Shown here: positions 1 to 64,000 of the stretch, piece after piece
Layout: each line of letters begins with the position of its first letter
How positions within the stretch are numbered: the stretch's first letter is position 1
Assembly (NCBI RefSeq): GCF_013035315.1
Contig: NZ_WQHP01000004.1
Coordinates: forward strand, 310,001 to 374,000
Direction: 5' to 3'
Source: Ruegeria arenilitoris
Lineage (GTDB): Bacteria > Pseudomonadota > Alphaproteobacteria > Rhodobacterales > Rhodobacteraceae
Length of the DNA stretch: 64,000 nt
Notes under the pieces: model-generated
Seen by the model: the letters and a program-made list of their open reading frames with translations, nothing else
What the model was told of the DNA's origin: nothing
Database searches by the model: none
Translations under genes and position numbers: made by a program

Positions 1-801
1 CTGCTTTTGCGCAGCCTGCAGATGTGGCAGGCGGTGGGCATAGTCTTCCGGGGAAAGCTTGGTAATCGCCTGCTGAATATCAGCCTCGGTCTCGCACAGG
101 ATCATGCCGGATGTATCCATGAAATCGCCGATATTCGGACACCCCCAATAGATCGGGACCGTCGAACACAGGATCGCGTCCGTCAGCTTTTCCGAAAAAT
201 AGTTCCGCTCGCGCACATTCTCGATCACAACGGAGTAGCGATACGGGGCCAACCCGTCGGATTTTCGGTCAAACGGCGTGTAGCCACGCCCCATGATATC
301 AACGTCGGCCCCCGTTTCGCGCACCCAGTCAATCACCGAATGGCGCAGCTGGTGCCCCTCGAGGTCGCGTTTTGCCGAAGCGATCAGCGAACAGGACTCT
401 GTTTTTTGAACGTCAAGATCGCGCCAATCCGGCACCATCGTCACGCCATAGGGCAGAAACACCGCGTTCGGGATATTCTGCAATAGAACGTCGTGAAACG
501 TCAGAACCCGAAAGAACCGCCGCCAAGTATAGCGCAACATCCGATCATGCTTGGCGTGAATAGCCGAGGGTTCGCCCATCATCAGAGATATCTGCGCACG
601 GGTACCCCGGCGCAGGCGCAGATGGACGGTCGAATTGGGGTACATGATCAGGTGGTCCGTACGGTCCAGATCGCCCAGGGTCTTCCCTAACAGCCGATCC
701 GGGCAGCCCTCTGGCCAGATTAGCTCGGACAACGGGACCGAGGACAGTTTTGGTCCCAAGCGATGTCCATAAGGCAGAATTGCAATCGCGGGTTCCGTCA
801 T
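1..801 (-). CDS. Glycosyltransferase family 10 (fucosyltransferase-like), 3' end beyond window
   Basis: An open frame reads leftward from an ATG at 801 through the window edge, giving 267 codons without a stop. Residues about 191-225 read VVIENVRERNYFSEKLTDAI and then a TVPIYWGCPNIGDF stretch. That is the GDP-fucose-binding signature of GT10 alpha-1,3-fucosyltransferases (E-N, S-E-K, P-x-Y-W-G). The family transfers fucose or a related 6-deoxysugar to surface glycans; the acceptor here is unknown. The ATG overlaps the stop of the upstream PhzF-like gene by four bases (ATGA), which suggests translational coupling. The C-terminus is missing only because the window ends. Confidence 0.85.
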   Translation of the reverse strand, partial: MTEPAIAILPYGHRLGPKLSSVPLSELIWPEGCPDRLLGKTLGDLDRTDHLIMYPNSTVHLRLRRGTRAQISLMMGEPSAIHAKHDRMLRYTWRRFFRVLTFHDVLLQNIPNAVFLPYGVTMVPDWRDLDVQKTESCSLIASAKRDLEGHQLRHSVIDWVRETGADVDIMGRGYTPFDRKSDGLAPYRYSVVIENVRERNYFSEKLTDAILCSTVPIYWGCPNIGDFMDTSGMILCETEADIQQAITKLSPEDYAHRLPHLQAAQKQ

Positions 802-1685
802 GACGCAGGCCCAGGCAGATCGACCTGGCCGCGCATCAGCACATAGCCCTGCCCCGCCACTTTGATACCTGCCATCGCATCCGCCGGTCCTACGCGGGTC
901 ACGGTCGCCCAGCCTGGACGCCCCATGTTGTGGCCCTGCTCGGCAACAAAGCTGTCTTTGGGCATGAGCCCATATTTCCAAAGATAGGCTGCCATGGCTC
1001 CTGTCGCGGATCCGGTGAACGGGTCTTCGGGCGGGCTGGGCGGCAGCATCAGCAGGCGCGAGAACGTATCACCTGCACTTGTTGCGCCTTCCAGGGTCAC
1101 AAGGAACGGTTCGGCCATGTCTGACCCGGAATAGCCTGCTTTTGCAGCGACCTCGCGCAGCGGACCTTCGTTCAGCTTGGCCGCCCGCAGCGCGTCGTGA
1201 TCGCGCAGAACGGTGATGCAGAACGGCAGCCCCGTCGAAACGAATTGCGGAGCGGAAATGATCGCGCTTGCTGGAAGGCCGATGGTGCTGGCGACCAGAT
1301 CAGCGGGCACCATTAAACCAAACTGCGGGGCAACCTGCGTCATCTCGATCTCATCCCCGTTGAGCTGGATCGGCACAATCCCGGCCCCGGTTTCAAGCGT
1401 CAGCGCATCGCCCTGAAACAGCCCCCGCGACCGCATGGCTGCGACCGTTGCGATGGTGGGATGTCCGGCAAAGGGAATCTCACGGCTGGCCAGGAAGTAC
1501 CGAACCCGAACATCGGCGACCTCTGACGGACCGGTAAAGGTGCATTCGACCAGTGACGTCTCGCGCACATAGGCCATACAGACGTCTTCGGACAACGCGG
1601 CTCCACCGTGGACCACGGCGCAGCCATTTCCGCCAAATGCGCGGCCGGTGAACGCGTCCACCCAGTCAAAATCAAACCAGCTCAT
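798..1685 (-). CDS. PhzF family isomerase/epimerase
   Basis: A 295-residue protein of the PhzF/diaminopimelate-epimerase-like fold. The N-terminal half carries DAFTGRAFGGNGCAVV and a R-E-T-S motif with Glu42, the position of the catalytic acid in PhzF. The second half has a GHPTIAT motif and the typical DPFTGSATGAM loop. Family members move protons on hydroxyanthranilate-like or amino-acid-like substrates; most bacterial copies have no known substrate, and no phenazine genes are nearby. I chose the ATG at 1685 because the 13 residues upstream are not family-like. It ends in a 4-bp overlap with the GT10 gene, so the two are probably cotranslated. Confidence 0.85.
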   Translation of the reverse strand: MSWFDFDWVDAFTGRAFGGNGCAVVHGGAALSEDVCMAYVRETSLVECTFTGPSEVADVRVRYFLASREIPFAGHPTIATVAAMRSRGLFQGDALTLETGAGIVPIQLNGDEIEMTQVAPQFGLMVPADLVASTIGLPASAIISAPQFVSTGLPFCITVLRDHDALRAAKLNEGPLREVAAKAGYSGSDMAEPFLVTLEGATSAGDTFSRLLMLPPSPPEDPFTGSATGAMAAYLWKYGLMPKDSFVAEQGHNMGRPGWATVTRVGPADAMAGIKVAGQGYVLMRGQVDLPGPAS

Positions 1686-1779
1686 TCTTGATGCCCCTGC
1701 TCTGCGACACGTGTTGGGTCGCATATCTCACCCGTGGGGCGGCGGATGTCACGCGAAAATCACGCGCAGCGGGGCCGTT

Positions 1780-2004
1780 TCAGTGAACGGCCACCGGCGA
1801 GAAATCGTGTTCGCGCGCCAAGACAAAGGCCAGCTTGCGATCGGCAACCAGCGCCAATTGCTGCCCATCCGAGTCGTGCACCGCATAAAGCTGATCCAGA
1901 TCGCCAGCCTGTTCGCGCACTTCGCGCGGCAGATCAGCAACGTCGACAGCCTTCACGTAAACAATACGATCGCCTTCAGTGTTAATCTCAATCGGTGTAT
2001 TCAT
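1780..2004 (-). CDS. DUF1150 family protein
   Basis: A 74-residue acidic protein resembling DUF1150, a small family of alphaproteobacteria with no known function. It carries a YVKAVDVADLPREVREQA segment and a C-terminal REHDFSPVAVH. It starts five bases after the hsp20 stop, so the two are almost certainly one transcript, and a stress-related or chaperone-accessory role is inferred from that. A GC-rich inverted repeat (1773-1792) spans the stop codon but has no clear T-tract, so it may be only a weak terminator. Confidence 0.8.
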   Translation of the reverse strand: MNTPIEINTEGDRIVYVKAVDVADLPREVREQAGDLDQLYAVHDSDGQQLALVADRKLAFVLAREHDFSPVAVH

Positions 2005-2009
2005 TGCTC

Positions 2010-2423
2010 CTACCCCTTCCGTATATTGATTGTCTGAACCACGGTTTCCGGCACGGCGCGGGTCAGATCCACATGCAGCAGACCGTTTTCCATAATCGCC
2101 TCGCCCACCTCGACACCATCAGCCAGCACAAACATGCGCTGGAACTGACGCGCCGCGATGCCACGGTGCAGAAAGATGCGCCCCTCGCTGTCGTCGCGTT
2201 GACGGCCCCGGATCACCAGTTGACGATCCTCGATGGTAATCGACAGGTCCTCTTCCGCAAAACCGGCCACGGCCAGAGTGATGCGATAGGAAAAATCCGA
2301 GGTCTGTTCGATGTTATAGGGCGGGTACCCTTCGTTGCCAGCCTTTGCAGACCGTTCCAGAAGGCGTTCCAATTGCTCGAACCCCAAAAGATGCGGGTAT
2401 GAGCCAAGAGTAAGTTTTGACAC
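2010..2423 (-). CDS. Small heat shock protein, Hsp20/alpha-crystallin family
   Basis: A 137-residue holdase chaperone of the IbpA type. The N-terminal arm contains LLGFEQLERLLE, the alpha-crystallin domain occupies roughly residues 35-125, and the C-terminal I-x-I anchor is visible in TINIRKG. I take the GTG at 2423 as start: an AAAGGACG ribosome site lies just upstream and the protein then begins VSKLTLGSYPHLL as in relatives. The frame is open about 100 codons further upstream, but that part is not protein-like. It heads the hsp20-DUF1150 unit, with an RpoH-like promoter at 2491-2520. Confidence 0.9.
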   Translation of the reverse strand: MSKLTLGSYPHLLGFEQLERLLERSAKAGNEGYPPYNIEQTSDFSYRITLAVAGFAEEDLSITIEDRQLVIRGRQRDDSEGRIFLHRGIAARQFQRMFVLADGVEVGEAIMENGLLHVDLTRAVPETVVQTINIRKG

Positions 2424-2490
2424 GTATTTTCGTCCTTTATTGCCAAAGCGACGTGTGGTGCGGCCCCGTTCTGGCAACCGCGTATGATAG

Positions 2491-2520
2491 AATATGGGAA
2501 TATGCAGGGATGTCCACAAG
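2491..2520 (-). promoter_or_regulatory. Putative RpoH (sigma32) promoter for hsp20
   Basis: On the minus strand CTTGTGG (2514-2520) is followed after 15 bases by CCCATATT (2491-2498). This fits the heat-shock pattern CTTGAAA, N13-17, CCCCATNT with three mismatches in the -35 part. It lies about 70 bases upstream of the hsp20 GTG, in the divergent region shared with the DUF465 gene. It is a motif match only. Confidence 0.55.
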
Positions 2521-2587
2521 GTCTGGCGGGATAAAGCCTGACACACTATCTTGTGTGGTAAGCACCACAGCAACGACCGAGTCGCCC

Positions 2588-2812
2588 ATGAACGCGCCCA
2601 CTGACATTTCGATGAAAACAGACGAAGTTCTTCGGGTCGAGCTTGAGGTGTTCCGCCGCCAACACCGCGACCTGGACGAAGCGATCGAGGCGCTTCAGGC
2701 CACCGGCACCTCGGATCAGCTGACAATCAAGCGTTTGAAAAAACAGAAATTGCGGCTCAAGGACATCATTCGTCTGATCGAAGACCGCCTGACCCCGGAC
2801 ATCATCGCCTGA
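2588..2812 (+). CDS. DUF465 (YdcH-like) small coiled-coil protein
   Basis: A 74-residue charged protein, almost entirely predicted helix. The core RRQHRDLDEAIEALQ and the C-terminal KRLKKQKLRLKDII are typical of the DUF465/YdcH family. Function is not established. The ATG at 2588 is chosen, although a second ATG at 2612 would also give a family-sized product. It sits five bases upstream of the purEK promoter and on the same strand, so some purEK transcription may start from its own promoter. Confidence 0.85.
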   Translation: MNAPTDISMKTDEVLRVELEVFRRQHRDLDEAIEALQATGTSDQLTIKRLKKQKLRLKDIIRLIEDRLTPDIIA

Positions 2813-2816
2813 CGCA

Positions 2817-2844
2817 TTGCCTCGAAGTCGGATTTGGCTATAGT
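2817..2844 (+). promoter_or_regulatory. Probable sigma70 promoter of purEK
   Basis: TTGCCT (2817-2822) and TATAGT (2839-2844) are separated by 16 bases and lie 35 bases upstream of the purE ATG, directly after the DUF465 stop. No purine riboswitch or PurR-like operator was recognised between promoter and start codon. Confidence 0.6.
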
Positions 2845-2878
2845 GCGCGCTCTCTCAGCAGGCAGGGGCATTAAGCGG

Positions 2879-3367
2879 ATGAGCGATGTGAAAGTGGGGA
2901 TCATCATGGGCAGCCAGTCGGACTGGCCCACGATGAAGGAAGCTGCGGATATTCTGGATGAACTGGGCGTTGCTTATGAAAAACGCATCGTGTCCGCCCA
3001 CCGTACCCCGGATCGCCTTTGGGACTATGGCAAAACCGCTGTTGAGCGTGGCCTGGATGTGATTATCGCGGGCGCAGGCGGAGCCGCGCATCTGCCGGGA
3101 ATGATGGCATCCAAAACACGCGTGCCAGTGATCGGCGTTCCGGTTCAGACACGGGCCCTGTCCGGTGTCGACTCGCTCTACTCCATCGTACAGATGCCCA
3201 AGGGCTTCCCTGTCGCAACGATGGCGATTGGTGCCGCCGGTGGTGCCAATGCAGGTCTGATGGCGGCTGGTATCCTAGCGCTACAGGACGCGGCACTGGC
3301 CGAGCGATTGGACGCTTGGCGCGCTGCTTTGTCGGCCTCAATCCCTGAGGAGCCTGTCGATGAGTGA
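2879..3367 (+). CDS. purE: N5-carboxyaminoimidazole ribonucleotide mutase (PurE, class I)
   Basis: A 162-residue cytoplasmic enzyme that converts N5-CAIR to CAIR in de novo purine synthesis. Class I signatures are clear: GSQSDWPTM near residue 12, SAHRTPDR around residue 40, and [15 protein letters not shown]. The ATG at 2879 gives the usual N-terminus ([15 protein letters not shown]). The gene overlaps purK by eight bases, which fits the consecutive steps they catalyse. Confidence 0.97.
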
Positions 3368-4427
3368 AGCACTGAAGCCCGGCGCTACGATTGGAATTCT
3401 GGGTGGCGGCCAACTGGGCCGGATGCTGTCGGTTGCGGCGGCGCGTCTTGGCTTTGTCACGCATATCTATGAACCCGGTGCGAACCCTCCGGCCGGGCAA
3501 GTGGCAGATCGGGTGACGACGGCGGCCTACGATGACGCCGATGCGCTGAAGGCATTTGCCCAATCGGTCGATGTCATCACCTATGAGTTTGAAAACATCC
3601 CGACCGAGGCGCTGGATCTGCTCGAGGCTCATCGCCCCATTCGCCCGGGCCGCGAGGCGCTGCGCGTCAGTCAGGACCGTTTGACTGAAAAGACGTTTTT
3701 GCAGGGGCTTGGCCTGAAGACCGCACCGTTTGAGGACATTACCGATCTGGACAGCCTGAAGGCTGCGATCGATCAGATCGGCACGCCCGCCATTCTGAAA
3801 ACCCGACGTTTCGGCTATGACGGCAAGGGGCAAGCCCGCCTGCGCAGCCCCGAGGATGCCGAGGCCGCCCTGTCCGATATGGCCGGTGCGCCTGCGATCC
3901 TCGAAGGGTTCGTAGATTTCAGCCACGAGGTTTCGGTCATCGCGGCCCGTGGAGTGGATGGTCAGGTGGCCTGTTTCGACCCCGGTGAGAACGTGCACCG
4001 CGATGGCATCCTGCACACCACCACAGTCCCTGCCCGCCTTGCCCCAGCGCAGCGCACCGATGCGGTTCTGCTGGCCGCAAACATCCTTAACGCGCTGGAC
4101 TATGTCGGCGTTATGGGGGTGGAACTGTTCGTCACCCCGCAAGGTTTGATCGTGAACGAGATCGCGCCGCGTGTGCACAACTCGGGCCATTGGACACAGA
4201 ACGGCTGCGCCGTGGATCAGTTTGAACAACACATCCGCGCCGTGGCCGGGTGGCCGCTCGGCGACGGGCAGCGGCATTCGGATGTCGTTATGGAGAACCT
4301 GATCGGCGACGATATGAGCCGGGTGCCGGACCTGGCCCGGGAACGCGACGTGGCCCTACATCTCTATGGCAAGGCCGAGGTCAAGGCAGGTCGCAAGATG
4401 GGCCATTTCAACCGCATCTCGCGCTAA
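3360..4427 (+). CDS. purK: N5-carboxyaminoimidazole ribonucleotide synthase (PurK)
   Basis: A 355-residue ATP-grasp enzyme making N5-CAIR from AIR, bicarbonate and ATP, the step before PurE. The N-terminal dinucleotide-like motif is [12 protein letters not shown], the ATP-grasp core includes [12 protein letters not shown], and [14 protein letters not shown] is the conserved metal/substrate motif. Length is normal. It ends one base before the convergent phnM stop, so the two transcripts have essentially no intergenic space. Confidence 0.97.
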
Positions 4428-4428
4428 G

Positions 4429-5580
4429 TCAACCTACGAACCGCGCGGCGATATCGCCCGACATAAAGCTGACCCGCCCGCTTGCAAGCGTGGCGGCGAC
4501 GCGCATTGATTCAGCTTCGAGAATGACGATGTCAGCGCGTTTCCCAACCGACAAATCCCCCCGATCAGAAAGCCCAAGCACACGCGCCGGGCCCGAGGAA
4601 ACCAATGCCCATGCCCCGGCCAGATCCAGCAGGCCCGACTTGGCCAGCATCAGCGCGGCGCGGCGCGGGCTGGGATAGTGATAGTCCGATGCCAGGGCAT
4701 CACACAGACCCATCGCAATCAGGTCCAGCGCACTGACATTACCCTTGTGCGACCCGCCGCGCACCACGTTGGGTGAGCCAAGAATAACGTGATCCCCGGC
4801 ACTGAGGGCAGCCTCGGCCGCCTCAAGCGTTTCGGGAAACTCCGCGATACGCGCTCCGCGCGCACGCCAATCAGAACGCGTTTGGGCCGTCGCATCGTCA
4901 TGGCTGCCCATTCGTACGCCCTGCTTGGCCAATGTTGCGCAGAGCGTGTCCAAAGCAGCCGGCACCTCATTCCGGCGGGCATGCATGGAGAGCAACATCT
5001 CAAAGTGCTTGTCCGGGTTCCGCCCGGCCTTGAGCGCTTGGCCCGTCAAACGCGGCGGCTTGCGCCCCTCGGCCAACCGATCATGCGGCAAGTGGTCATT
5101 GAACACCACATAGGGCACCTGCCATTCGGCAATCCGTTTAGGCAGATCAGCATACTCATCCAGCATATGGGTTTCGAACCGCAGTTGCGGCAGCAGATCC
5201 GTTAAAACCCGATCTTTGACCGAAGCAATCGCGCCGAACACCTGCCCCGCGAATTCCGGGCCGCGTACGCCGCCTTCCCAGCTGAGGAACTGGGCCAGAA
5301 CAGCGGTCGTGATACCGTTGGCGGCCAGTTCAGCTTCGACCGACAGGATGCCTTCGTCCATTTGCTTCATCGCCCCGCGTCGCGGCGCGATATGACGTTC
5401 GAACCCGTCCCCGTGCAGGTCGATGATCCCCGGCAGGACCAAATATCCCGACAGATCGATGGTACGACCGGAGGGGTCCGCCTGAACGACGCCGTAACCA
5501 ACGGACAGGTTTACGCGCGTCAGGCCTTGCTCCGGCAGCAGAACCTCTGCGCCGGTCAGCGTCATGGTTAGTGAAGTCAT
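4429..5580 (-). CDS. phnM: Alpha-D-ribose 1-methylphosphonate 5-triphosphate diphosphatase (PhnM)
   Basis: A 383-residue amidohydrolase-fold protein matching PhnM of the C-P lyase pathway, which releases pyrophosphate from the ribose triphosphate phosphonate intermediate. Visible marks are [15 protein letters not shown] with the metal-binding His pair, FNDHLP, GSHDDAT, and ASDYHYPSP. No phnGHIJKL, phnN or phosphonate transporter gene lies in the window, so here it is an isolated copy. Its ATG overlaps the stop of the upstream lipase-like gene by four bases. It could serve a core phn cluster elsewhere or have been repurposed. Confidence 0.9.
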
Positions 5581-6350
5581 TCAGAACGCTCCGAAGCGGG
5601 TTCCGAGCAATCCTGCCCAATGCAAATCTCATCAATGACGTCCATCACGCCGTCCAGCCAAGTGATCTGCGGATCGAATTGCCCGAATTCTATGAAATGC
5701 AACGCCTGCGCCATGACACGCGGGTTGTTCATCATGAACGTGTGGGTCACCGGCAGGACGATATGGTCGTTCATCCCCTCGACCCTGGTAGTCTCGACCG
5801 AAACCTTGCCGTCATCCGGCCCGTCGATCATCGATGAAAACAATGGGTTCAACGAGTTCTCACCCGCGATCACTCCTAATTCGAAATCCACAGGCGGCAG
5901 TTTTCGGGGAATACCTTCTGGTCCGGTTCCCAGCGCCAATCCGGCGGGGCCGTGCAGCATACCGAAAACCTCATAAGCGCCCAACTCATCCACCAACTGG
6001 CTGCCCTGATTGGGTGGCCCCAGCATCACGACGCGGCCCAGGTTTTCAGGGCTGTTGTCCTGCAACCAGTAGCGCAACAGGATACCTCCCATCGAATGCG
6101 CCACGACGTTGACACCGTCTTCGCCACATTGCGCAAAAGCATCGGGCAAGGTTTGCGCGGCCAGTTCCGGGATCGGCAGGTCAGTCGACGGATAACCGGG
6201 GCGCACGACCGAATATCCATGCGCCTTAAACAATTGCTCCATCACGGTAAACGATGCCTCGGTCCGCGCCAGACCATGCAGCAGCAGCACGCATTTGGCA
6301 TGCGCGATGGCCGGGACCAGTAACAGAAAGAGGGCAAGAAGATACCGCAT
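5577..6350 (-). CDS. Exported alpha/beta hydrolase (lipase-like)
   Basis: A 257-residue protein with an N-terminal signal peptide (residues 1-18, ending AIAHA) and an alpha/beta-hydrolase body. HG at 25-26 supplies the oxyanion region, AHSMGG places the nucleophile at Ser86, and a VTHTFMM segment near residue 210 may hold the catalytic His. Substrate unknown; the fold suggests a periplasmic esterase or lipase. It is translationally coupled to phnM by ATGA, an unusual pairing with no obvious metabolic link. Confidence 0.8.
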
Positions 6351-6388
6351 AGCCGCCAGATAAGGCCAAAGATCGTACGAATAAACCC

Positions 6389-7231
6389 CTAGCGCGAGGT
6401 CACGTGCAAAACGGCCAGCGCAATCCCGCCCAGAACCAACACAGCGCCCACGACCAAACGCAGGCTGGCGACCTCACCCAAAAGGATGACCCCGCCGACA
6501 ATAGCGATGATCGGAACACTCAATTGAACGACCGCCGCTGTGGTCGGGGCCAGTTGCCGCAACACCCGATACCACAGCGCATATCCCATTCCGGATGTCA
6601 CACCACCTGACAGCGCAGCCAACAGGTAGCCGTTCGCCGTCATGTGCCAGGCTCCACCGGTCGCGACCAAGGCCAGAGCGGTCACCGGCAGGGCCACGAC
6701 AAAATTGGCCGCTGTGCCTGACAGGGCATCCGGTTCGGATTTCCCGACCAGCGAATAGATCGCCCAACCGACCCCAGCCGCCACCATCAACGCCGCCCCC
6801 GCCGTATCGACCTGAACCGTCCCGGTCGGCCACAATACATAGGCCAGCCCCAGCAACGCGATTGCAGCTCCGGCGATCTGGCGCAAGGTTGGCGTTATGC
6901 CCGTTGTTGAAGTCACCGCGAACATGGTGATCTGCACCACGCCGAACAGGATCAGCGCCCCAAGCCCTGCGTCCAGCGACAGATACGCCAGTGAAAAGCC
7001 AATCATATACAGCGACAAGGACCCCGCGCCAGCGACCCTGCGACGGTTGAGCAATGGCAGAGATCCTGCCCGCAGCAGAACCAGACACGCCAGAACCACA
7101 GCCCCTGCCAGTACCCGCACCACGGCGAAAGCGGTCGGGTCGCTGGCACCGCTGTCAATCGCCATACGATTCAGTATCGAATTGGCCGCAAAGGCACACA
7201 TGGTCAAAGCAGTGAGCAGGAACAGTTTCAT
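6389..7231 (-). CDS. DMT superfamily transporter (EamA family)
   Basis: A 280-residue integral membrane protein with about ten hydrophobic helices in two EamA repeats. The second repeat shows [18 protein letters not shown] and a [15 protein letters not shown] motif typical of drug/metabolite exporters. The solute cannot be read from sequence. It stands alone, downstream of the groESL terminator and upstream of the lipase-phnM pair. Confidence 0.88.
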
Positions 7232-7293
7232 ATCAAACGCATAGCCGTTTCAGAGTGCATTGGACACTCACATTCATGCGCGAAGCGTGAAAC

Positions 7294-7324
7294 ACAAAAA
7301 ATGGGACCGCCGGATGGCGACCCC
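7294..7324 (-). terminator. Intrinsic terminator of groES-groEL
   Basis: Read on the minus strand, a 9-bp stem (arms 7316-7324 and 7303-7311, two G-U pairs) with a 4-base loop is followed by an A and six T (plus-strand A-run 7296-7301). It lies about 85 bases after the groEL stop and upstream of the EamA gene. Confidence 0.75.
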
Positions 7325-7405
7325 ACTGAATTGATTTGGGCTTTCCCTTTCGGCAGCCTGGCCTGAAGGCCAAGCGCCTGTCGGGGCCGTCAGAATTCGA
7401 CGTGC

Positions 7406-9082
<1,677 letters not shown>

Positions 9083-9101
9083 TCAGAGAAAGCGGGTTCG
9101 C

Positions 9102-9389
9102 TTACTCGATGATCCCCATGATGTCGCTTTCTTTCATCATCAGCAGCTCTTCGCCGTCGACCTGAACCTCGGTGCCCGACCATTTGCCGAACAGGATCTT
9201 GTCGCCAGCTTTTACAGCCATTGCGATCAGCTCGCCGCTGTCCTTGCGTGCGCCTTCGCCGGTTGCAACGACTTCGCCTTCGCTGGGCTTTTCTTTTGCG
9301 CTGTCGGGAATGATCAGGCCGCCTGCGGTTTTCTCTTCGCTTTCAACGCGACGAACCAGCACACGGTCATGAAGCGGTTTCAATGCCAT
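9102..9389 (-). CDS. groS: 10 kDa co-chaperonin GroES
   Basis: A 95-residue lid subunit for GroEL. It has the usual N-terminus [14 protein letters not shown], a mobile loop around [17 protein letters not shown], and the C-terminal [14 protein letters not shown]. An AAGGAGCTGCAAAG ribosome site precedes the ATG. It is the first gene of the groESL operon. Confidence 0.99.
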
Positions 9390-9447
9390 CTTTGCAGCTC
9401 CTTGGGCTCAAAGTTTATTAATCCTCCCCTCGCCAGTCGGCGAGGTG

Positions 9448-9474
9448 TTAGCACTCTGGTATTGAGAGTGATAA
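9448..9474 (-). promoter_or_regulatory. CIRCE operator (HrcA binding site) of groESL
   Basis: The inverted repeat TTAGCACTC, nine bases, GAGTGATAA (plus-strand reading) matches the CIRCE consensus TTAGCACTC-N9-GAGTGCTAA with one mismatch in the right arm. It lies 59-85 bases upstream of groES and just downstream of the putative promoter, where HrcA repressor would block transcription until heat shock. No hrcA gene is in the window. Confidence 0.95.
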
Positions 9475-9481
9475 CGACGCA

Positions 9482-9510
9482 TAGCTAGGAGGTCTCAAAC
9501 CCCGAGTCAA
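9482..9510 (-). promoter_or_regulatory. Putative groESL promoter
   Basis: On the minus strand TTGACT (9505-9510) is followed after 17 bases by TAGCTA (9482-9487). The -35 is good; the -10 is poor. CIRCE begins eight bases downstream, a common position for a HrcA-controlled promoter. Confidence 0.45.
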
Positions 9511-9541
9511 CAAGCTGTGATGGATTTTTTGGCAAATTGGC

Positions 9542-10216
9542 TCAGTCTGGCTGATCCCAACTGTAGGCCCAATGTTTCAGGCCTTCCCGCCCTGCTTCGG
9601 TCAGAGCATAGATGCCCTTTTCGACCTTTTCGAACCAACCGTAGTGATTTTCCCGCATCAACCGCGTGGCTGCGGATACGCCGGTCGCATGCGCGACCTC
9701 GGCACCCTTGGTCTCTCCGTTTTCGGCCAGATGTGCCGCGCACCGAAGGGCATCCTGACGGTAGGCCGTCACGATCCCATGCCGCGTTGCGCCGCCCGCG
9801 TTGGGGTCACCTTCCAACCGATCGAATTCGCGCAACAGGCGCGCAGCTTTTACCTTGTTCTTGCGCGGCGCGTAAGGTCCGGGGTCGCATTGCACCTCAA
9901 CCGCGCCGTCGGCCCGCACGGTGATCAACCCAATCCCCAGCCTGCGGCATAGCGCCAGATTGTCCTTGAGCGCCCGCCGGGCCGTTTTCCCCTTGGGCTT
10001 GCATACGCCGATGTAAACCTGATCGGTCACCTTCAGCCGAGTGATCGCCTGATGGAACAAAGCCAATGAAAACCTCAGCTTCAACTCGACAATCACGGGG
10101 TCACCCCCCTCGCGCACGGCGACAATATCGGCCGCGCCAACCTCGCCTTTGACGGTATAACCCTGACGCTCTAACAGCGCCTTGATCGGGGGGTAGAGAT
10201 CCTGCTCACGCTCCAT
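9542..10216 (-). CDS. DUF2161 family protein with PD-(D/E)xK-like core
   Basis: A 224-residue protein resembling DUF2161, sometimes annotated as a phosphodiesterase. Residues 25-46 show E25, D30 in GAADIVAV and E44-L-K46 in VIVELK, the D...ExK arrangement of restriction-endonuclease-like nucleases. The C-terminal third (about 150-224) looks like a small winged-helix domain, with VAHATGVSAATRLMRENHYG. A nucleic-acid function is inferred; no partner gene such as a methylase or helicase is adjacent. The start is the ATG at 10216. Confidence 0.75.
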   Translation of the reverse strand: MEREQDLYPPIKALLERQGYTVKGEVGAADIVAVREGGDPVIVELKLRFSLALFHQAITRLKVTDQVYIGVCKPKGKTARRALKDNLALCRRLGIGLITVRADGAVEVQCDPGPYAPRKNKVKAARLLREFDRLEGDPNAGGATRHGIVTAYRQDALRCAAHLAENGETKGAEVAHATGVSAATRLMRENHYGWFEKVEKGIYALTEAGREGLKHWAYSWDQPD

Positions 10217-10322
10217 TGCGCCATGCTATGCAAAATTGCCGCGAATGCCAGACATCACCTGCGCCCGTCTTGATCACGCCGCTACGCCAAGGCAATGTCG
10301 CACCGAAGTAGAAGTTTTCGGG

Positions 10323-11312
10323 ATGGACCTGATGCGCCTGTTTGCCTTGCTGATTTTCCTGTTTCTGCCCGCAACCCTGCACGCCGCTTGCGAGGGGCAA
10401 GACCTGCGGCCGAACCTCAGTGCCGAGGTGCAGGCAGAACTGCAAAAGACGGTTGCCGACATTCCCTTTCCCGAAGGCAACCACTGGATCGCAACCAAAG
10501 GCGACACTGTCCTGCACCTGATCGGAACGCTGCATGCCAATGATCCGCGAATGGATGCTGTGGTCGCGCGGTTGATGCCAACACTGGAACAAGCGGACGC
10601 GTTTTATTTTGAAGTCACACAGGACGAAATGGACGCGTTCGAGAAGGATCTGGCCAATGACATGAGCCCGATCATGATCACCTCGGGTCCCAGCCTGATC
10701 GACCTGATGTCCGAGGATGATTGGTCCGCCTTGTCAGGAGGGCTGTCGGAACGCGGCATTCCTGCTTGGATGGCGGCCCAGATGCGCCCCTGGTTCCTAA
10801 GTATGATGCTGGGCATCCCCGCATGCATGATGCACGATCCGGATGCCAGCCATGGCATGGACGCCCGCCTGAACAATCTGGCCGCCGATTTGAACATCCC
10901 GCAATACTCGCTGGAACAGATTACCGACCTGATGGCCATGTTCGATAGCCACCCGATCGAAAAGCAGGTGCAATCCCTCGTGCGGATGGCCGGTGCTTTG
11001 GGCGGCAGCGAGGATCAATTGGCGACGATGGCGAATGCCTATCTGGAAGAAAAGCATGTCGAAATCATTCAACTGGCCCGCATTCAGGGGCTGGAAGAGT
11101 CAGGGTTGACGCCCGAGGAATTCGACGCGGAATGGGACAGTTTCGACCAGCAATTGCTGGTCGAGCGGAACGCCAACTGGATGCAGCATATCCTGGGCAT
11201 TCAAGACCAGACCGCTGTGATCGCGGTCGGTGCCGGGCATCTGGGGGGTGACCACGGCTTGCTGAACCTTCTGCAACAAGCCGGTTACGCCCTGTCGCGC
11301 GCCCCGTTCTGA
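10323..11312 (+). CDS. TraB/GumN family protein, exported
   Basis: A 329-residue protein with an N-terminal hydrophobic signal (residues 4-21, ending TLHA) followed by Cys23, which may be a disulfide Cys. The first family motif GTLH is at residues 68-71 with FYFEVTQDE about 35 residues later. The second, GAGHLGG, is near the C-terminus. This is the pattern of TraB/PrgY/GumN (Tiki-like) putative metalloproteases. Substrate unknown. The ATG at 10323 is preferred over an upstream one at 10236 because it places the signal peptide at the N-terminus. Confidence 0.82.
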   Translation: MDLMRLFALLIFLFLPATLHAACEGQDLRPNLSAEVQAELQKTVADIPFPEGNHWIATKGDTVLHLIGTLHANDPRMDAVVARLMPTLEQADAFYFEVTQDEMDAFEKDLANDMSPIMITSGPSLIDLMSEDDWSALSGGLSERGIPAWMAAQMRPWFLSMMLGIPACMMHDPDASHGMDARLNNLAADLNIPQYSLEQITDLMAMFDSHPIEKQVQSLVRMAGALGGSEDQLATMANAYLEEKHVEIIQLARIQGLEESGLTPEEFDAEWDSFDQQLLVERNANWMQHILGIQDQTAVIAVGAGHLGGDHGLLNLLQQAGYALSRAPF

Positions 11313-11417
11313 TCCCTGCAAATTCAGACCAACCGTCGCAGCGTACATACTGCCGGGTGACAACCCTTGCGCACCGCCCTATAAGGCGCGCGAAATGATC
11401 ATCCTCAGGACGCTGAC

Positions 11418-12338
11418 ATGACAACGCTCGTATTTGGCCACAAATCTCCCGACACCGACTCTACAGGCTCGCCGATCCTGTGGTCGTGGTACCTGAACGA
11501 AATCAAAGGCGAACAGGCCGAGCCCGTTTTGCTGGGCGAACCCAACACAGAAGCGGCGTTCCTGCTGCAACGCTGGGACCTGCCCAAGCCGCGCATCATC
11601 GAAGATGTCGACGCGGACGCCCCTGTCGTCATCGTCGATACCAACAACCCTGCAGAGCTGCCCGCCAGCATCAACAGCGCCGACATCCGCGCCATCATCG
11701 ACCACCACAAGCTGGTCGGCGGTCTGGAAACCAAAGGCCCGATCGACATCACCGTTCGCCCTCTGGCCTGCACCGCGACCATCATGATGGACCTGATTGG
11801 CGACGATGCCGCCAAAATGCCAGAAGCCATCAAAGGCGCGGCGCTGACCTGCATCCTGTCCGATACGCTGGAATTCCGCTCGCCCACCACCACCGCGCAT
11901 GACCGCGCCGTCGCCGAGAAACTGGCAGCGGATCTGGGTCTGGACGTTTCGGCTTACGCTGCCGATATGTTTGCGGCGAAATCGGACGTGTCCTCGTTCT
12001 CGGATGCGGAACTGATCCGTATGGACAGCAAAGAGTACGAAGTGGACGGCACCAAGTTCCGCGTGTCGGTTCTGGAAACCACCGCCCCCGGCGTCGTGCT
12101 GGACCGCAAGGCCAGCCTTGCAGACTCGATGGTCGACGTGGCCAAGGAAGACGGCGTTGATCAGGTCCTGTTGTTCGTCGTCGACATCCTGAACGAAGAA
12201 GCCACTCTTCTGGTCCCGAATGATCTGGTCAAAGGCGTGGCCGAAAAGAGCTTTGGCGCAAGCGTTGATGGCGACGCCGTGGTCCTTCCCGGTATCATGA
12301 GCCGCAAGAAGCAGATCATCCCGAACCTCAAAGTCTGA
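11418..12338 (+). CDS. ppaC: Manganese-dependent inorganic pyrophosphatase (family II)
   Basis: A 306-residue DHH-family enzyme that hydrolyses pyrophosphate. Metal ligands are visible as GHKSPDTDS (His8, Asp12, Asp14), Asp74 in IVDTNN, and the DHH triad Asp95-His96-His97. The C-terminal phosphate-binding SRKKQ motif is at 295-299. It is monocistronic and closed by a clear terminator at 12360-12385. Confidence 0.96.
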   Translation: MTTLVFGHKSPDTDSTGSPILWSWYLNEIKGEQAEPVLLGEPNTEAAFLLQRWDLPKPRIIEDVDADAPVVIVDTNNPAELPASINSADIRAIIDHHKLVGGLETKGPIDITVRPLACTATIMMDLIGDDAAKMPEAIKGAALTCILSDTLEFRSPTTTAHDRAVAEKLAADLGLDVSAYAADMFAAKSDVSSFSDAELIRMDSKEYEVDGTKFRVSVLETTAPGVVLDRKASLADSMVDVAKEDGVDQVLLFVVDILNEEATLLVPNDLVKGVAEKSFGASVDGDAVVLPGIMSRKKQIIPNLKV

Positions 12339-12359
12339 TCTGTCCAGATATTCAAAACG

Positions 12360-12385
12360 AAAGGCGCCTATCCGGGCGCCTTTTT
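12360..12385 (+). terminator. Intrinsic terminator of ppaC
   Basis: GGCGCC (12363-12368), a six-base loop and GGCGCC (12375-12380), with flanking A3/T3 pairs extending the stem, run into TTTTT. It lies 22 bases after the ppaC stop. Confidence 0.9.
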
Positions 12386-12418
12386 CATTGTTTTGCGCAA
12401 TTCGCATCTGTTGCTAGT

Positions 12419-12439
12419 CTGATTGCAAAAGCCAATCAG
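12419..12439. repeat. Operator-like inverted repeat upstream of the DUF389 gene
   Basis: A perfect 7-bp inverted repeat, CTGATTG, seven bases, CAATCAG, ends 15 bases before the ATG of the DUF389 membrane protein. It could be an operator or a small hairpin near the ribosome site. No regulator gene is adjacent. Confidence 0.4.
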
Positions 12440-12454
12440 GGTCAGACAACATTT

Positions 12455-13525
12455 ATGAGTTCCCGCAAGTTCAGCACCACACGCGATATTCTCAGATTTG
12501 AAGGAACGGACAAGGCCGCCTATTGGCGACGGTTTGCGATGCTGCTGACGTTATCCGTCGTGATTGCGACGATGGGTATGCTGCGGAACTCTGGTGCGGT
12601 GGTCATCGCTGCGATGCTGGTCGCCCCTTTGATGACCCCAATCCTGGGCGTGGCCGCATCGATGGTCATGGGATGGCTTGGCCGGGCCTTCAAGCTGGCC
12701 CTGATCGTCTGTGGCGCTGCGGTGGTCAGCGTCTTTCTCGCATGGTTTCTGGTCTATGTCGCGGACGTGCCACGCGGCATCCTGATCCCCGATCAGGTTC
12801 TGGCCCGAACGGACCCCGGCACCGAAGACCTGATCGTCGCCCTGGCCGCCGGAGTGGCCGGAGCCTATGTTCAGATCAACCGATCCGAGGCCAGCCTGCT
12901 GCCCGGAGCTGCTATCGGTGTTTCGTTGGTACCGCCCCTGTCTGCCTCTGGTGTGTTGTTGTATTTCGGCGAACCGGCCGAGGCCTATGAGGCCGGATTG
13001 CTGTTCGCCACCAACCTTGGCGCGATCATCCTGTCTGCATGCGCGGTATACATCGTGTACGCGGCGCGGGCCGTAGCTTTCAGCAAAGGTCGTCGTAAAC
13101 TGAATTTCACCGCAAGCGTGGTGGTGACGCTCGCGTTTCTGGCCTTTGTTGTCCTGCAACTCGGCAAATCCACCTACAACCGATATCTGGAAACCCGAAC
13201 CGAAGCGCAACTGGCGCAGACGATCCGGGACTGGGCGGATCCGGTGTCCGTCGAGGTGATCCGGGTGGACGTGAATGCCAAACGCAAACACGCCGATATC
13301 TGGCTGATCGTGGACCTTCCGATCGAAGCGGCATTCAAGGTGTCCTCTATTGCCGGCCTGCTTCCGGAAACCCTGCGGGAGACGCCATTGGTCGATGTGC
13401 TGAGGGATGAGCTAGGCCCGGGCTATAAGGTTATTGTTAGGTTCCAGAATAGGATCGGCGCCCAAGTCATTCTGGGCACCGAGAACGTGCAGCAAGCGCC
13501 GGATGTCGAGGAAATCAACGAATAG
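12455..13525 (+). CDS. DUF389 family membrane protein
   Basis: A 356-residue protein with about six hydrophobic helices in the first 240 residues and a soluble C-terminal domain of about 110 residues. The region MGMLRNSGAVVIAAMLVAPLMTPI and the later GVSLVPPLSASG match DUF389 (TIGR00341-type) proteins. No function is established for the family. The gene is flanked by the ppaC terminator and by a structured intergenic repeat at 13538-13581. Confidence 0.85.
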   Translation: MSSRKFSTTRDILRFEGTDKAAYWRRFAMLLTLSVVIATMGMLRNSGAVVIAAMLVAPLMTPILGVAASMVMGWLGRAFKLALIVCGAAVVSVFLAWFLVYVADVPRGILIPDQVLARTDPGTEDLIVALAAGVAGAYVQINRSEASLLPGAAIGVSLVPPLSASGVLLYFGEPAEAYEAGLLFATNLGAIILSACAVYIVYAARAVAFSKGRRKLNFTASVVVTLAFLAFVVLQLGKSTYNRYLETRTEAQLAQTIRDWADPVSVEVIRVDVNAKRKHADIWLIVDLPIEAAFKVSSIAGLLPETLRETPLVDVLRDELGPGYKVIVRFQNRIGAQVILGTENVQQAPDVEEINE

Positions 13526-13537
13526 CGCCCAAGTGCT

Positions 13538-13581
13538 GCCTTTGTTGGCCCGCGAAACAGATTGCGGGATGGCCAACAGGC
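13538..13581. repeat. Long interrupted inverted repeat between DUF389 and HAD genes
   Basis: Arms GCCT-TT-GTTGGCC (13538-13550) and GGCCAAC-AGGC (13571-13581), plus an inner CGC/GCG pair, make a roughly 14-bp stem with a two-base bulge and a four-base bulge. There is no T-tract on either side, so it is not a standard terminator. It could be an RNA stability element, an mRNA leader structure or a protein site. Confidence 0.45.
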
Positions 13582-13632
13582 AAAAGCTTTGCCATAGCTG
13601 TGGCAACTCTGACTTCAGATCCCGAGGCCCCC

Positions 13633-14508
13633 ATGACCCAGATCATCCATGCGCTTTCCGAGATTTCAGGCCGCTACAAGGCGCTGTTCGTCGACCTGTG
13701 GGGTTGCGTTCATAACGGCATCACCGCCTACCCCGAGGCCGTCGCCGCGTTGAAAGCCTATCGCGCGCAAGGCGGGGTCGTCGTGTTGGTCACGAACTCT
13801 CCGAAACCGCGGGCAGGTGTGGCCGAACAGTTGGGGCAGTTCAATGTTCCTGCGGACGCCTATGACACCATCGCCACGAGCGGAGACTCGGCACGATCCG
13901 CGATGTTCCGCGGAGCCGTCGGCCACAAGGTCTATTTCATGGGAGAGTGGGAACGCGATGCAGGGTTCTTTGAACCTCTGAAACTGCTTCACCACCCGAT
14001 CCACATCGAGCGCGTTCCTCTGGACGAGGCCGAAGGCATTGTATGCTGCGGGCCATTCGACCCGATGGCGGACCCTGCGGTGAACCGCCCCGATTTCCTG
14101 TATGCCAAGCAAAAAGGAATGAAGCTGCTCTGCGCCAACCCCGACATCGTCGTGGACCGGGGCGAAGTGCGCGAGTGGTGCGCAGGCGCGTTGGCCAAGC
14201 TGTACACCGAGATGGGCGGAGAGAGCCTGTACTTCGGAAAACCCCACCCGCCGATCTATGATCTGGCCCGCCGCAGACTGCAGGAACTGGGCCACGACAT
14301 CCCCGATGGGGACATTCTGGTGATCGGCGACGGCCCTCACACCGACATTCTGGGCGGCATGGGAGAAGGCATTGATTCTCTGTTTATCTCGGGTGGCTTG
14401 GCTGCTGCGGAAACAAAAACTGAGCACCATCCGCACGAAGAATCCCTAAGCGATTATATTGCAAGGGAAAATATCAATCCGACATACACGATTGGCCGGT
14501 TGAGATAG
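13633..14508 (+). CDS. HAD-superfamily hydrolase (TIGR01459 type)
   Basis: A 291-residue phosphatase-like HAD protein. Motif I is LFVDLWGCVHNG with Asp21, motif II VLVTNSPKPR, and motif IV GDGPHTDILGG. The D-x-W-G variant of motif I and the overall length fit the TIGR01459 subfamily of alphaproteobacteria, which has no known substrate. It begins at the ATG at 13633. Downstream come MaoC and ribF, an order that hints at, but does not prove, a role in nucleotide or flavin phosphate turnover. Confidence 0.85.
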   Translation: MTQIIHALSEISGRYKALFVDLWGCVHNGITAYPEAVAALKAYRAQGGVVVLVTNSPKPRAGVAEQLGQFNVPADAYDTIATSGDSARSAMFRGAVGHKVYFMGEWERDAGFFEPLKLLHHPIHIERVPLDEAEGIVCCGPFDPMADPAVNRPDFLYAKQKGMKLLCANPDIVVDRGEVREWCAGALAKLYTEMGGESLYFGKPHPPIYDLARRRLQELGHDIPDGDILVIGDGPHTDILGGMGEGIDSLFISGGLAAAETKTEHHPHEESLSDYIARENINPTYTIGRLR

Positions 14509-14608
14509 TCAGAAAAGACTTGATTTTCTGCAGTTGCGAAGTAATAAAGTTGCCAAACGAGGGCAGCTTGCGTTTTTTTGTTGCCCGCTGAAATCGAGTG
14601 AGGGCGAT

Positions 14609-15052
14609 ATGTTGGATAACCTTCCACGCGGCACGATCTGTATTGAAGACATCGAAATGGGCATGACCCGCCACCTGCGCAAAGTGGTGACGGACGAAGA
14701 CATCGAGATGTTCGCGCAGGTTTCAACGGATCGGAATCCGGTTCATCTGGACGACGATTATGCCCGCGACACGATTTTCGAAGGGCGCATTGCCCACGGG
14801 ATGCTGACCGCAGGTCTGATCTCGGCCGTTATTGGCGAGCAACTGCCTGGCCACGGAACAGTTTACATGGGGCAGTCGCTGAAGTTTCTGGCCCCTGTGC
14901 GCCCCGGCGACATGGTCTATGCCGAGGTCAAAGTGATCGACATCGACTTTGCCAAGCGGCGGGTCAAGCTGGACTGCCATTGCTCGGTCGACAACAAGAA
15001 AGTACTGGTGGGTGAGGCGATGGTCCTTGCCCCGTCCCGCAAGTTCGACTGA
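14609..15052 (+). CDS. MaoC-like (R)-specific enoyl-CoA hydratase
   Basis: A 147-residue single hot-dog domain. The hydratase signature with catalytic Asp and His is STDRNPVHLDDDYA, and IAHGMLTAGLISAVIG follows. Such enzymes add water to trans-2-enoyl-CoA to give (R)-3-hydroxyacyl-CoA, linking fatty acid oxidation with polyhydroxyalkanoate or lipid synthesis. The ATG at 14609, preceded by a purine-rich GAGTGAGGG, is preferred over an in-frame upstream start. It is closed by a terminator at 15075-15103. Confidence 0.9.
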   Translation: MLDNLPRGTICIEDIEMGMTRHLRKVVTDEDIEMFAQVSTDRNPVHLDDDYARDTIFEGRIAHGMLTAGLISAVIGEQLPGHGTVYMGQSLKFLAPVRPGDMVYAEVKVIDIDFAKRRVKLDCHCSVDNKKVLVGEAMVLAPSRKFD

Positions 15053-15074
15053 GCTCTCTTCCAGAGAAATCCCC

Positions 15075-15103
15075 AAGGGCGCCAATCACGGCGCCTTTTT
15101 TTG
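15075..15103 (+). terminator. Intrinsic terminator of the maoC-like gene
   Basis: GGCGCC (15078-15083), six-base loop, GGCGCC (15090-15095), with A-T pairs at the base and seven T following. It separates the MaoC gene from the ribF unit. Confidence 0.9.
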
Positions 15104-15258
15104 TTGCTCGGAAACTCGATGCGCCGCCTACGCGCATTCGCCTCACGGCCAGCGAAGGAAGCGTTCAGTTGGCCCCTGAACGTCAAAGCGAGGCAAGGTA
15201 ACACTCCCACAGCAATCAGGTGCTTGAACCCGGCCTTCAGTCCCGCTAGGCAAGCTGC

Positions 15259-16191
15259 ATGCAGATCATCCGGGATTTCCAGTTTGTCGAGCCAGAAGAC
15301 CGCGGTGCCAGTGTGGCCATCGGGAACTTTGATGGCATTCACGTCGGGCATCAGTCGGTCATCGAACTGGCGCGCAGCGTTGCTCCGGATGCACCGCTGG
15401 GTGTGTTGACGTTCGAGCCGCATCCACGGGAATACTTCGCCCCGGCCGCCCCACCCTTTCGTCTGATGCGAGACACCGCGCGCGCGCACCGGCTGGAAAA
15501 ACTCGGCGTCGAAAAGTTGTACGAGCTGCCCTTCAACGCATCCCTCGCAGGCCTGAGCCCCGAAGAGTTTGCGCGCAATGTCATTTGTGACGGTCTCGGC
15601 CTGTCGCATGTCGTGGTCGGCGCAGATTTCTGTTTCGGCAAAGGGCGCAGCGGTACTGCCGATGATATGATCCGGTTTGGCAAAGAGATGGGTTTTGGCG
15701 TCACCATCGCGCCTTTGATGGAGCGGTCCGATGACGTCGTCTCATCGACTGCGATCCGCAAGGCTCTGACCGATGGCCGCCCCCGCGATGCCGCCGCCAT
15801 GCTGGGCCACTGGCACCGGATCGAAGGTGAGGTGATCGGCGGAGAACAACGCGGTCGAGAGCTGGGTTTTCCAACCGCCAATATGTCTATCGAAGGGTTG
15901 CATCCGCCGAAATTCGGCGTCTATGCGGTACTTGTGGACGTGTTGGACGGGCCGCATCAGGGCAGTTATCACGGCGCAGCCTCGGTCGGTGTGCGGCCTA
16001 TGTTCAACGGTGAAATCCCGAATATCGAAACCTTCTTGTTCGATTTTTCGGGTGATCTTTATGGCTCGACATTGTCGGTCGGTTTGGTCGACTACCTGCG
16101 GCCCGAGATGACATTCGATGGGCTGGACGGCCTGATTGCTCAGATGGACACGGATTGCGACAAGGCCCGCGCACTGCTGGCTGCGCTATGA
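15259..16191 (+). CDS. ribF: Bifunctional riboflavin kinase / FAD synthetase
   Basis: A 310-residue enzyme that makes FMN and then FAD. The N-terminal adenylyltransferase half carries GNFDGIHVGHQ (HxGH-type motif, residues about 21-31) and a SSTAIRKAL motif near residue 160. The C-terminal riboflavin kinase domain begins about residue 185 with GRELGFPTANM. No FMN riboswitch is visible in the 155 bases upstream. It overlaps the next gene by ATGA. Confidence 0.97.
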   Translation: MQIIRDFQFVEPEDRGASVAIGNFDGIHVGHQSVIELARSVAPDAPLGVLTFEPHPREYFAPAAPPFRLMRDTARAHRLEKLGVEKLYELPFNASLAGLSPEEFARNVICDGLGLSHVVVGADFCFGKGRSGTADDMIRFGKEMGFGVTIAPLMERSDDVVSSTAIRKALTDGRPRDAAAMLGHWHRIEGEVIGGEQRGRELGFPTANMSIEGLHPPKFGVYAVLVDVLDGPHQGSYHGAASVGVRPMFNGEIPNIETFLFDFSGDLYGSTLSVGLVDYLRPEMTFDGLDGLIAQMDTDCDKARALLAAL

Positions 16192-16661
16192 CCGCCGACC
16201 CGATCGATCGCGGCGGCCTGTCCCCACGGTTCTGGGAACGCAAACCGCTGACCAAAATGAATCAGCGCGAGTGGGAAGCACTGTGCGACGGCTGCGGCAA
16301 ATGCTGTCTGAACAAGCTTGAGGACGAGGACACCGGCGAGGTCGCTCTGACCTGCGTCGCCTGCCGTTTGCTGGACGATGAAACCTGCCGCTGCACGCAA
16401 TATGACATCCGCCATCAGTTCGTGCCGGAATGTATCGTGATGAAGCCCGACAACATCGACGATCACGCTTATTGGTTGCCGCAAACCTGCGCCTACCGGC
16501 TGCTGTGGGAAGGGAAGCCACTTTACGACTGGCACCCGTTGATATCAGGTACACCGGACAGCGTGCACGCGGCTGGTATCTCGGTTCAGGGGCGCACGGT
16601 GTCTGAGTTCGAAACCCCCATGGAAGAATGGGAAGACTATATCATCGAGGAGCCAAGCTGA
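16188..16661 (+). CDS. YcgN/UPF0260 cysteine-cluster protein
   Basis: A 157-residue protein with the CDGCGKCC motif and CVACRLLDDETCRC, the conserved cysteine cluster of the YcgN/YkgJ type, which probably binds zinc or iron-sulfur. Function unknown. The start ATG overlaps the ribF stop by four bases, and the stop TGA shares its last base with the ltaE ATG. The three genes ribF, ycgN and ltaE are therefore translationally linked. Confidence 0.9.
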   Translation: MTADPIDRGGLSPRFWERKPLTKMNQREWEALCDGCGKCCLNKLEDEDTGEVALTCVACRLLDDETCRCTQYDIRHQFVPECIVMKPDNIDDHAYWLPQTCAYRLLWEGKPLYDWHPLISGTPDSVHAAGISVQGRTVSEFETPMEEWEDYIIEEPS

Positions 16662-17695
16662 TGTATTTCGCCTCTGACAATTCCGGCCCCGTTCATCCAC
16701 AGGTCATGGCCGCGCTGAACGAGGCCAACCAAGGCTATCAGATGGCCTATGGCGCTGACAGCTTGATGAACGAAGTTCGGGATCGCATTCGCGGCATCTT
16801 CGAGGCTCCGGGCGCGGCGGTTTATCTGGTGGCCACAGGGACGGCTGCGAACTCGCTGGCTCTGGCAACGCTGTCAAACCCATGGGAGACGGTGTTCTGT
16901 TCACCGGTTGCGCATATCCACGAAGACGAGTGCAATGCGCCCGAATTCTACACTGGTGCCAAGCTGACCTTGGTCCCGGGCGGGGACAAAATGACCCCCG
17001 AGGCGCTGCGCGGCGCAATTTTGGCCGAAGAGACGCGCGGCGTTCACGGACCTCAGCGTGGGCCGGTATCAATCACGCAGGTGACCGAGCGCGGATCGGT
17101 TTACTCTCTATCCGAATTGCAGGACTTGTGCGGCGTCGCGAAGGAATACGGGTTGCCCGTGCATCTGGACGGTGCACGGTTCACCAACGCTCTGGTTGCA
17201 CTGAACTGTTCCCCAGCTGAAATGACGTGGAAAGCGGGTGTGGACGCGGTCAGCTTTGGCGGGACCAAGAATGGGCTGATGGGCGTTGAGGCGGTCGTTT
17301 TCTTTGACGAAGCCAAAGCCTGGGAGTTTGAGTTGCGCCGCAAGCGCGGTGCGCATTTGTTTTCCAAGCATCGATACCTGTCCGCTCAGATGGCCGCCTA
17401 TCTGCAAGACGACCTGTGGCTGCAAATGGCCCGGCAAGCGAATGACAGCTGTGCTTATCTGGCCGATGGTTTGCGTGCCAAAGGCGCGACCTTTCTGCAT
17501 GAACCGCAGGCCAACATGATCTTTGCACAGTTTTCCCGCGCTCGGCACAAGCAGCTGAACGAGGCGGGCGCGATCTACCACCTTTGGGGCGCAGAGCTGG
17601 ACGGTTCGGATGACGACGAAGCGCTGGCGTGTCGATTGGTATGCGACTGGTCGATTGGTCGAGATGACATAGACCGGTTTTTGACTCTGCTGTGA
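16661..17695 (+). CDS. ltaE: Low-specificity L-threonine aldolase
   Basis: A 344-residue fold-type I PLP enzyme that cleaves threonine or allo-threonine to glycine and acetaldehyde. Features include the N-terminal FASDNSGPVHP, VATGTAANSLAL for cofactor phosphate binding, HLDGARFTNAL, and SFGGTKNG with the PLP lysine. Related beta-hydroxy-amino-acid aldolases cannot be excluded. It overlaps the upstream cysteine-cluster gene by one base and ends at a strong hairpin. Confidence 0.92.
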   Translation: MYFASDNSGPVHPQVMAALNEANQGYQMAYGADSLMNEVRDRIRGIFEAPGAAVYLVATGTAANSLALATLSNPWETVFCSPVAHIHEDECNAPEFYTGAKLTLVPGGDKMTPEALRGAILAEETRGVHGPQRGPVSITQVTERGSVYSLSELQDLCGVAKEYGLPVHLDGARFTNALVALNCSPAEMTWKAGVDAVSFGGTKNGLMGVEAVVFFDEAKAWEFELRRKRGAHLFSKHRYLSAQMAAYLQDDLWLQMARQANDSCAYLADGLRAKGATFLHEPQANMIFAQFSRARHKQLNEAGAIYHLWGAELDGSDDDEALACRLVCDWSIGRDDIDRFLTLL

Positions 17696-17707
17696 GCCAA
17701 TTACCGG

Positions 17708-17730
17708 GCGCGAGCCTTTCCAGCTCGCGC
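17708..17730. terminator. Bidirectional hairpin between ltaE and a convergent hydrolase gene
   Basis: A perfect 8-bp stem, GCGCGAGC (17708-17715) and GCTCGCGC (17723-17730), with a seven-base loop sits between the two convergent stop codons. T-tracts are short on both sides, so termination may be inefficient or Rho-assisted. Confidence 0.6.
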
Positions 17731-17731
17731 T

Positions 17732-18544
17732 TCAGGAAGACCTGCCCCAAAAAGATTGAATTACAGCCGCCGTCTGTTGCGGATGCGTGATCGGCAGCAT
17801 ATGCCCTGCGCCCGAAACCACACCCGTTTCGGCATGGGGCAACCTTCGGGCAAGGCCATAACCAATCGCGGGCATGATGGGATGCGACTCAGACCCGCTG
17901 AGGATCAGTACCGGCATGGTTGCTCGGCCCAGAACGCCCGTGTTCAATATCCCTTTGGTATCTTTGAACAACGCGTCGTCAACCGCTGGAACTACGTGAA
18001 TTCCCCGAACCATGCCTGCGCGAGTTCGTTCAGGCAAGTCGGGCCAGCGGGGGCCATCCTGAGCACCCCACATCCGGTTGAATAACCGGGCGGCTTTTTC
18101 CATGTCCCCTGACGCGAATGCGTCGGATACAGGTTTGGCCTCATCGTGATGCCTCCGCACAAGCTCGGGCGTATCCTGAGCGGCAATGGCAAAGAAAACG
18201 GGCTCAATCAGCGCCGCGCTGCGAACGAGCTGAGGGAACTCGACAGCTAAGCGCAAAGCGATCATCCCTCCAAAGGAATGCCCGATCAGGTCCATCGGCT
18301 CGGTCAATTGTGCGGCAGTTAGCTTGGTCACGAGGTCGAACAGATCGCCACGCCCGTCCCAATTCGGGCTGCGCCCGTGGGACGGCATGTCGGGGGCTCT
18401 CAACGTCGCTTCGCCATCCAGCACAGAAGCCAGCGCCGACCACGCCCCGGAATGCGCAATGGTGCAGTGCAGGGCCAGCACTTTGCGCCCACCCTGCCCC
18501 AAAGTTCTTACGAATACGCTATCTTCCAGGGTGGTATCCCTCAC
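17732..18544 (-). CDS. Alpha/beta fold hydrolase
   Basis: A 270-residue cytoplasmic protein without signal peptide. Ser90 in GHSFGG is the nucleophile, PDMPSHGRSP matches the family loop, and GAGHMLPITHP near the C-terminus holds the catalytic His. Substrate unknown. Its start overlaps the stop of the upstream DsbA-like isomerase gene by four bases, so the two may act on the same aromatic or thiol-conjugated compound. Confidence 0.85.
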   Translation of the reverse strand: MRDTTLEDSVFVRTLGQGGRKVLALHCTIAHSGAWSALASVLDGEATLRAPDMPSHGRSPNWDGRGDLFDLVTKLTAAQLTEPMDLIGHSFGGMIALRLAVEFPQLVRSAALIEPVFFAIAAQDTPELVRRHHDEAKPVSDAFASGDMEKAARLFNRMWGAQDGPRWPDLPERTRAGMVRGIHVVPAVDDALFKDTKGILNTGVLGRATMPVLILSGSESHPIMPAIGYGLARRLPHAETGVVSGAGHMLPITHPQQTAAVIQSFWGRSS

Positions 18545-19143
18545 CCTTTCATGTCCGCCAGATGCTGGTCCAGATCCTCTAGCCGGTCCTGTCCCCAGAA
18601 CCGCTGGCCGTCCTCAGTGATGTAGAACGGTGCGCCAAAAACCCCACGATCGACCGCTTCTTCTAGATTGGCGGCATAGGTCTCGGCACCTACCAGCAAT
18701 CCACTATCAGCCAACCCCGGATCAAACCCCGATTGGGTCAGACAATCCCGGATCACATCATCTTGGGCGATGTCTTTTTCCTCGGCCCAACACGCCCGCA
18801 CAAAGGAATGCGCCAGCTTGCCGACATCCCCCGATCCGTCCTTGATCGCTGCGATGATCGCATAAGAGGACGGTGCCGCGTTGGTCGGCCAATGCGCAGG
18901 TTGCAAGTTGAATTCCATGCCCAACTTCTTCGACTGCCGCTGCAACTCCTGCGCCCGGTATTCGATGCGAGAGATATGACGATCCTTGGGGGGTGTGCCC
19001 CCGGTGCGGCCGAACAGGGCAACGATATCCAGCGGTTTATAATTGATCGTCGCGCCGTGCTTCGCCGCAACCTCTTCCAGCCGCATGCCTGCCAGATAGG
19101 TATAGGGCGAGAGTGTCGCAAAATAGTAGTCAATCTGGGCCAT
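18541..19143 (-). CDS. 2-hydroxychromene-2-carboxylate isomerase-like protein (DsbA fold)
   Basis: A 200-residue thioredoxin/kappa-class GST-like protein. The N-terminus DYYFATLSPYTYLAG carries Ser-Pro in place of a CxxC, as in glutathione-dependent HCCA isomerases of aromatic degradation, and VFGAPFYITEDGQRFWGQDRL is the conserved C-terminal stretch. Whether the substrate is naphthalene-derived is unknown. I use the ATG at 19143 because the frame continues upstream only with unrelated residues. Confidence 0.85.
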   Translation of the reverse strand: MAQIDYYFATLSPYTYLAGMRLEEVAAKHGATINYKPLDIVALFGRTGGTPPKDRHISRIEYRAQELQRQSKKLGMEFNLQPAHWPTNAAPSSYAIIAAIKDGSGDVGKLAHSFVRACWAEEKDIAQDDVIRDCLTQSGFDPGLADSGLLVGAETYAANLEEAVDRGVFGAPFYITEDGQRFWGQDRLEDLDQHLADMKG

Positions 19144-19251
19144 GTGCACTTTCTCCGCTTGGTTATCTTTGCTGGACGGTAAGGCCATGCTAAGCGGTGT
19201 CAACATCACGAATCTGTCACATTTGCCATTGCTGCCCGGGGACCTCAGCCG

Positions 19252-20271
19252 ATGCCGACACTCAACGAACCCAAGCTAATCGCTGGGAACGCTAACCTTC
19301 CTCTTGCCGAATCCATCTCGCGACGCATGAGCCTGTATCGCGGCGTTGATCAGAACCTGGTCGATGCGCGTGTCGAACGCTTCAACGACGGCGAAATCTT
19401 TGTCGAGGTATTCGAGAATGTGCGCGGTGAGGACATGTTCATTGTCCAGCCGACCTCGAACCCGGCCAACGATAACTTGATGGAGCTGCTGATCATCGCG
19501 GATGCGCTGCGCCGTTCATCGGCTCAACGGATTACAGCCGTGATACCTTACTTCGGCTACGCACGTCAGGATCGCCGCACCAAAGCCCGTACGCCCATCT
19601 CTGCGAAGCTGGTGGCCAATATGTTAACCGGCGCTGGGATCGAGCGGGTTCTGACCATGGATCTGCATGCGGCGCAGATTCAGGGCTTTTTCGATATTCC
19701 GGTGGACAACTTGTATGCCTCGCCGATCTTCGCTCTGGATGTGAAGCACCAGTTCCAGGACTGCCTGGATGAAATCATGGTGGTCTCGCCCGACGTCGGC
19801 GGCGTGGCCCGCGCGCGTGAGTTGGCCAAACGGATCGAAGCGCCGCTATCGATCGTCGACAAGCGTCGCGAGAAGGCCGGTGAAGTGGCTGAGATGACCG
19901 TAATCGGCGACGTCAAAGACAAGATCTGCCTGATCGTGGACGACATGTGCGACACCGCTGGTACGCTCTGCAAAGCGGCGCAGGTGCTGCTGGACAATGG
20001 TGCGAAAGAGGTCCACTCGTACATCACTCACGGCGTCATGAGCGGCCCTGCCGTTGAACGAGTGACCAATTCGGTGATGAAATCGCTGGTCCTGACGGAC
20101 ACGATCCAGCCGACACTGGAAGTTGCCAAAGCCAAGAATATCCGCATCGTGCCAACCGCGCCGATCTTCACGCAGGCAATCCTGAACATCTGGAACGGCA
20201 CGAGCGTCTCCTCGCTGTTTGAGGACAAGACTCTGACACCGATCTACGAGTCGATGTACCATATGGACTGA
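19252..20271 (+). CDS. prs: Ribose-phosphate pyrophosphokinase
   Basis: A 339-residue cytoplasmic enzyme making PRPP from ribose 5-phosphate and ATP, feeding purine, pyrimidine, histidine and NAD synthesis. Motifs include [30 protein letters not shown], and the PRPP loop [13 protein letters not shown]. It is followed by a terminator and then rpiB, which supplies ribose 5-phosphate, so the pair makes metabolic sense. Confidence 0.97.
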
Positions 20272-20278
20272 CCGAGCT

Positions 20279-20303
20279 GGGCGGCCCTTAAGCCGTCCTT
20301 TTT
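20279..20303 (+). terminator. Intrinsic terminator after prs
   Basis: GGGCGGC (20279-20285), loop of six, GCCGTCC (20292-20298, one G-U pair), then five T. It lies seven bases after the prs stop and 28 bases before the rpiB start, so it may attenuate read-through into rpiB. Confidence 0.75.
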
Positions 20304-20331
20304 CGTCAACACAACAACACAGGATGTTCCC

Positions 20332-20781
20332 GTGACAGCCTCAAAACGTATAGTTCTCTCCAGTGACCACGCAGCCATTGAGCTGCGTCAGGCGGTCGCT
20401 AACCATATCGCCGCCAAAGGTTGGGAGGTCGTGGATATCGGCCCCAAAACGCCCGAGAGCACGCATTACCCAATCCATGGGAAAGCCGCCGCACAGGCCG
20501 TCGCTTCGGGCGATTGCCAGATGGGGATCATCCTGTGCGGCACAGGTCAGGGCATCATGATGGCCGCGAACAAGGTTCCCGGCATCCGCTGCGGCGTGTG
20601 TTCCGACGCATTCTCGGCCCGCATGATCCGCGAACACAACAACGCCAACATGCTGTCCATCGGCGCGCGTGTTGTGGGTGAAGGTCAGGCGCTGGATATT
20701 GTCGACGCGTTTTTGGGTGCCGAGTTCGAAGGCGGCCGCCATGCGACCCGTGTGGACATGATTGAGGGGCAAGACGGCTGA
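20332..20781 (+). CDS. rpiB: Ribose 5-phosphate isomerase B
   Basis: A 149-residue RpiB/LacA/LacB family enzyme interconverting ribose 5-phosphate and ribulose 5-phosphate. Motifs are SSDHAAIELR at the N-terminus, CGTGQGIMMAANK with the active-site Cys, and EHNNANMLSIGARVVG. It starts at GTG (20332) with AGGA upstream; no better ATG is in frame. Confidence 0.95.
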   Translation: MTASKRIVLSSDHAAIELRQAVANHIAAKGWEVVDIGPKTPESTHYPIHGKAAAQAVASGDCQMGIILCGTGQGIMMAANKVPGIRCGVCSDAFSARMIREHNNANMLSIGARVVGEGQALDIVDAFLGAEFEGGRHATRVDMIEGQDG

Positions 20782-20807
20782 AACGTCGTTAACCCCAGTC
20801 AAACGAC

Positions 20808-20832
20808 AGGGCCCCGATCGGGGCCCTTTTTT
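20808..20832 (+). terminator. Intrinsic terminator of rpiB
   Basis: A self-complementary AGGGCCCCGATCGGGGCCCT (20808-20827) followed by six T. The T-run touches the stop codon of the convergent lectin gene (20831-20833), so the terminator serves mainly rpiB. Confidence 0.9.
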
Positions 20833-21181
20833 ATGAGATGTCCCAGTCATCCTCATGCGCGACTTCGCCGATGGCGGTCCACGTCACGCGGATCCGCGCG
20901 ATCCGTGTGTCCGACCACGTCCGAAACACCGCGCTGAAACTGTTCGCTGTGATATCTTCTGCGCGCACCTCGGCCCGCAAAGCAGAAGAAGTATCCACAT
21001 CCCACAAAGACACGCCAATCTGAACCACCGGCGCGGATCTGAAAGGTTGGCTGAATGTGATGGTTGAACGGCGCTCGCGCGGACCTTCTCCGGTCCACAT
21101 GTCACCGCCGTCGGCAAACTCGGAAAACAATACTGTCTCGCCCTGGTCAATGCCAATCGGGTGGGTTTTAAACGTCTTCAT
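20831..21181 (-). CDS. H-type lectin domain protein
   Basis: A 116-residue protein with a beta-rich H-type lectin domain over most of its length. The core reads PVVQIGVSLWDVD, then FSAVFRTWSDTRIARIRVTW, as in invertebrate and bacterial H-type lectins that bind N-acetylgalactosamine. No signal peptide is evident. Function in bacteria is not established. It lies downstream of the atp operon terminator on the same strand, so it probably has its own promoter. Confidence 0.8.
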   Translation of the reverse strand: MKTFKTHPIGIDQGETVLFSEFADGGDMWTGEGPRERRSTITFSQPFRSAPVVQIGVSLWDVDTSSALRAEVRAEDITANSFSAVFRTWSDTRIARIRVTWTAIGEVAHEDDWDIS

Positions 21182-21237
21182 TCATTCGTCTTTATCAATG
21201 AATTCCGAAACCGTACCTCGGAAACTCGTTAAAATCA

Positions 21238-21269
21238 CTAAAAAAAACGGCCCCGCATTGGCAGGGCCG
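21238..21269 (-). terminator. Intrinsic terminator of the atp operon
   Basis: On the minus strand ACGGCCC (21263-21269) pairs with GGGCCGT (21246-21252), followed by a run of about eight T (plus-strand A-run 21238-21246). It lies 27 bases after the atpC stop. Confidence 0.88.
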
Positions 21270-21296
21270 TCTTCTATCTTTGGAATTGCGAGAACC

Positions 21297-21707
21297 TTAC
21301 AGGCTCATATGCGTCCCAAGGGCTTCCATGTCGGCCAGCAGCTTGGCGGCGTCATCGACGATGGTTTGATCATCGCCTTCTTTTGCCGCCTCGTGCGAGG
21401 CGCGAGCTTCGGCGATCATCTCGTCCAGATGCGAACGGGTCACTTCCGAAACCGGGATCGCCTTTTCGGCCAGAACCGACAGGCTGTCGCCGTTGATCTG
21501 AGCAAACCCACCGGTGACCAGGTATTCGCTGGAGCCTTCGGGTGCCTCGACCTTTAGGACGCCCGGGCGCAGCGTGGTAATGGTAGGGGCATGATCGGGC
21601 ATTGCCGTCATGTCCCCGTCCGCGCCGGGAATCTGGACCGCGGTGGCCGCAAGCGAAGCTAGGCTCCGCTCGGGGCTGACGAGGTCGAATTGCATCGTGT
21701 TTGCCAT
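21297..21707 (-). CDS. atpC: F1 ATP synthase epsilon subunit
   Basis: A 136-residue central-stalk subunit that couples rotation and can inhibit hydrolysis. The beta-sandwich domain has [12 protein letters not shown] and [19 protein letters not shown]; the C-terminal helical part is short and acidic. It is last in the operon, 12 bases after atpD. Confidence 0.97.
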
Positions 21708-21719
21708 CAGGGATACTCC

Positions 21720-23162
<1,443 letters not shown>

Positions 23163-24038
23163 TTACAGCGCTTCGGCGCCGGAAATAATTTCAATCAGCT
23201 CGTTGGTGATCACGGCCTGACGCGAGCGGTTGAACTGGATCGTCAGCTTGTCGATCATCTCACCCGCGTTGCGTGTCGCGTTGTCCATCGCGGACATCCG
23301 TGCACCCTGTTCAGACGCTCCGTTTTCGAGCAGAGCCGAGAAGATCGCGGTCGCAACCCCCTTGGGCAGCAGGTCGGCCAGAATGGCCTCTTCGCTGGGC
23401 TCGTAATCGAAGATGGCACCGCTGTCGTCACCCTCGGTTTCCTCGAACGAGGCGGGGATGACCTGCTGTGCCGTCGGGATCTGGGTCACAACGTTGACGA
23501 ACTTCGAGTAGAAGATCGTGGCAACGTCGAACTCACCCGCGTCAAAGCGAGACAGGACGTCCTTGGCGATGTCTTGCGCGTTGTTGTATCCAATGCGCTT
23601 GACCTCACTCAGGTCGATATGTCCAACGAACAGATCGCCAAAATCACGCTTGAGCGCGTCGCGGCCCTTCTTGCCGACAGTCAAAACCTTGACTGTCTTG
23701 CCCTTCAGGCGCAGCTCTTCCGCCTTTTGGCGGGCCAGCTTGGCGATGTTCGAGTTGAAGCCGCCGCAGAGGCCGCGTTCAGCTGTCATGACAACCAGCA
23801 GATGGACATCATCACTGCCCGTACCTCGGAGCAGCTTGGGGGCGCTGTCGCTGCCCCCGACCGAAGCCGCCAGCCCCGCCATCACGGCATTGAACCGCTC
23901 GGCATAGGGACGCGAGGCTTCGGCAGATTCCTGGGCGCGGCGCAGTTTTGCAGCCGCGACCATCTGCATGGCCTTGGTGATCTTGCGGGTCGATTTGACC
24001 GACTCGATCCTGTTTTTAAGATCCTTAAGATTTGGCAT
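23163..24038 (-). CDS. atpG: F1 ATP synthase gamma subunit
   Basis: A 291-residue rotor shaft. The N-terminal helix [22 protein letters not shown] and the C-terminal helix with [20 protein letters not shown] are the conserved coiled-coil ends. [11 protein letters not shown] is the central Rossmann-like motif. Length is normal. It lies 15 bases after atpA. Confidence 0.99.
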
Positions 24039-24053
24039 ATGCCCGCCTCTCCC

Positions 24054-25592
24054 TTAAGCGAAGGTTGCGGCGTATTCGTCCAGCGCAGCCTTGATCTTGT
24101 CGGAAGCGTCACCCTTGATCTTGGGATCTTCGTCCGTGATCCACTGAAGCAGATCCGCGTGTTTGCCACGCAGGTGCGCCAGCAGGCCAGCTTCGTAACG
24201 GCCAACGTCGGACACATCGATCTTGTCGAGGTAACCGTTGGTACCTGCAAAGATGACACAGACGATTTCAGCGTTGGTCAGCGGCGAGTACTGCGGCTGT
24301 TTCATCAGCTCGGTCAGACGCGCACCACGGTTCAGCAGCTGCTGGGTCGCGGCGTCAAGGTCGGAACCGAACTGCGCAAACGCAGCCATTTCGCGGTACT
24401 GAGCCAGCTCCAGCTTAACCGGACCGGCAACCGACTTCATCGAGTTGGTCTGAGCCGAAGAGCCCACACGCGAAACCGACAGACCGGTGTTCACAGCAGG
24501 ACGGATGCCCTGGTAGAACAGTTCGGTTTCAAGGAAGATCTGGCCGTCGGTGATCGAGATCACGTTGGTCGGAATAAACGCCGAAACGTCACCACCTTGC
24601 GTTTCGATAACCGGCAGAGCGGTCAGCGAACCGGCACCGAAGTCTTCGTTCAGCTTCGCCGAACGTTCCAGCAGGCGCGAGTGGAGGTAGAAAACGTCGC
24701 CAGGATAGGCTTCACGTCCGGGCGGGCGACGCAGCAGCAGCGACATCTGACGATACGAAACAGCCTGTTTCGAAAGGTCATCATAGATGATCAGCGCGTG
24801 GCGGCCGTTGTCACGGAAGTATTCGGCCATCGCGGTTGCGGCGTAGGGTGCCAGGAACTGCATCGGTGCCGGGTCGGACGCGGTTGCGGCCACAACGATC
24901 GAGTATTCAATCGCACCGGATTCTTCCAGTTTCTTCACCAGCTGCGCAACGGTCGAACGCTTTTGACCGATCGCAACGTAAACGCAGTACAGTTTCTTCG
25001 ACTCGTCGTCGCCTGCTGCGTCGTTGTAGGTTTTCTGGTTCAGGATCGCGTCCAGAGCAACGGCGGTTTTACCGGTCTGACGGTCACCAATGATCAGCTC
25101 ACGCTGGCCACGGCCAATCGGGATCATCGCGTCAACCGATTTCAGGCCGGTTGCCATCGGCTCGTGAACCGATTTACGCGGGATGATGCCGGGGGCTTTA
25201 ACGTCTGCAACGCCTCGCTTGGTCGCGTTGATCGGGCCTTTGCCGTCCAGCGGGTTGCCCAGACCGTCAACAACGCGGCCCAGCAGCTCGTCACCGATCG
25301 GAACGTCCACGATCGAGTTGGTGCGCTTGACGGTGTCACCTTCTTTGATGTCACGGTCGGAGCCGAAGATAACGACACCGACGTTGTCGCTTTCCAGGTT
25401 CAGAGCCATGCCCATGATGCCACCGGGGAATTCGACCATTTCACCCGCTTGCACATTGTCCAGGCCGTATACACGGGCAATCCCGTCACCGACGCTCAGC
25501 ACGCGGCCGATCTCGGCCACTTCGGCTTCTTGACCAAAATTCTTGATCTGGTCCTTCAGGATTGCAGAAATCTCTGCAGCTTGGATTCCCAT
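24054..25592 (-). CDS. atpA: F1 ATP synthase alpha subunit
   Basis: A 512-residue non-catalytic nucleotide-binding subunit. The N-terminus [19 protein letters not shown]-loop [13 protein letters not shown], and [15 protein letters not shown] are typical. The start codon directly follows the atpH stop without a gap. Confidence 0.99.
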
Positions 25593-26153
25593 TTATCCGA
25601 CCTCTTTCATTGCATTCTGTAGGGAGTTCAGCTTCGAACGGATCGAGCTATCGATCATTTTCGAGCCCACTTTAACGACAAGACCGCCGATGAGGCTTTC
25701 ATCCACGGTCGCATTGATAGTCACGGTCTTGCCCACGCGCTCGGACAGCGTCTTGGACAGTTTTTCCATTTGCGTCTTGGTCAGCGCCTTGGCCGAGGCA
25801 ACATCGGCAGTCACTTCGCCACGCTCGTCAGCCAGCATGTCGCGCAGAACCTGCACCAGTTGCGGCACAACGAACAGGCGGCGTTTCTGTGCCATCAGAC
25901 CCAGCGTGTTGCGCAGGATGGCGTGCAGACCCATTTTGTCAGCGATTGCGGTAATGGCGCCTTCTTGTTCGGCGCGCGAAACCAGAGGCGATGAGATCAG
26001 GTCGCGCAGTTCGGCGCTTTCGCCCAATGCTGCTGCCAGATCGTTGATTCCGGTTTCCAGACCTGCGAGGTCATTATTCTCTTTGGCGATCTCAAAGATC
26101 GCGGTGGCATAGCGCTCGGCGATGCCTGTGGAAATCGAAGCTGGTTCGGACAC
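25593..26153 (-). CDS. atpH: F1 ATP synthase delta subunit
   Basis: A 186-residue peripheral-stalk subunit linking F1 to F0. The N-terminal helical bundle has ISTGIAERYATAIFEIAKE and the C-terminal motif is IGGLVVKVGSKMIDSSIRSKL. Two GTG codons lie close together (26159 and 26153). I choose 26153 because a GGAAGG ribosome site sits six bases upstream of it, whereas it abuts the first. F0 genes are absent, as usual in alphaproteobacteria where they form a separate operon. Confidence 0.95.
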   Translation of the reverse strand: MSEPASISTGIAERYATAIFEIAKENNDLAGLETGINDLAAALGESAELRDLISSPLVSRAEQEGAITAIADKMGLHAILRNTLGLMAQKRRLFVVPQLVQVLRDMLADERGEVTADVASAKALTKTQMEKLSKTLSERVGKTVTINATVDESLIGGLVVKVGSKMIDSSIRSKLNSLQNAMKEVG

Positions 26154-26220
26154 GTCCACCCTTCCGATATTTTGGGCCCCGAATTCGCGTTGCGGCAGCT
26201 ACCCCGGGGGCGTGAAGAAA

Positions 26221-26240
26221 CCCCGGCCAGACGGTCGGGG
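26221..26240 (-). terminator. Terminator-like hairpin in the atp leader
   Basis: On the minus strand CCCCGACC, four-base loop, GGCCGGGG forms an 8-bp stem (one G-U) followed by TTTCTTC. It lies 68 bases upstream of the atpH GTG and downstream of the putative promoter. It could attenuate the atp transcript or stop transcripts coming from the methyltransferase gene. Confidence 0.5.
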
Positions 26241-26287
26241 ATCAAAATCACCGGGGATGTAGCAGAGCCTAACCCAGCTAGCAACAT

Positions 26288-26315
26288 ATTATCACGGCAA
26301 TAGGTTTATCCACAA
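26288..26315 (-). promoter_or_regulatory. Putative atp operon promoter
   Basis: TTGTGG (26310-26315) and GATAAT (26288-26293), 16 bases apart on the minus strand. The -10 matches five of six consensus bases and the -35 three of six. It would give a leader of about 125 bases. Confidence 0.35.
26306..26314 (+). promoter_or_regulatory. Perfect DnaA-box 9-mer upstream of the atp operon
   Basis: The plus strand reads TTATCCACA, the canonical high-affinity DnaA site. It overlaps the putative atp -35 element, so DnaA binding there could affect atp transcription. A single box in an AT-rich stretch may also be chance. Confidence 0.5.
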
Positions 26316-26464
26316 AACATTATTTTTCAGTCACTTAGACAAGGTGCGACCCTTTTATCCGGCTGAGCAGGCCGAAAAATGTTACGAAACTGTAGGTTTT
26401 TGCGATTCCTGTGTCCTTTTTCCCTCATTTTTCTCGATTTGACGGGGGAAAGATGACGCGTATA

Positions 26465-27199
26465 TCAGGCAGGCTTCAAAAGCCCATCAAGCGCTTTGAT
26501 CGGGCGGCGCTCGGCCTCCTTCGTGACGTTGCCGCTGGGGGGACGGATATGCTTTGTCACTTCGACCATCAGAACACCGCCCGCCATTATGGTTGGCAAG
26601 CGCTGGCCGGTCTTTTCGATCAGACTGCCGGATTTCAGCCAAAACCGGCGGAAGGATGGCGGCAGGTACAGGGCCGAACAATGGCTTTCCGGGATGAAGT
26701 GATGCGCCTTAAGCTGATTTTCCAGCTGCGTTGCTGAATAGGGCCGACCAAAGCCGAACGGCGTTCGATCAGTCCGCGACCACAGCCCCGCCCGGTTTGG
26801 CACGATAAAGTATGCACGCCCCCCGGGGCCAAGGACACGCCAACACTCATTCAGCAATTGGCTGGGCCGCTGCGTTGTCTCAAGCCCATGCATCACGACC
26901 AGTTTGTCAACATGGCCGGTTTCGATCGGCCACAAGGTCTCCTCCGTCAGAACGGACACATTGGGCATCCCTGCGGGCCACGGCATGACCCCTTGTGGCC
27001 CCGGCATCAGCCCAATGACGCGCCGAGCATCCGCAAGGTAAGGGCGCAGCAGCGGTACCGCGAACCCAAAGCCGACGACCGTTTGCCCTTTGGCCTCTGG
27101 CCATTGCTGGGTCAGGCGCCCACGGATCGCAGCCTGCGCCGCACGCCCGAGGGTGCTGCGATAGTAGAAATTCCTCAAATCCTGCACATCAAGATGCAT
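26465..27199 (-). CDS. SAM-dependent methyltransferase-like protein
   Basis: A 244-residue class I methyltransferase-like protein. Residues 39-60 look like the SAM-binding beta1-loop ([15 protein letters not shown]), although the glycine-rich loop is weaker than usual. [20 protein letters not shown] and [18 protein letters not shown] are post-I and motif III-like. Substrate unknown. The ATG at 27199 is used. It is divergent from gloB with 61 bases between starts. Confidence 0.8.
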
Positions 27200-27260
27200 T
27201 GCAGACACCCGGTCAATCGGCTTAGCTGGGCGCAGTCTAGCAACGAAAGGGCAAAAGGCC

Positions 27261-28028
27261 ATGCCTCTTGAGATCGTTACCATCCCATGTCTCAGCGATA
27301 ACTACGCTTTTCTGGCGCATGACGCCGTTAGCGGCAACACCGCCCTGATCGACGCGCCCGAGGCTGGTCCCATTCTGGCCGAGTTGGACAAGCGTGGCTG
27401 GACGCTGACCCACGTCCTTTTGACGCACCACCACTGGGACCACGTGGATGGGTTGCCCGGCATTTTGGAAAAACACTCCGCCAAAGTGATCGGAGCTGCC
27501 GCAGACGCACACCGCCTGCCCCCGTTGGATCAAGAAGTCAGCGACGGTGATAGCTTCGAGTTCGGCGGCGAGCCGGTGCAGGTGATGGACGTTTCAGGCC
27601 ATACGGTCGGACACGTTGCTTATTACATGCCCCAAAGCGCGGTCGTGTTCACCGCCGACAGCCTGATGGCTTTGGGCTGCGGTCGCCTGTTCGAAGGCAC
27701 TGCACCGCAGATGTGGGCCTCGCTCAGCAAACTGGCGGCACTGCCTGATGACACGCTGGTCTGTTCGGGACATGAATACACCCAGTCAAACGCGAAATTT
27801 GCGATTACTGTGGACCCGGGCAATGCCGCACTGCAGCAACGCATGGCCGATATTGATCGTGCGCGGGCAGCTGGCGAACCCACGGTGCCGTCGACTCTGG
27901 CGCTGGAAAAGGCCACTAACCCCTTTCTTCGGGCAACGGATCCGGCGATTCAGGCGCATCTGGGAATGCAAAACGCCGACCCAGCGGAAGTTTTTGCAGA
28001 GATCAGGGCTAGAAAAGACCGCTTCTAG
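27261..28028 (+). CDS. gloB: Hydroxyacylglutathione hydrolase (glyoxalase II)
   Basis: A 255-residue metallo-beta-lactamase-fold enzyme that hydrolyses S-lactoylglutathione to lactate and glutathione in methylglyoxal detoxification. THHHWDH at residues 55-61 binds the dinuclear metal centre, [30 protein letters not shown] and SGHEYTQSN complete the ligand set. Length and C-terminal glutathione-binding part (TNPFLR) are normal. Confidence 0.97.
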
Positions 28029-28200
28029 TGCCCAAATTGCCCTCCTCACGGCCACGGTCACGTGAAATGTGACTGTCAAGTGAAAGAAAACCCTTGAAGC
28101 CGGGCCACGATCAACCAAACTCTAATAGTATGAGGACATGGTTGGGATGGGGATCCGGCCGAAGCCTGCCCCTTTCGACCCAAGACAGAGGAGCACCCGC

Positions 28201-30525
28201 GTGCCTTCATTCTCGAGCACATTAGAACAAGCCATTCACGCGGCCCTGGCGGCAGCGAACGAACGGCGTCACGAATTTGCTACGCTAGAGCATCTGCTTC
28301 TGGCGCTGCTGGAAGAACCTGATGCGATCCGCGTCATGAAAGCCTGCAGCGTAGATCTGGATGAACTGCGCAGCACTCTGGTCGAATTCATTGACGAGGA
28401 TCTGTCGAACCTTGTCACAGACATTGACGGCTCAGAAGCCGTCCCTACAGCCGCCTTCCAGCGCGTTATTCAGCGCGCAGCGATCCACGTCCAAAGCTCG
28501 GGCCGGACCGAGGTAACAGGCGCGAACGTGCTGGTTGCCATCTTTGCCGAACGCGAAAGCAACGCTGCCTACTTCCTGCAGGAACAGGACATGACCCGCT
28601 ATGACGCGGTCAACTTCATCGCGCATGGCGTCGCCAAAGACCCGGCCTATGGTGAAAACCGTTCGGTTTCAGGTGCGGATCAGGTTGAGGAAGAGGTTCA
28701 ATCTGGCGCGACCGAAGGCGATCAGAAGGAAAGCGCGCTTGGAAAATACTGCGTTGATCTGAACGCAAAATCCCGTGCTGGCGACGTTGACCCGCTGATC
28801 GGTCGCGCCGATGAGGTCGAGCGCTGCATTCAGGTTCTGTGCCGCCGCCGCAAGAACAACCCACTGTTGGTGGGTGACCCTGGCGTGGGTAAAACAGCGA
28901 TTGCCGAAGGTTTGGCCCATAAGATCGTGGCCGGAGAAGCGCCTGACGTGCTGTCCGAAACCACGATTTATTCGCTGGACATGGGCGCGCTGCTGGCCGG
29001 CACCCGCTATCGCGGTGACTTTGAGGAACGCTTGAAGGCCGTCGTGACCGAGTTAGAAGATCACCCGGACGCAGTGCTTTTCATCGACGAGATTCACACG
29101 GTGATCGGTGCAGGTGCCACTTCGGGCGGTGCCATGGACGCGTCGAACCTGCTGAAGCCTGCCCTGCAGGGCGGCAAGCTGCGCACGATGGGCTCGACCA
29201 CTTACAAGGAGTTCCGCCAGCACTTCGAAAAAGACCGCGCGCTCAGCCGCCGGTTCCAGAAGATCGACGTGAACGAGCCGTCGGTTGAAGACAGCGTGAA
29301 AATCCTGCGCGGCCTGAAGCCCTATTTCGAAAAGCATCACGAGATCAAATATACCGCGGATGCGATCAAGACCGCTGTGGAGCTTTCGGCGCGTTACATC
29401 AACGACCGCAAACTGCCTGACAAGGCCATCGACGTGATCGATGAGGCCGGAGCAGCACAGCATCTGGTCGCGGAAAGCAAGCGCCGCAAGACCATCGGCG
29501 TCAAAGAGATCGAAGCGGTTGTCGCCAAGATTGCGCGCATTCCGCCGAAAAACGTCACCAAGGACGATGCCGAGGTTCTGAAAGACCTCGAAGCCTCGCT
29601 GAAACGGGTGGTGTTTGGTCAGGATGACGCGATTGTCGCGCTGTCCAGTGCCATCAAACTGGCCCGCGCCGGTCTTCGTGAGCCCGAAAAGCCCATCGGC
29701 AACTACCTGTTCGCTGGTCCGACCGGTGTGGGCAAAACCGAGGTGGCGAAGCAATTGGCCGACACTCTGGGTGTGGAGTTGCTGCGGTTCGATATGTCGG
29801 AATACATGGAGAAACACGCGGTCTCCCGTCTGATCGGCGCACCTCCGGGCTATGTCGGATTTGATCAAGGCGGTCTGCTGACCGACGGTGTCGACCAGCA
29901 TCCACATTGCGTGCTGCTGCTGGATGAGATCGAAAAAGCACACCCGGATGTGTTCAATATCCTGTTGCAGGTGATGGACCACGGCGAGTTGACCGATCAC
30001 AATGGCCGCACAGTGAACTTCCGCAACGTGGTACTGATCATGACCTCGAACGCGGGCGCGCAGGAACAGGCAAAGGCTGCCATCGGCTTTGGCCGCGACC
30101 GTCGCGAGGGCGAGGACACCGCAGCGATCGAACGGACCTTCACGCCGGAATTCCGCAACCGTCTGGATGCGGTGATTTCCTTCGCGCCTCTGCCGAAAGA
30201 GGTCATCCTGCAGGTGGTCGAGAAATTCGTCCTGCAACTAGAAGCGCAGCTGCTGGACCGCAACGTGACCATCGACCTGACCAAGAAGGCCGCTGAATGG
30301 TTGGCCGACAAGGGCTATGACGACAAGATGGGCGCACGTCCGCTGGGCCGCGTGATCCAGGAACACATCAAAAAGCCGCTGGCCGAGGAACTGTTGTTCG
30401 GCAAACTGGCCAAGGGTGGTGTGGTCCGCGTCTCGGTGAAGAAGGGTGAGCTGAACCTGGAAATCCTCGGCCCCGATCAGCCGCGCATTCCGGGTGACAA
30501 GCCTCCATTGCTGACAGCGGACTAA
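28201..30525 (+). CDS. clpA: ClpA, ATP-dependent Clp protease ATP-binding subunit
   Basis: A 774-residue AAA+ unfoldase that feeds substrates to ClpP. Two Clp-N repeats occupy residues 1-145, the first AAA domain has GDPGVGKTA, the second GPTGVGKTE, and an IGFG loop near residue 640 is the ClpP contact. I use the GTG at 28201, seven bases after AGAGGAG; it gives the standard N-terminus [15 protein letters not shown]. No clpS lies next to it. A CCCTTGAA sequence at 28091-28098 resembles a heat-shock -35, without a convincing -10. Confidence 0.97.
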
Positions 30526-30546
30526 GTGACGCCGCACTGCAAACAG

Positions 30547-30576
30547 AAAACCCGCCTTTTGAGGCGGGTTTTTCTT
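30547..30576 (+). terminator. Intrinsic terminator of clpA
   Basis: AACCCGCC (30549-30556), loop of six, GGCGGGTT (30563-30570), continuing into T-rich TTTCTTTT. It lies about 22 bases after the clpA stop. Confidence 0.9.
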
Positions 30577-30634
30577 TTCGGAGTTCTGCGGCTGCGCTTG
30601 GTTGGCCCGAGAGCCGTAAACCGCGAACCCAAAG

Positions 30635-31288
30635 TTATTTTCGAACGCGTGACTGACTGTTTGGCACGGGACACGGTATCGGCATGGCCTTTGGTTGCCT
30701 GTCTCGCGCCGCAAGATACGCCAACAAGAGGCATTGCGCATAGCGCGGCCCTTCAAGACCCTGAGCAAGCGCAGAAAGGATCGCTATCCCCAGGTCGCGC
30801 GCCTTGCGCAGTCGCCCAGCTTTGGACGGCGAGAAATACTCAAAATCTATCAAGCGAGTCTGCTGTCCGTCCCAGCACATATCCCTGAATGCCGGCCGAC
30901 CATGCGCCAGGTCCATCGCGTGCAAACGCGCCAGCGCCCGTCCTGCAGCGCGGCAGGCCTTGAGCTTATCGACCGTTGTGACATAGGCATCTTTGCAAAA
31001 CTTGGTCAGACTGCTTCCGGCGTCCTCAACGACGATGTAATCCGAACCCTCGGCCAGAATCCTTGGTACAGCCACACCGCGGTTCCAGAGATAGAGATGG
31101 GACTGCCGATCCCGATCAAAAGCTTGTTCAGGTTTGCCTTTGACCAGCCAGAGATGTGGCGCAAAACGCTCAACACGCTTTATCCAAAACCGGAGACCTC
31201 GCCGTGTCTGACACAGAGTCACACGTTGATGCGGGGCCTTTAAGGCCTCGTGCATCGCGACGTGTATCTCTGCTGTTTTGTCTTTCAC
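30635..31288 (-). CDS. Putative WaaP/Kdo-kinase-like protein kinase fold
   Basis: A 217-residue protein with the short kinase fold of lipopolysaccharide kinases. The lysine and nucleotide region is around VPRILAEGSDYIVVEDAG, the catalytic loop reads LAHGRPAFRDMCWD, and the metal-binding site is LIDFEYF. Possible substrates are heptose or Kdo of LPS, or a small molecule. I choose the GTG at 31288, five bases after GGAGG; an in-frame GTG at 31294 overlaps that ribosome site. Confidence 0.7.
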   Translation of the reverse strand: MKDKTAEIHVAMHEALKAPHQRVTLCQTRRGLRFWIKRVERFAPHLWLVKGKPEQAFDRDRQSHLYLWNRGVAVPRILAEGSDYIVVEDAGSSLTKFCKDAYVTTVDKLKACRAAGRALARLHAMDLAHGRPAFRDMCWDGQQTRLIDFEYFSPSKAGRLRKARDLGIAILSALAQGLEGPRYAQCLLLAYLAARDRQPKAMPIPCPVPNSQSRVRK

Positions 31289-31486
31289 GCTCACCTCCGG
31301 TAGACCTTAGGTTAGATATAGGAGTTCTGCCTGTGCGTTTCATCTTGGACGGGCGAATTATTCGCTCGACCAGCCCTGTTTCCGGCGCGGATCCGCCTTT
31401 GCCTTAAAGCCGCAATCGTATTTTTTCGACGGAATGCCGCCTGCCACCCGTTTCACTTTCAATGTTGAAACGCGAAAGGGATTTTG

Positions 31487-32374
31487 ATGACCAAAACTGT
31501 CGCCATTTGGAGCGCCGCATTCGCACTGTCGACCATAGCTGCCATCGCCACCGCGCAGCACAGATTTCGATACCATGACGAAACCGAAACTCAGCCGCTG
31601 CGCCTGCAGGCCGCAACGGTTGATCCCGGAACCAGCCTGACAGAGATTTCAGAGTCCCAAAACAGCCTGAAGGTGTCAGCCAATGGGATTCCCGATCACC
31701 TTGTCGGTCGCTTCCCCAACCGAGGCAATCCGCACGGCATCTCGCAACAAAATGTCAGCTTGAAGATACCTGCCAATCCCAAATCCGCTCGAACGGTCAC
31801 ACCGCTGGAATTGGGCTGGAACTTTGGTGTGTCTTTGAACGGAGTGGTGTTCGATCCCTTGGCCGCCGAATTCTGGCACGGTGATCCTAATTCGGGTTGG
31901 TCCTACAATGCCCTCGGGGGTGCGGTTACGTTGGGACTGGATGAGAATTTCGCCCACGTGCAGCCCAACGGTAAGTACCACTATCACGGCATACCCACCG
32001 GTTTGATCGAACTGTTGGACTATGCGCCAAACCGCCACTCCCCATTGATCGGATATGCAGCGGACGGCTTTCCGATTTATGCAATGACCGGAGTCGTGGA
32101 CGGGAATGTCCAGCAAATGACATCGTCTTACCGTCTGAAAGCGGGCAACCGACCGGGTGGCGACGAGCCGGACGGAAAGCATGACGGCACGTTCAATGAA
32201 GACTATGCCTATGTCGCAGGTTCCGGGACCCTGGATGAATGTAACGGAGCCTTTACGGTTTCCCCCGAATATCCATCTGGAACCTACGCTTACTTCCTGA
32301 CGGAAAACTATCCGGTTATTCCACGCTGTTTCGCGGGCAAGCCAGATACTAGCTTTCGGTTCGGTCGTGGCTGA
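31487..32374 (+). CDS. YHYH-motif exported protein
   Basis: A 295-residue protein with an N-terminal signal peptide (residues 1-21, ending AIATAQ). The central part has GKYHYHGIPTG followed by LIGYAADGFPIYA, the hallmark of YHYH proteins, a periplasmic family with a likely metal-binding His cluster and no settled function. EDYAYVAGSGTLDECNGAF and a C-terminal YAYFLTENYPVIPRC are also typical. The ATG at 31487 follows GAAAGGG. Confidence 0.88.
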   Translation: MTKTVAIWSAAFALSTIAAIATAQHRFRYHDETETQPLRLQAATVDPGTSLTEISESQNSLKVSANGIPDHLVGRFPNRGNPHGISQQNVSLKIPANPKSARTVTPLELGWNFGVSLNGVVFDPLAAEFWHGDPNSGWSYNALGGAVTLGLDENFAHVQPNGKYHYHGIPTGLIELLDYAPNRHSPLIGYAADGFPIYAMTGVVDGNVQQMTSSYRLKAGNRPGGDEPDGKHDGTFNEDYAYVAGSGTLDECNGAFTVSPEYPSGTYAYFLTENYPVIPRCFAGKPDTSFRFGRG

Positions 32375-32398
32375 TCCGTAGGTTTAACGAGTGCAACG

Positions 32399-34099
32399 TT
32401 ACCTTTCGGTGAGTTTCAGCTCGATCCGCCGGTTCTGCGCGCGGGCCTCCGGCGTGTCGGCCGGGTTGACGGGCTGGAACTCACCAAATCCATTTGCGGC
32501 CAGACGGTTTGGCGGGATGCCCAAAGCGTCGACCATATAGCGTACCACTGACAAGGCGCGCCCCTGACTCAGCTCCCAATTGTCACGATACCGACCTGAT
32601 CCGGCCAGCGGCACGTTGTCGGTATGGCCGTCGACCCGGATCACCCAGTTCAGGCCTTCGGGGATTTCAGCGGCCACACTGCGCAAGATCGCGGCAACTT
32701 TGGCCACCTCTTGCTGCCCTACCGGGGATAGGACGGCAGAGCCGGTGTCGAACAGTACCTCGGACGAGAACACGAACCGGTCGCCTTCGATGCGAACGCC
32801 CTCTTCGTTGCCCAGAACATCGCGCAAACGACCAAAGAATTCGGAACGATAGCGCTGCAGATCCTCGGCCTGGGCCGCCAGTTCCTGATTCTGACCAGAC
32901 AGGGCCTCGGCCTCAGCTTCCAGCCGGGCGCGTTCGGCCTCTTCCAGCAGACGCCGTCGACGCTCTTCCGAAGCCGCACGGGCAAGGGCTGCGTTCAGGT
33001 CCTGACCAAGGCTTTGAATACGGATATCCGCAGCTGCGTTGCGCTCTTCATAGTCATCCAGAATAGCCTGCAACCCACCAAGCTGCTGACGCAGTGCGGC
33101 CATCTGTTGATTCAGCAAGGCTGTTTCGCGCTGAGCTTTTGCCGAAATCGCCTGCTCAGCCGAGATTGCTTCGCGGGCCACGGCCAAGAGGTTGGCGCGT
33201 TCTTCCGCCAGCGAGCGTTGTGTCTGCGCTTCGGCCTGGGCTTCGGTTTGCGCGGCAAGGGCCGCCTGCAACTGCGCTTGCAGTTCGTCAGCATCCAACG
33301 CACCAAATTGGCGTTCCAATTCAGCCCGGGCGGCCTGCGCTGCCGCCAGCAGGGTCAGCGTATCTTCGGCTTCTTTACGCTGCGCCTCCAGCGCCAGGGT
33401 CATGGCAGTTAGCTCGGCGTCCGCGTCCTGCAGGCGGTTTCGCAGGTTTTCGGCGGCGGCGGCCTCGGCCAGTCTCGCGGCCTCTTCCGCGCTGAGCTGA
33501 TCTTCCAAGTCACCGATCCGGGTCGCCTGCGCCGCGTCGCTTTGTTCCAGATCAGCGACCAGGGCTTCCAATGCCTCGCGACGTGCGGCTGCCAAACGGG
33601 CCGCCTCTGCCTGTTCGTCGATCTCAGCCCGGCTTTGCGCCAGCGCCAGGTTCAGAGCCTGCCGTTCGTCCAACAGTGCTTCGCGCTGCGCCTCAAGCGT
33701 CGAGATCGCACTACGCGCGCGGTTCTGATCCGCCAGAAGCGCCGCCACCTGCGCTTCGAAATCAGTGATGCGGGCCTGTGACAGGGCCAAATCCACTTCG
33801 GCGCGCGCAAGGGTGTCCTCGGTCTGCGACAGGGTCGCGTTCAGCGCCCCAAGGCGTGCTTGCAATCGGCTGTTTTCGCGCTCTTCAAGACCCAAGGCAC
33901 CGACCAGTGCGGCAACCTCGTCCGACAGGGCTGTCAGCTCGTCTTCTTGACCGGAAATCGTCTCGCGCAGCACGAACTGAACCACCATGAAGATGGTCAG
34001 AACGAATGTCAGAACCATCAGCAACCCGGTGATCGCGTCCACAAAGCCCGGCCAGACCGAACCCTGAAAACGTTGACCTGTGCGGCGGGACAGAGCCAT
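32399..34099 (-). CDS. MotB/OmpA-like peptidoglycan-binding stator protein with long coiled coil
   Basis: A 566-residue inner-membrane protein. One transmembrane helix at about 18-45 contains WPGFVDAITGLLMVL, where the Asp sits as the proton-carrying Asp of MotB/ExbD/TolR does. Residues about 48-410 are an Ala/Glu/Gln-rich coiled coil. The last 140 residues are an OmpA-type peptidoglycan-binding domain (DGHTDNVPLAGSGRYRDNW, NRRIELKL). Three bases separate it from the upstream ExbB/MotA-like gene. The long coiled coil, far longer than in MotB, suggests reaching across the periplasm. No flagellar, Tol or TonB gene is adjacent. Confidence 0.85.
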   Translation of the reverse strand: MALSRRTGQRFQGSVWPGFVDAITGLLMVLTFVLTIFMVVQFVLRETISGQEDELTALSDEVAALVGALGLEERENSRLQARLGALNATLSQTEDTLARAEVDLALSQARITDFEAQVAALLADQNRARSAISTLEAQREALLDERQALNLALAQSRAEIDEQAEAARLAAARREALEALVADLEQSDAAQATRIGDLEDQLSAEEAARLAEAAAAENLRNRLQDADAELTAMTLALEAQRKEAEDTLTLLAAAQAARAELERQFGALDADELQAQLQAALAAQTEAQAEAQTQRSLAEERANLLAVAREAISAEQAISAKAQRETALLNQQMAALRQQLGGLQAILDDYEERNAAADIRIQSLGQDLNAALARAASEERRRRLLEEAERARLEAEAEALSGQNQELAAQAEDLQRYRSEFFGRLRDVLGNEEGVRIEGDRFVFSSEVLFDTGSAVLSPVGQQEVAKVAAILRSVAAEIPEGLNWVIRVDGHTDNVPLAGSGRYRDNWELSQGRALSVVRYMVDALGIPPNRLAANGFGEFQPVNPADTPEARAQNRRIELKLTER

Positions 34100-34102
34100 G
34101 GG

Positions 34103-35281
34103 TTACTCTCCTTCCGGAGCGGTGCGCACGGCGCCTCTGGGCAGTGTCAGGGCTTTGACCAGCAATTCGATGTCCTTGCGCAGCTCGCTCATGCTTTCCT
34201 GTCGGCCAGCAGAGATTTCTTCGAGAATGCGAAGCAGCTGAACATCCATCGAACGCAGCCGCATCCGGCTTTCGGCATCAATGCCGTCGCCTGTGCCCTG
34301 CTCACGCATGTGGTCCAGCAGCGCGTCCTGTCCAAGGGCTACCCGCTCCAGCGCAGCGGTAACGCCTTCGGTCTCGGATTGGCGCACATTCATCTCGCCA
34401 ATTGCGTCGACCAACTGACCCAATTTGACGGAAACCGTCGCGCGATCGGACTCTTGCGCGGAAAACAGATCCTGCAGGGCATCCATCTGTTCAGACATGG
34501 CATCCAGAACGGGCGTCAAAACCGCAATCTCTGCCCCGCCCTCTTCCGCGGACGCAAAGCCCACGCGCGTGATTGAGGACAACCATTCCTCAAGCTCGCG
34601 ATAGAACCGGTTTTGTCCGTGGCCCGCAAAAAGCTCTAGCAGGCCAACGATCAGAGAGCCCGCCAGCCCCAACAAAGACGACCCGAACGCCACACCCATG
34701 CCCTGCAGTTGGGACTCGAGCCCGACCATCAGGCGGTTGAACACGGCCAGCCCTTCCTCGCCCTCTTGTGGGTTCAGGCTGCGGATCGTGTCGACAATGG
34801 CCGGAACGGTTGTCGCCAGACCAAAGAACGTCCCCAAAAGACCAAGATAGATCAGGACGTTGGTGATATAGCGGGTGATCTCGCGCTCTTCCTCGACGCG
34901 CTCCGCAACCGAGTCCAGAATCGACCGGGTTGAGCTTGAGCTGATCTGCGATCTTGCCCCCCGCTCGCGCAGCAGCGATGCCAGAGGTGCCAATAGTTGC
35001 GGTGTGCGGGCGTCTTCGCGCACGACGCCACCGACAAACGCTTCGATCCAGCGGACCGAGCCAATCAGCTGTGTGACCTGATAGAAACAGGCGAACACGC
35101 CGATTATGAAAACCAGAATGATGAAGCCGTTCAGGTATGGGTTGGCCTCGAATACCGGCAACACATATGGCAGCGCCATAAAGACACCCAAGCCCGCCAA
35201 GGCAATTGCGACCAACATCATCACAATTTGACGGATGGGATGCGAGAAATGGGGTCTCGCGCCCTGATGTGCCTGCGCCAT
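34103..35281 (-). CDS. MotA/TolQ/ExbB family proton channel protein
   Basis: A 392-residue membrane protein with four predicted helices: about 18-40, 50-72, 138-165 and 198-225. The third helix region NVLIYLGLLGTFFGLATTVPAIVDTI matches the ExbB/MotA proton-channel domain. The last 150 residues are soluble, acidic and probably coiled (VLDAMSEQMDALQDLFSAQE). It forms a two-gene unit with the MotB/OmpA-like gene, so the pair should build a proton-driven stator. Its target is unknown. Confidence 0.88.
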   Translation of the reverse strand: MAQAHQGARPHFSHPIRQIVMMLVAIALAGLGVFMALPYVLPVFEANPYLNGFIILVFIIGVFACFYQVTQLIGSVRWIEAFVGGVVREDARTPQLLAPLASLLRERGARSQISSSSTRSILDSVAERVEEEREITRYITNVLIYLGLLGTFFGLATTVPAIVDTIRSLNPQEGEEGLAVFNRLMVGLESQLQGMGVAFGSSLLGLAGSLIVGLLELFAGHGQNRFYRELEEWLSSITRVGFASAEEGGAEIAVLTPVLDAMSEQMDALQDLFSAQESDRATVSVKLGQLVDAIGEMNVRQSETEGVTAALERVALGQDALLDHMREQGTGDGIDAESRMRLRSMDVQLLRILEEISAGRQESMSELRKDIELLVKALTLPRGAVRTAPEGE

Positions 35282-35350
35282 GCGCGTGTTTCCTGGTTTT
35301 TGCCTGCTCTGGCTTGAATCTAGCCAAATTCCGCCGACGACGCCAAGGGT

Positions 35351-35881
35351 TTATGAGGTAATGGCACGCACCCGTTGCGCCAACCACTCAAGATCGGGAT
35401 CGCGCAAGTCAATCTCGGCCAGATGTTCCGCAGTGTTGTACAGGTATTCCGTGTTTGGTCCGCGCCCGCCAACTGCATGTGCGATGATCTGTGCCTGCTC
35501 TTCCAGCGGCATGCCCCCGCAATATTGGACGTGATCAGCATCAATCACATAAGTGACCGCATTGACGACCTCACCACTGGCCAACTGCACATCCAACATC
35601 TTCTCGACATAGGCCGACGAAATCAGCTCACGCTCGCGCAATTCGTGCAGGGTGCGGTCTTCGTGACCCGCCTCAACCGCCAGAGCCAATCCCTTGCAGT
35701 GGGCATCGACCTGCTCGTCCAGTGCCAGAACCAGACCGGGGTGATCTTCGGTCCCACGATGGTGGATCGAGCTCATGCAGAAGGACCGCGCATAGCCGTG
35801 CAACGTGGCGTGTTCGCTGCGCACTACCGGAAAGCCGGGATTCCACAACAGTGATCCATATCCGAAAACCCACATCGTCAT
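35351..35881 (-). CDS. ChaC-like gamma-glutamylcyclotransferase
   Basis: A 176-residue protein with VFGYGSLLWNPGFP at the N-terminus, the YGSL substrate-binding loop of gamma-glutamylcyclotransferases, and LALAVEAGHED nearby. ChaC enzymes release 5-oxoproline from glutathione. The ATG at 35881 gives MTMWVFGYGS; another ATG two codons on is equally possible. It is divergent from the DUF2125 gene (67 bases). Confidence 0.88.
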   Translation of the reverse strand: MTMWVFGYGSLLWNPGFPVVRSEHATLHGYARSFCMSSIHHRGTEDHPGLVLALDEQVDAHCKGLALAVEAGHEDRTLHELRERELISSAYVEKMLDVQLASGEVVNAVTYVIDADHVQYCGGMPLEEQAQIIAHAVGGRGPNTEYLYNTAEHLAEIDLRDPDLEWLAQRVRAITS

Positions 35882-35948
35882 AGCTCTGGTCCTTGCCCGT
35901 TTGGGCCTATAAACATCAAATTCAACGCGGGAAAAAGGGCCAACTGCC

Positions 35949-36950
35949 ATGCGTGGACTTATACGAGTCGTCATTTTCATAGCGGTTATCTGGAGCGCCT
36001 ATTGGTTCGTCGCCGGTTACGGGTTGCGCAATGCGATCACCACGTGGTTCGACAAACAGCAAGACGTTGGTTGGCAAGCGGACTTTTCAGATGTCTCAAC
36101 GGCTGGCTATCCCTTTCGCCATGTCACGCGCCTGAATAATCCCGCGCTGGCTGACCCGGTCAATGGTACCGCCTGGAGCGCCGATTGGATCGAATTCCAA
36201 AGCCCAGCAATTTGGCCCGGCCGACAGGTGCTTCGCTTTGCCGACACGCCCCAACGCCTGTCCTACTACGATCAGACGGCTACCATTGAGGCCAGCGACC
36301 TGCAGGCAGAACTACAGCTACAGCCGGGCGTGGCGTTGGTGCTGGAAAAGATGGCGTTGACCGCCGGGCCATGGTCGATCACCGATGAGGCCGAGCCTCA
36401 GGCCGGGGGCGACACACTGGCGTTGGTGATGGAACAGACCCCAATCCCGGTGGCCTATTCCGTAAAGGCCAGGATTGACGGCTTTACCCCCGGCGACGAC
36501 CTGCGCACGTTGATGCGGTCGGCGACCACTCTGCCACAGGCTTTCGAAACGCTTGAGCTGGATATGGTAGCGACGTTCAACAAGCCCTGGGACCGCTCGG
36601 CCTTGGAGCAGAGCAGGCCGCAGCCGGTCAAGATCGACCTGAAACTGGCCGAGATGAAATGGGGTGCTTTGCGTCTGTTCGCGGCGGGCGAGCTGGATGT
36701 CGACCATCAGGGTATTCCAACCGGAGAGATCGCAATCAAAGCCGAAAACTGGCGCGACATGATCGCCATGGCCAATGCAGCGGGCGCCCTGCCCGATCAG
36801 GCTGTTGACCCTGTCACGCGCGCGCTGAACTTCATGGCCGGGCTGGGCGGCAATCCAAATGCGCTGGACCTGCAACTGAACTTTCGGGATGGGTTCGTCG
36901 CGTTGGGTCCGCTGCCTTTAGGGCCCGCACCACGCCTGATCCTGCGTTAA
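35949..36950 (+). CDS. DUF2125 family membrane-anchored protein
   Basis: A 333-residue protein with a single N-terminal helix (residues 4-22) and a periplasmic beta-rich body, matching DUF2125 of alphaproteobacteria. DVSTAGYPFRHVTRL and DGFVALGPLPLGPAP are recognisable conserved ends. Function unknown; its shape recalls lipid- or envelope-associated proteins. An AAGGGCC ribosome site precedes the ATG. Its stop overlaps the convergent extensin-like gene by four bases. Confidence 0.82.
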   Translation: MRGLIRVVIFIAVIWSAYWFVAGYGLRNAITTWFDKQQDVGWQADFSDVSTAGYPFRHVTRLNNPALADPVNGTAWSADWIEFQSPAIWPGRQVLRFADTPQRLSYYDQTATIEASDLQAELQLQPGVALVLEKMALTAGPWSITDEAEPQAGGDTLALVMEQTPIPVAYSVKARIDGFTPGDDLRTLMRSATTLPQAFETLELDMVATFNKPWDRSALEQSRPQPVKIDLKLAEMKWGALRLFAAGELDVDHQGIPTGEIAIKAENWRDMIAMANAAGALPDQAVDPVTRALNFMAGLGGNPNALDLQLNFRDGFVALGPLPLGPAPRLILR

Positions 36951-37795
36951 CGGCAGTATGGCCCGCGGCGATGGCGGGCCGTATCCAGATGGAAATGATC
37001 GCGGTGATACCGATCCGAGTTCGGGCCCAAGACGGTCCCGAACGGCCCGCAGGCCCCACGCCATATCTTGGTCAGTTGCCGTTTGGACGGGTTCTTGCGC
37101 CACCCATTCAGAACGGTCACGACCTCACCATCCGCCATCTTGAACGCGGAAATGTCGATCGCACGGCCTTTGCCATGTTCGGAAATCCGCGCGCCCTTTT
37201 GGTTATTGCGCGTCCGGCACGCATAGTGCGCGGCAACCTGCAGCTCTACCACTGGACCGCGCCGTTTGAATGTTGGCTTAACGCTTTTGTCGACCCATTT
37301 GTTCAACGCAATCGCCGTACCGCAATCCATCGTCGACGGGCGGCTCAGAGCTACTCCCGATACCGACGTGATCTGAACGGCATCCTTGATGCCGCAGGCT
37401 TTGATCCGACCCGGCACACGGCCGACCGCCTTGCCCTGAATGTTGATATCGCCGCACACCGACCCTTTGCGCAACTTGCGTTTTTTGAAGAACGCCTCCT
37501 GCTCAAGGGCTTTGGGTCGCAGGTAAGGCATCAAGGACGTGTCAGGCCCCAACAAGGGCAGATCAGAGGGCCTTGCTGCAACCGCCAAAACCTGAGCAGA
37601 TACCGGACGCTGTTCGGGCCGGATGTTCGAGGTGGGCAGCTGAGGTATCGCGCTGCTAAAGGCCAGTTGCTGGGGGGCCAGAGCGGCGTCAGGCCGGGCT
37701 ACGGGGATCAACGACCGCTCAAGAACGCCAGCCTGAACGGACGCGGCACAGGCGGCCACCAATCCGATCAAAGCGGTTCTCAAGCGCTGTTTCAT
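36947..37795 (-). CDS. Extensin-like family protein (peptidase-like)
   Basis: A 282-residue exported protein with a signal peptide (residues 1-22, ending SVQAG) and an extensin-like C-terminal domain. SEHGKGRAIDIS and RYHRDHFHLD give the His/Asp/His-x-His arrangement of M15/LAS zinc peptidases, so a peptidoglycan hydrolase role is plausible. Cysteines at CGD, CGI, CGT, CRTR and CGPFG may pair in the periplasm. It is coupled to the upstream tyrA gene by a 4-bp overlap. Confidence 0.85.
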   Translation of the reverse strand: MKQRLRTALIGLVAACAASVQAGVLERSLIPVARPDAALAPQQLAFSSAIPQLPTSNIRPEQRPVSAQVLAVAARPSDLPLLGPDTSLMPYLRPKALEQEAFFKKRKLRKGSVCGDINIQGKAVGRVPGRIKACGIKDAVQITSVSGVALSRPSTMDCGTAIALNKWVDKSVKPTFKRRGPVVELQVAAHYACRTRNNQKGARISEHGKGRAIDISAFKMADGEVVTVLNGWRKNPSKRQLTKIWRGACGPFGTVLGPNSDRYHRDHFHLDTARHRRGPYCR

Positions 37796-38712
37796 GGGTT
37801 CGCTTTCCCCCGCCCAAAGTCGGGCGCATCCGTATCCTGACCCGCGTCAATGATGCCGCGGCGGATCGCACGCGTGCGGGTGAAGTAGTCGAACAATTGC
37901 TCCCCATCACCGGTGCGGATGGCGCGTTGCAATGCGAATAACTCTTCGGTGAAACGCCCAAGGATCTCAAGCGTTGCATCCTTGTTGGTCAGGAACACAT
38001 CGCGCCACATCGTTGGATCCGATGCCGCGATACGTGTGAAATCCCGGAAACCTGCCGCCGAATACTTGATGACCTCGGTATCTGTGACCCGGCGCAAGTC
38101 ATCAGCAACACCGACCATCGTGTAAGCGATCAGGTGCGGCGCGTGCGACGTGACAGCAAGTACCAGATCGTGGTGATCCGCATCCATCTCATCCACGTTC
38201 GAGCCCATGCCTTCCCAAAGCGCGCGCAGGCGGGCGATTGCATCCGGGTCCGAGCCTTCGACCGGGACCAGCAGGCACCAACGGTTGTCAAACAGCTCGG
38301 CAAAGCCGGACTCCGGACCGGAATGCTCGGTCCCCGCCAATGGGTGCGCAGGGATGAAATGCACTCCTTCGGGAATATGCGGGGACACGGCTTGGATAAC
38401 GTGCCGCTTAACCGATCCCACATCGGTCACCGTTGCCCCAGGTTTCAACGCCGACGCGATATCTGCGGCCACGGCCCCCATCGCGCCCACGGGAACACAA
38501 AGCACGACGAGGTCAGCGCCCTCAACTGCCTCTTTCGCGGTGTCACACACGCGGTCGCACAGGCCGATCCGGCGGGCGGTCTCACGGGTTGCCTCGGATC
38601 GGGCATAACCGGTTACTTCGCCAGCAAGCCCTGCGCGCTTGATGGCCCAGAACATGGACGAGGCAATCAGGCCCAGCCCGATCAGGGCCACACGGTCATA
38701 AACTTGGCTCAT
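37792..38712 (-). CDS. tyrA: Prephenate/arogenate dehydrogenase
   Basis: A 306-residue NAD(P)-dependent dehydrogenase of tyrosine synthesis. The Rossmann motif is [11 protein letters not shown], the substrate part holds [15 protein letters not shown], and [12 protein letters not shown] is the conserved helix. There is no chorismate mutase or ACT domain. Whether prephenate or arogenate is preferred cannot be read here (the name tyrC is also used). It overlaps hisC and the extensin-like gene by four bases each. Confidence 0.93.
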
Positions 38713-39794
38713 GCGGCGCCCCCTTTGAACGCAGTGATGGCCGCAACAACGCGGCGGCAGGATTCTTCATCGCCCACGGTGATCCGCAGGGCGTTTGGCA
38801 GGTTGTAGCCCGCCACTCGGCGCACGATCAAACCCTTGGTTTTGAGATAATCATCACAAGCTTCAGCCTCGGCCTGATCGGCAAAACGGGCGAGGATGAA
38901 ATTGGTGCAGGACGCGTCCGAAGGCACTCCGATCTTAGCCAGTTCCTCTGACAACCACACCCGCAAACGCGCATTTTCAGCCTGACAGAAAGACAGGAAT
39001 TCCACGTCTTTCACCGCAGCTTCGGCCGCCGCCAAAGCGGTCAAGGACAGGTTGAAAGGCTGACGCACCCTGTTCAGCACATCGATGATCGACTGCGCGG
39101 CATAGCCCCAGCCGACACGCATCCCGCCCAGGCCGTACACCTTGGAAAAGGTCCGGGTCATGATCACGTTTTCAAACCGGTCCACCAAGGACGCGCCACC
39201 GTCGAACCCATCGACAAACTCGGCATAGGCCCCGTCGATTACCATCAGGCAAGTCGGCGGCAGCGCCTCGGCCAGTCGCACCAGTTCCGCCTCGGGGATC
39301 ATGGTCGAGGTCGGGTTGCCCGGGTTGGTCACGAATACGATCCGCGTCTGCCCGTTCACGGCAGCCAAAATGTTGTCGACGTCCACATGGCGTTCGCGTT
39401 CGGCCACCATAACGGGCGTCGCGCCGGCCATGCGCGCGATTATCGGGTACATCGAGAACCCATGCTCGGTATAGATCACCTCATCCCCCGGCCCGGCATA
39501 GGCCTGAGCGATGAATTGCAGCACCTCGTCACTGCCGACACCACAGATGATCCGCGCCGGTTCCAGCCCGTGACGCTCACCAACTGCCGCCCGTAGGCTA
39601 GCGTGGTCGGTGCTGGGGTAACGATGCAGAGTTTCAGCGCTGTTCCGTACAGCTTCGATCGCCTTGGGGCTGGGGCCGAACGGGTTTTCGTTCGAGCTGA
39701 GCTTGATCACATGCTCCACCCCGGCCACATGCGACTGGCCGCCCTGATAGAGCGCGATGTCCATAATGCCGGGTTGTGGGGTGATCTTATTCAT
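38709..39794 (-). CDS. hisC: Histidinol-phosphate aminotransferase
   Basis: A 361-residue fold-type I aminotransferase. Typical motifs are [12 protein letters not shown] at the N-terminus, [12 protein letters not shown], and [17 protein letters not shown] with the PLP lysine. In organisms of this group such enzymes often also transaminate aromatic keto acids, which fits coupling with tyrA. The ribosome site GGAG lies inside a 9-bp hairpin directly before the ATG (39796-39819). Confidence 0.95.
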
Positions 39795-39795
39795 A

Positions 39796-39819
39796 AGAGG
39801 CTCCGTTGTTGGAGCCTCT
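39796..39819 (-). promoter_or_regulatory. Hairpin masking the hisC ribosome binding site
   Basis: A perfect 9-bp inverted repeat AGAGGCTCC, six bases, GGAGCCTCT ends one base before the hisC ATG. In the mRNA the ribosome site GGAG is part of the second arm and would be paired. It could be a translational switch, or a weak terminator of the upstream aminotransferase gene (no T-tract). Confidence 0.6.
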
Positions 39820-39858
39820 CATACCTGTCTCAACGGGTTGAGAAAAGCGGCAATTCCG

Positions 39859-41274
39859 TCACGCCGCCTTGAAACGGGCGGTCGCCGGGTCAGCGTTGTA
39901 ATACGGGGCGAACTCCTCAGTCCGGCGGGACAGGTCATTGACGCTGTCGATGATGAACTGAACCGTTTCTTCGCTCATCAGGTACGAGAAGTTCAGACGC
40001 ACCCAACCCGGTTTCTTCAATTCCTCACCCGCAGACAAAGCAGCATGCAATTCGGTGGATGTCTCTTGGTCGATCTCCAACAAGCGATGCGCATATGGCC
40101 CTGCGCATGCACAACCGCCACGCGCCTGAATGCCATAGATGTCGCTGAGCATTCGGGTGAACAGTTGCTGATGCACTGGCTGGCCCGAGTTGTCCCGGAC
40201 AAGGAATGAGAAAATCGGCAAGCGGTGCGGGTTTTCAGTGCCCAGCAGGGTCAGGTTCGGATTATCCCGCCACCCGTCCAACGCCATCTTGTTGTACTGC
40301 GCTTCGCGGTTGGCGATCTCATCCGTGCCGACGACGTCCTTGACGATAAAGGCCAGTGCGGCTCGGATATCACCGATCACGTTCGGCGTTCCGGCTTCTT
40401 CGCGCGTGGCAAGGTCTTCGCTATAGTCATGCCGCCAGGGCGAAACGAAGCTGACGGTGCCGCCACCGGGCCAGCTGGGACATGTACGGCGCACTGCTTT
40501 CTGGTTGACGATCAGAACACCCGACGCACCCGGCCCACCCGGAAACTTGTGCGGAGACACCACGATGGCATCCTTGCGCGCATCCTCTGGCCCCATATCC
40601 ATCGGCAAGTATGGCCCGCCGCCCGCATAGTCCCAGATCGAAACCGCGCCGTGAGACTTAAGCAAGCGCGTGATCGGGTCCGGGTCAGTGATGATACCCG
40701 TCACATTGGACGCGGCCGAAAAAGACCCAATGACCAGATCAGACTCCGCATTGGCCTGCAGCGCCTGGCGCAGAGCATCCATATCGACGCCGCCCTCGGG
40801 TGCTTCGGGAATTTCGATCACCTGCGCCTTGCTTTCCCGCCAGGGCAAAATGTTGGAATGATGCTCATACGGCCCGATCAAGACAACCGGCCGGTCAGCC
40901 TCCTCTACTCCCATCAGACTGACCAGCCGGTTAAGACCCGCAGTGGCACCGGACCCCGTGAAGATCACGGCATCCTCGCCCCTCGCGCCAACAATGCGGG
41001 CAATTTCCGCGCGCGCTTCGCGGCGCAGACGGGTCATGTAGGACCCGCAATAGGAGGCCTCGGTATGGCTGTTGGCATAGAAAGGCAGCACCTCATGGGC
41101 GACAAAATCCTCAACCTGCCGCATGGCACGACCCGAAGCGACGTAATCCGCATAGACCAGCGGCACGTCCCCATTCAGACCCGGGATCAGAACATTCTCT
41201 CCGATCAGCCCGTCGCGCAGGCTGGAATTGCGAGTGGTGGATTGGAGTGCTGCGCGAAAATTGGACAAGGTCAT
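39859..41274 (-). CDS. Class V aminotransferase / cysteine desulfurase-like enzyme
   Basis: A 471-residue fold-type I PLP protein. VIFTGSGATAGLNRL binds cofactor phosphate, VVSPHKFPGGPGASGVL holds the lysine, and RGGCACAGPYAHRLLE is a Cys-bearing loop like that of SufS/CsdA desulfurases. Whether it is a desulfurase or an aminotransferase is open. The ATG at 41274 follows GGAGCC. A divergent Lrp-type regulator gene 103 bases away probably controls it. Confidence 0.85.
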   Translation of the reverse strand: MTLSNFRAALQSTTRNSSLRDGLIGENVLIPGLNGDVPLVYADYVASGRAMRQVEDFVAHEVLPFYANSHTEASYCGSYMTRLRREARAEIARIVGARGEDAVIFTGSGATAGLNRLVSLMGVEEADRPVVLIGPYEHHSNILPWRESKAQVIEIPEAPEGGVDMDALRQALQANAESDLVIGSFSAASNVTGIITDPDPITRLLKSHGAVSIWDYAGGGPYLPMDMGPEDARKDAIVVSPHKFPGGPGASGVLIVNQKAVRRTCPSWPGGGTVSFVSPWRHDYSEDLATREEAGTPNVIGDIRAALAFIVKDVVGTDEIANREAQYNKMALDGWRDNPNLTLLGTENPHRLPIFSFLVRDNSGQPVHQQLFTRMLSDIYGIQARGGCACAGPYAHRLLEIDQETSTELHAALSAGEELKKPGWVRLNFSYLMSEETVQFIIDSVNDLSRRTEEFAPYYNADPATARFKAA

Positions 41275-41287
41275 CTGTAAGGCTCCG

Positions 41288-41297
41288 TATTGCAATA
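41288..41297. promoter_or_regulatory. Palindrome TATTGCAATA in the divergent Lrp/aminotransferase region
   Basis: A perfect 10-bp palindrome within an AT-rich stretch 14 bases upstream of the class V gene and 80 bases upstream of the Lrp-type gene. Lrp/AsnC proteins often bind imperfect AT-rich palindromes of about this size, so it is a candidate operator for the divergent pair. Confidence 0.4.
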
Positions 41298-41377
41298 TCA
41301 AATATGATTGAGCCGAGACGCGGAAACTTCACCTTTCTTTGGATGGATTTCTCATTTTTTGTGTCATATGCTTTAAT

Positions 41378-41839
41378 ATGGCCGAAAACTTAGATCAAAT
41401 TGACAAACGCATACTGCGCGAGCTTCAAACGGACGCCACACTGTCTCAGCGCGAACTGGCGGACCGGGTTGGGCTGTCGCAGAACGCCTGCTGGCGACGC
41501 CTGAAAGCTTTGAACGAAAATGGGGTAATCACGGGATCAACCGCACGGATCGCGCGCGAAAAGCTGGGGCTCAGCCTTGTGGTGTTTGTGATGCTGCGCA
41601 CACGGCACCATTCCGCAGAATGGTTGCAGGCTTTCCGCAGCCATGTCCTGACAATCCCTGAGGTGGTGGATTTCCACAGGATCGGCGGCGACTACGACTA
41701 TCAGTTGAAAGTCGTGACCGAGGATATGGCGTCCTATGACAGGGTTTATCAACGCCTGATCGAGAAAGTCGAACTGGACAGTGTAACCTCGTATTTCGCG
41801 ATGGAAGCGATCGCCGAAGGGCGACCGCTGCCGATTTGA
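41378..41839 (+). CDS. Lrp/AsnC family transcriptional regulator
   Basis: A 153-residue regulator. The N-terminal winged helix is clear (QIDKRILRELQTDATLSQ, then LSQNACWRRLKALNENGVI), and the C-terminal RAM domain includes VVDFHRIGGDYDYQLKVV, the usual effector-binding part. The ATG at 41378 is used. Its partner is most likely the divergent class V enzyme; the effector is probably an amino acid. Confidence 0.92.
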   Translation: MAENLDQIDKRILRELQTDATLSQRELADRVGLSQNACWRRLKALNENGVITGSTARIAREKLGLSLVVFVMLRTRHHSAEWLQAFRSHVLTIPEVVDFHRIGGDYDYQLKVVTEDMASYDRVYQRLIEKVELDSVTSYFAMEAIAEGRPLPI

Positions 41840-41841
41840 GC

Positions 41842-42666
41842 TTAGGACAACCCGAGCATCGTTTTCATGCCACCGATAAAAGTAGCGTCATCCAGTGCCT
41901 TGCGATTGTTGAGAAGCTCAACAGCATCCTCACCCGCCCGATAGCGCAATGTGTCGGTGCCATCCGTAACCGCATTCAGGATAACGTCCGCAACGACACT
42001 TGGCGGCGACGTGCGTGAGGCCATTTCTTCAGACCCCCAAGTGCTGAACAAGGCCTGAACCACGGGCTGATACTCGGTCATGCTTTCGTCGTTCACGAAA
42101 TCAAAAGACCGACCGCCGAAATCTGTGGCAATCAACCCAGGCTCGACGATTTTGACCTTGATGCCGGCCGCCGCCAGTTCGTAGTGCAGCGACTCTGAAA
42201 TACCTTCGACGGCAAATTTCGTCCCGTGATAGAGCGCCCCGAGCGGGAAGGTGATCTGTCCGCCAATGGACGAGATATTGACGATGCAGCCCGATCCATT
42301 GGCCCGCATATGCGGCAGCACGGCTTTGGTCACGGCCAGCAAACCGATCACGTTGGTATCGAACTGACGACGAATGCGGTCCATCGGAAAGGCCTCGAGC
42401 GGACCATATGCACCATAACCCGCGTTGTTCAGAAGAACGTTTATCTGGCCGAATTGCGCGATCCCTTCTTGGACAGCCGCCGTGATCGAGCCCTCATCGG
42501 TCACGTCCAAGCGCGTAACCAATACGTTCTCAAGCTGCGTCAGCTCGGTTTCCTTCTCAGGGCTGCGCATGGTCGCGATGACATTCCAACCCTGCTTGTG
42601 AAACAGTTCCGCTGTGACTTTTCCGATACCCGACGATGCGCCGGTAATAAGGATTGTCTGAGGCAT
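41842..42666 (-). CDS. Short-chain dehydrogenase/reductase
   Basis: A 274-residue classical SDR. The coenzyme motif is ILITGASSGIGKVTA, NNAGYGAYGP follows, and the catalytic Ser/Tyr/Lys are in NISSIGG and ALYHGTKFAVEG. The C-terminal extension fits the long SDR group acting on lipids or steroids, but the substrate is unknown. It starts at ATG 42666 after GGAGAAGG. The divergent AraC-type gene is the probable regulator. Confidence 0.9.
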   Translation of the reverse strand: MPQTILITGASSGIGKVTAELFHKQGWNVIATMRSPEKETELTQLENVLVTRLDVTDEGSITAAVQEGIAQFGQINVLLNNAGYGAYGPLEAFPMDRIRRQFDTNVIGLLAVTKAVLPHMRANGSGCIVNISSIGGQITFPLGALYHGTKFAVEGISESLHYELAAAGIKVKIVEPGLIATDFGGRSFDFVNDESMTEYQPVVQALFSTWGSEEMASRTSPPSVVADVILNAVTDGTDTLRYRAGEDAVELLNNRKALDDATFIGGMKTMLGLS

Positions 42667-42815
42667 GATCCTTCTCCGCTGAAATGAGCCTGACAAACAG
42701 ATAGGCGGTTGCGCCAAACCTTGCCTGCCGGATTCTACGTAATTTCTGCCTATTTCTCTGAGCCCCCGGATTTTCGCTGGCTGCGATAGGGCCTGCAAAT
42801 TATGCTGTAAGCGAT

Positions 42816-43697
42816 ATGACACACGCTAATCTGATTTCCGAAATCTGCTGCGCAGTGCGCGGAGAACCCGAAGACGCGCAGTTCTATCCAACGGCGCTGG
42901 ACGGCTTCGGACTGGTCCACGACGTCAAATGCAAATCCTTTCAGGCTCTGGTCTACGAACCGATCGTCTGTCTAGTTCTACAAGGACAGAAAGAAACACG
43001 CATAGGCGATCGCCTGGTACATTTCGGAGCAGGTGACTCTCTGATCGTCAGCCATTCGGTTCCAGTGATGGCTTCGGTCACCGAGGCGAGCCGCGAGAAG
43101 CCTTACGTGGGTCTGGTATTCTCGCTGGATTTGTCGGTTCTGCGAAGTGTTTACAACGAAACCAACGCCACCGATGTCGAAACCGCGCAGAGCCTCGCTG
43201 TTTCCAAGGCGTCTCCTGACCTGGTCGACGCAATGACCCGCCTGTTTCACGCCAGCCAGAACGCGATGGATGCACAAGTTTTGGCACCGTTGATCAGTCG
43301 CGAGATCCACTATCGGCTGCTGCAGGCGGACCACGGGGGGATGTTGCGGCAAATGCTTTGGCGCGACAGTAGCGCCAGCAGGATCGCGCGGGTGATCGAT
43401 GTCATTCGTTCGGATTTCAAGACGTCGCTTTCCGTGCCGGACCTTGCACAAGCAGCCGGAATGAGCGTTTCGACCTTTCACGCTCACTTCAAATCGGTGA
43501 CCGCCAAGTCACCCCTGCAATATCAGAAGGAGCTCAGGTTGCTCGAGGCACGCAGGCTGCTGTCACACGCAACCCTCAGCGTTTCGCAGGCGGCTTTTGA
43601 GGTCGGGTATGAAAGCCCAACGCAATTCAGCCGAGAATATTCACGCAAGTTCGGCGTGTCCCCACGACAAGATATCGGCACGCACAGCGCCGCCTGA
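42816..43697 (+). CDS. AraC family transcriptional regulator
   Basis: A 293-residue regulator with an AraC_N-type sensor (residues about 20-170, containing EPIVCLVLQGQKETRIGD) and a double helix-turn-helix domain at the C-terminus (SVPDLAQAAGMSVSTFHAHFK and SVSQAAFEVGYESPTQFSREY). It is divergent from the SDR gene with about 150 bases between them, the usual layout for local control of an oxidoreductase. Confidence 0.92.
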   Translation: MTHANLISEICCAVRGEPEDAQFYPTALDGFGLVHDVKCKSFQALVYEPIVCLVLQGQKETRIGDRLVHFGAGDSLIVSHSVPVMASVTEASREKPYVGLVFSLDLSVLRSVYNETNATDVETAQSLAVSKASPDLVDAMTRLFHASQNAMDAQVLAPLISREIHYRLLQADHGGMLRQMLWRDSSASRIARVIDVIRSDFKTSLSVPDLAQAAGMSVSTFHAHFKSVTAKSPLQYQKELRLLEARRLLSHATLSVSQAAFEVGYESPTQFSREYSRKFGVSPRQDIGTHSAA

Positions 43698-43702
43698 ACG
43701 AA

Positions 43703-43730
43703 AAAGGCCGCGCAAAATGCGCGGCCTTTC
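43703..43730. terminator. Bidirectional terminator between araC-type gene and rpsD
   Basis: A perfect 11-bp stem AAAGGCCGCGC (43703-43713), five-base loop, GCGCGGCCTTT (43719-43729) sits between the convergent stops. A and T flanks make it workable on both strands (A5 on the left, TTTC on the right). Confidence 0.88.
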
Positions 43731-43751
43731 GGAATGTGGTATCGGCGAAGA

Positions 43752-44372
43752 TTAGTTCTTCGCGTAGAATTCGACGACCAGGTTCGGTTCCATCATTACC
43801 GGGTAAGGAACATCGCTCAGGCCAGGTGCGCGAACGAAGGTCGCAGTCATTTTCGAGTGGTCGGCGTCGATGTAGTCAGGAACATCACGCTCGGCCAGAG
43901 CAACAGCTTCCAGAACAACAGCCAGTTGCTTGGACTTGTCACGTACTTCGATCACGTCGCCTTCTTTGACGCGGTAGGACGGGATGTTGACCCGCTTGCC
44001 GTTCACTTTGACGTGGCCGTGGTTCACGAACTGACGTGCAGCAAAGACGGTCGGCACGAACTTGGCGCGGTAGACGACTGCGTCCAGGCGGCGCTCCAGC
44101 AGGCCGATCAGGTTTTCACCGGTGTCGCCTTTGACACGCTCGGCTTCGGCGTAGATGCGGCGGAACTGCTTCTCGGTCAGGTCGCCGTAGTAGCCTTTCA
44201 GCTTCTGCTTGGCGCGCAACTGCAGACCGAAGTCCGACAGTTTACCCTTGCGGCGCTGACCGTGCTGGCCGGGGCCGTATTCACGACGGTTGATCGGGGA
44301 TTTCGGACGACCCCAGATGTTTTCGCCCATCCGGCGGTCGATTTTGTACTTGGCAGACGTGCGTTTGGTCAC
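43752..44372 (-). CDS. rpsD: 30S ribosomal protein S4
   Basis: A 206-residue primary 16S rRNA-binding protein. Recognised parts are [37 protein letters not shown], the S4 RNA-binding domain with [23 protein letters not shown] and [20 protein letters not shown]. The GTG at 44372 is preceded by AAGGAGAT. It is a single gene with a leader of about 115 bases after its own promoter. S4 is known to autoregulate in other bacteria, but no such structure was proven here. Confidence 0.98.
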
Positions 44373-44493
44373 GGCTGATCTCCTTCGTTTAGGTCGAGGC
44401 CTTTGCAGGCCACTATGAAGGGCGTTGTCCTCTTGAGGTTTCCCCCATGACAGGCATCCCCTTGCGGGGTCCACCAACACCAATGAAGCCGCG

Positions 44494-44521
44494 CTTATAT
44501 CTGCCAGGTGGGCAGAGTCAA
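44494..44521 (-). promoter_or_regulatory. Strong sigma70-type promoter of rpsD
   Basis: TTGACT (44516-44521) and TATAAG (44494-44499), 16 bases apart on the minus strand. It would give an rpsD leader of about 115 bases containing GC-rich hairpins (for example the CCCC-GCAA-GGGG repeat at 44459-44470). Confidence 0.75.
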
Positions 44522-44572
44522 CACACGGTCGGAGAGATTTTGACGAAGGTTAGGCGTATTTTGCGTGACGGA

Positions 44573-45073
44573 TTAGTCAGCCGTTGTGTTTGCTCGCTTC
44601 ACAGCGCCAGCCCAGCCTTCAATCGCGGGTGAGCGCGTTGGAAACGCAACCACAGTACGATCCAAGCGCACGGATGCGCTGTTGTTTTCATACTCGGTAA
44701 ATTCACTGACCCAGAATTCTTGATCCCGCGCTGGGTATCCGTTTTCGAACATCAGAACCGGATCCGACTCTCCCGACACCAGGAATAGCGAGGCGGCAAA
44801 CTTTTGCGCCCCATTGGTCAGCACTACAGAACCCATCGCGGATCCTTGCAAATCCGGAGAGTTTGCGAATTTGCTCGTATATTTTGCTGAGTAATCATTA
44901 GAGCCGCCCGAAAGCTCAAGCTCTTGGTGGACTGGCTCGGCGAGGTGTACGGCCTGCCCGCGCCACGACCATGCCGCTCCGACCTTCAAAAAGGACCGAG
45001 GCGCTGCCTCAAGCCCATCCAACTCTGTTTGTATCCACGAAATCGCCACACGACCGTTAAAACCGGTTCTCAT
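44573..45073 (-). CDS. Hypothetical protein resembling the N-terminal part of Rhodobacteraceae Hint-domain proteins
   Basis: A 166-residue protein without a clear signal peptide. The opening RTGFNGRVAISWIQTELDGL and VGAAWSWRGQAVHL resemble the start of roseobacter proteins that carry a hedgehog/intein (Hint) domain, and DQEFWVSEFTEYE resembles the stretch before that domain. The Hint domain itself (CFTPGT start) is absent and a stop follows. It could be a shortened paralogue or a separate small family. The likeness is from memory, not a search. No strong ribosome site is visible. DNA around it is AT-richer than the neighbours. Confidence 0.55.
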   Translation of the reverse strand: MRTGFNGRVAISWIQTELDGLEAAPRSFLKVGAAWSWRGQAVHLAEPVHQELELSGGSNDYSAKYTSKFANSPDLQGSAMGSVVLTNGAQKFAASLFLVSGESDPVLMFENGYPARDQEFWVSEFTEYENNSASVRLDRTVVAFPTRSPAIEGWAGAVKRANTTAD

Positions 45074-45391
45074 TACAACCGCCCGTACCTTTCAACACAT
45101 CACTGCTCACTAGCATTGTCTTATCAGGTCAGAATCTGGCGTAAAAGAGACGTAAATGCAGCAATCACGAAAATGTTGCCGCTGAGTCAAATCAGGTTGA
45201 GACTTCACTCAATACAAAATCAACCTTAGAGCGAAAAAGAATGGGCGAGGACAGCTTAAACCGGTAGGCGTGATCAGAAAATTCAAATCTAACGCATTGT
45301 TATAAATATGAAAACGTTGGATGATTCCCTCACGGCAAAATAGCTAAGGTGTATTCAGAATGCACGTTCAAAAAAGCAACCGAAACCCAGT
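45074..45391. other. Non-coding AT-rich region
   Basis: About 320 bases between the hypothetical gene (44573-45073) and the sulfotransferase-like gene. It is AT-richer than the rest of the window. I see no coding frame, terminator or clear promoter. It may mark inserted accessory DNA. Confidence 0.5.
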
Positions 45392-46165
45392 TCACCCCTT
45401 CAAAGCATCCAGGTACGCGCGCTTTGCAACGGCGACATCCGCGTCGCTCATGTCTGATCGGTTCAATTCCAGAAAATAATCCGCGCTCCCTTCGGGCTGA
45501 ACGTTTCTTTCATCGATCGACCTCAGGTGGTCTGATCGCACATTCAGCTTGGACAGAGCTGTCAGCAGCGGCATATCCCGCGCGCCCTGAGCCGAGACGT
45601 TAACCGCCTCAACCTCGGCCCGTGGGGAAACGCAGTCAGACACCCGCTGCACGACCGCCTCAAGGTCCGCGCCATGCTGCAGCCGCTGGCCATACTGGTC
45701 GAGGTCTTCGCAGATTCTGTTGCTGCGCAAGTTCTGCCAATACGTGCTTCTGATCCATTCACCTGCGTTTCTGGTCGTGAACAGAAAGATGATGCGATCC
45801 TTTTCGCCTGTCAGGCGCGACACCTCATCTAGCAAGGCCCTGCTAAGAACATGCGTTTGCGCATAGGACCACACACCCTTTCGTCCCGGGATAAGGCCCG
45901 ACAACTCTTCGTTGCTGATCAGCAAAGGTTTGTCCCGTTCACCTGCGAACGGCGCAAGCACCTGCCGCAGTCTCAGGCCAAAATTTTGCAACGTCCGCTC
46001 TTTCGGAGAAACCGCATAGCGCCGAGCGGCCAAACTGACCTCCTGCAGATCGTGCGGCAACAGGATGTTCACCTGTTCCTTCAGAACATCCAGGTTTTTC
46101 TCAAGCGTCTTTTGCAGGGTCGTTGTGCCAGTTTTGTGGAACCCCTGATGAATTAGGACTTTCAA
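45392..46165 (-). CDS. Sulfotransferase-like protein
   Basis: A 257-residue protein. The N-terminal VLIHQGFHKTGTTTLQKTL is the 5'-phosphosulfate-binding loop of PAPS-dependent sulfotransferases, and IIFLFTTRNAGEWIRSTYWQ resembles the 3'-phosphate-binding part. The acceptor may be a surface sugar or lipid. No ATG fits; the best start is TTG at 46165, preceded by GGAAG, with another TTG at 46216. Neighbour genes are unrelated. Confidence 0.7.
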   Translation of the reverse strand: MKVLIHQGFHKTGTTTLQKTLEKNLDVLKEQVNILLPHDLQEVSLAARRYAVSPKERTLQNFGLRLRQVLAPFAGERDKPLLISNEELSGLIPGRKGVWSYAQTHVLSRALLDEVSRLTGEKDRIIFLFTTRNAGEWIRSTYWQNLRSNRICEDLDQYGQRLQHGADLEAVVQRVSDCVSPRAEVEAVNVSAQGARDMPLLTALSKLNVRSDHLRSIDERNVQPEGSADYFLELNRSDMSDADVAVAKRAYLDALKG

Positions 46166-46204
46166 AACACGTCTTCCAAATGAACAGGCCCTTTCCGAAT
46201 GCCG

Positions 46205-46230
46205 ACAAGCCCGCAAGAAACGGGCTTTTC
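46205..46230. terminator. Hairpin between nrdJ and the sulfotransferase-like gene
   Basis: AAGCCCG (46207-46213), seven-base loop, CGGGCTT (46221-46227). Its T-run follows on the plus strand, whereas both flanking genes read on the minus strand, so it is a doubtful terminator for nrdJ. Confidence 0.4.
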
Positions 46231-46300
46231 GAAACCATAGGGTTCAAACATCCGATCAGCTTGGAGCACCACTACCGCAAAGCAGGGTGTGGCCGTTCAG

Positions 46301-48583
46301 TCAGCCGCACTTGGAATGCCCGCAGCTGCGGCAGGTCATACATCCCTCGATCATCACCATGTCAAACTGACCGCAGGACGGGCAGGCTTTGCCTCGCGGC
46401 GCGTCCATGTTGACCACTTGGGCCTGAGGATCGGATTTCAGGCCCATGCCCTCACCCTCAAGAAAGCCGATATTGATCAAGTGCTGTTCGATCACACCGC
46501 CGATGGCGGCCAGGATCGACGGGATATACTTGCCCTGAACCCACGCACCGCCCCTTGGGTCGAACACGGCCTTCAGCTCTTCCACCACGAAAGAAACATC
46601 CCCGCCCCGCCGGAACACAGCCGAGATCATCCGGGTCAGCGCCAGCGTCCAGGCATAGTGCTCCATGTTCTTCGAGTTGATGAACACTTCGAACGGGCGA
46701 CGTCGCCCACCGATAACGATATCGTTGATCGTCAGATAAATCGCATGCTCGCTGTCGGGCCATTTCAGCTTGTACGTCGATCCCTCCAGCGACTGCGGCC
46801 GGTCCAGCGGTTCGGACATATAGATAACATCGCCACCGTCGACCTCGTGCGGCGCATTGGCGCTTTCGCCCGGCACTTTATCGTCGCTTTCCGAAACTGT
46901 CAGGACCGACCCCGTTACATCGTTCGGACGATACGTCGTGCAGCCTTTACAACCCTGATCCCAGGCCTGCATGTAAACGTCCTTGAAGGCGTCAAAGCTG
47001 ATATCTTCGGGGCAGTTGATCGTCTTCGAGATCGAGCTGTCGATCCACTTCTGCGCGGCTGCCTGCATCTTGACGTGATCGGAAGGAGACAGGGTCTGCG
47101 CATTCACGAAATAGTCGGGCAACTCCTTGTCGCCAAACTTGTCGCGCCACATCTGCACGGCATAATCCACGACCTCTTCTTCGGTGCGTGAGCCGTCCTT
47201 CTGCAGAACCTTACGCGTATAGGCATAGGCAAAGACTGGTTCGATCCCCGACGACACGTTGCCTGCGTAAAGCGAAATCGTCCCCGTAGGTGCGATTGAC
47301 GTCAGCAACGCGTTGCGGATGCCGTGTTCCCGGATCGCATCGCGCACGTCGTCATCCATCTGCAGCATCGTGCCGCTGGCCAGATATTTCTCAGCATCGA
47401 ACAAGGGGAACGCACCCTTTTCCTTCGCCAAGTCGACCGACGCCAGGTACGCGGCGCGGGCGATCGCGTGCAACCAGCGCTCTGTCTGACGCGCCGCCTC
47501 GTCGGAGCCATATCGCAAGCCCAACATCAGCAGCGCATCCGCCAAGCCGGTAACACCCAACCCGATGCGCCGCTTGGCCTGAGCCTCAGCCGCCTGCTCG
47601 GGCAGCGGGAATTTCGACGCATCGACGACGTTGTCCATCATACGAACAGCAGTTGCGACCAATTCCTGCAAAGCCGCCTCGTCCAGATGTGCCGCGTTTT
47701 CAAACGGCTCAGCAACAAGACGCGCCAGGTTGATCGAGCCCAGCAGGCACGCACCATAAGGCGGCAGCGGCTGCTCACCGCATGGGTTTGTGGCCGCAAT
47801 AGTTTCGACATAGCTCAGGTTGTTGGCCTGGTTGATCCGGTCGATGAAGATCACGCCCGGCTCGGCGTAATCATAGGTCGCCTGCATGATCTTGTTCCAC
47901 AGATCACGGGCTTGAACGGTGAGATAGACTTTGCCACCGAACACCAGCTCCCACGGGCCATCGGCCTTGACGGCCTCCATGAAGGGGTCGGTTACCAGAA
48001 CCGACATGTTAAACATGCGCAGACGCGCGGGGTCGGATTTGGCGGTGATGAAATGTTCAATATCCGGGTGATCACAGCGCATGGTTGCCATCATCGCCCC
48101 GCGTCGCGAACCCGCGGACATGATCGTACGGCACATGGCGTCCCACACATCCATAAAGCTCAGCGGACCGGATGCGTCCGCCGCAACGCCTTTCACATCC
48201 GCACCGCGTGGGCGAATGGTCGAGAAATCATAACCGATCCCCCCGCCCTGTTGCATGGTCAGCGCGGCCTCTTTCAGCATGTCAAAGATACCGCCCATGC
48301 TGTCGGGTACCGTGCCCATGACGAAGCAGTTGAACAGGGTCACCTGCCGTGCCGTGCCCGCGCCAGCCGTGATGCGTCCGGCGGGGAGGTATTTGAAATC
48401 CTCCAGCGCCTCATAGAACTTATCTTCCCAGTGGGCCGGATCCTTCTCGACCCGCGCCAGATCGCGGGCGATGCGCCGCCAACTGTCCTCGACCGTTTGG
48501 TCGATGGGCGTACCATCCGCCTGTTTGAAACGGTATTTCATGTCCCAGATCTGCTCGGCGATGGGGGCGGCAAAGCGGCTCAT
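46301..48583 (-). CDS. nrdJ: Adenosylcobalamin-dependent ribonucleotide reductase (class II)
   Basis: A 760-residue enzyme that makes dNDPs or dNTPs from ribonucleotides using vitamin B12. Motifs include FNCFVMGTVPDSMGG with one redox Cys, TNPCGEQPLPPYGACLLGSINL, and APTGTISLYAGNVSSGIEPVFA. The C-terminus is a zinc-ribbon-like CPSCGQFDMVMIEGCMTCRSCGHSKCG tail with the redox cysteines that re-reduce the active site. No NrdR box or B12 riboswitch was recognised upstream; two DnaA-box-like 9-mers lie at 48701-48720. Confidence 0.96.
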   Translation of the reverse strand: MSRFAAPIAEQIWDMKYRFKQADGTPIDQTVEDSWRRIARDLARVEKDPAHWEDKFYEALEDFKYLPAGRITAGAGTARQVTLFNCFVMGTVPDSMGGIFDMLKEAALTMQQGGGIGYDFSTIRPRGADVKGVAADASGPLSFMDVWDAMCRTIMSAGSRRGAMMATMRCDHPDIEHFITAKSDPARLRMFNMSVLVTDPFMEAVKADGPWELVFGGKVYLTVQARDLWNKIMQATYDYAEPGVIFIDRINQANNLSYVETIAATNPCGEQPLPPYGACLLGSINLARLVAEPFENAAHLDEAALQELVATAVRMMDNVVDASKFPLPEQAAEAQAKRRIGLGVTGLADALLMLGLRYGSDEAARQTERWLHAIARAAYLASVDLAKEKGAFPLFDAEKYLASGTMLQMDDDVRDAIREHGIRNALLTSIAPTGTISLYAGNVSSGIEPVFAYAYTRKVLQKDGSRTEEEVVDYAVQMWRDKFGDKELPDYFVNAQTLSPSDHVKMQAAAQKWIDSSISKTINCPEDISFDAFKDVYMQAWDQGCKGCTTYRPNDVTGSVLTVSESDDKVPGESANAPHEVDGGDVIYMSEPLDRPQSLEGSTYKLKWPDSEHAIYLTINDIVIGGRRRPFEVFINSKNMEHYAWTLALTRMISAVFRRGGDVSFVVEELKAVFDPRGGAWVQGKYIPSILAAIGGVIEQHLINIGFLEGEGMGLKSDPQAQVVNMDAPRGKACPSCGQFDMVMIEGCMTCRSCGHSKCG

Positions 48584-48700
48584 TGGTGATTCCCTGTTCT
48601 GAAAGAGGTATCCAGACTATCCCAATTCGCACGCACACCACAACACCTTGATGACGGCAGCCATCAGTCTACAATATAAAGATGGTGCGTGGGACGACTC

Positions 48701-48720
48701 TGTGGGAAAGCTGTGGATAA
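48701..48720 (-). promoter_or_regulatory. Tandem DnaA-box-like 9-mers upstream of nrdJ
   Basis: Read on the minus strand, TTATCCACA (48712-48720) is a perfect DnaA box and TTTCCCACA (48701-48709) has one mismatch to TTWTNCACA. They point the same way, start 11 bases apart and lie about 120-135 bases upstream of the nrdJ ATG. The perfect box also overlaps the probable start of the divergent DUF1489 gene. Confidence 0.5.
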
Positions 48721-49144
48721 GTACGTTAATCTCATAAAACTCTCGGTCGGTTCGGAAAGCGTCGACACTCTGATCGCCTGGCAGAACAGCTATCGGCAAC
48801 GGTTCGATGATGGCTTGCCGCGTCACGTGACACGCATGTGGCCCAAGCGTGAGGCCGAGATTCTAAACGGCGGTTCAATCTATTGGGTCATCAAAGGCGT
48901 GATTCAGTGCCGTCAGCGCATCCTGCGCCTGGACGAAGTACGCGGCGAAGACGGCATCCGCCGCTGCGCGATTGTTCTGGACCCAGAGGTTCATCGCACC
49001 CAGAACGCCCTGAAACGTCCGTTCCAGGGCTGGCGCTACCTTAAACCTGAAGATACGCCCGCCGATCTGCCAAAAGGGCGCGAGCAAGACGATGCGCTTC
49101 CCGACGACCTGAACCGTGCGCTGGCCGAGATCGGCGTGCTCTAG
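48713..49144 (+). CDS. DUF1489 family protein
   Basis: A 143-residue protein resembling DUF1489, an alphaproteobacterial family without known function. Its core is YVNLIKLSVGSESVDTLIAWQ, then HVTRMWPKREAEIL and GSIYWVIKGVIQCRQRI. The start is uncertain: I take GTG at 48713, close to the family N-terminus; an in-frame GTG at 48689 adds eight residues. It is divergent from nrdJ and ends directly against the convergent hisG stop. Confidence 0.8.
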   Translation: MDKYVNLIKLSVGSESVDTLIAWQNSYRQRFDDGLPRHVTRMWPKREAEILNGGSIYWVIKGVIQCRQRILRLDEVRGEDGIRRCAIVLDPEVHRTQNALKRPFQGWRYLKPEDTPADLPKGREQDDALPDDLNRALAEIGVL

Positions 49145-49834
49145 TCAGCTCAGGCGGTCCAGTAAGTCAGACAGCACCTCTTTGTCTCCGGTTCCGTAAG
49201 ACGCAACGCGGCTGCGCCACAGCGTGGCTTGCGATTGCAGGATCAGACCGTCTGACAGAATCTTGAGGTGATTGGCCCGCAGCGTCTCACCGGTCGAGGT
49301 GATATCGGCAATTGCTTCGGCGGTTTCGTTCACCACGGTGCCTTCGGTCGCGCCCTGGCTGTCCACCAGAGTGTAATCCGCCACTCCTGCATCCGTCAGA
49401 AACTCGCGCACCAGACGGTGGTATTTGGTCGCGATCCGCAAACGGTGCCCATGTGTTTTACGAAACGCCGCAGCGGCCGCATCCAGATCGTCCAACGTCT
49501 CTACATCAACCCAACAGGCTGGCGTTGCGACAATCAGATCTGCTTTGCCGAACCCAAGCGGAGACACCTCTTCGACCTGCTGCTCCCACCGCGGCAGTTT
49601 TTCGTGCACCAGATCGGTTCCGGTGACGCCCAGGTGAATGCGTCCGGCGGCAAGTTCGCGCGGGATCTCGCCCGCCGACAGCAGGATCAGCGAGACTCCG
49701 TCGATCCCTTCAACCTTGCCCGCATATTCCCGATCCGACCCACTGCGCGACAGGGTGATGCCGCGCTTTTCGAACCACGAGAAGGTCTTTTCCATCAACC
49801 GGCCTTTTGAGGGCACGCCAAGTTTCAGGCTCAT
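49145..49834 (-). CDS. hisG: ATP phosphoribosyltransferase, short form
   Basis: A 229-residue first enzyme of histidine synthesis, joining ATP and PRPP. The N-terminus LKLGVPSKGRLME and the PRPP-site region VDSQGATEGTVVNETAE are typical. The short form lacks the C-terminal regulatory domain and needs HisZ, encoded directly upstream with a 4-bp overlap. Confidence 0.96.
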   Translation of the reverse strand: MSLKLGVPSKGRLMEKTFSWFEKRGITLSRSGSDREYAGKVEGIDGVSLILLSAGEIPRELAAGRIHLGVTGTDLVHEKLPRWEQQVEEVSPLGFGKADLIVATPACWVDVETLDDLDAAAAAFRKTHGHRLRIATKYHRLVREFLTDAGVADYTLVDSQGATEGTVVNETAEAIADITSTGETLRANHLKILSDGLILQSQATLWRSRVASYGTGDKEVLSDLLDRLS

Positions 49835-50919
49835 TGCGCGGCCTCCTCAATCTCGAGCATCAGGTCCGGGCGCAATACGCCACCCACGGCAGGTATTTCA
49901 GCGCCATCGCCCAATTGACGCGTCAGCGCGTCGTAGCGCCCGCCAGTTGCAATAGGAGGAAGATCGGGGCGGCCTTCGGCATAAAACCCAAAGACGAACC
50001 CGTCGTAATACTCCATCGACGTGCGACCGTAAGCGGCTTCGAAATCCAATGTCTCGACATCGACCCCGCGCGCCTGCAGTGCAGCGATTCGGGCCTCGAG
50101 CCGATCCAGCGCCGGTGTGATCTGCGGCAGATCGACCGCTACATCGCGCAGTTGCTCAAGCGCAAAGGGCATGGTTTCCCGCACACCCAACAGCGACTCC
50201 AGCCCGGTCAGTTCGTTGTCCGAGATCGGAGGTGTTTCCCGATCTGCGCGCAGGGCTTCGATCCGCGCCTCAATCTCGGCAGCGCGCCGTTTGCCGATCA
50301 TCGGCGCGTCGAAGCCCATTGGATAGGCAGACTCCAGCAGTTTGGTCCGATGCTCGGGCTCGGGTTTACGACCAGCAAACCGATCCAACAGAATGCGGAA
50401 GCGACGCGGGCGCCACAGGTGGCGCATCAAGGCCGCTTTGCGACGGTCCGTCGTGCGCAGGCCCTGAACGGCTGCGGTCAAAATACCGATGTCACCGGTT
50501 GCCGCGCGCAAGGGCAACCCTCGCAACTGCAAGGCAAACAGCGAGAACACCTCAGCATCGGCCCCCGCGGGGTCATTGCGGTCAAAGACCTCGTACCCGA
50601 CCTGGATATACTCGTTCGAACGATCCGGGTCATGCTCCTGCCGGCGGAACACTTCACCTGAATAGGTGTATCGCGCGGGTTCAGCGCCCTCGCTCATGTG
50701 CATCTGTACAACCGGCATAGTGAAATCCGGGCGCAGCATCTGTTCGCCGCGCAGCGCGTCCGTGGTCACATAGGCACGCGCGCGGATATCCTCGCCATAG
50801 AGGTCCAACAGCGTTTCCGCCGGTTGCAAAAGCGGAGGGTCCACGACCTGCGCACCTGCGGCCTCGAACCGGACACGCATCATCGCGGCGCGGGCCTGTA
50901 TCTGGGAACGGTTGGCCAT
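49831..50919 (-). CDS. hisZ: ATP phosphoribosyltransferase regulatory subunit
   Basis: A 362-residue histidyl-tRNA-synthetase paralogue without tRNA function that forms a complex with short HisG and confers histidine feedback. It has class II aaRS-like parts such as LRPDFTMPVVQMHMS and RYTYSGEVFRRQEHD, but no anticodon-binding domain. It sits between hisS and hisG, 3 bases after hisS. Confidence 0.94.
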   Translation of the reverse strand: MANRSQIQARAAMMRVRFEAAGAQVVDPPLLQPAETLLDLYGEDIRARAYVTTDALRGEQMLRPDFTMPVVQMHMSEGAEPARYTYSGEVFRRQEHDPDRSNEYIQVGYEVFDRNDPAGADAEVFSLFALQLRGLPLRAATGDIGILTAAVQGLRTTDRRKAALMRHLWRPRRFRILLDRFAGRKPEPEHRTKLLESAYPMGFDAPMIGKRRAAEIEARIEALRADRETPPISDNELTGLESLLGVRETMPFALEQLRDVAVDLPQITPALDRLEARIAALQARGVDVETLDFEAAYGRTSMEYYDGFVFGFYAEGRPDLPPIATGGRYDALTRQLGDGAEIPAVGGVLRPDLMLEIEEAAQ

Positions 50920-50922
50920 GGC

Positions 50923-52410
50923 TCAATCCTGACTGTCCAGAATTTCGCGCAACTTCGCGACCAGATCGCCGCGTGGCACTTCGAACTGGCTGGGGCGTTC
51001 TTTCCATTCCTCCAGCGTTGCACTTTCGGCGATTTTCGCACCGAGGATCAGGTCTTTGATCTGGACGATGCCATTTGCCTTTTCGTCACCACCCTCGATC
51101 ACGGCAATCGGAGAATTGCGCTTGTCCGCATACTTCAGTTGGTTGCCGAAGTTCTTGGGATTGCCCAGATAAACCTCAGCCCGGATACCCGCATTGCGCA
51201 GTTCCGCCACCATCGCCTGGTAGTCGGCCATGCGGTCACGATCCATAACGGTAACAACAACTGGGCCGGTTGCCTGTGCGGCGATCCGGCCCTTTTCGCG
51301 CAGGGCGGCCAGCAGTCGGTCAACACCGATAGACACGCCGGTCGCGGGCACTTCCTGCCCGGTGAACCGTTTGACCAAATCGTCATAACGCCCTCCACCC
51401 GAGACCGACCCAAACTGCCGCTTGCGGCCCTTTTCATCGAAAATCTCAAAGGTCAGTTCGGCCTCATAAACCGGCCCAGTGTAGTAGCCCAGGCCACGCA
51501 CGACTGAGGGGTCGATTTCGATCCGATCCGACCCATAACCACCCGCATCCAACAGCGTGCCAATCTGTTCCAGCTCGGCAATCCCGTCGGCACCGATTTT
51601 GCTGTCACCCACAGCCGCGCGCAGGTTGGCCAAAGTTCCAGCGGTGTCAGCAGCCTTGGAGGTCAGGAAGGCAATCACCGGTTCAGCCTGATCATCGCTC
51701 AGGCCAACTCCGTCGATGAACGCACCTGAGGCATCCAGACGGCCTTTGGTCAGCAATTCGCGCACGCCCTGCTCGCCCACCTTGTCGAACTTGTCGATGG
51801 TGCGCAGGACGTTGTCGCGAGCGGCTGCGTCTTCACCCAGACCCATCGCCTCAAGCACTCCGTTCAGAACTTTGCGGTTGTTGACGCGCACCAGATAGTC
51901 GCCGCGCGGGATGCCGACGGTCTCCAACGTGTCCGAGAGCATCGCGCAAATCTCGGCGTCCGCAGCCATCGAAGCCGTGCCGACCGTATCCGCATCACAC
52001 TGATAGAACTGGCGATACCGCCCCGGCCCCGGCTTTTCGTTGCGCCAGACAGGCCCCATCGCATAGCGGCGATAGGGCGTGGGCAAATCATTGCGGTGCT
52101 GCGCATAAACGCGGGCCAGAGGTGCGGTCAGGTCATACCGCAGGGCCATCCAGTCGCCCTTGTCGTTCTCATCGGCCTCCTGCCATGCAAACACGCCTTC
52201 GTTCGGGCGGTCCACGTCGGGCAGAAACTTGCCCAGCGCCTCGACGGTTTCCACCGCGCTGCTTTCCAGGGCGTCGAACCCATACCGATGATAGACGTCC
52301 GCAATAGCCCGCAGCATCTCGGTGCGCTGCGTGACTTCCTGGCCGAAATAGTCGCGGAACCCTTTTGGCGTAATTGCCTTGGGGCGGGGCTGTTTCTTGG
52401 GCTTGGCCAT
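50923..52410 (-). CDS. hisS: Histidyl-tRNA synthetase
   Basis: A 495-residue class IIa synthetase charging tRNA-His. Motif 1 lies in the first 90 residues ([18 protein letters not shown]), motif 2 includes [24 protein letters not shown], the His-A-like region is [12 protein letters not shown], and motif 3 is [15 protein letters not shown]. The C-terminal anticodon domain spans roughly residues 385-495. It heads hisS-hisZ-hisG, linking histidine use and synthesis. Confidence 0.97.
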
Positions 52411-52537
52411 CGGGGGCGTCCTTCACGGGTCATGTTCCGCGCGCGGTCTATCCCATGGCCCGCATCGGGGCAAGGCGCGGTTTCGCTGGCCTTGAGCCTA
52501 GGGGGCCGCTATGACCGGCCCAAGACAGGAGGTTTCC

Positions 52538-52732
52538 ATGCAGCATCTGGAAGAGCAGATCGCCCACCTGACCCGCACGGTCGAAGAGCTGAACGCGGTG
52601 GTCACCCGCCAACAAGGCGAGATCGACCGCCTGACCCGCCGCGTCGAGATGCTGTTGCAGCGCGAAGCCGAACGGGCGCAGGAAGGTTCGGGCGGGGTCT
52701 TGTTCGGAGACGAACGCCCGCCGCATTATTGA
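52538..52732 (+). CDS. slyX: SlyX family protein
   Basis: A 64-residue coiled-coil protein (QHLEEQIAHLTRTVEELN) ending in the conserved DERPPHY. Function unknown in this family. I take the ATG at 52538, five bases after AGGAGG; an in-frame ATG at 52511 lacks a good ribosome site. Confidence 0.88.
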   Translation: MQHLEEQIAHLTRTVEELNAVVTRQQGEIDRLTRRVEMLLQREAERAQEGSGGVLFGDERPPHY

Positions 52733-52736
52733 GAAG

Positions 52737-53105
52737 TCAGAGCCCCAACGTCACTTTCACCGCGTTGTCGACCACTCCGCCCAACAGGGCATCCTTATCA
52801 GCGGCGCAACCTTCCGAAAGTGCCGCTATGAAGGCTTCGCGCAGATGGGCCTTTTCCTCATCTGTGGTTGCATGATCTTCGATATTGATCTGGCGATTGT
52901 ACAGCGACAGGGCCGTCATCTTTCCAACAACAGCCACGACAAATTCTTCGTCCCCATCCGCCTCTTCCGCAATTGAGGCACAGGTATAATGCATCATGGG
53001 CAGTACTTCCTGCACCATCTGATCCGCCGCCTCATCAGCCATCGCCTCCGCAGGAAGAGACAAGGCTGCCGCGCAAGCGAAGGTTTTGAATGTCTTGATC
53101 CGCAT
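52737..53105 (-). CDS. Small exported protein of unknown function
   Basis: A 122-residue protein with a signal peptide (RIKTFKTFACAAALSLPAEAMA) and an acidic, helical body. I do not recognise a family. Cysteines at MMHYTCASIAEE and SEGCAADK could pair. I use the ATG at 53105, eight bases after GGAAG. It follows the glycine-zipper gene by five bases and probably shares its transcript. Confidence 0.7.
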   Translation of the reverse strand: MRIKTFKTFACAAALSLPAEAMADEAADQMVQEVLPMMHYTCASIAEEADGDEEFVVAVVGKMTALSLYNRQINIEDHATTDEEKAHLREAFIAALSEGCAADKDALLGGVVDNAVKVTLGL

Positions 53106-53110
53106 CACAA

Positions 53111-53323
53111 TCACTTCCAGTTATGTCCGATTATTGCGCCGGCCACGCCGCCGATTGCAGCGCCTTTGCCGTCACCGACCAATGCACCCACGCCCGCGCC
53201 GATCAGCGCGCCTTCGATGGTTTTCTTTTTCTTCTTGTCATCCGCCAGCCCGGCCGAAGCCATCGCTACCGAGGCGACAACCGCCAAAGTGAATGCTCTG
53301 AAACCATTACCTGAGTGTGTCAT
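53111..53323 (-). CDS. Glycine-zipper small envelope protein
   Basis: A 70-residue protein with a signal peptide (residues 1-27, ending AGLAD) and a glycine-zipper helix, GALIGAGVGALVGDGKG and AAIGGVAGAIIG, as in YMGG/OsmB-like membrane-inserting proteins. A very strong AGGAGGGTTCCGAT ribosome site precedes the ATG. It likely sits in the periplasm or outer membrane; role unknown. Confidence 0.85.
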   Translation of the reverse strand: MTHSGNGFRAFTLAVVASVAMASAGLADDKKKKKTIEGALIGAGVGALVGDGKGAAIGGVAGAIIGHNWK

Positions 53324-53406
53324 ATCGGAACCCTCCTATGACAGTCTTCAAATGGATATGGGATCAGCCTAGCGGCGGGATTTGCCTGTGGCAACAAAAC
53401 GCTGTG

Positions 53407-56400
53407 TCAGATTTCCTCAACCGACATAACGCCGTCCAGCGATTTGATCGCCCCTTTGATCTGCGGGTTGATCGGGAAGTCCTGCCCCAGATCCATCTCG
53501 ACATCGCCGGGCAGACCCGGGTCCAGCAAGCACAGATGGATCGGCCCTTTCGATGCGCTTTTGGCGGCGCCGGCGGCGTCTTCCAGCACTTTGGCGACGG
53601 TCGGCAGGACCTGTGGCTGATCGACGAAAATGCGCAGGCCGGTCGCGCCAGCCTCGGCAACGACCGAATCCACCGGACCGACAGAGCGGCCCAGCAGTTT
53701 CAACTGATCGGCCTCCATCGTCGCCTCGGCGGTCAGAACCACTTGCGCGCCGGTTTCCAGAAACTCACGGCTTTTCTCCAGCGTCTCTGAGAACAGCGTC
53801 AACTCGTACGCACCCGTCGGATCGGACAGCTGAGCAAAGGCAAACCGGTTACCACGCGCGGATTTGCGTTCCTGCCGTCCGGCAACGACACCTGCCATTT
53901 TGGCGATCAACGGACCCGAGCGCGCCTTTTCGGTCACCTCGTCCAGCGTCAGCACCTGCTTGCGCTTCAACGCAGGCATGTAGTCGTCCAGCGGGTGGCC
54001 CGAGAGGTAGAATCCGATGGCCTTGAATTCTTCACTAAGACGTTCAGCCGGGAGCCAGTCCGGCGTCGGCGACAAGCGGGGTTCAGGTAGGTCATCACCG
54101 GCCTCGCCAAACAAAGACACCTGGTTCGAGTTCTTCTGATCGTGGATCGCCGCCGAATACTGCACCAGCTGTTCGAGGCTTTCGAACACACGGCGGCGGT
54201 TTTTGTCGAGTTGATCAAAGGCCCCGGCCCGCGCCATCATCTCAAGCGGGCGCTTCCCGACCTTCTTCAGATCAACTCGGCGGGCGAAGTCGAACAAGTT
54301 GACGAACGGCTTGTCGCTCATTTCATCCTGCGCACCTCCGGTGCGACGCCCCTCGACTACAAGGTTCATCGCCTCGACGCCCACATTCTTGAGCGCGCCC
54401 AGCGCATAGACCAGATGCCCATCAACCACGTCGAACGTCGCCAAAGATCGGTTCACGCAAGGCGGCACATAGGGCAACTCCAGCCCCTTGCGGACCTCTT
54501 CGAAATAAACGGCCAGCTTGTCGGTCAGATGGATATCGCAGTTCATGACACCCGCCATGAACTCAACAGGATGGTTCGCTTTTAGCCAGCCCGTTTGATA
54601 ACTGACGACCGCATAGGCAGCCGCGTGGGATTTGTTGAAGCCGTAGTTCGCAAACTTCTCCAGCAGGTCGAAGACTTCGGATGCCTTCTTCGCATCCACA
54701 CCATTCTCGCCCGCGCCCTTCTCGAACTTGGGGCGTTCGGCGTCCATCGCCTCTTTGATCTTCTTACCCATCGCGCGGCGCAACAGGTCCGCGCCGCCAA
54801 GGCTGTACCCAGCCATGACCTGGGCGATCTGCATCACCTGTTCCTGATAAACGATGATACCCTGGGTTTCCTCAAGGATATGGTCGATCAGCGGATGGAC
54901 AGATTCAATTTTCCGCAGCCCGTTCTTGACCTCGCAATAGGTCGGGATGTTCTCCATCGGGCCCGGACGGTAGAGCGCTACGAGGGCCACGATATCCTCG
55001 ATACAAGTGGGTTTCATCCGCTTGAGCGCGTCCATCATGCCCGAGGATTCCACCTGGAACACCGCCACGGTTTTGGCCGCCGAATAGAGCTTATACGTCG
55101 CCTCATCATCCAGTGGGATGGCGTTAATCTGGTTTTCCGCTCCCTCGGCTGGCTCATAAAGCTCGGTGCCGTCCGCCGCGACGTGCAAGGGTCGCCCGGA
55201 TTTAAAGATGATGTCCATCGCGTTCTGGATGACTGTCAAAGTCTTTAGGCCCAGAAAGTCGAACTTGACCAGCCCGGCCTGTTCCACCCACTTCATGTTG
55301 AACTGGGTGGCAGGCATGTCGGACCGCGGGTCCTGATAGAGCGGGACCAGAGCGTCCAGCGGACGGTCCCCGATCACCACCCCTGCCGCGTGGGTCGAAG
55401 CGTTTCTCAACAACCCTTCGACCTGCTGGCCGTAGGTGAGCAGCCGGTCAACGACCTCTTCGTTCCGGGCTTCTTCGCGAAGGCGCGGTTCGTCTTTCAG
55501 TGCCTTCTCAATCGAAACCGGTTTAACGCCCTCGACCGGGATCATCTTCGACAGACGGTCGACCTGCCCATAGGGCATCTGTAGCACCCGGCCGATGTCG
55601 CGCACGGCGGCCTTGGACAGCAATGCACCAAAAGTGATGATCTGCCCCACCTTGTCGCGTCCGTATTTCTGCTGCACGTAGCGGATCACTTCTTCCCGGC
55701 GATCCATGCAGAAATCGATGTCGAAGTCGGGCATCGAGACCCGCTCGGGGTTCAGGAACCGTTCGAACAGCAGCGAATAGCGCAGCGGATCGAGGTCGGT
55801 GATCGTTAGCGCGTAAGCCACCAGTGAGCCCGCACCAGACCCACGCCCCGGCCCAACCGGAATGTCGTGATCTTTGGACCACTGGATAAAGTCCGCAACG
55901 ATCAGGAAATAGCCGGGAAACCCCATACCCTCGATGATGCCAAGTTCGAAATCCAGCCGTTCCTGATATTCCTCGGGCGTCACGGCATGAGGGATCACGG
56001 CCAGACGCTTCTGCAAGCCCTCGTTGGCGATGCGGCGCAGCTCGGCGACTTCATCATCTGCGAATTTCGGCAGGATCGGATCGCGGCGATAAGCCATGAA
56101 AGCGCAGCGTTTGGCGATCTCGACCGTGTTCTCAATCGCCTCAGGCAGGTCGGCGAACAAGGTCACCATCTCTTGCTGTGACTTGAAATAGTGCTGCGCG
56201 GTCAGGCGACGGCGACCTTCCTGCTGGTCCACATAAGCGCCCTCGGAGATGCAGATCAGCGCATCATGCGCCTCATACATATCGGTGGTCGGAAAATAGA
56301 CGTCGTTGGTGGCGACCAAAGGCAGGTTCTTGGCATAGGCCATCTGGACATTGCCGCGCTCGGTCAGGCGTTCCGCTTCCGGCTGGCCACCTTCGCCCGG

Positions 56401-56934
56401 ATGGCGCTGCAACTCGATGTACAGCCGATCCGGGAACATCACCGCCAAGCGATCTACCAGAGCTTCAGCCGCAGGGCGCTGGCCCTGCTGTAGCAGCATC
56501 CCGACCGGACCATCCGGCCCACCGGACAAGCAGATCAGGCCATCTGAACGCTCTGCCAACTCTTCCAAAGTCACCTGCGGCAACTGCCCGCCCTTGTCCA
56601 CATAGAGGCACGAGCTGAGCTTCATCAGGTTCTCATAGCCAACCTCGGACTGGGCCAGCAGCACCAGCGGTGCCGGTGCTTTCGGCTTTTCCCCCGGCTG
56701 CGCCTGCACATAGGTCAGATCGACCTGACACCCCATGATCGGTTGCACCCCTGCCCCGCTGGCCGTGACCGAGAATTCCAACGCCGAAAACATTGAATTG
56801 GTGTCGGTGACCGCGACGGCGGGCATCTCCATCTTCTCACAGAGGCCCGGCAACTTTTTCAGACGCACGGCCCCTTCCAATAGGGAATATTCGGTGTGAA
56901 CGCGGAGGTGAATGAATCGAGGAGTACTGCTCAT
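53407..56934 (-). CDS. dnaE: DNA polymerase III alpha subunit
   Basis: A 1175-residue replicative polymerase. The N-terminal PHP domain begins FIHLRVHTEYSLLEGAV, the polymerase palm carries SMPDFDIDFCMDRREEVI with the catalytic acidic residues, and helix-hairpin-helix and OB-fold (ISKL-type, LIAKMAGVVAGRQERKSARG) parts follow toward the C-terminus. The start is ATG 56934; a GTG at 56943 adds three residues. No other replication gene is adjacent. Confidence 0.96.
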   Translation of the reverse strand: MSSTPRFIHLRVHTEYSLLEGAVRLKKLPGLCEKMEMPAVAVTDTNSMFSALEFSVTASGAGVQPIMGCQVDLTYVQAQPGEKPKAPAPLVLLAQSEVGYENLMKLSSCLYVDKGGQLPQVTLEELAERSDGLICLSGGPDGPVGMLLQQGQRPAAEALVDRLAVMFPDRLYIELQRHPGEGGQPEAERLTERGNVQMAYAKNLPLVATNDVYFPTTDMYEAHDALICISEGAYVDQQEGRRRLTAQHYFKSQQEMVTLFADLPEAIENTVEIAKRCAFMAYRRDPILPKFADDEVAELRRIANEGLQKRLAVIPHAVTPEEYQERLDFELGIIEGMGFPGYFLIVADFIQWSKDHDIPVGPGRGSGAGSLVAYALTITDLDPLRYSLLFERFLNPERVSMPDFDIDFCMDRREEVIRYVQQKYGRDKVGQIITFGALLSKAAVRDIGRVLQMPYGQVDRLSKMIPVEGVKPVSIEKALKDEPRLREEARNEEVVDRLLTYGQQVEGLLRNASTHAAGVVIGDRPLDALVPLYQDPRSDMPATQFNMKWVEQAGLVKFDFLGLKTLTVIQNAMDIIFKSGRPLHVAADGTELYEPAEGAENQINAIPLDDEATYKLYSAAKTVAVFQVESSGMMDALKRMKPTCIEDIVALVALYRPGPMENIPTYCEVKNGLRKIESVHPLIDHILEETQGIIVYQEQVMQIAQVMAGYSLGGADLLRRAMGKKIKEAMDAERPKFEKGAGENGVDAKKASEVFDLLEKFANYGFNKSHAAAYAVVSYQTGWLKANHPVEFMAGVMNCDIHLTDKLAVYFEEVRKGLELPYVPPCVNRSLATFDVVDGHLVYALGALKNVGVEAMNLVVEGRRTGGAQDEMSDKPFVNLFDFARRVDLKKVGKRPLEMMARAGAFDQLDKNRRRVFESLEQLVQYSAAIHDQKNSNQVSLFGEAGDDLPEPRLSPTPDWLPAERLSEEFKAIGFYLSGHPLDDYMPALKRKQVLTLDEVTEKARSGPLIAKMAGVVAGRQERKSARGNRFAFAQLSDPTGAYELTLFSETLEKSREFLETGAQVVLTAEATMEADQLKLLGRSVGPVDSVVAEAGATGLRIFVDQPQVLPTVAKVLEDAAGAAKSASKGPIHLCLLDPGLPGDVEMDLGQDFPINPQIKGAIKSLDGVMSVEEI

Positions 56935-57276
56935 AAACGCCACGCTATCTCAGCCGGGCGCGGGGCAAAAGCAGGAACCGCAGCTTCGGGATGCCTAAAA
57001 GATAAGCTTGATTATTCGGCTTTTTCAGAAGGTGCTTCGAAGATCACCAGCAATCAAATGGAAAAAGCTCTTTAGTTTCAAACGCCTGTAGATTACACGC
57101 GGATAACTATCACGCGTCGTCAGCGCGCTATGGTGTATCAAATAGGCAGTTTTTCTTGCCAGACAAGCTGCCCTGTTTCTAACATCTGACGGCAAGCACT
57201 TCGCCCGCCACTCTTTCTACGTCGCATCGAAGGAGGGCCACAGGGGCGCAACCGGGTAAGGCGACGGGTTTCTCGA
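56935..57276. other. Intergenic region between dnaE and xdhA
   Basis: About 340 bases between divergent genes with no coding frame. It must hold the promoters of dnaE (minus) and xdhA (plus). A TTGAAA sequence followed after 17 bases by TTTGAT (minus strand, about 57055-57083) is a weak dnaE promoter candidate. No clear operator or purine riboswitch was seen. Confidence 0.45.
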
Positions 57277-58638
57277 ATGAATATCACGTTTCTTCTGAAC
57301 GGAGAGACAGTGGAGCTGTCGGATGTCACTCCGACCGCGACCTTGCTGGATTGGCTGCGTGAGGATCGCGGCCTGACCGGCACAAAGGAAGGCTGCAACG
57401 AGGGCGATTGCGGGGCCTGCACCGTTATGGTGACGGATGAGGACGGCCACAAAGCGCTGAATTCCTGCATCCTGTTCCTGCCGCAATTGCACGGCAAAGC
57501 GGTCCGCACGGTCGAAGGCGCAAGCGGCCCCAACGGCGAGGCGCACCCGGTGCAACAGGCAATGGTCGATCTGCACGGCTCACAATGTGGCTTCTGCACC
57601 CCCGGGTTTGTCATGTCTATGGTCGCAAGCCACGTAAATGGCGCATCAGATCACGACACACAGCTTGCCGGAAACCTGTGCCGCTGCACTGGTTACGCCC
57701 CGATCATTCGGGCGGCCCAAGCGGCCGAAGAACAGCCGGTGCCCGTTTGGCTTAAGGACAAGCCGGTTGCGACGCGTGTCGCATCGCCGATGTTGCCCGG
57801 CTCGTCTGACGAGTTGGCCGAGGTCTACGCCGCTCACCCCGATGCAACTCTGGTCGCTGGAGCGACCGATGTGGGGCTATGGGTCACCAAACAGTTGCGC
57901 GATCTCGATCCGGTCATCTTTCTAAATCGCTGCGATGATCTGAAGGAGGTCACGATCACCGAAGAAGAAGTCCGCTTTGGTGCCATGGTCGACATGAACC
58001 GCATGGGCGAGGCGTTGGCCGATCTGCACCCGTCCTATGCCGAGATGATCCGCCGGTATGCCAGCGTTCAGGTGCGCCACGCAGCAACGGTGGGCGGCAA
58101 CATCGCCAACGGCTCGCCCATCGGAGACAACCCGCCTACCCTGATTGCGTTGGGCGCAACCCTTCATCTGCGCAAAGGCGAAAAGCGCCGTTCCATTCCG
58201 TTGGAAGAGTTTTTCATCGACTACGGAAAGCAAGACCGCTCGCCCGGCGAATTCGTCGAGGCGGTCAGCTTTGCGCGTCAGGCTGATAGGTTGAAAGTCT
58301 ACAAGCTCAGCAAGCGGTTCGATCAGGATATCTCGGCCGTTTGTGGGTGTTTCAATATCACTGTTACGGACGGCGCAGTCACCGAAGCGCGCATCGCGTT
58401 CGGCGGCATGGCTGGCATCCCCAAACGGGCAACCCATGTCGAGACCGCACTGGTTGGCAAACCCTGGACGCGCGAGACGATCGGCGCCGCGCTGCCAGCC
58501 TTTGCCGACGACTATTCGCCACTCACGGACATGCGTGCCTCGGCCAACTATCGGTTGGAAACCGCCAAAGCGATGCTCGAGAGATACTTCCTTGATGATC
58601 AGGGCGAAGTGACCAATGTGTTGGAGGTGTCGGCATGA
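57277..58638 (+). CDS. xdhA: Xanthine dehydrogenase small subunit (XdhA)
   Basis: A 453-residue subunit with two [2Fe-2S] domains and an FAD domain. Cluster ligands are GCNEGDCGACTV, then CGFCTPGFVMSM and LAGNLCRCTGY. The FAD-binding part includes LVAGATDVGLWV and ATVGGNIANGSPIGDNPP. It carries electrons from the Moco subunit XdhB to NAD. It overlaps xdhB by four bases. Confidence 0.96.
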   Translation: MNITFLLNGETVELSDVTPTATLLDWLREDRGLTGTKEGCNEGDCGACTVMVTDEDGHKALNSCILFLPQLHGKAVRTVEGASGPNGEAHPVQQAMVDLHGSQCGFCTPGFVMSMVASHVNGASDHDTQLAGNLCRCTGYAPIIRAAQAAEEQPVPVWLKDKPVATRVASPMLPGSSDELAEVYAAHPDATLVAGATDVGLWVTKQLRDLDPVIFLNRCDDLKEVTITEEEVRFGAMVDMNRMGEALADLHPSYAEMIRRYASVQVRHAATVGGNIANGSPIGDNPPTLIALGATLHLRKGEKRRSIPLEEFFIDYGKQDRSPGEFVEAVSFARQADRLKVYKLSKRFDQDISAVCGCFNITVTDGAVTEARIAFGGMAGIPKRATHVETALVGKPWTRETIGAALPAFADDYSPLTDMRASANYRLETAKAMLERYFLDDQGEVTNVLEVSA

Positions 58639-61037
58639 GCGTGACCAAACCCTTTCCCCATGACGCCGCGCCGCTACATGTCTCTGGCTCGGCGCGCTAT
58701 GTGGATGACATCCCGACGCCCAAGGGCAGCCTGCATCTGGCCTTTGGTCTGAGCCCCATCGCCAAGGGTAAGATCAACGCGATGGACTTATCGGCTGTGA
58801 AAGCCGCCGACGGGGTCGTCATGGTGATGACCGCTGAGGATCTGCCTTTTGCTAACGATGTCTCTCCTTCGATCCATGACGAACCGCTGCTGTCGGACGG
58901 AACCGTTCACTATATCGGCCAACCGGTGTTTCTGGTCGTCGCCACGAGCCATCTGGCTGCCCGAAAGGCGGCGCGCTTGGGCAAGATCGACTATGCCGAA
59001 GAAACACCGATCCTGACGGTCGAAGAGGCCCTTGCCGCCGACAGCCGGTTCGAAAACGGCCCCCGTATCTACGCAAAGGGCGATGCGGATGCGGCCATCG
59101 CTGGCGCAGCCCGTGTCATCGAGGGCACGTTCGAGATCGGCGGGCAAGAGCATTTCTACCTGGAAGGTCAGGCCGCCTTGGCCGTGCCGAATGAGGGTGC
59201 GGATATGCTGGTGCACAGCTCAACCCAGCACCCGACCGAGATTCAGCACAAGGTGGCCGATGCTTTGGGCGTTCCGATGCACGCCGTCCGGGTCGAAACC
59301 CGCCGGATGGGCGGAGGGTTCGGTGGCAAGGAAAGCCAGGGCAACGCGCTGGCTGTTGCCTGCGCCATAGCTGCGCGGGCGACCGGCAAAGCCTGCAAGA
59401 TGCGCTATGACCGCGACGATGACATGATCATCACCGGCAAGCGCCACGCGTTCCGCATCTCGTACAAGGCCGGATTTGACGAGAACGGGCACATTCAGGG
59501 CGTGTCCTTCCACCACTACGCGATCTGCGGCTGGGCGCAGGATCTGTCCTTGCCCGTTGCGGACCGCGCAATGCTGCATTCGGACAACGCCTATCTGTTG
59601 CCCAATGCGCGGATCGAAAGCCATCGGCTCAAGACAAACACTCAATCCGCCACCGCCTATCGCGGGTTTGGCGGTCCACAGGGGATGGTTGGCATCGAGC
59701 GCGTCATGGATCACGCCGCGCATGAATTGGGTCTGGACCCGGTCGAGCTGCGCCGCCGGAACTACTACGAACCGGCACATAAAGTCGCCGAGACGCAACC
59801 AGCAGAGAAACCACTGGGTCACCCCGACCCGCACGAAGACCTGACCAGCCGGGGTGCCGTTGAAATGGGCGACGCGCCAGTGCGCCCCTTGCCTGCAGGC
59901 GGAAACACCACGCCGTACGGGATGGAGGTCAGCGACTTTGAACTGCACGGCATGACCGAGAAGCTGCTGAAAACCAGTGATTATGTCGCGCGCAAGGCTG
60001 CGATCCAGAAATGGAATGCCGAGAACAGCGTGATCAAGAAAGGCATCGCCTTCTCTCCGGTCAAGTTCGGGATTTCGTTTACGCTGACCCACCTGAACCA
60101 GGCGGGTGCGCTGGTGCACGTGTATCAGGACGGCTCGGTCCATCTGAACCACGGCGGGACCGAGATGGGTCAGGGCCTGTTCCAGAAAGTTGCCCAGGTC
60201 GCCGCGTCGCGCTTTGGTATCCCGCTGGAGATGGTCAAGATCACCGCCACGGATACGGCAAAGGTGCCCAACACCTCGGCGACAGCCGCATCTTCGGGCA
60301 GTGACCTGAACGGGATGGCCGTGAAAGCCGCCTGCGACACTATCCGCGACCGGATGGCGGACTATCTGGCCGAACGGCATCAGGCCGATCCTTCGACGGT
60401 GTCGTTCTCGGACGGTTACGTCTCAGTCGGAGAAGAACGCTATAACTTTGCCGAAGCCGCGGCGCTGGCCTATCAGGGCCGCATCAGCCTTTCGGCGACA
60501 GGCTTCTACAAAACGCCCAAGATCGAGTGGGATCGGATCAAAGGTCGTGGCCGCCCGTTTTTCTACTTTGCATACGGCGCTTCGGTCACCGAGGTGGCCG
60601 TGGATACCCTGACCGGTGAGAATCGCATTCTGCGCACCGATATCCTGCATGACGCTGGCGCTTCGCTGAACCCGGCGCTGGATATCGGGCAGGTTGAAGG
60701 TGGCTATGTGCAGGGCGCAGGCTGGCTGACAACCGAAGAGCTGGTCTGGGACGGCAAGGGCAACCTGCGCACGCACGCGCCCTCGACCTACAAAATCCCG
60801 GCCTGTTCGGACCGGCCAGACGTATTCAACGTCGCGCTTTGGGATGCCGAAAACCGTGAAGAGACGATCTATCGCTCGAAAGCGGTCGGAGAGCCGCCCT
60901 TTATGCTGGGAATTTCCGCCTGGCTCGCCCTGTCGAACGCGGTGGCGGCCTGCGGTGACAGCTATCCGGCATTGGATGCCCCTGCCACAGCCGAACAGGT
61001 CTGGCATGGCGTCCAAAGGGTGAAAGGAGGCACCTGA
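58635..61037 (+). CDS. xdhB: Xanthine dehydrogenase large, molybdopterin subunit (XdhB)
   Basis: An 800-residue catalytic subunit oxidising hypoxanthine and xanthine to urate. GGGFGGKESQ binds the Moco region, TAYRGFGGPQGM holds the substrate-binding Arg, and GEPPFMLG near residue 755 carries the catalytic Glu. Length is normal for the Rhodobacter-type enzyme. It overlaps xdhA by four bases and xdhC by one. Confidence 0.96.
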   Translation: MSVTKPFPHDAAPLHVSGSARYVDDIPTPKGSLHLAFGLSPIAKGKINAMDLSAVKAADGVVMVMTAEDLPFANDVSPSIHDEPLLSDGTVHYIGQPVFLVVATSHLAARKAARLGKIDYAEETPILTVEEALAADSRFENGPRIYAKGDADAAIAGAARVIEGTFEIGGQEHFYLEGQAALAVPNEGADMLVHSSTQHPTEIQHKVADALGVPMHAVRVETRRMGGGFGGKESQGNALAVACAIAARATGKACKMRYDRDDDMIITGKRHAFRISYKAGFDENGHIQGVSFHHYAICGWAQDLSLPVADRAMLHSDNAYLLPNARIESHRLKTNTQSATAYRGFGGPQGMVGIERVMDHAAHELGLDPVELRRRNYYEPAHKVAETQPAEKPLGHPDPHEDLTSRGAVEMGDAPVRPLPAGGNTTPYGMEVSDFELHGMTEKLLKTSDYVARKAAIQKWNAENSVIKKGIAFSPVKFGISFTLTHLNQAGALVHVYQDGSVHLNHGGTEMGQGLFQKVAQVAASRFGIPLEMVKITATDTAKVPNTSATAASSGSDLNGMAVKAACDTIRDRMADYLAERHQADPSTVSFSDGYVSVGEERYNFAEAAALAYQGRISLSATGFYKTPKIEWDRIKGRGRPFFYFAYGASVTEVAVDTLTGENRILRTDILHDAGASLNPALDIGQVEGGYVQGAGWLTTEELVWDGKGNLRTHAPSTYKIPACSDRPDVFNVALWDAENREETIYRSKAVGEPPFMLGISAWLALSNAVAACGDSYPALDAPATAEQVWHGVQRVKGGT

Positions 61038-61972
61038 TGGGATTTGACCTGGAGGCTTTGAGGGAGGCGGTCAAAACTCACGGACGCGTGGTCCGGGTGG
61101 TTATCGCCGGGATCAAGGGGTCATCCCCTCGCGAGGTCGGCGCCGCAATGCTTGTTTGGGAGGACGGGCAAAGCGGCACAATCGGGGGCGGCACTTTGGA
61201 GTTCCAGGCGACAGAGGCCGCGCGGACCCAATCCTCACCGTCCCGCCTGACCCATCACGCGCTTGGTCCGGACATGGGGCAATGCTGCGGCGGCGCGGTA
61301 TCGCTATTGAGCGAGGTGTATGACCTGCAGGCCATCGACGATCTGGACGACACAATCATAGCGCGTCCGACGGCCACTGGCGATATGCCACTATCAGTCA
61401 AACGTCTGATGGCATCGGCCCGGGGTCAGGGGATCGCACCCGATCCGCAGTTGATCGACGGATGGATGGTCGAGCCTGTTCACAAGCCAACTCGCAACTT
61501 GTGGATCTGGGGCGCAGGTCACGTTGGCCGCGCGTTGGTCGACGTTCTGGCCCCGCTGCCCGATCTGTCGATCACATGGGTCGATACCGGACCAGAGCGG
61601 TTTCCGCAGGCCGTCCCAAACGGTGTCACCACGGTTCCAGCGGCCAAACCCGCCGAGTTGGTCCACCATGCACCGCGCGATGCCGAGCATCTTGTGCTTA
61701 CTTATTCACACAATCTGGACCTGGAACTGTGCAACAGGCTGCTTTCGCATGATTTCCGCTTTGCTGGCTTGATTGGCTCGGCTACGAAATGGGCGCGATT
61801 CCGGTCCCGGCTGGCTGCGTTGGGGCACACGCCCGAACGGATCAGCCGGATCACCTGCCCAATCGGGGATCCAGCCCTGGGCAAACACCCGCAGATGATC
61901 GCAGTTGGTGTCGCGGCGCAGCTTTTGCGCCCTGCCCGGCAGAATGAAAGAAAGAAGGACCTGAGCGCGTGA
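61037..61972 (+). CDS. xdhC: XdhC, molybdenum cofactor insertion and sulfuration protein
   Basis: A 311-residue chaperone that binds Moco, promotes its sulfuration and inserts it into XdhB. The N-terminal domain has GSSPREVGAAMLV and a GQCCGGAVSLL Cys pair, and the C-terminal Rossmann part starts WIWGAGHVGRALVD. Its stop overlaps the GTG of the transporter gene by four bases. Confidence 0.95.
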   Translation: MGFDLEALREAVKTHGRVVRVVIAGIKGSSPREVGAAMLVWEDGQSGTIGGGTLEFQATEAARTQSSPSRLTHHALGPDMGQCCGGAVSLLSEVYDLQAIDDLDDTIIARPTATGDMPLSVKRLMASARGQGIAPDPQLIDGWMVEPVHKPTRNLWIWGAGHVGRALVDVLAPLPDLSITWVDTGPERFPQAVPNGVTTVPAAKPAELVHHAPRDAEHLVLTYSHNLDLELCNRLLSHDFRFAGLIGSATKWARFRSRLAALGHTPERISRITCPIGDPALGKHPQMIAVGVAAQLLRPARQNERKKDLSA

Positions 61973-63486
61973 CCACTCCACTTCTAAGCTTACAAGGGCT
62001 GACCAAAGCCTATCCCGGCGTCGTGGCCAACGACCAAGTGTCCTTTGATATCGGCGAGGGCGAAGTTCACGCCCTACTTGGCGAAAACGGCGCGGGCAAA
62101 TCCACGCTGGTCAAGATGATCTATGGGTTGGTGAAGCCCGACAGCGGCACGATGCTGCTGCGTGGCCAACCCTTTGCCCCACCAGAACCACGCGCGGCCC
62201 GGGCCGATGGGATCGCGATGGTGTTCCAGCACTTCTCGCTATTCGATGCGCTGAACGTGGCCGAGAACATCGCGCTGGGAATGGAAAACCCGCCTCCGAT
62301 GGGTGATCTGGCGTCGCGTATCCGCGAAGTGTCCGAGACTTATGGCTTGCCTCTGGACCCCTACCGCACCGTGGGTGACCTGTCTGCGGGCGAGCGTCAG
62401 CGGGTCGAGATTATCCGCTGCCTCCTTCAAGATCCAAAGCTTTTGATCATGGATGAGCCGACCTCAGTTCTGACCCCGCAAGAGGTCGAGATCCTGTTCC
62501 AGACTTTGAACAAATTGCGCTCTGAGGGGACCTCGATCCTCTATATCTCGCACAAGCTGGAAGAGATCCGCACCTTGTGTGACCACGCCACGATCCTGCG
62601 TTTAGGCAAGAATGTGGGCGAATGCGTGCCCTCAGAGACCTCGGCAAGGGATATGGCCGAGATGATGGTGGGCTCGACCCTGCAAACGCCCGAACGTTCC
62701 GGGCGCGAGTTTGGTGAAGTCGCGCTGGACGTCAGCGGGTTGTCGGTGCCCTCGCCCTCAGAATTCGGGACGGCGTTGAAGAACGTGCATATGACGGTCC
62801 GCAAGGGCGAGGTTCTGGGCGTCGGTGGCGTTGCTGGCAACGGGCAGGACGAACTGCTGGGCGTGCTGTCAGGCGAGAGCACCACAGCGGCCGATGCGAT
62901 CAAGTTCAACGGTCAGCCGATCGGCAAACTGGGGCCGACGGCGCGTCGTAAGTTGGGTGTTCTGACCGCGCCGGAAGAAAGGCTGGGTCACGCGGCTGCG
63001 CCGGACATGAGCCTGACCGAAAACGCCCTGCTGACCGGATCGGTTCGCGAAGGGCTTGAAAACAATGGCTTCCTGAAATGGGCCGAGACCAAGAGCTTTG
63101 CGGAAAAGATCATTAGCGCCTTTGACGTCCGTACGCCCGGTCCCGAAAACGCAGCACGCTCTTTGTCGGGCGGCAATCTGCAGAAATTCGTGATCGGTCG
63201 CGAGGTTCTTCAAAACCCCGACGTTCTGGTGGTGAACCAACCGACATGGGGGGTAGATGCAGCGGCGGCGGCGGCGATCCGGCAAGCTATTCTGGATCTG
63301 GCCGCCAAGGGAACCGCGGTGATCTGTATCAGCCAGGATCTGGATGAACTGATGGAAATCTCGGACAGCTTCGCTGCTCTGAACGAAGGGCGGCTGAGCG
63401 CCCCGCGCGAAACCACGGGCCTGACCGTTGATGAGATCGGCCTGATGATGGGCGGCGCCCATGGGATGGAGGTCGCCCATGTCTAA
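61969..63486 (+). CDS. ABC transporter ATP-binding protein of the BMP/nucleoside-purine type
   Basis: A 505-residue double ATPase. The first domain has a full Walker A (GENGAGKST), signature LSAGERQRVEI, and Walker B. The second has a degenerate Walker A (VAGNGQDELLG) and signature LSGGNLQKFVIGRE, the pattern of the sugar/nucleoside (YufO/NupO-like) group. The start GTG at 61969 overlaps the xdhC stop. Position suggests import of purines or nucleosides for xanthine dehydrogenase. A lipoprotein binding component (BMP) is not in view. Confidence 0.9.
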   Translation: MTTPLLSLQGLTKAYPGVVANDQVSFDIGEGEVHALLGENGAGKSTLVKMIYGLVKPDSGTMLLRGQPFAPPEPRAARADGIAMVFQHFSLFDALNVAENIALGMENPPPMGDLASRIREVSETYGLPLDPYRTVGDLSAGERQRVEIIRCLLQDPKLLIMDEPTSVLTPQEVEILFQTLNKLRSEGTSILYISHKLEEIRTLCDHATILRLGKNVGECVPSETSARDMAEMMVGSTLQTPERSGREFGEVALDVSGLSVPSPSEFGTALKNVHMTVRKGEVLGVGGVAGNGQDELLGVLSGESTTAADAIKFNGQPIGKLGPTARRKLGVLTAPEERLGHAAAPDMSLTENALLTGSVREGLENNGFLKWAETKSFAEKIISAFDVRTPGPENAARSLSGGNLQKFVIGREVLQNPDVLVVNQPTWGVDAAAAAAIRQAILDLAAKGTAVICISQDLDELMEISDSFAALNEGRLSAPRETTGLTVDEIGLMMGGAHGMEVAHV

Positions 63487-63525
63487 GACAAATCAAAAAA
63501 GAAGTAAGAACAGGGGGATGAGCGG

Positions 63526-64000
63526 GTGATTGTGTTGGAGAAACGGCCTCAGCCGTCCAAGGCGTGGTCCTATGCCACCCCTGTGGTCGCGGTGCTGGCG
63601 ACAATGGTGTTTGGCGGCATCTTGTTCGCCATACTTGGGAAGAACCCGGTAGAGGCGATCGGCACCATTTTCTGGGAACCGCTCTTTGGCGAGTTCGCCT
63701 TTTACTACCGCCCGCAATTGCTGGTGAAAGGCGCGCCGCTGGTGTTGATCGCCATTGGCCTGTCTTTGGGTTTTCGCGCTGGTATCTGGAATATCGGGGC
63801 CGAGGGCCAGTATATCATGGGCGCTATCTTTGGCGCTGCGGCTGGTCTGGCGTTCTATCCGCTGGATGCGTTCTACATTTTCCCGATCATGGTCATCGCA
63901 GGCGCGTTTGGCGGCTGGCTATGGGCGATGATCCCGGCCTTTCTGAAGGTGCGCTTTGGCACCAATGAGATCCTTGTCTCGCTGATGTTGGTCTATGTGG
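63526..64000 (+). CDS. ABC transporter permease of the BMP/nucleoside type, 3' end beyond window
   Basis: An open frame from GTG 63526 runs to the window end (158 codons). The first residues are VIVLEKRPQPSKAWSY, then a hydrophobic helix, and the RAGIWNIGAEGQYIMGAIFGA motif of the BPD_transp_2 permeases of sugar/nucleoside importers, followed by FGTNEILVSLMLVYV. A GGGGG ribosome site is eight bases upstream. It pairs with the upstream ATPase. Confidence 0.85.
   Translation, partial: MIVLEKRPQPSKAWSYATPVVAVLATMVFGGILFAILGKNPVEAIGTIFWEPLFGEFAFYYRPQLLVKGAPLVLIAIGLSLGFRAGIWNIGAEGQYIMGAIFGAAAGLAFYPLDAFYIFPIMVIAGAFGGWLWAMIPAFLKVRFGTNEILVSLMLVYV

Follow-up and report, generated by a model that had tools for sequence, protein, structure and literature searches.

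A ZorA-like channel gene and a long coiled-coil partner gene form a conserved pair in Alphaproteobacteria and may encode an envelope motor

Much of the Alphaproteobacteria carries, among its old and vertically inherited housekeeping genes, a pair of genes for a channel and a partner subunit. We analysed this pair in a 64,000-nucleotide stretch of the Ruegeria arenilitoris genome (hereafter the window; Table 1). With a probability of roughly one half, we read the two proteins as a vertically inherited 5:2-type envelope motor that acts on peptidoglycan in growth or division.

RESULTS

Architecture of the two subunits

An earlier note on this DNA had described a two-gene system consisting of an ExbB/MotA-type channel and a long coiled-coil partner of the MotB/OmpA type, with an Asp in the membrane and a peptidoglycan-binding end. 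The open reading frames, the fold matches and the OmpA score bear out this description. The partner starts with a single transmembrane helix containing the conserved Asp, continues with a coiled coil of about 386 residues and ends with the OmpA domain. The Asp was invariant in 30 aligned sequences and occurred in 37 of 37 partners collected across the class (33 by pattern and four by eye, as WPGWVDA). The same 37 partners displayed the HTD-type, N..L..RA and NRR motifs of the OmpA domain in 36, 34 and 37 cases, respectively; the window is part of all these sets. MotB, too, is a B subunit with such an Asp and an OmpA domain. The window partner passes the thresholds of NF006542 and NF006543, and one relative from the class passes those of NF006543, NF006544, and NF006545. 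These models belong to NCBIfam PRK09039 (NF006542 to NF006546), which covers the partner but not the channel and whose name carries no function.

Table 1. Position of the gene pair, its parts and the adjacent ChaC-like gene in the window
Feature	Position	Strand	Basis
Partner subunit, 566 aa	32399..34099	minus	NCBIfam NF006542 (PRK09039.1-1, 'peptidoglycan -binding protein'), 814 bits vs cut-off 388
OmpA/MotB-type peptidoglycan-binding domain, partner residues 449-557	32429..32755	minus	Pfam OmpA, 68.3 bits
Predicted coiled coil, partner residues 45-430	32810..33967	minus	Proline-free, helical in model
Membrane Asp codon, partner residue 21 (WPGFVDA)	34037..34039	minus	Alignments
Channel subunit, 392 aa (putative A subunit of 5:2-type motor, ZorA-like clade)	34103..35281	minus	ORF, fold matches, tree, profile comparison
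Acidic helical tail of channel, probably cytoplasmic, residues 245-392	34106..34549	minus	Composition, model helices, variable linker length
Conserved motif near tail end, residues 335-361 (DAESRMRLRS...GRQ)	34199..34279	minus	Alignments
ChaC-like gamma-glutamylcyclotransferase	35351..35980	minus	69 bp upstream of channel; Pfam ChaC, 148.7 bits

The channel received no above-cut-off assignment from NCBIfam or Pfam, the best Pfam score being 15.4 bits for MotA_ExbB (cut-off, 22.9). A search of PDB sequences with the channel profile retrieved no motor protein, only chance-level matches, mostly to coiled coils, and Foldseek with the AlphaFold model (mean pLDDT 69) gave zero matches at E ≤0.001. 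Pairwise comparison of this model yielded VIA Z scores of 11.7 for TolQ, 11.2 for ExbB, 10.1 for ZorA and 9.2 for MotA, where values below 13 are supportive only for a helical protein and the confidence of the model is moderate. A designed three-helix bundle scored above MotA (Z 9.5), and the MotA match, with a Z of 9.2 or less, spanned about residues 14-247. On these comparisons, the channel is predicted to have the A-subunit fold of 5:2 ion-driven motors.

The acidic tail, put at about 150 residues by the earlier note, comprises 148 residues with 29 D+E versus 15 K+R. It is mostly helical in the AlphaFold model and, judging from the fold of the family, would lie on the cytoplasmic side. Alignments of 14 and of 55 sequences, that of the window among them, showed the motif near its end to be largely invariant. 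A looser version was found in 29 of 38 class-wide channels, the window counted; since it is absent from the other nine, the case for the tail as a common output is weakened. This channel-end motif, the named partner family and the standing of the two genes as a core pair are points that go beyond the earlier note.

Relationship to ZorA, TolQ, ExbB and MotA

The tree with MotA, TolQ, ExbB, and ZorA that the earlier note had proposed placed the channel with ZorA at a support of 100/98, with ZorA represented by only five rows retrieved with the channel profile (the two that were scanned are type III) and with a bootstrap that had not settled. The split of channel, ZorA and Mid from TolQ, ExbB, MotA, and PomA was supported at 100/95. 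The tree comprised 60 of 91 rows (TolQ, 11 of 27; channels, 23 of 38), ZorA was trimmed to 330 residues, and the PF01618 loci L229, L241, and L249 were removed from the TolQ set by hand. Profile comparison of the channel with ZorA gave a probability of 98.6% (E 6.6e-16, 74 columns), and with TolQ, PomA-type proteins, ExbB and MotA 56%, 51%, 28%, and 21%, respectively. An independent match to PADLOC ZorA1 (35.7 bits) covered only part of the window channel, while two true ZorA3 proteins of 789 and 958 aa scored 895 and 1509 bits in the PADLOC scan.

The pair thus resembles ZorA-ZorB in its nearest characterised channel family, in a partner with a membrane Asp and a C-terminal peptidoglycan-binding domain, and in a helical, presumably cytoplasmic tail. 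It differs in the size of that tail (~148 residues), in the giant coil of the partner, in its wide syntenic inheritance and in the lack of adjoining effectors, as the earlier note had already remarked. Neither ZorC/ZorD nor ZorE lies beside the pair, and the gene order has a housekeeping character in 65 Rhodobacteraceae and 37 class-wide loci. By curated model and by effector neighbourhood, the pair is not Zorya. A stripped Zorya, in which proteins of the ZorAB type would sense phage damage to the wall by themselves or together with effectors encoded far away, could explain why ZorA is the nearest characterised relative and why tail and peptidoglycan domain recall ZorAB; in ZorAB, both elements are needed for defence (PMC11890865). 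We regard this as very unlikely, as the pair is widespread and syntenic instead of sporadic, none of the five window neighbours matched a PADLOC model, 50,697 phage records contained zero matches to the channel, and the channel scored 18.3 bits with NCBIfam ZorA_4 against a curated cut-off of 500.

The earlier note had also reckoned with a channel firmly inside TolQ or MotA in a genome devoid of such loci elsewhere. What we found is a TolQ-TolR-TolA locus and two ExbB-ExbD-ExbD-TonB loci in the same genome, separate from the pair. The Tol and Ton systems share the channel fold but occupy different loci, fall on the opposite side of the tree and have adjoining small B subunits of another type. 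Identification of the channel as TolQ was rejected, as it lies outside the TolQ clade with no tolR-tolA beside it; the same holds for ExbB (outside the ExbB clade, no exbD/tonB beside). Flagellar MotA-MotB has the fold in common but belongs to a different clade, and the pair lacks a flagellar context; the channel lies outside the MotA/PomA clade and was likewise rejected as a flagellar MotA. The description as a non-flagellar stator stands.

Locus and distribution

In the window, 3 bp separate the channel gene from the downstream partner gene. Of 77 loci, 53 share this 3-bp gap; the full range is -1 to 33 bp, with start codons chosen by script. In Rhodobacteraceae, 15 of 80 loci were without full flanks and were excluded from the neighbour count. 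The order ChaC-channel-partner was found in all 65 remaining loci, with ChaC upstream on the strand of the channel and less than 400 bp away in 63, and ChaC is possibly the first gene of a transcription unit in this family. The presence of both genes in 65 of 65 loci, with tight spacing, confirms the pair beyond chance. We detected it in 59 of 61 genomes of the family and in 164 of 241 genomes sampled across the class. As the other 77 were without a match, it is not universally required. Of 72,556 plasmid records, only three matched the channel, all in replicons of >3.5 Mb. The pair is conserved through much of the class and is not a local oddity.

Outside the Rhodobacteraceae, the genes are arranged as efp-suhB-(OmpA-like)-channel-partner. 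Among 37 loci hand-picked from the class-wide matches, five of which cover only a short piece next to a contig end, making the counts lower bounds, the partner was present in at least 36, suhB in 32, efp in 28, and the OmpA-like gene in 25. The presence of efp, suhB, and thiE next to the pair points to an old chromosomal order and not to a shared function. The OmpA-like gene (c5) lies directly upstream of the pair in these 25 loci by clustering, and in 27 with two more, which the c5 profile also matched. Its product combines a signal-like N-terminus (by eye), a low-complexity linker and an OmpA fold. No c5 was recognisable in Rhodobacteraceae, where the best match in the own genome scored 25.7 bits and those in 41 genomes ≤39.1 bits, compared with 37-130 bits for nine held-out c5 sequences. 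At 37-39 bits, the matches from Rhodobacteraceae overlap one held-out c5 (L161). With no convincing match in that family, c5 was rejected there as an obligatory third part.

The position of c5 in 25 of the 37 loci would suit a Tol-like or Ton-like energiser, in which the pair transmits force to an outer-membrane partner (outside the Rhodobacteraceae, the adjacent OmpA-like protein) and thereby moves lipids or a substrate. As c5 is unrecognisable in Rhodobacteraceae, it is not obligatory unless it has diverged too far to be seen, and we consider an energiser of this kind improbable.

Heptad-stepped length of the coiled coil

The coiled coil, for which some 350 residues had been estimated in the earlier note, extends over 386 residues that lack proline and are helical in the predicted model. 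Among relatives, the stretch from membrane to OmpA domain varies from 363 to 994 residues. In four of five varying intervals, the spacing between conserved blocks changed near-exclusively by whole heptads (76 partners entered, with a separate n per interval), and the channel tail linker, taken as a control, varied in length without a heptad rule. The 80 named loci had provided 79 channels (L116 was missed). Partners came from 77 of them, L116 having been skipped and the partner anchor having failed in L073 and L074; one 206-aa partner on a short contig end was left out of the heptad analysis. As judged from these alignments, the heptad-stepped spacing of the partner coil is a new feature. TRF detected no period-21 tandem repeat in the genes of the window and one 21-bp unit with 1.9 copies in the longest relative, and on these results we discarded the idea that the coil grew through tandem DNA repeats alone. 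Slippage by 21 bp at a time in the distant past, which these data do not tell apart from selection, is possible.

If straight, the coil would measure 54-148 nm in Rhodobacteraceae, and the distance from inner membrane to wall is far shorter. A coil that so exceeds this distance and is free to lengthen by heptads, together with a strongly conserved tail end in the family, would be in keeping with a mechanosensor or tether that reports wall-membrane distance or tension and signals inward by ion flow or through the tail. The authors of the ZorAB structures suggest a response to wall displacement or damage (PMC11890865), which would fit as well. The invariant membrane Asp suits ion flow, though a gated channel would need it too, and no evident signalling gene lies beside the pair. 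We hold this sensor or tether to be unlikely.

Functional clues from relatives

Komagataeibacter hansenii, an aflagellate alphaproteobacterium, has an adjacent gene pair for 'MotA' and 'MotB' (348 and 321 aa) with a four-TM channel and an OmpA-type partner (PMC6570709). The lengths are close to those of the smaller proteins in the class, for example L153 (345 and 339 aa), and by layout and length rather than sequence, this is the probable ortholog pair. Overexpression of motA+/motB+ led to long, chained cells with septum-like regions and to threefold faster colony spreading; the authors also considered motility, and the same genes did not affect the morphology of E. coli (PMC6570709). Single-subunit overexpression can mislead. 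These are the only functional data found for the pair, and the open-licence papers searched yielded no deletion phenotype or study of it. The main text of the R. sphaeroides CenKR paper does not mention ExbB, MotA, OmpA, or ChaC. The envelope machine that the earlier note took to be possibly uncharacterised is not wholly so: the partner already has a family (PRK09039) and the probable Komagataeibacter orthologs have been overexpressed. In S. meliloti, the pair forms the second and third genes after a sel1-repeat gene. This gene is a candidate for rgsF; RgsF is a periplasmic TPR/Sel1 protein of that species needed for polar growth (PMC7327166).

The faster spreading on overexpression and the MotA/MotB names in K. 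hansenii and some relatives (PMC6570709), as well as the fold match of the channel to MotA, would agree with a stator that powers flagella or surface spreading. MotA is excluded by both tree and profile comparison, however, and the loci appear non-flagellar. The own genome keeps the pair though no MotA is among its PF01618 matches, and the FliF of a relative found no match there (without a positive control); other genomes, e.g. G116 and G121, have the pair while their single PF01618 match is another gene. A motility stator is accordingly a poor candidate. The own genome has one FliG_C gene and one flagellin gene. The lone FliG_C gene was dropped as a rotor for the pair in view of its neighbourhood and of a relative's fliF cluster without a recognisable fliG (names by eye); more likely, it represents the family's usual fliG, which stayed behind.

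DISCUSSION

We infer for the pair a 5:2 stoichiometry, proton coupling, peptidoglycan binding and a parallel partner dimer. In the envelope motor that we favour, a dimer of the partner would probably sit in the inner membrane inside a ring of five channel subunits, and protons passing the Asp of the partner would turn this ring. The coil, too long for a short periplasm-spanning rod, would have to follow the wall or double back on itself, and the OmpA end would grip the peptidoglycan. Such a motor may act on the envelope of growing or dividing cells, alongside Tol-Pal, and the cytoplasmic tail of the ring may send torque or a signal inward via its conserved end motif; both this role and the use of the tail as an output are our conjecture.

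More tentatively still, and with considerable doubt, the Zorya motor and the pair might share a housekeeping, wall-bound motor as ancestor. Alphaproteobacteria would then have kept it as an energised envelope machine, the third after Tol and Ton, and in Rhodobacteraceae its peptidoglycan arm might have become a lever of 50-150 nm, adjustable heptad by heptad and contacting the wall at a great distance from the motor.

The heptad rule suggests that the partner must keep an unbroken coiled-coil register but is almost unconstrained in length, a point of use in telling 'ruler' from 'lever' or 'tether' models. With the pair, Zorya gains a housekeeping relative, and the origin of a defence motor becomes a testable question. 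About two thirds of the sampled alphaproteobacteria carry this apparent energised envelope motor.

Gene pair and family assignment

The earlier note had proposed a two-gene channel and partner at positions 32399–35281, and both open reading frames were found there on the minus strand. The ChaC gene lies 69 bp upstream of the channel gene on the same strand. With 15.4 bits, the channel remained below the cut-off of the Pfam model MotA_ExbB (22.9), and it reached no cut-off among the NCBIfam models scanned. The partner contains an OmpA domain (68.3 bits, Pfam) and matched NF006542 (PRK09039 'peptidoglycan -binding protein') with 814 bits at a cut-off of 388. Thus, half of the pair is already named as a family, by a name without function. 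The proposal of an uncharacterised machine therefore stands for the function, but not for the partner as a member of a named family. The two ORFs located between ClpA and the pair had matches in the flanks of just 3/65 (YHYH) and 2/65 (APH/Bud32-like) related loci.

Coordinates of the pair and of the adjacent ORFs in the window
Feature	Position	Strand	Remark
Channel, 392 aa	34103-35281	minus	ORF
Partner, 566 aa	32399-34099	minus	ORF, 3 bp beyond channel
YHYH-domain protein and small APH/Bud32-like ORF	30635-32374		between ClpA and pair

Relationship of the channel to TolQ, ExbB, MotA and ZorA

Of the three PF01618 matches that a profile search of the own genome revealed, one is a TolQ accompanied by TolR and TolA, and the other two belong to ExbB-ExbD-ExbD-TonB loci, as judged from sequence and gene order; no MotA was among them. 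In a profile comparison built on 38 class-wide channels, including that of the window, the channel profile matched ZorA at 98.6% (E 6.6e-16, 74 columns) and Mid, a small channel group outside the Alphaproteobacteria, at 97.8% (255 columns). The values for TolQ, PomA-type, ExbB, and MotA proteins were 56%, 51%, 28%, and 21%, respectively. The tree suggested in the earlier note (60 rows, 223 columns; bootstrap unsettled) separated the channel, ZorA, and Mid from TolQ, ExbB, MotA, and PomA at 100/95 and grouped the channel with ZorA at 100/98. With a ZorA stem of 2.7, it is compatible with ZorA inside or beside the channels. The ZorA rows are biased, as they were retrieved with the channel profile, and the two scanned are of type III; independently of this retrieval, the PADLOC model ZorA1 gave 35.7 bits with the window channel. 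The tree and the separate Tol and ExbB-TonB loci elsewhere in the genome exclude that the channel is TolQ, ExbB, or flagellar MotA; the clustering within TolQ or MotA that the earlier note named as refuting was not observed.

The Mid loci (L219:2021-3807, L274, and L275) encode a ZorA-like channel of 333–345 aa, which in L219 has two neighbours identified by eye: a gpmI-like ORF and a 263-aa ORF that resembles a partner of the OmpA type. Mid is a further uncharacterised motor family. The own genome also carries, at separate places, a FliG_C gene (L212:14370-15461, C22) and a flagellin gene (L253:4899-6116, C20), which are either flagellar remnants or an unusual set. The FliF of a relative found no match in this genome in a search run without a positive control.

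Predicted folds and channel tail

The AlphaFold model of the channel, based on an alignment of 55 Rhodobacteraceae sequences, had a mean pLDDT of 69 and a pTM of 0.51. Foldseek returned no match at E ≤0.001 (top E-value 2.3e-3), and the 50 best rows listed were exclusively TolQ, ExbB, and ZorA chains. A second structural aligner gave Z values of 11.7 for TolQ, 11.2 for ExbB, 10.1 for ZorA, and 9.2 for MotA, in a range (below ~13) that, according to the aligner's warning, is frequent among helical bundles; a designed three-helix bundle scored 9.5. Despite these Z values, motor proteins occupied 28 of the best 29 rows, which supports the predicted motor-type fold. The partner model (30 sequences; mean pLDDT 72, pTM 0.30) predicts helices at residues 16–189, 202–264, and 270–429, followed by an OmpA-like portion, with an unreliable mutual placing of the helices.

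Alignments of relatives showed that the channel ends with a linker of variable length and the nearly invariant motif DAESRMRLRS.D.Q..R..EE...GRQ. Of the 38 class-wide channels, 29 carry a looser version, and the nine that lack it have lengths of 295–384 aa. The tail of ZorA is reported to be required for defence (PMC11890865).

Distribution and synteny

The channel is present in 59 of 61 Rhodobacteraceae genomes (one of the other two is just 82% complete), in 164/241 alphaproteobacterial genomes representing 129/191 genera, and in 88/299 genomes of the phylum sample. Outside the class, 14 genomes matched: five strongly (f167 three times, f179, f188), five weakly in long ZorA-like frames, and four weakly in short Mid-like frames. 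Strong pair members outside the class (L215–L217) have different neighbours, as does a pair member in a 0.9-Mb alphaproteobacterial genome (L214), which contains two stops within the match. The profile search found no channel in phage records and only three among 72,556 plasmid records, each >3.5 Mb. A record of 3.7 Mb (L288, CP090106.1), filed as plasmid pSymB of S. meliloti Ak57, holds rpmE, a thiamine phosphate synthase gene, and purE and looks like a mislabelled chromosome.

In 37 usable loci, hand-picked from other alphaproteobacterial families and with genes named by eye from the sequences, the partner adjoins the channel in 36. The same stretches contain suhB (32/37), efp (28/37), an ABC transporter (25/37), rpmE (22/37), and thiE (19/37), typically in the order thiE-efp-suhB-c5-channel-partner-<ABC-rpmE. 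The order in S. meliloti is thiE-sel1-suhB-channel-partner-<ABC-rpmE, with the pair annotated as 'MotA/TolQ/ExbB proton channel family protein' and 'peptidoglycan -binding protein'. Relatives of the sel1 protein occur in 11 of 50 loci, nine of them on the channel's strand; the window is one of the misses. In Rhodobacteraceae, the pair resides at a different place: all 65 full-flank loci carry ChaC immediately upstream of the channel and on its strand, 58 carry ClpA, and 57 carry DUF2125. The pair is widespread and old. Its wide spread, synteny, and near-absence from phage and plasmid records are unlike a mobile defence system.

The third gene, c5, stands immediately upstream of the channel in 25/37 class loci by clustering (27 with two added) and was unrecognisable by profile search in the Rhodobacteraceae genomes searched. 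Its product starts with what looks by eye like a signal sequence, continues with a low-complexity linker, and contains an OmpA fold (Pfam OmpA, 37–57 bits in 4/4 tested). AYA-type letters replace the GHTD-like stretch, which makes peptidoglycan binding by c5 appear doubtful. One c5 protein (L151:4460-6988) reaches 843 aa, chiefly through an Ala/Pro-rich linker ahead of the OmpA fold.

Heptad-stepped spacing in the partner

Spacings between the TM segment and the conserved blocks A1 to A6 were measured by approximate matching in 76 Rhodobacteraceae partners of 526–1157 aa; class-wide partners have 302–587 aa. Distinct values were counted because relatives are not independent. The A1-A2 spacing takes nine values between 100 and 170, every one 2 modulo 7 (n = 58), for which the chance under uniformity is 1.7e-7. 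Nine of the ten A2-A3 values are 5 modulo 7, covering 68 of 71 sequences. A5-A6 measures 37, 44, 51, or 58 (n = 67), TM-A1 is 35 with a single 49 (n = 59), and A4-A5 is constant at 42 (n = 64). A3-A4 (67–632, n = 67) follows no whole-heptad rule; every class modulo 7 is represented among its 42 distinct values, and classes 0, 4, and 1 together account for 34, which would fit heptads plus stutters of 4. As a control, the channel tail linker of 79 relatives showed 14 values, exactly two per class modulo 7. Three partners, namely L113, L059, and L054 (which is nearly identical to that of the window), showed a peak of hydrophobic periodicity near 3.5 residues that exceeded the 95% level of shuffled sequences.

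The TM-A6 span of 363–994 residues (n = 70) corresponds to 54–148 nm as a straight helix, which exceeds the usual distance from inner membrane to wall. Judged from the sequences, a register kept at almost free length implies a continuous coiled coil that must either run alongside the wall or double back on itself. The length changes may be supplied in part by slippage in 21-bp steps.

Possible function

In aflagellate K. hansenii, overexpression of 'motA' (348 aa) and 'motB' (321 aa) is reported to give cell lengths of 1.33–6.13 and 1.56–5.12 µm, respectively, versus 1.00–3.15 µm, with chained cells containing septum-like regions and threefold faster spreading; E. coli carrying the same genes is described as normal in appearance (PMC6570709). 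For S. meliloti, periplasmic RgsF (SMc03995), with TPR and Sel1 repeats, is reported as not deletable, and its depletion as leading to shorter, rounder cells (PMC7327166). The sel1 neighbour of suhB and the pair in S. meliloti may be rgsF. By description alone, the K. hansenii genes fit the channel/partner family. A further study reportedly also used motA (PMC6315621). Because of these leads, which are not proof, and the peptidoglycan-binding end of the partner, we place a role in growth or division first.

Composed of known parts, the pair is a widely conserved machine, probably one of the 5:2-type motors, and the heptad-stepped spacing is one structural regularity new to it.
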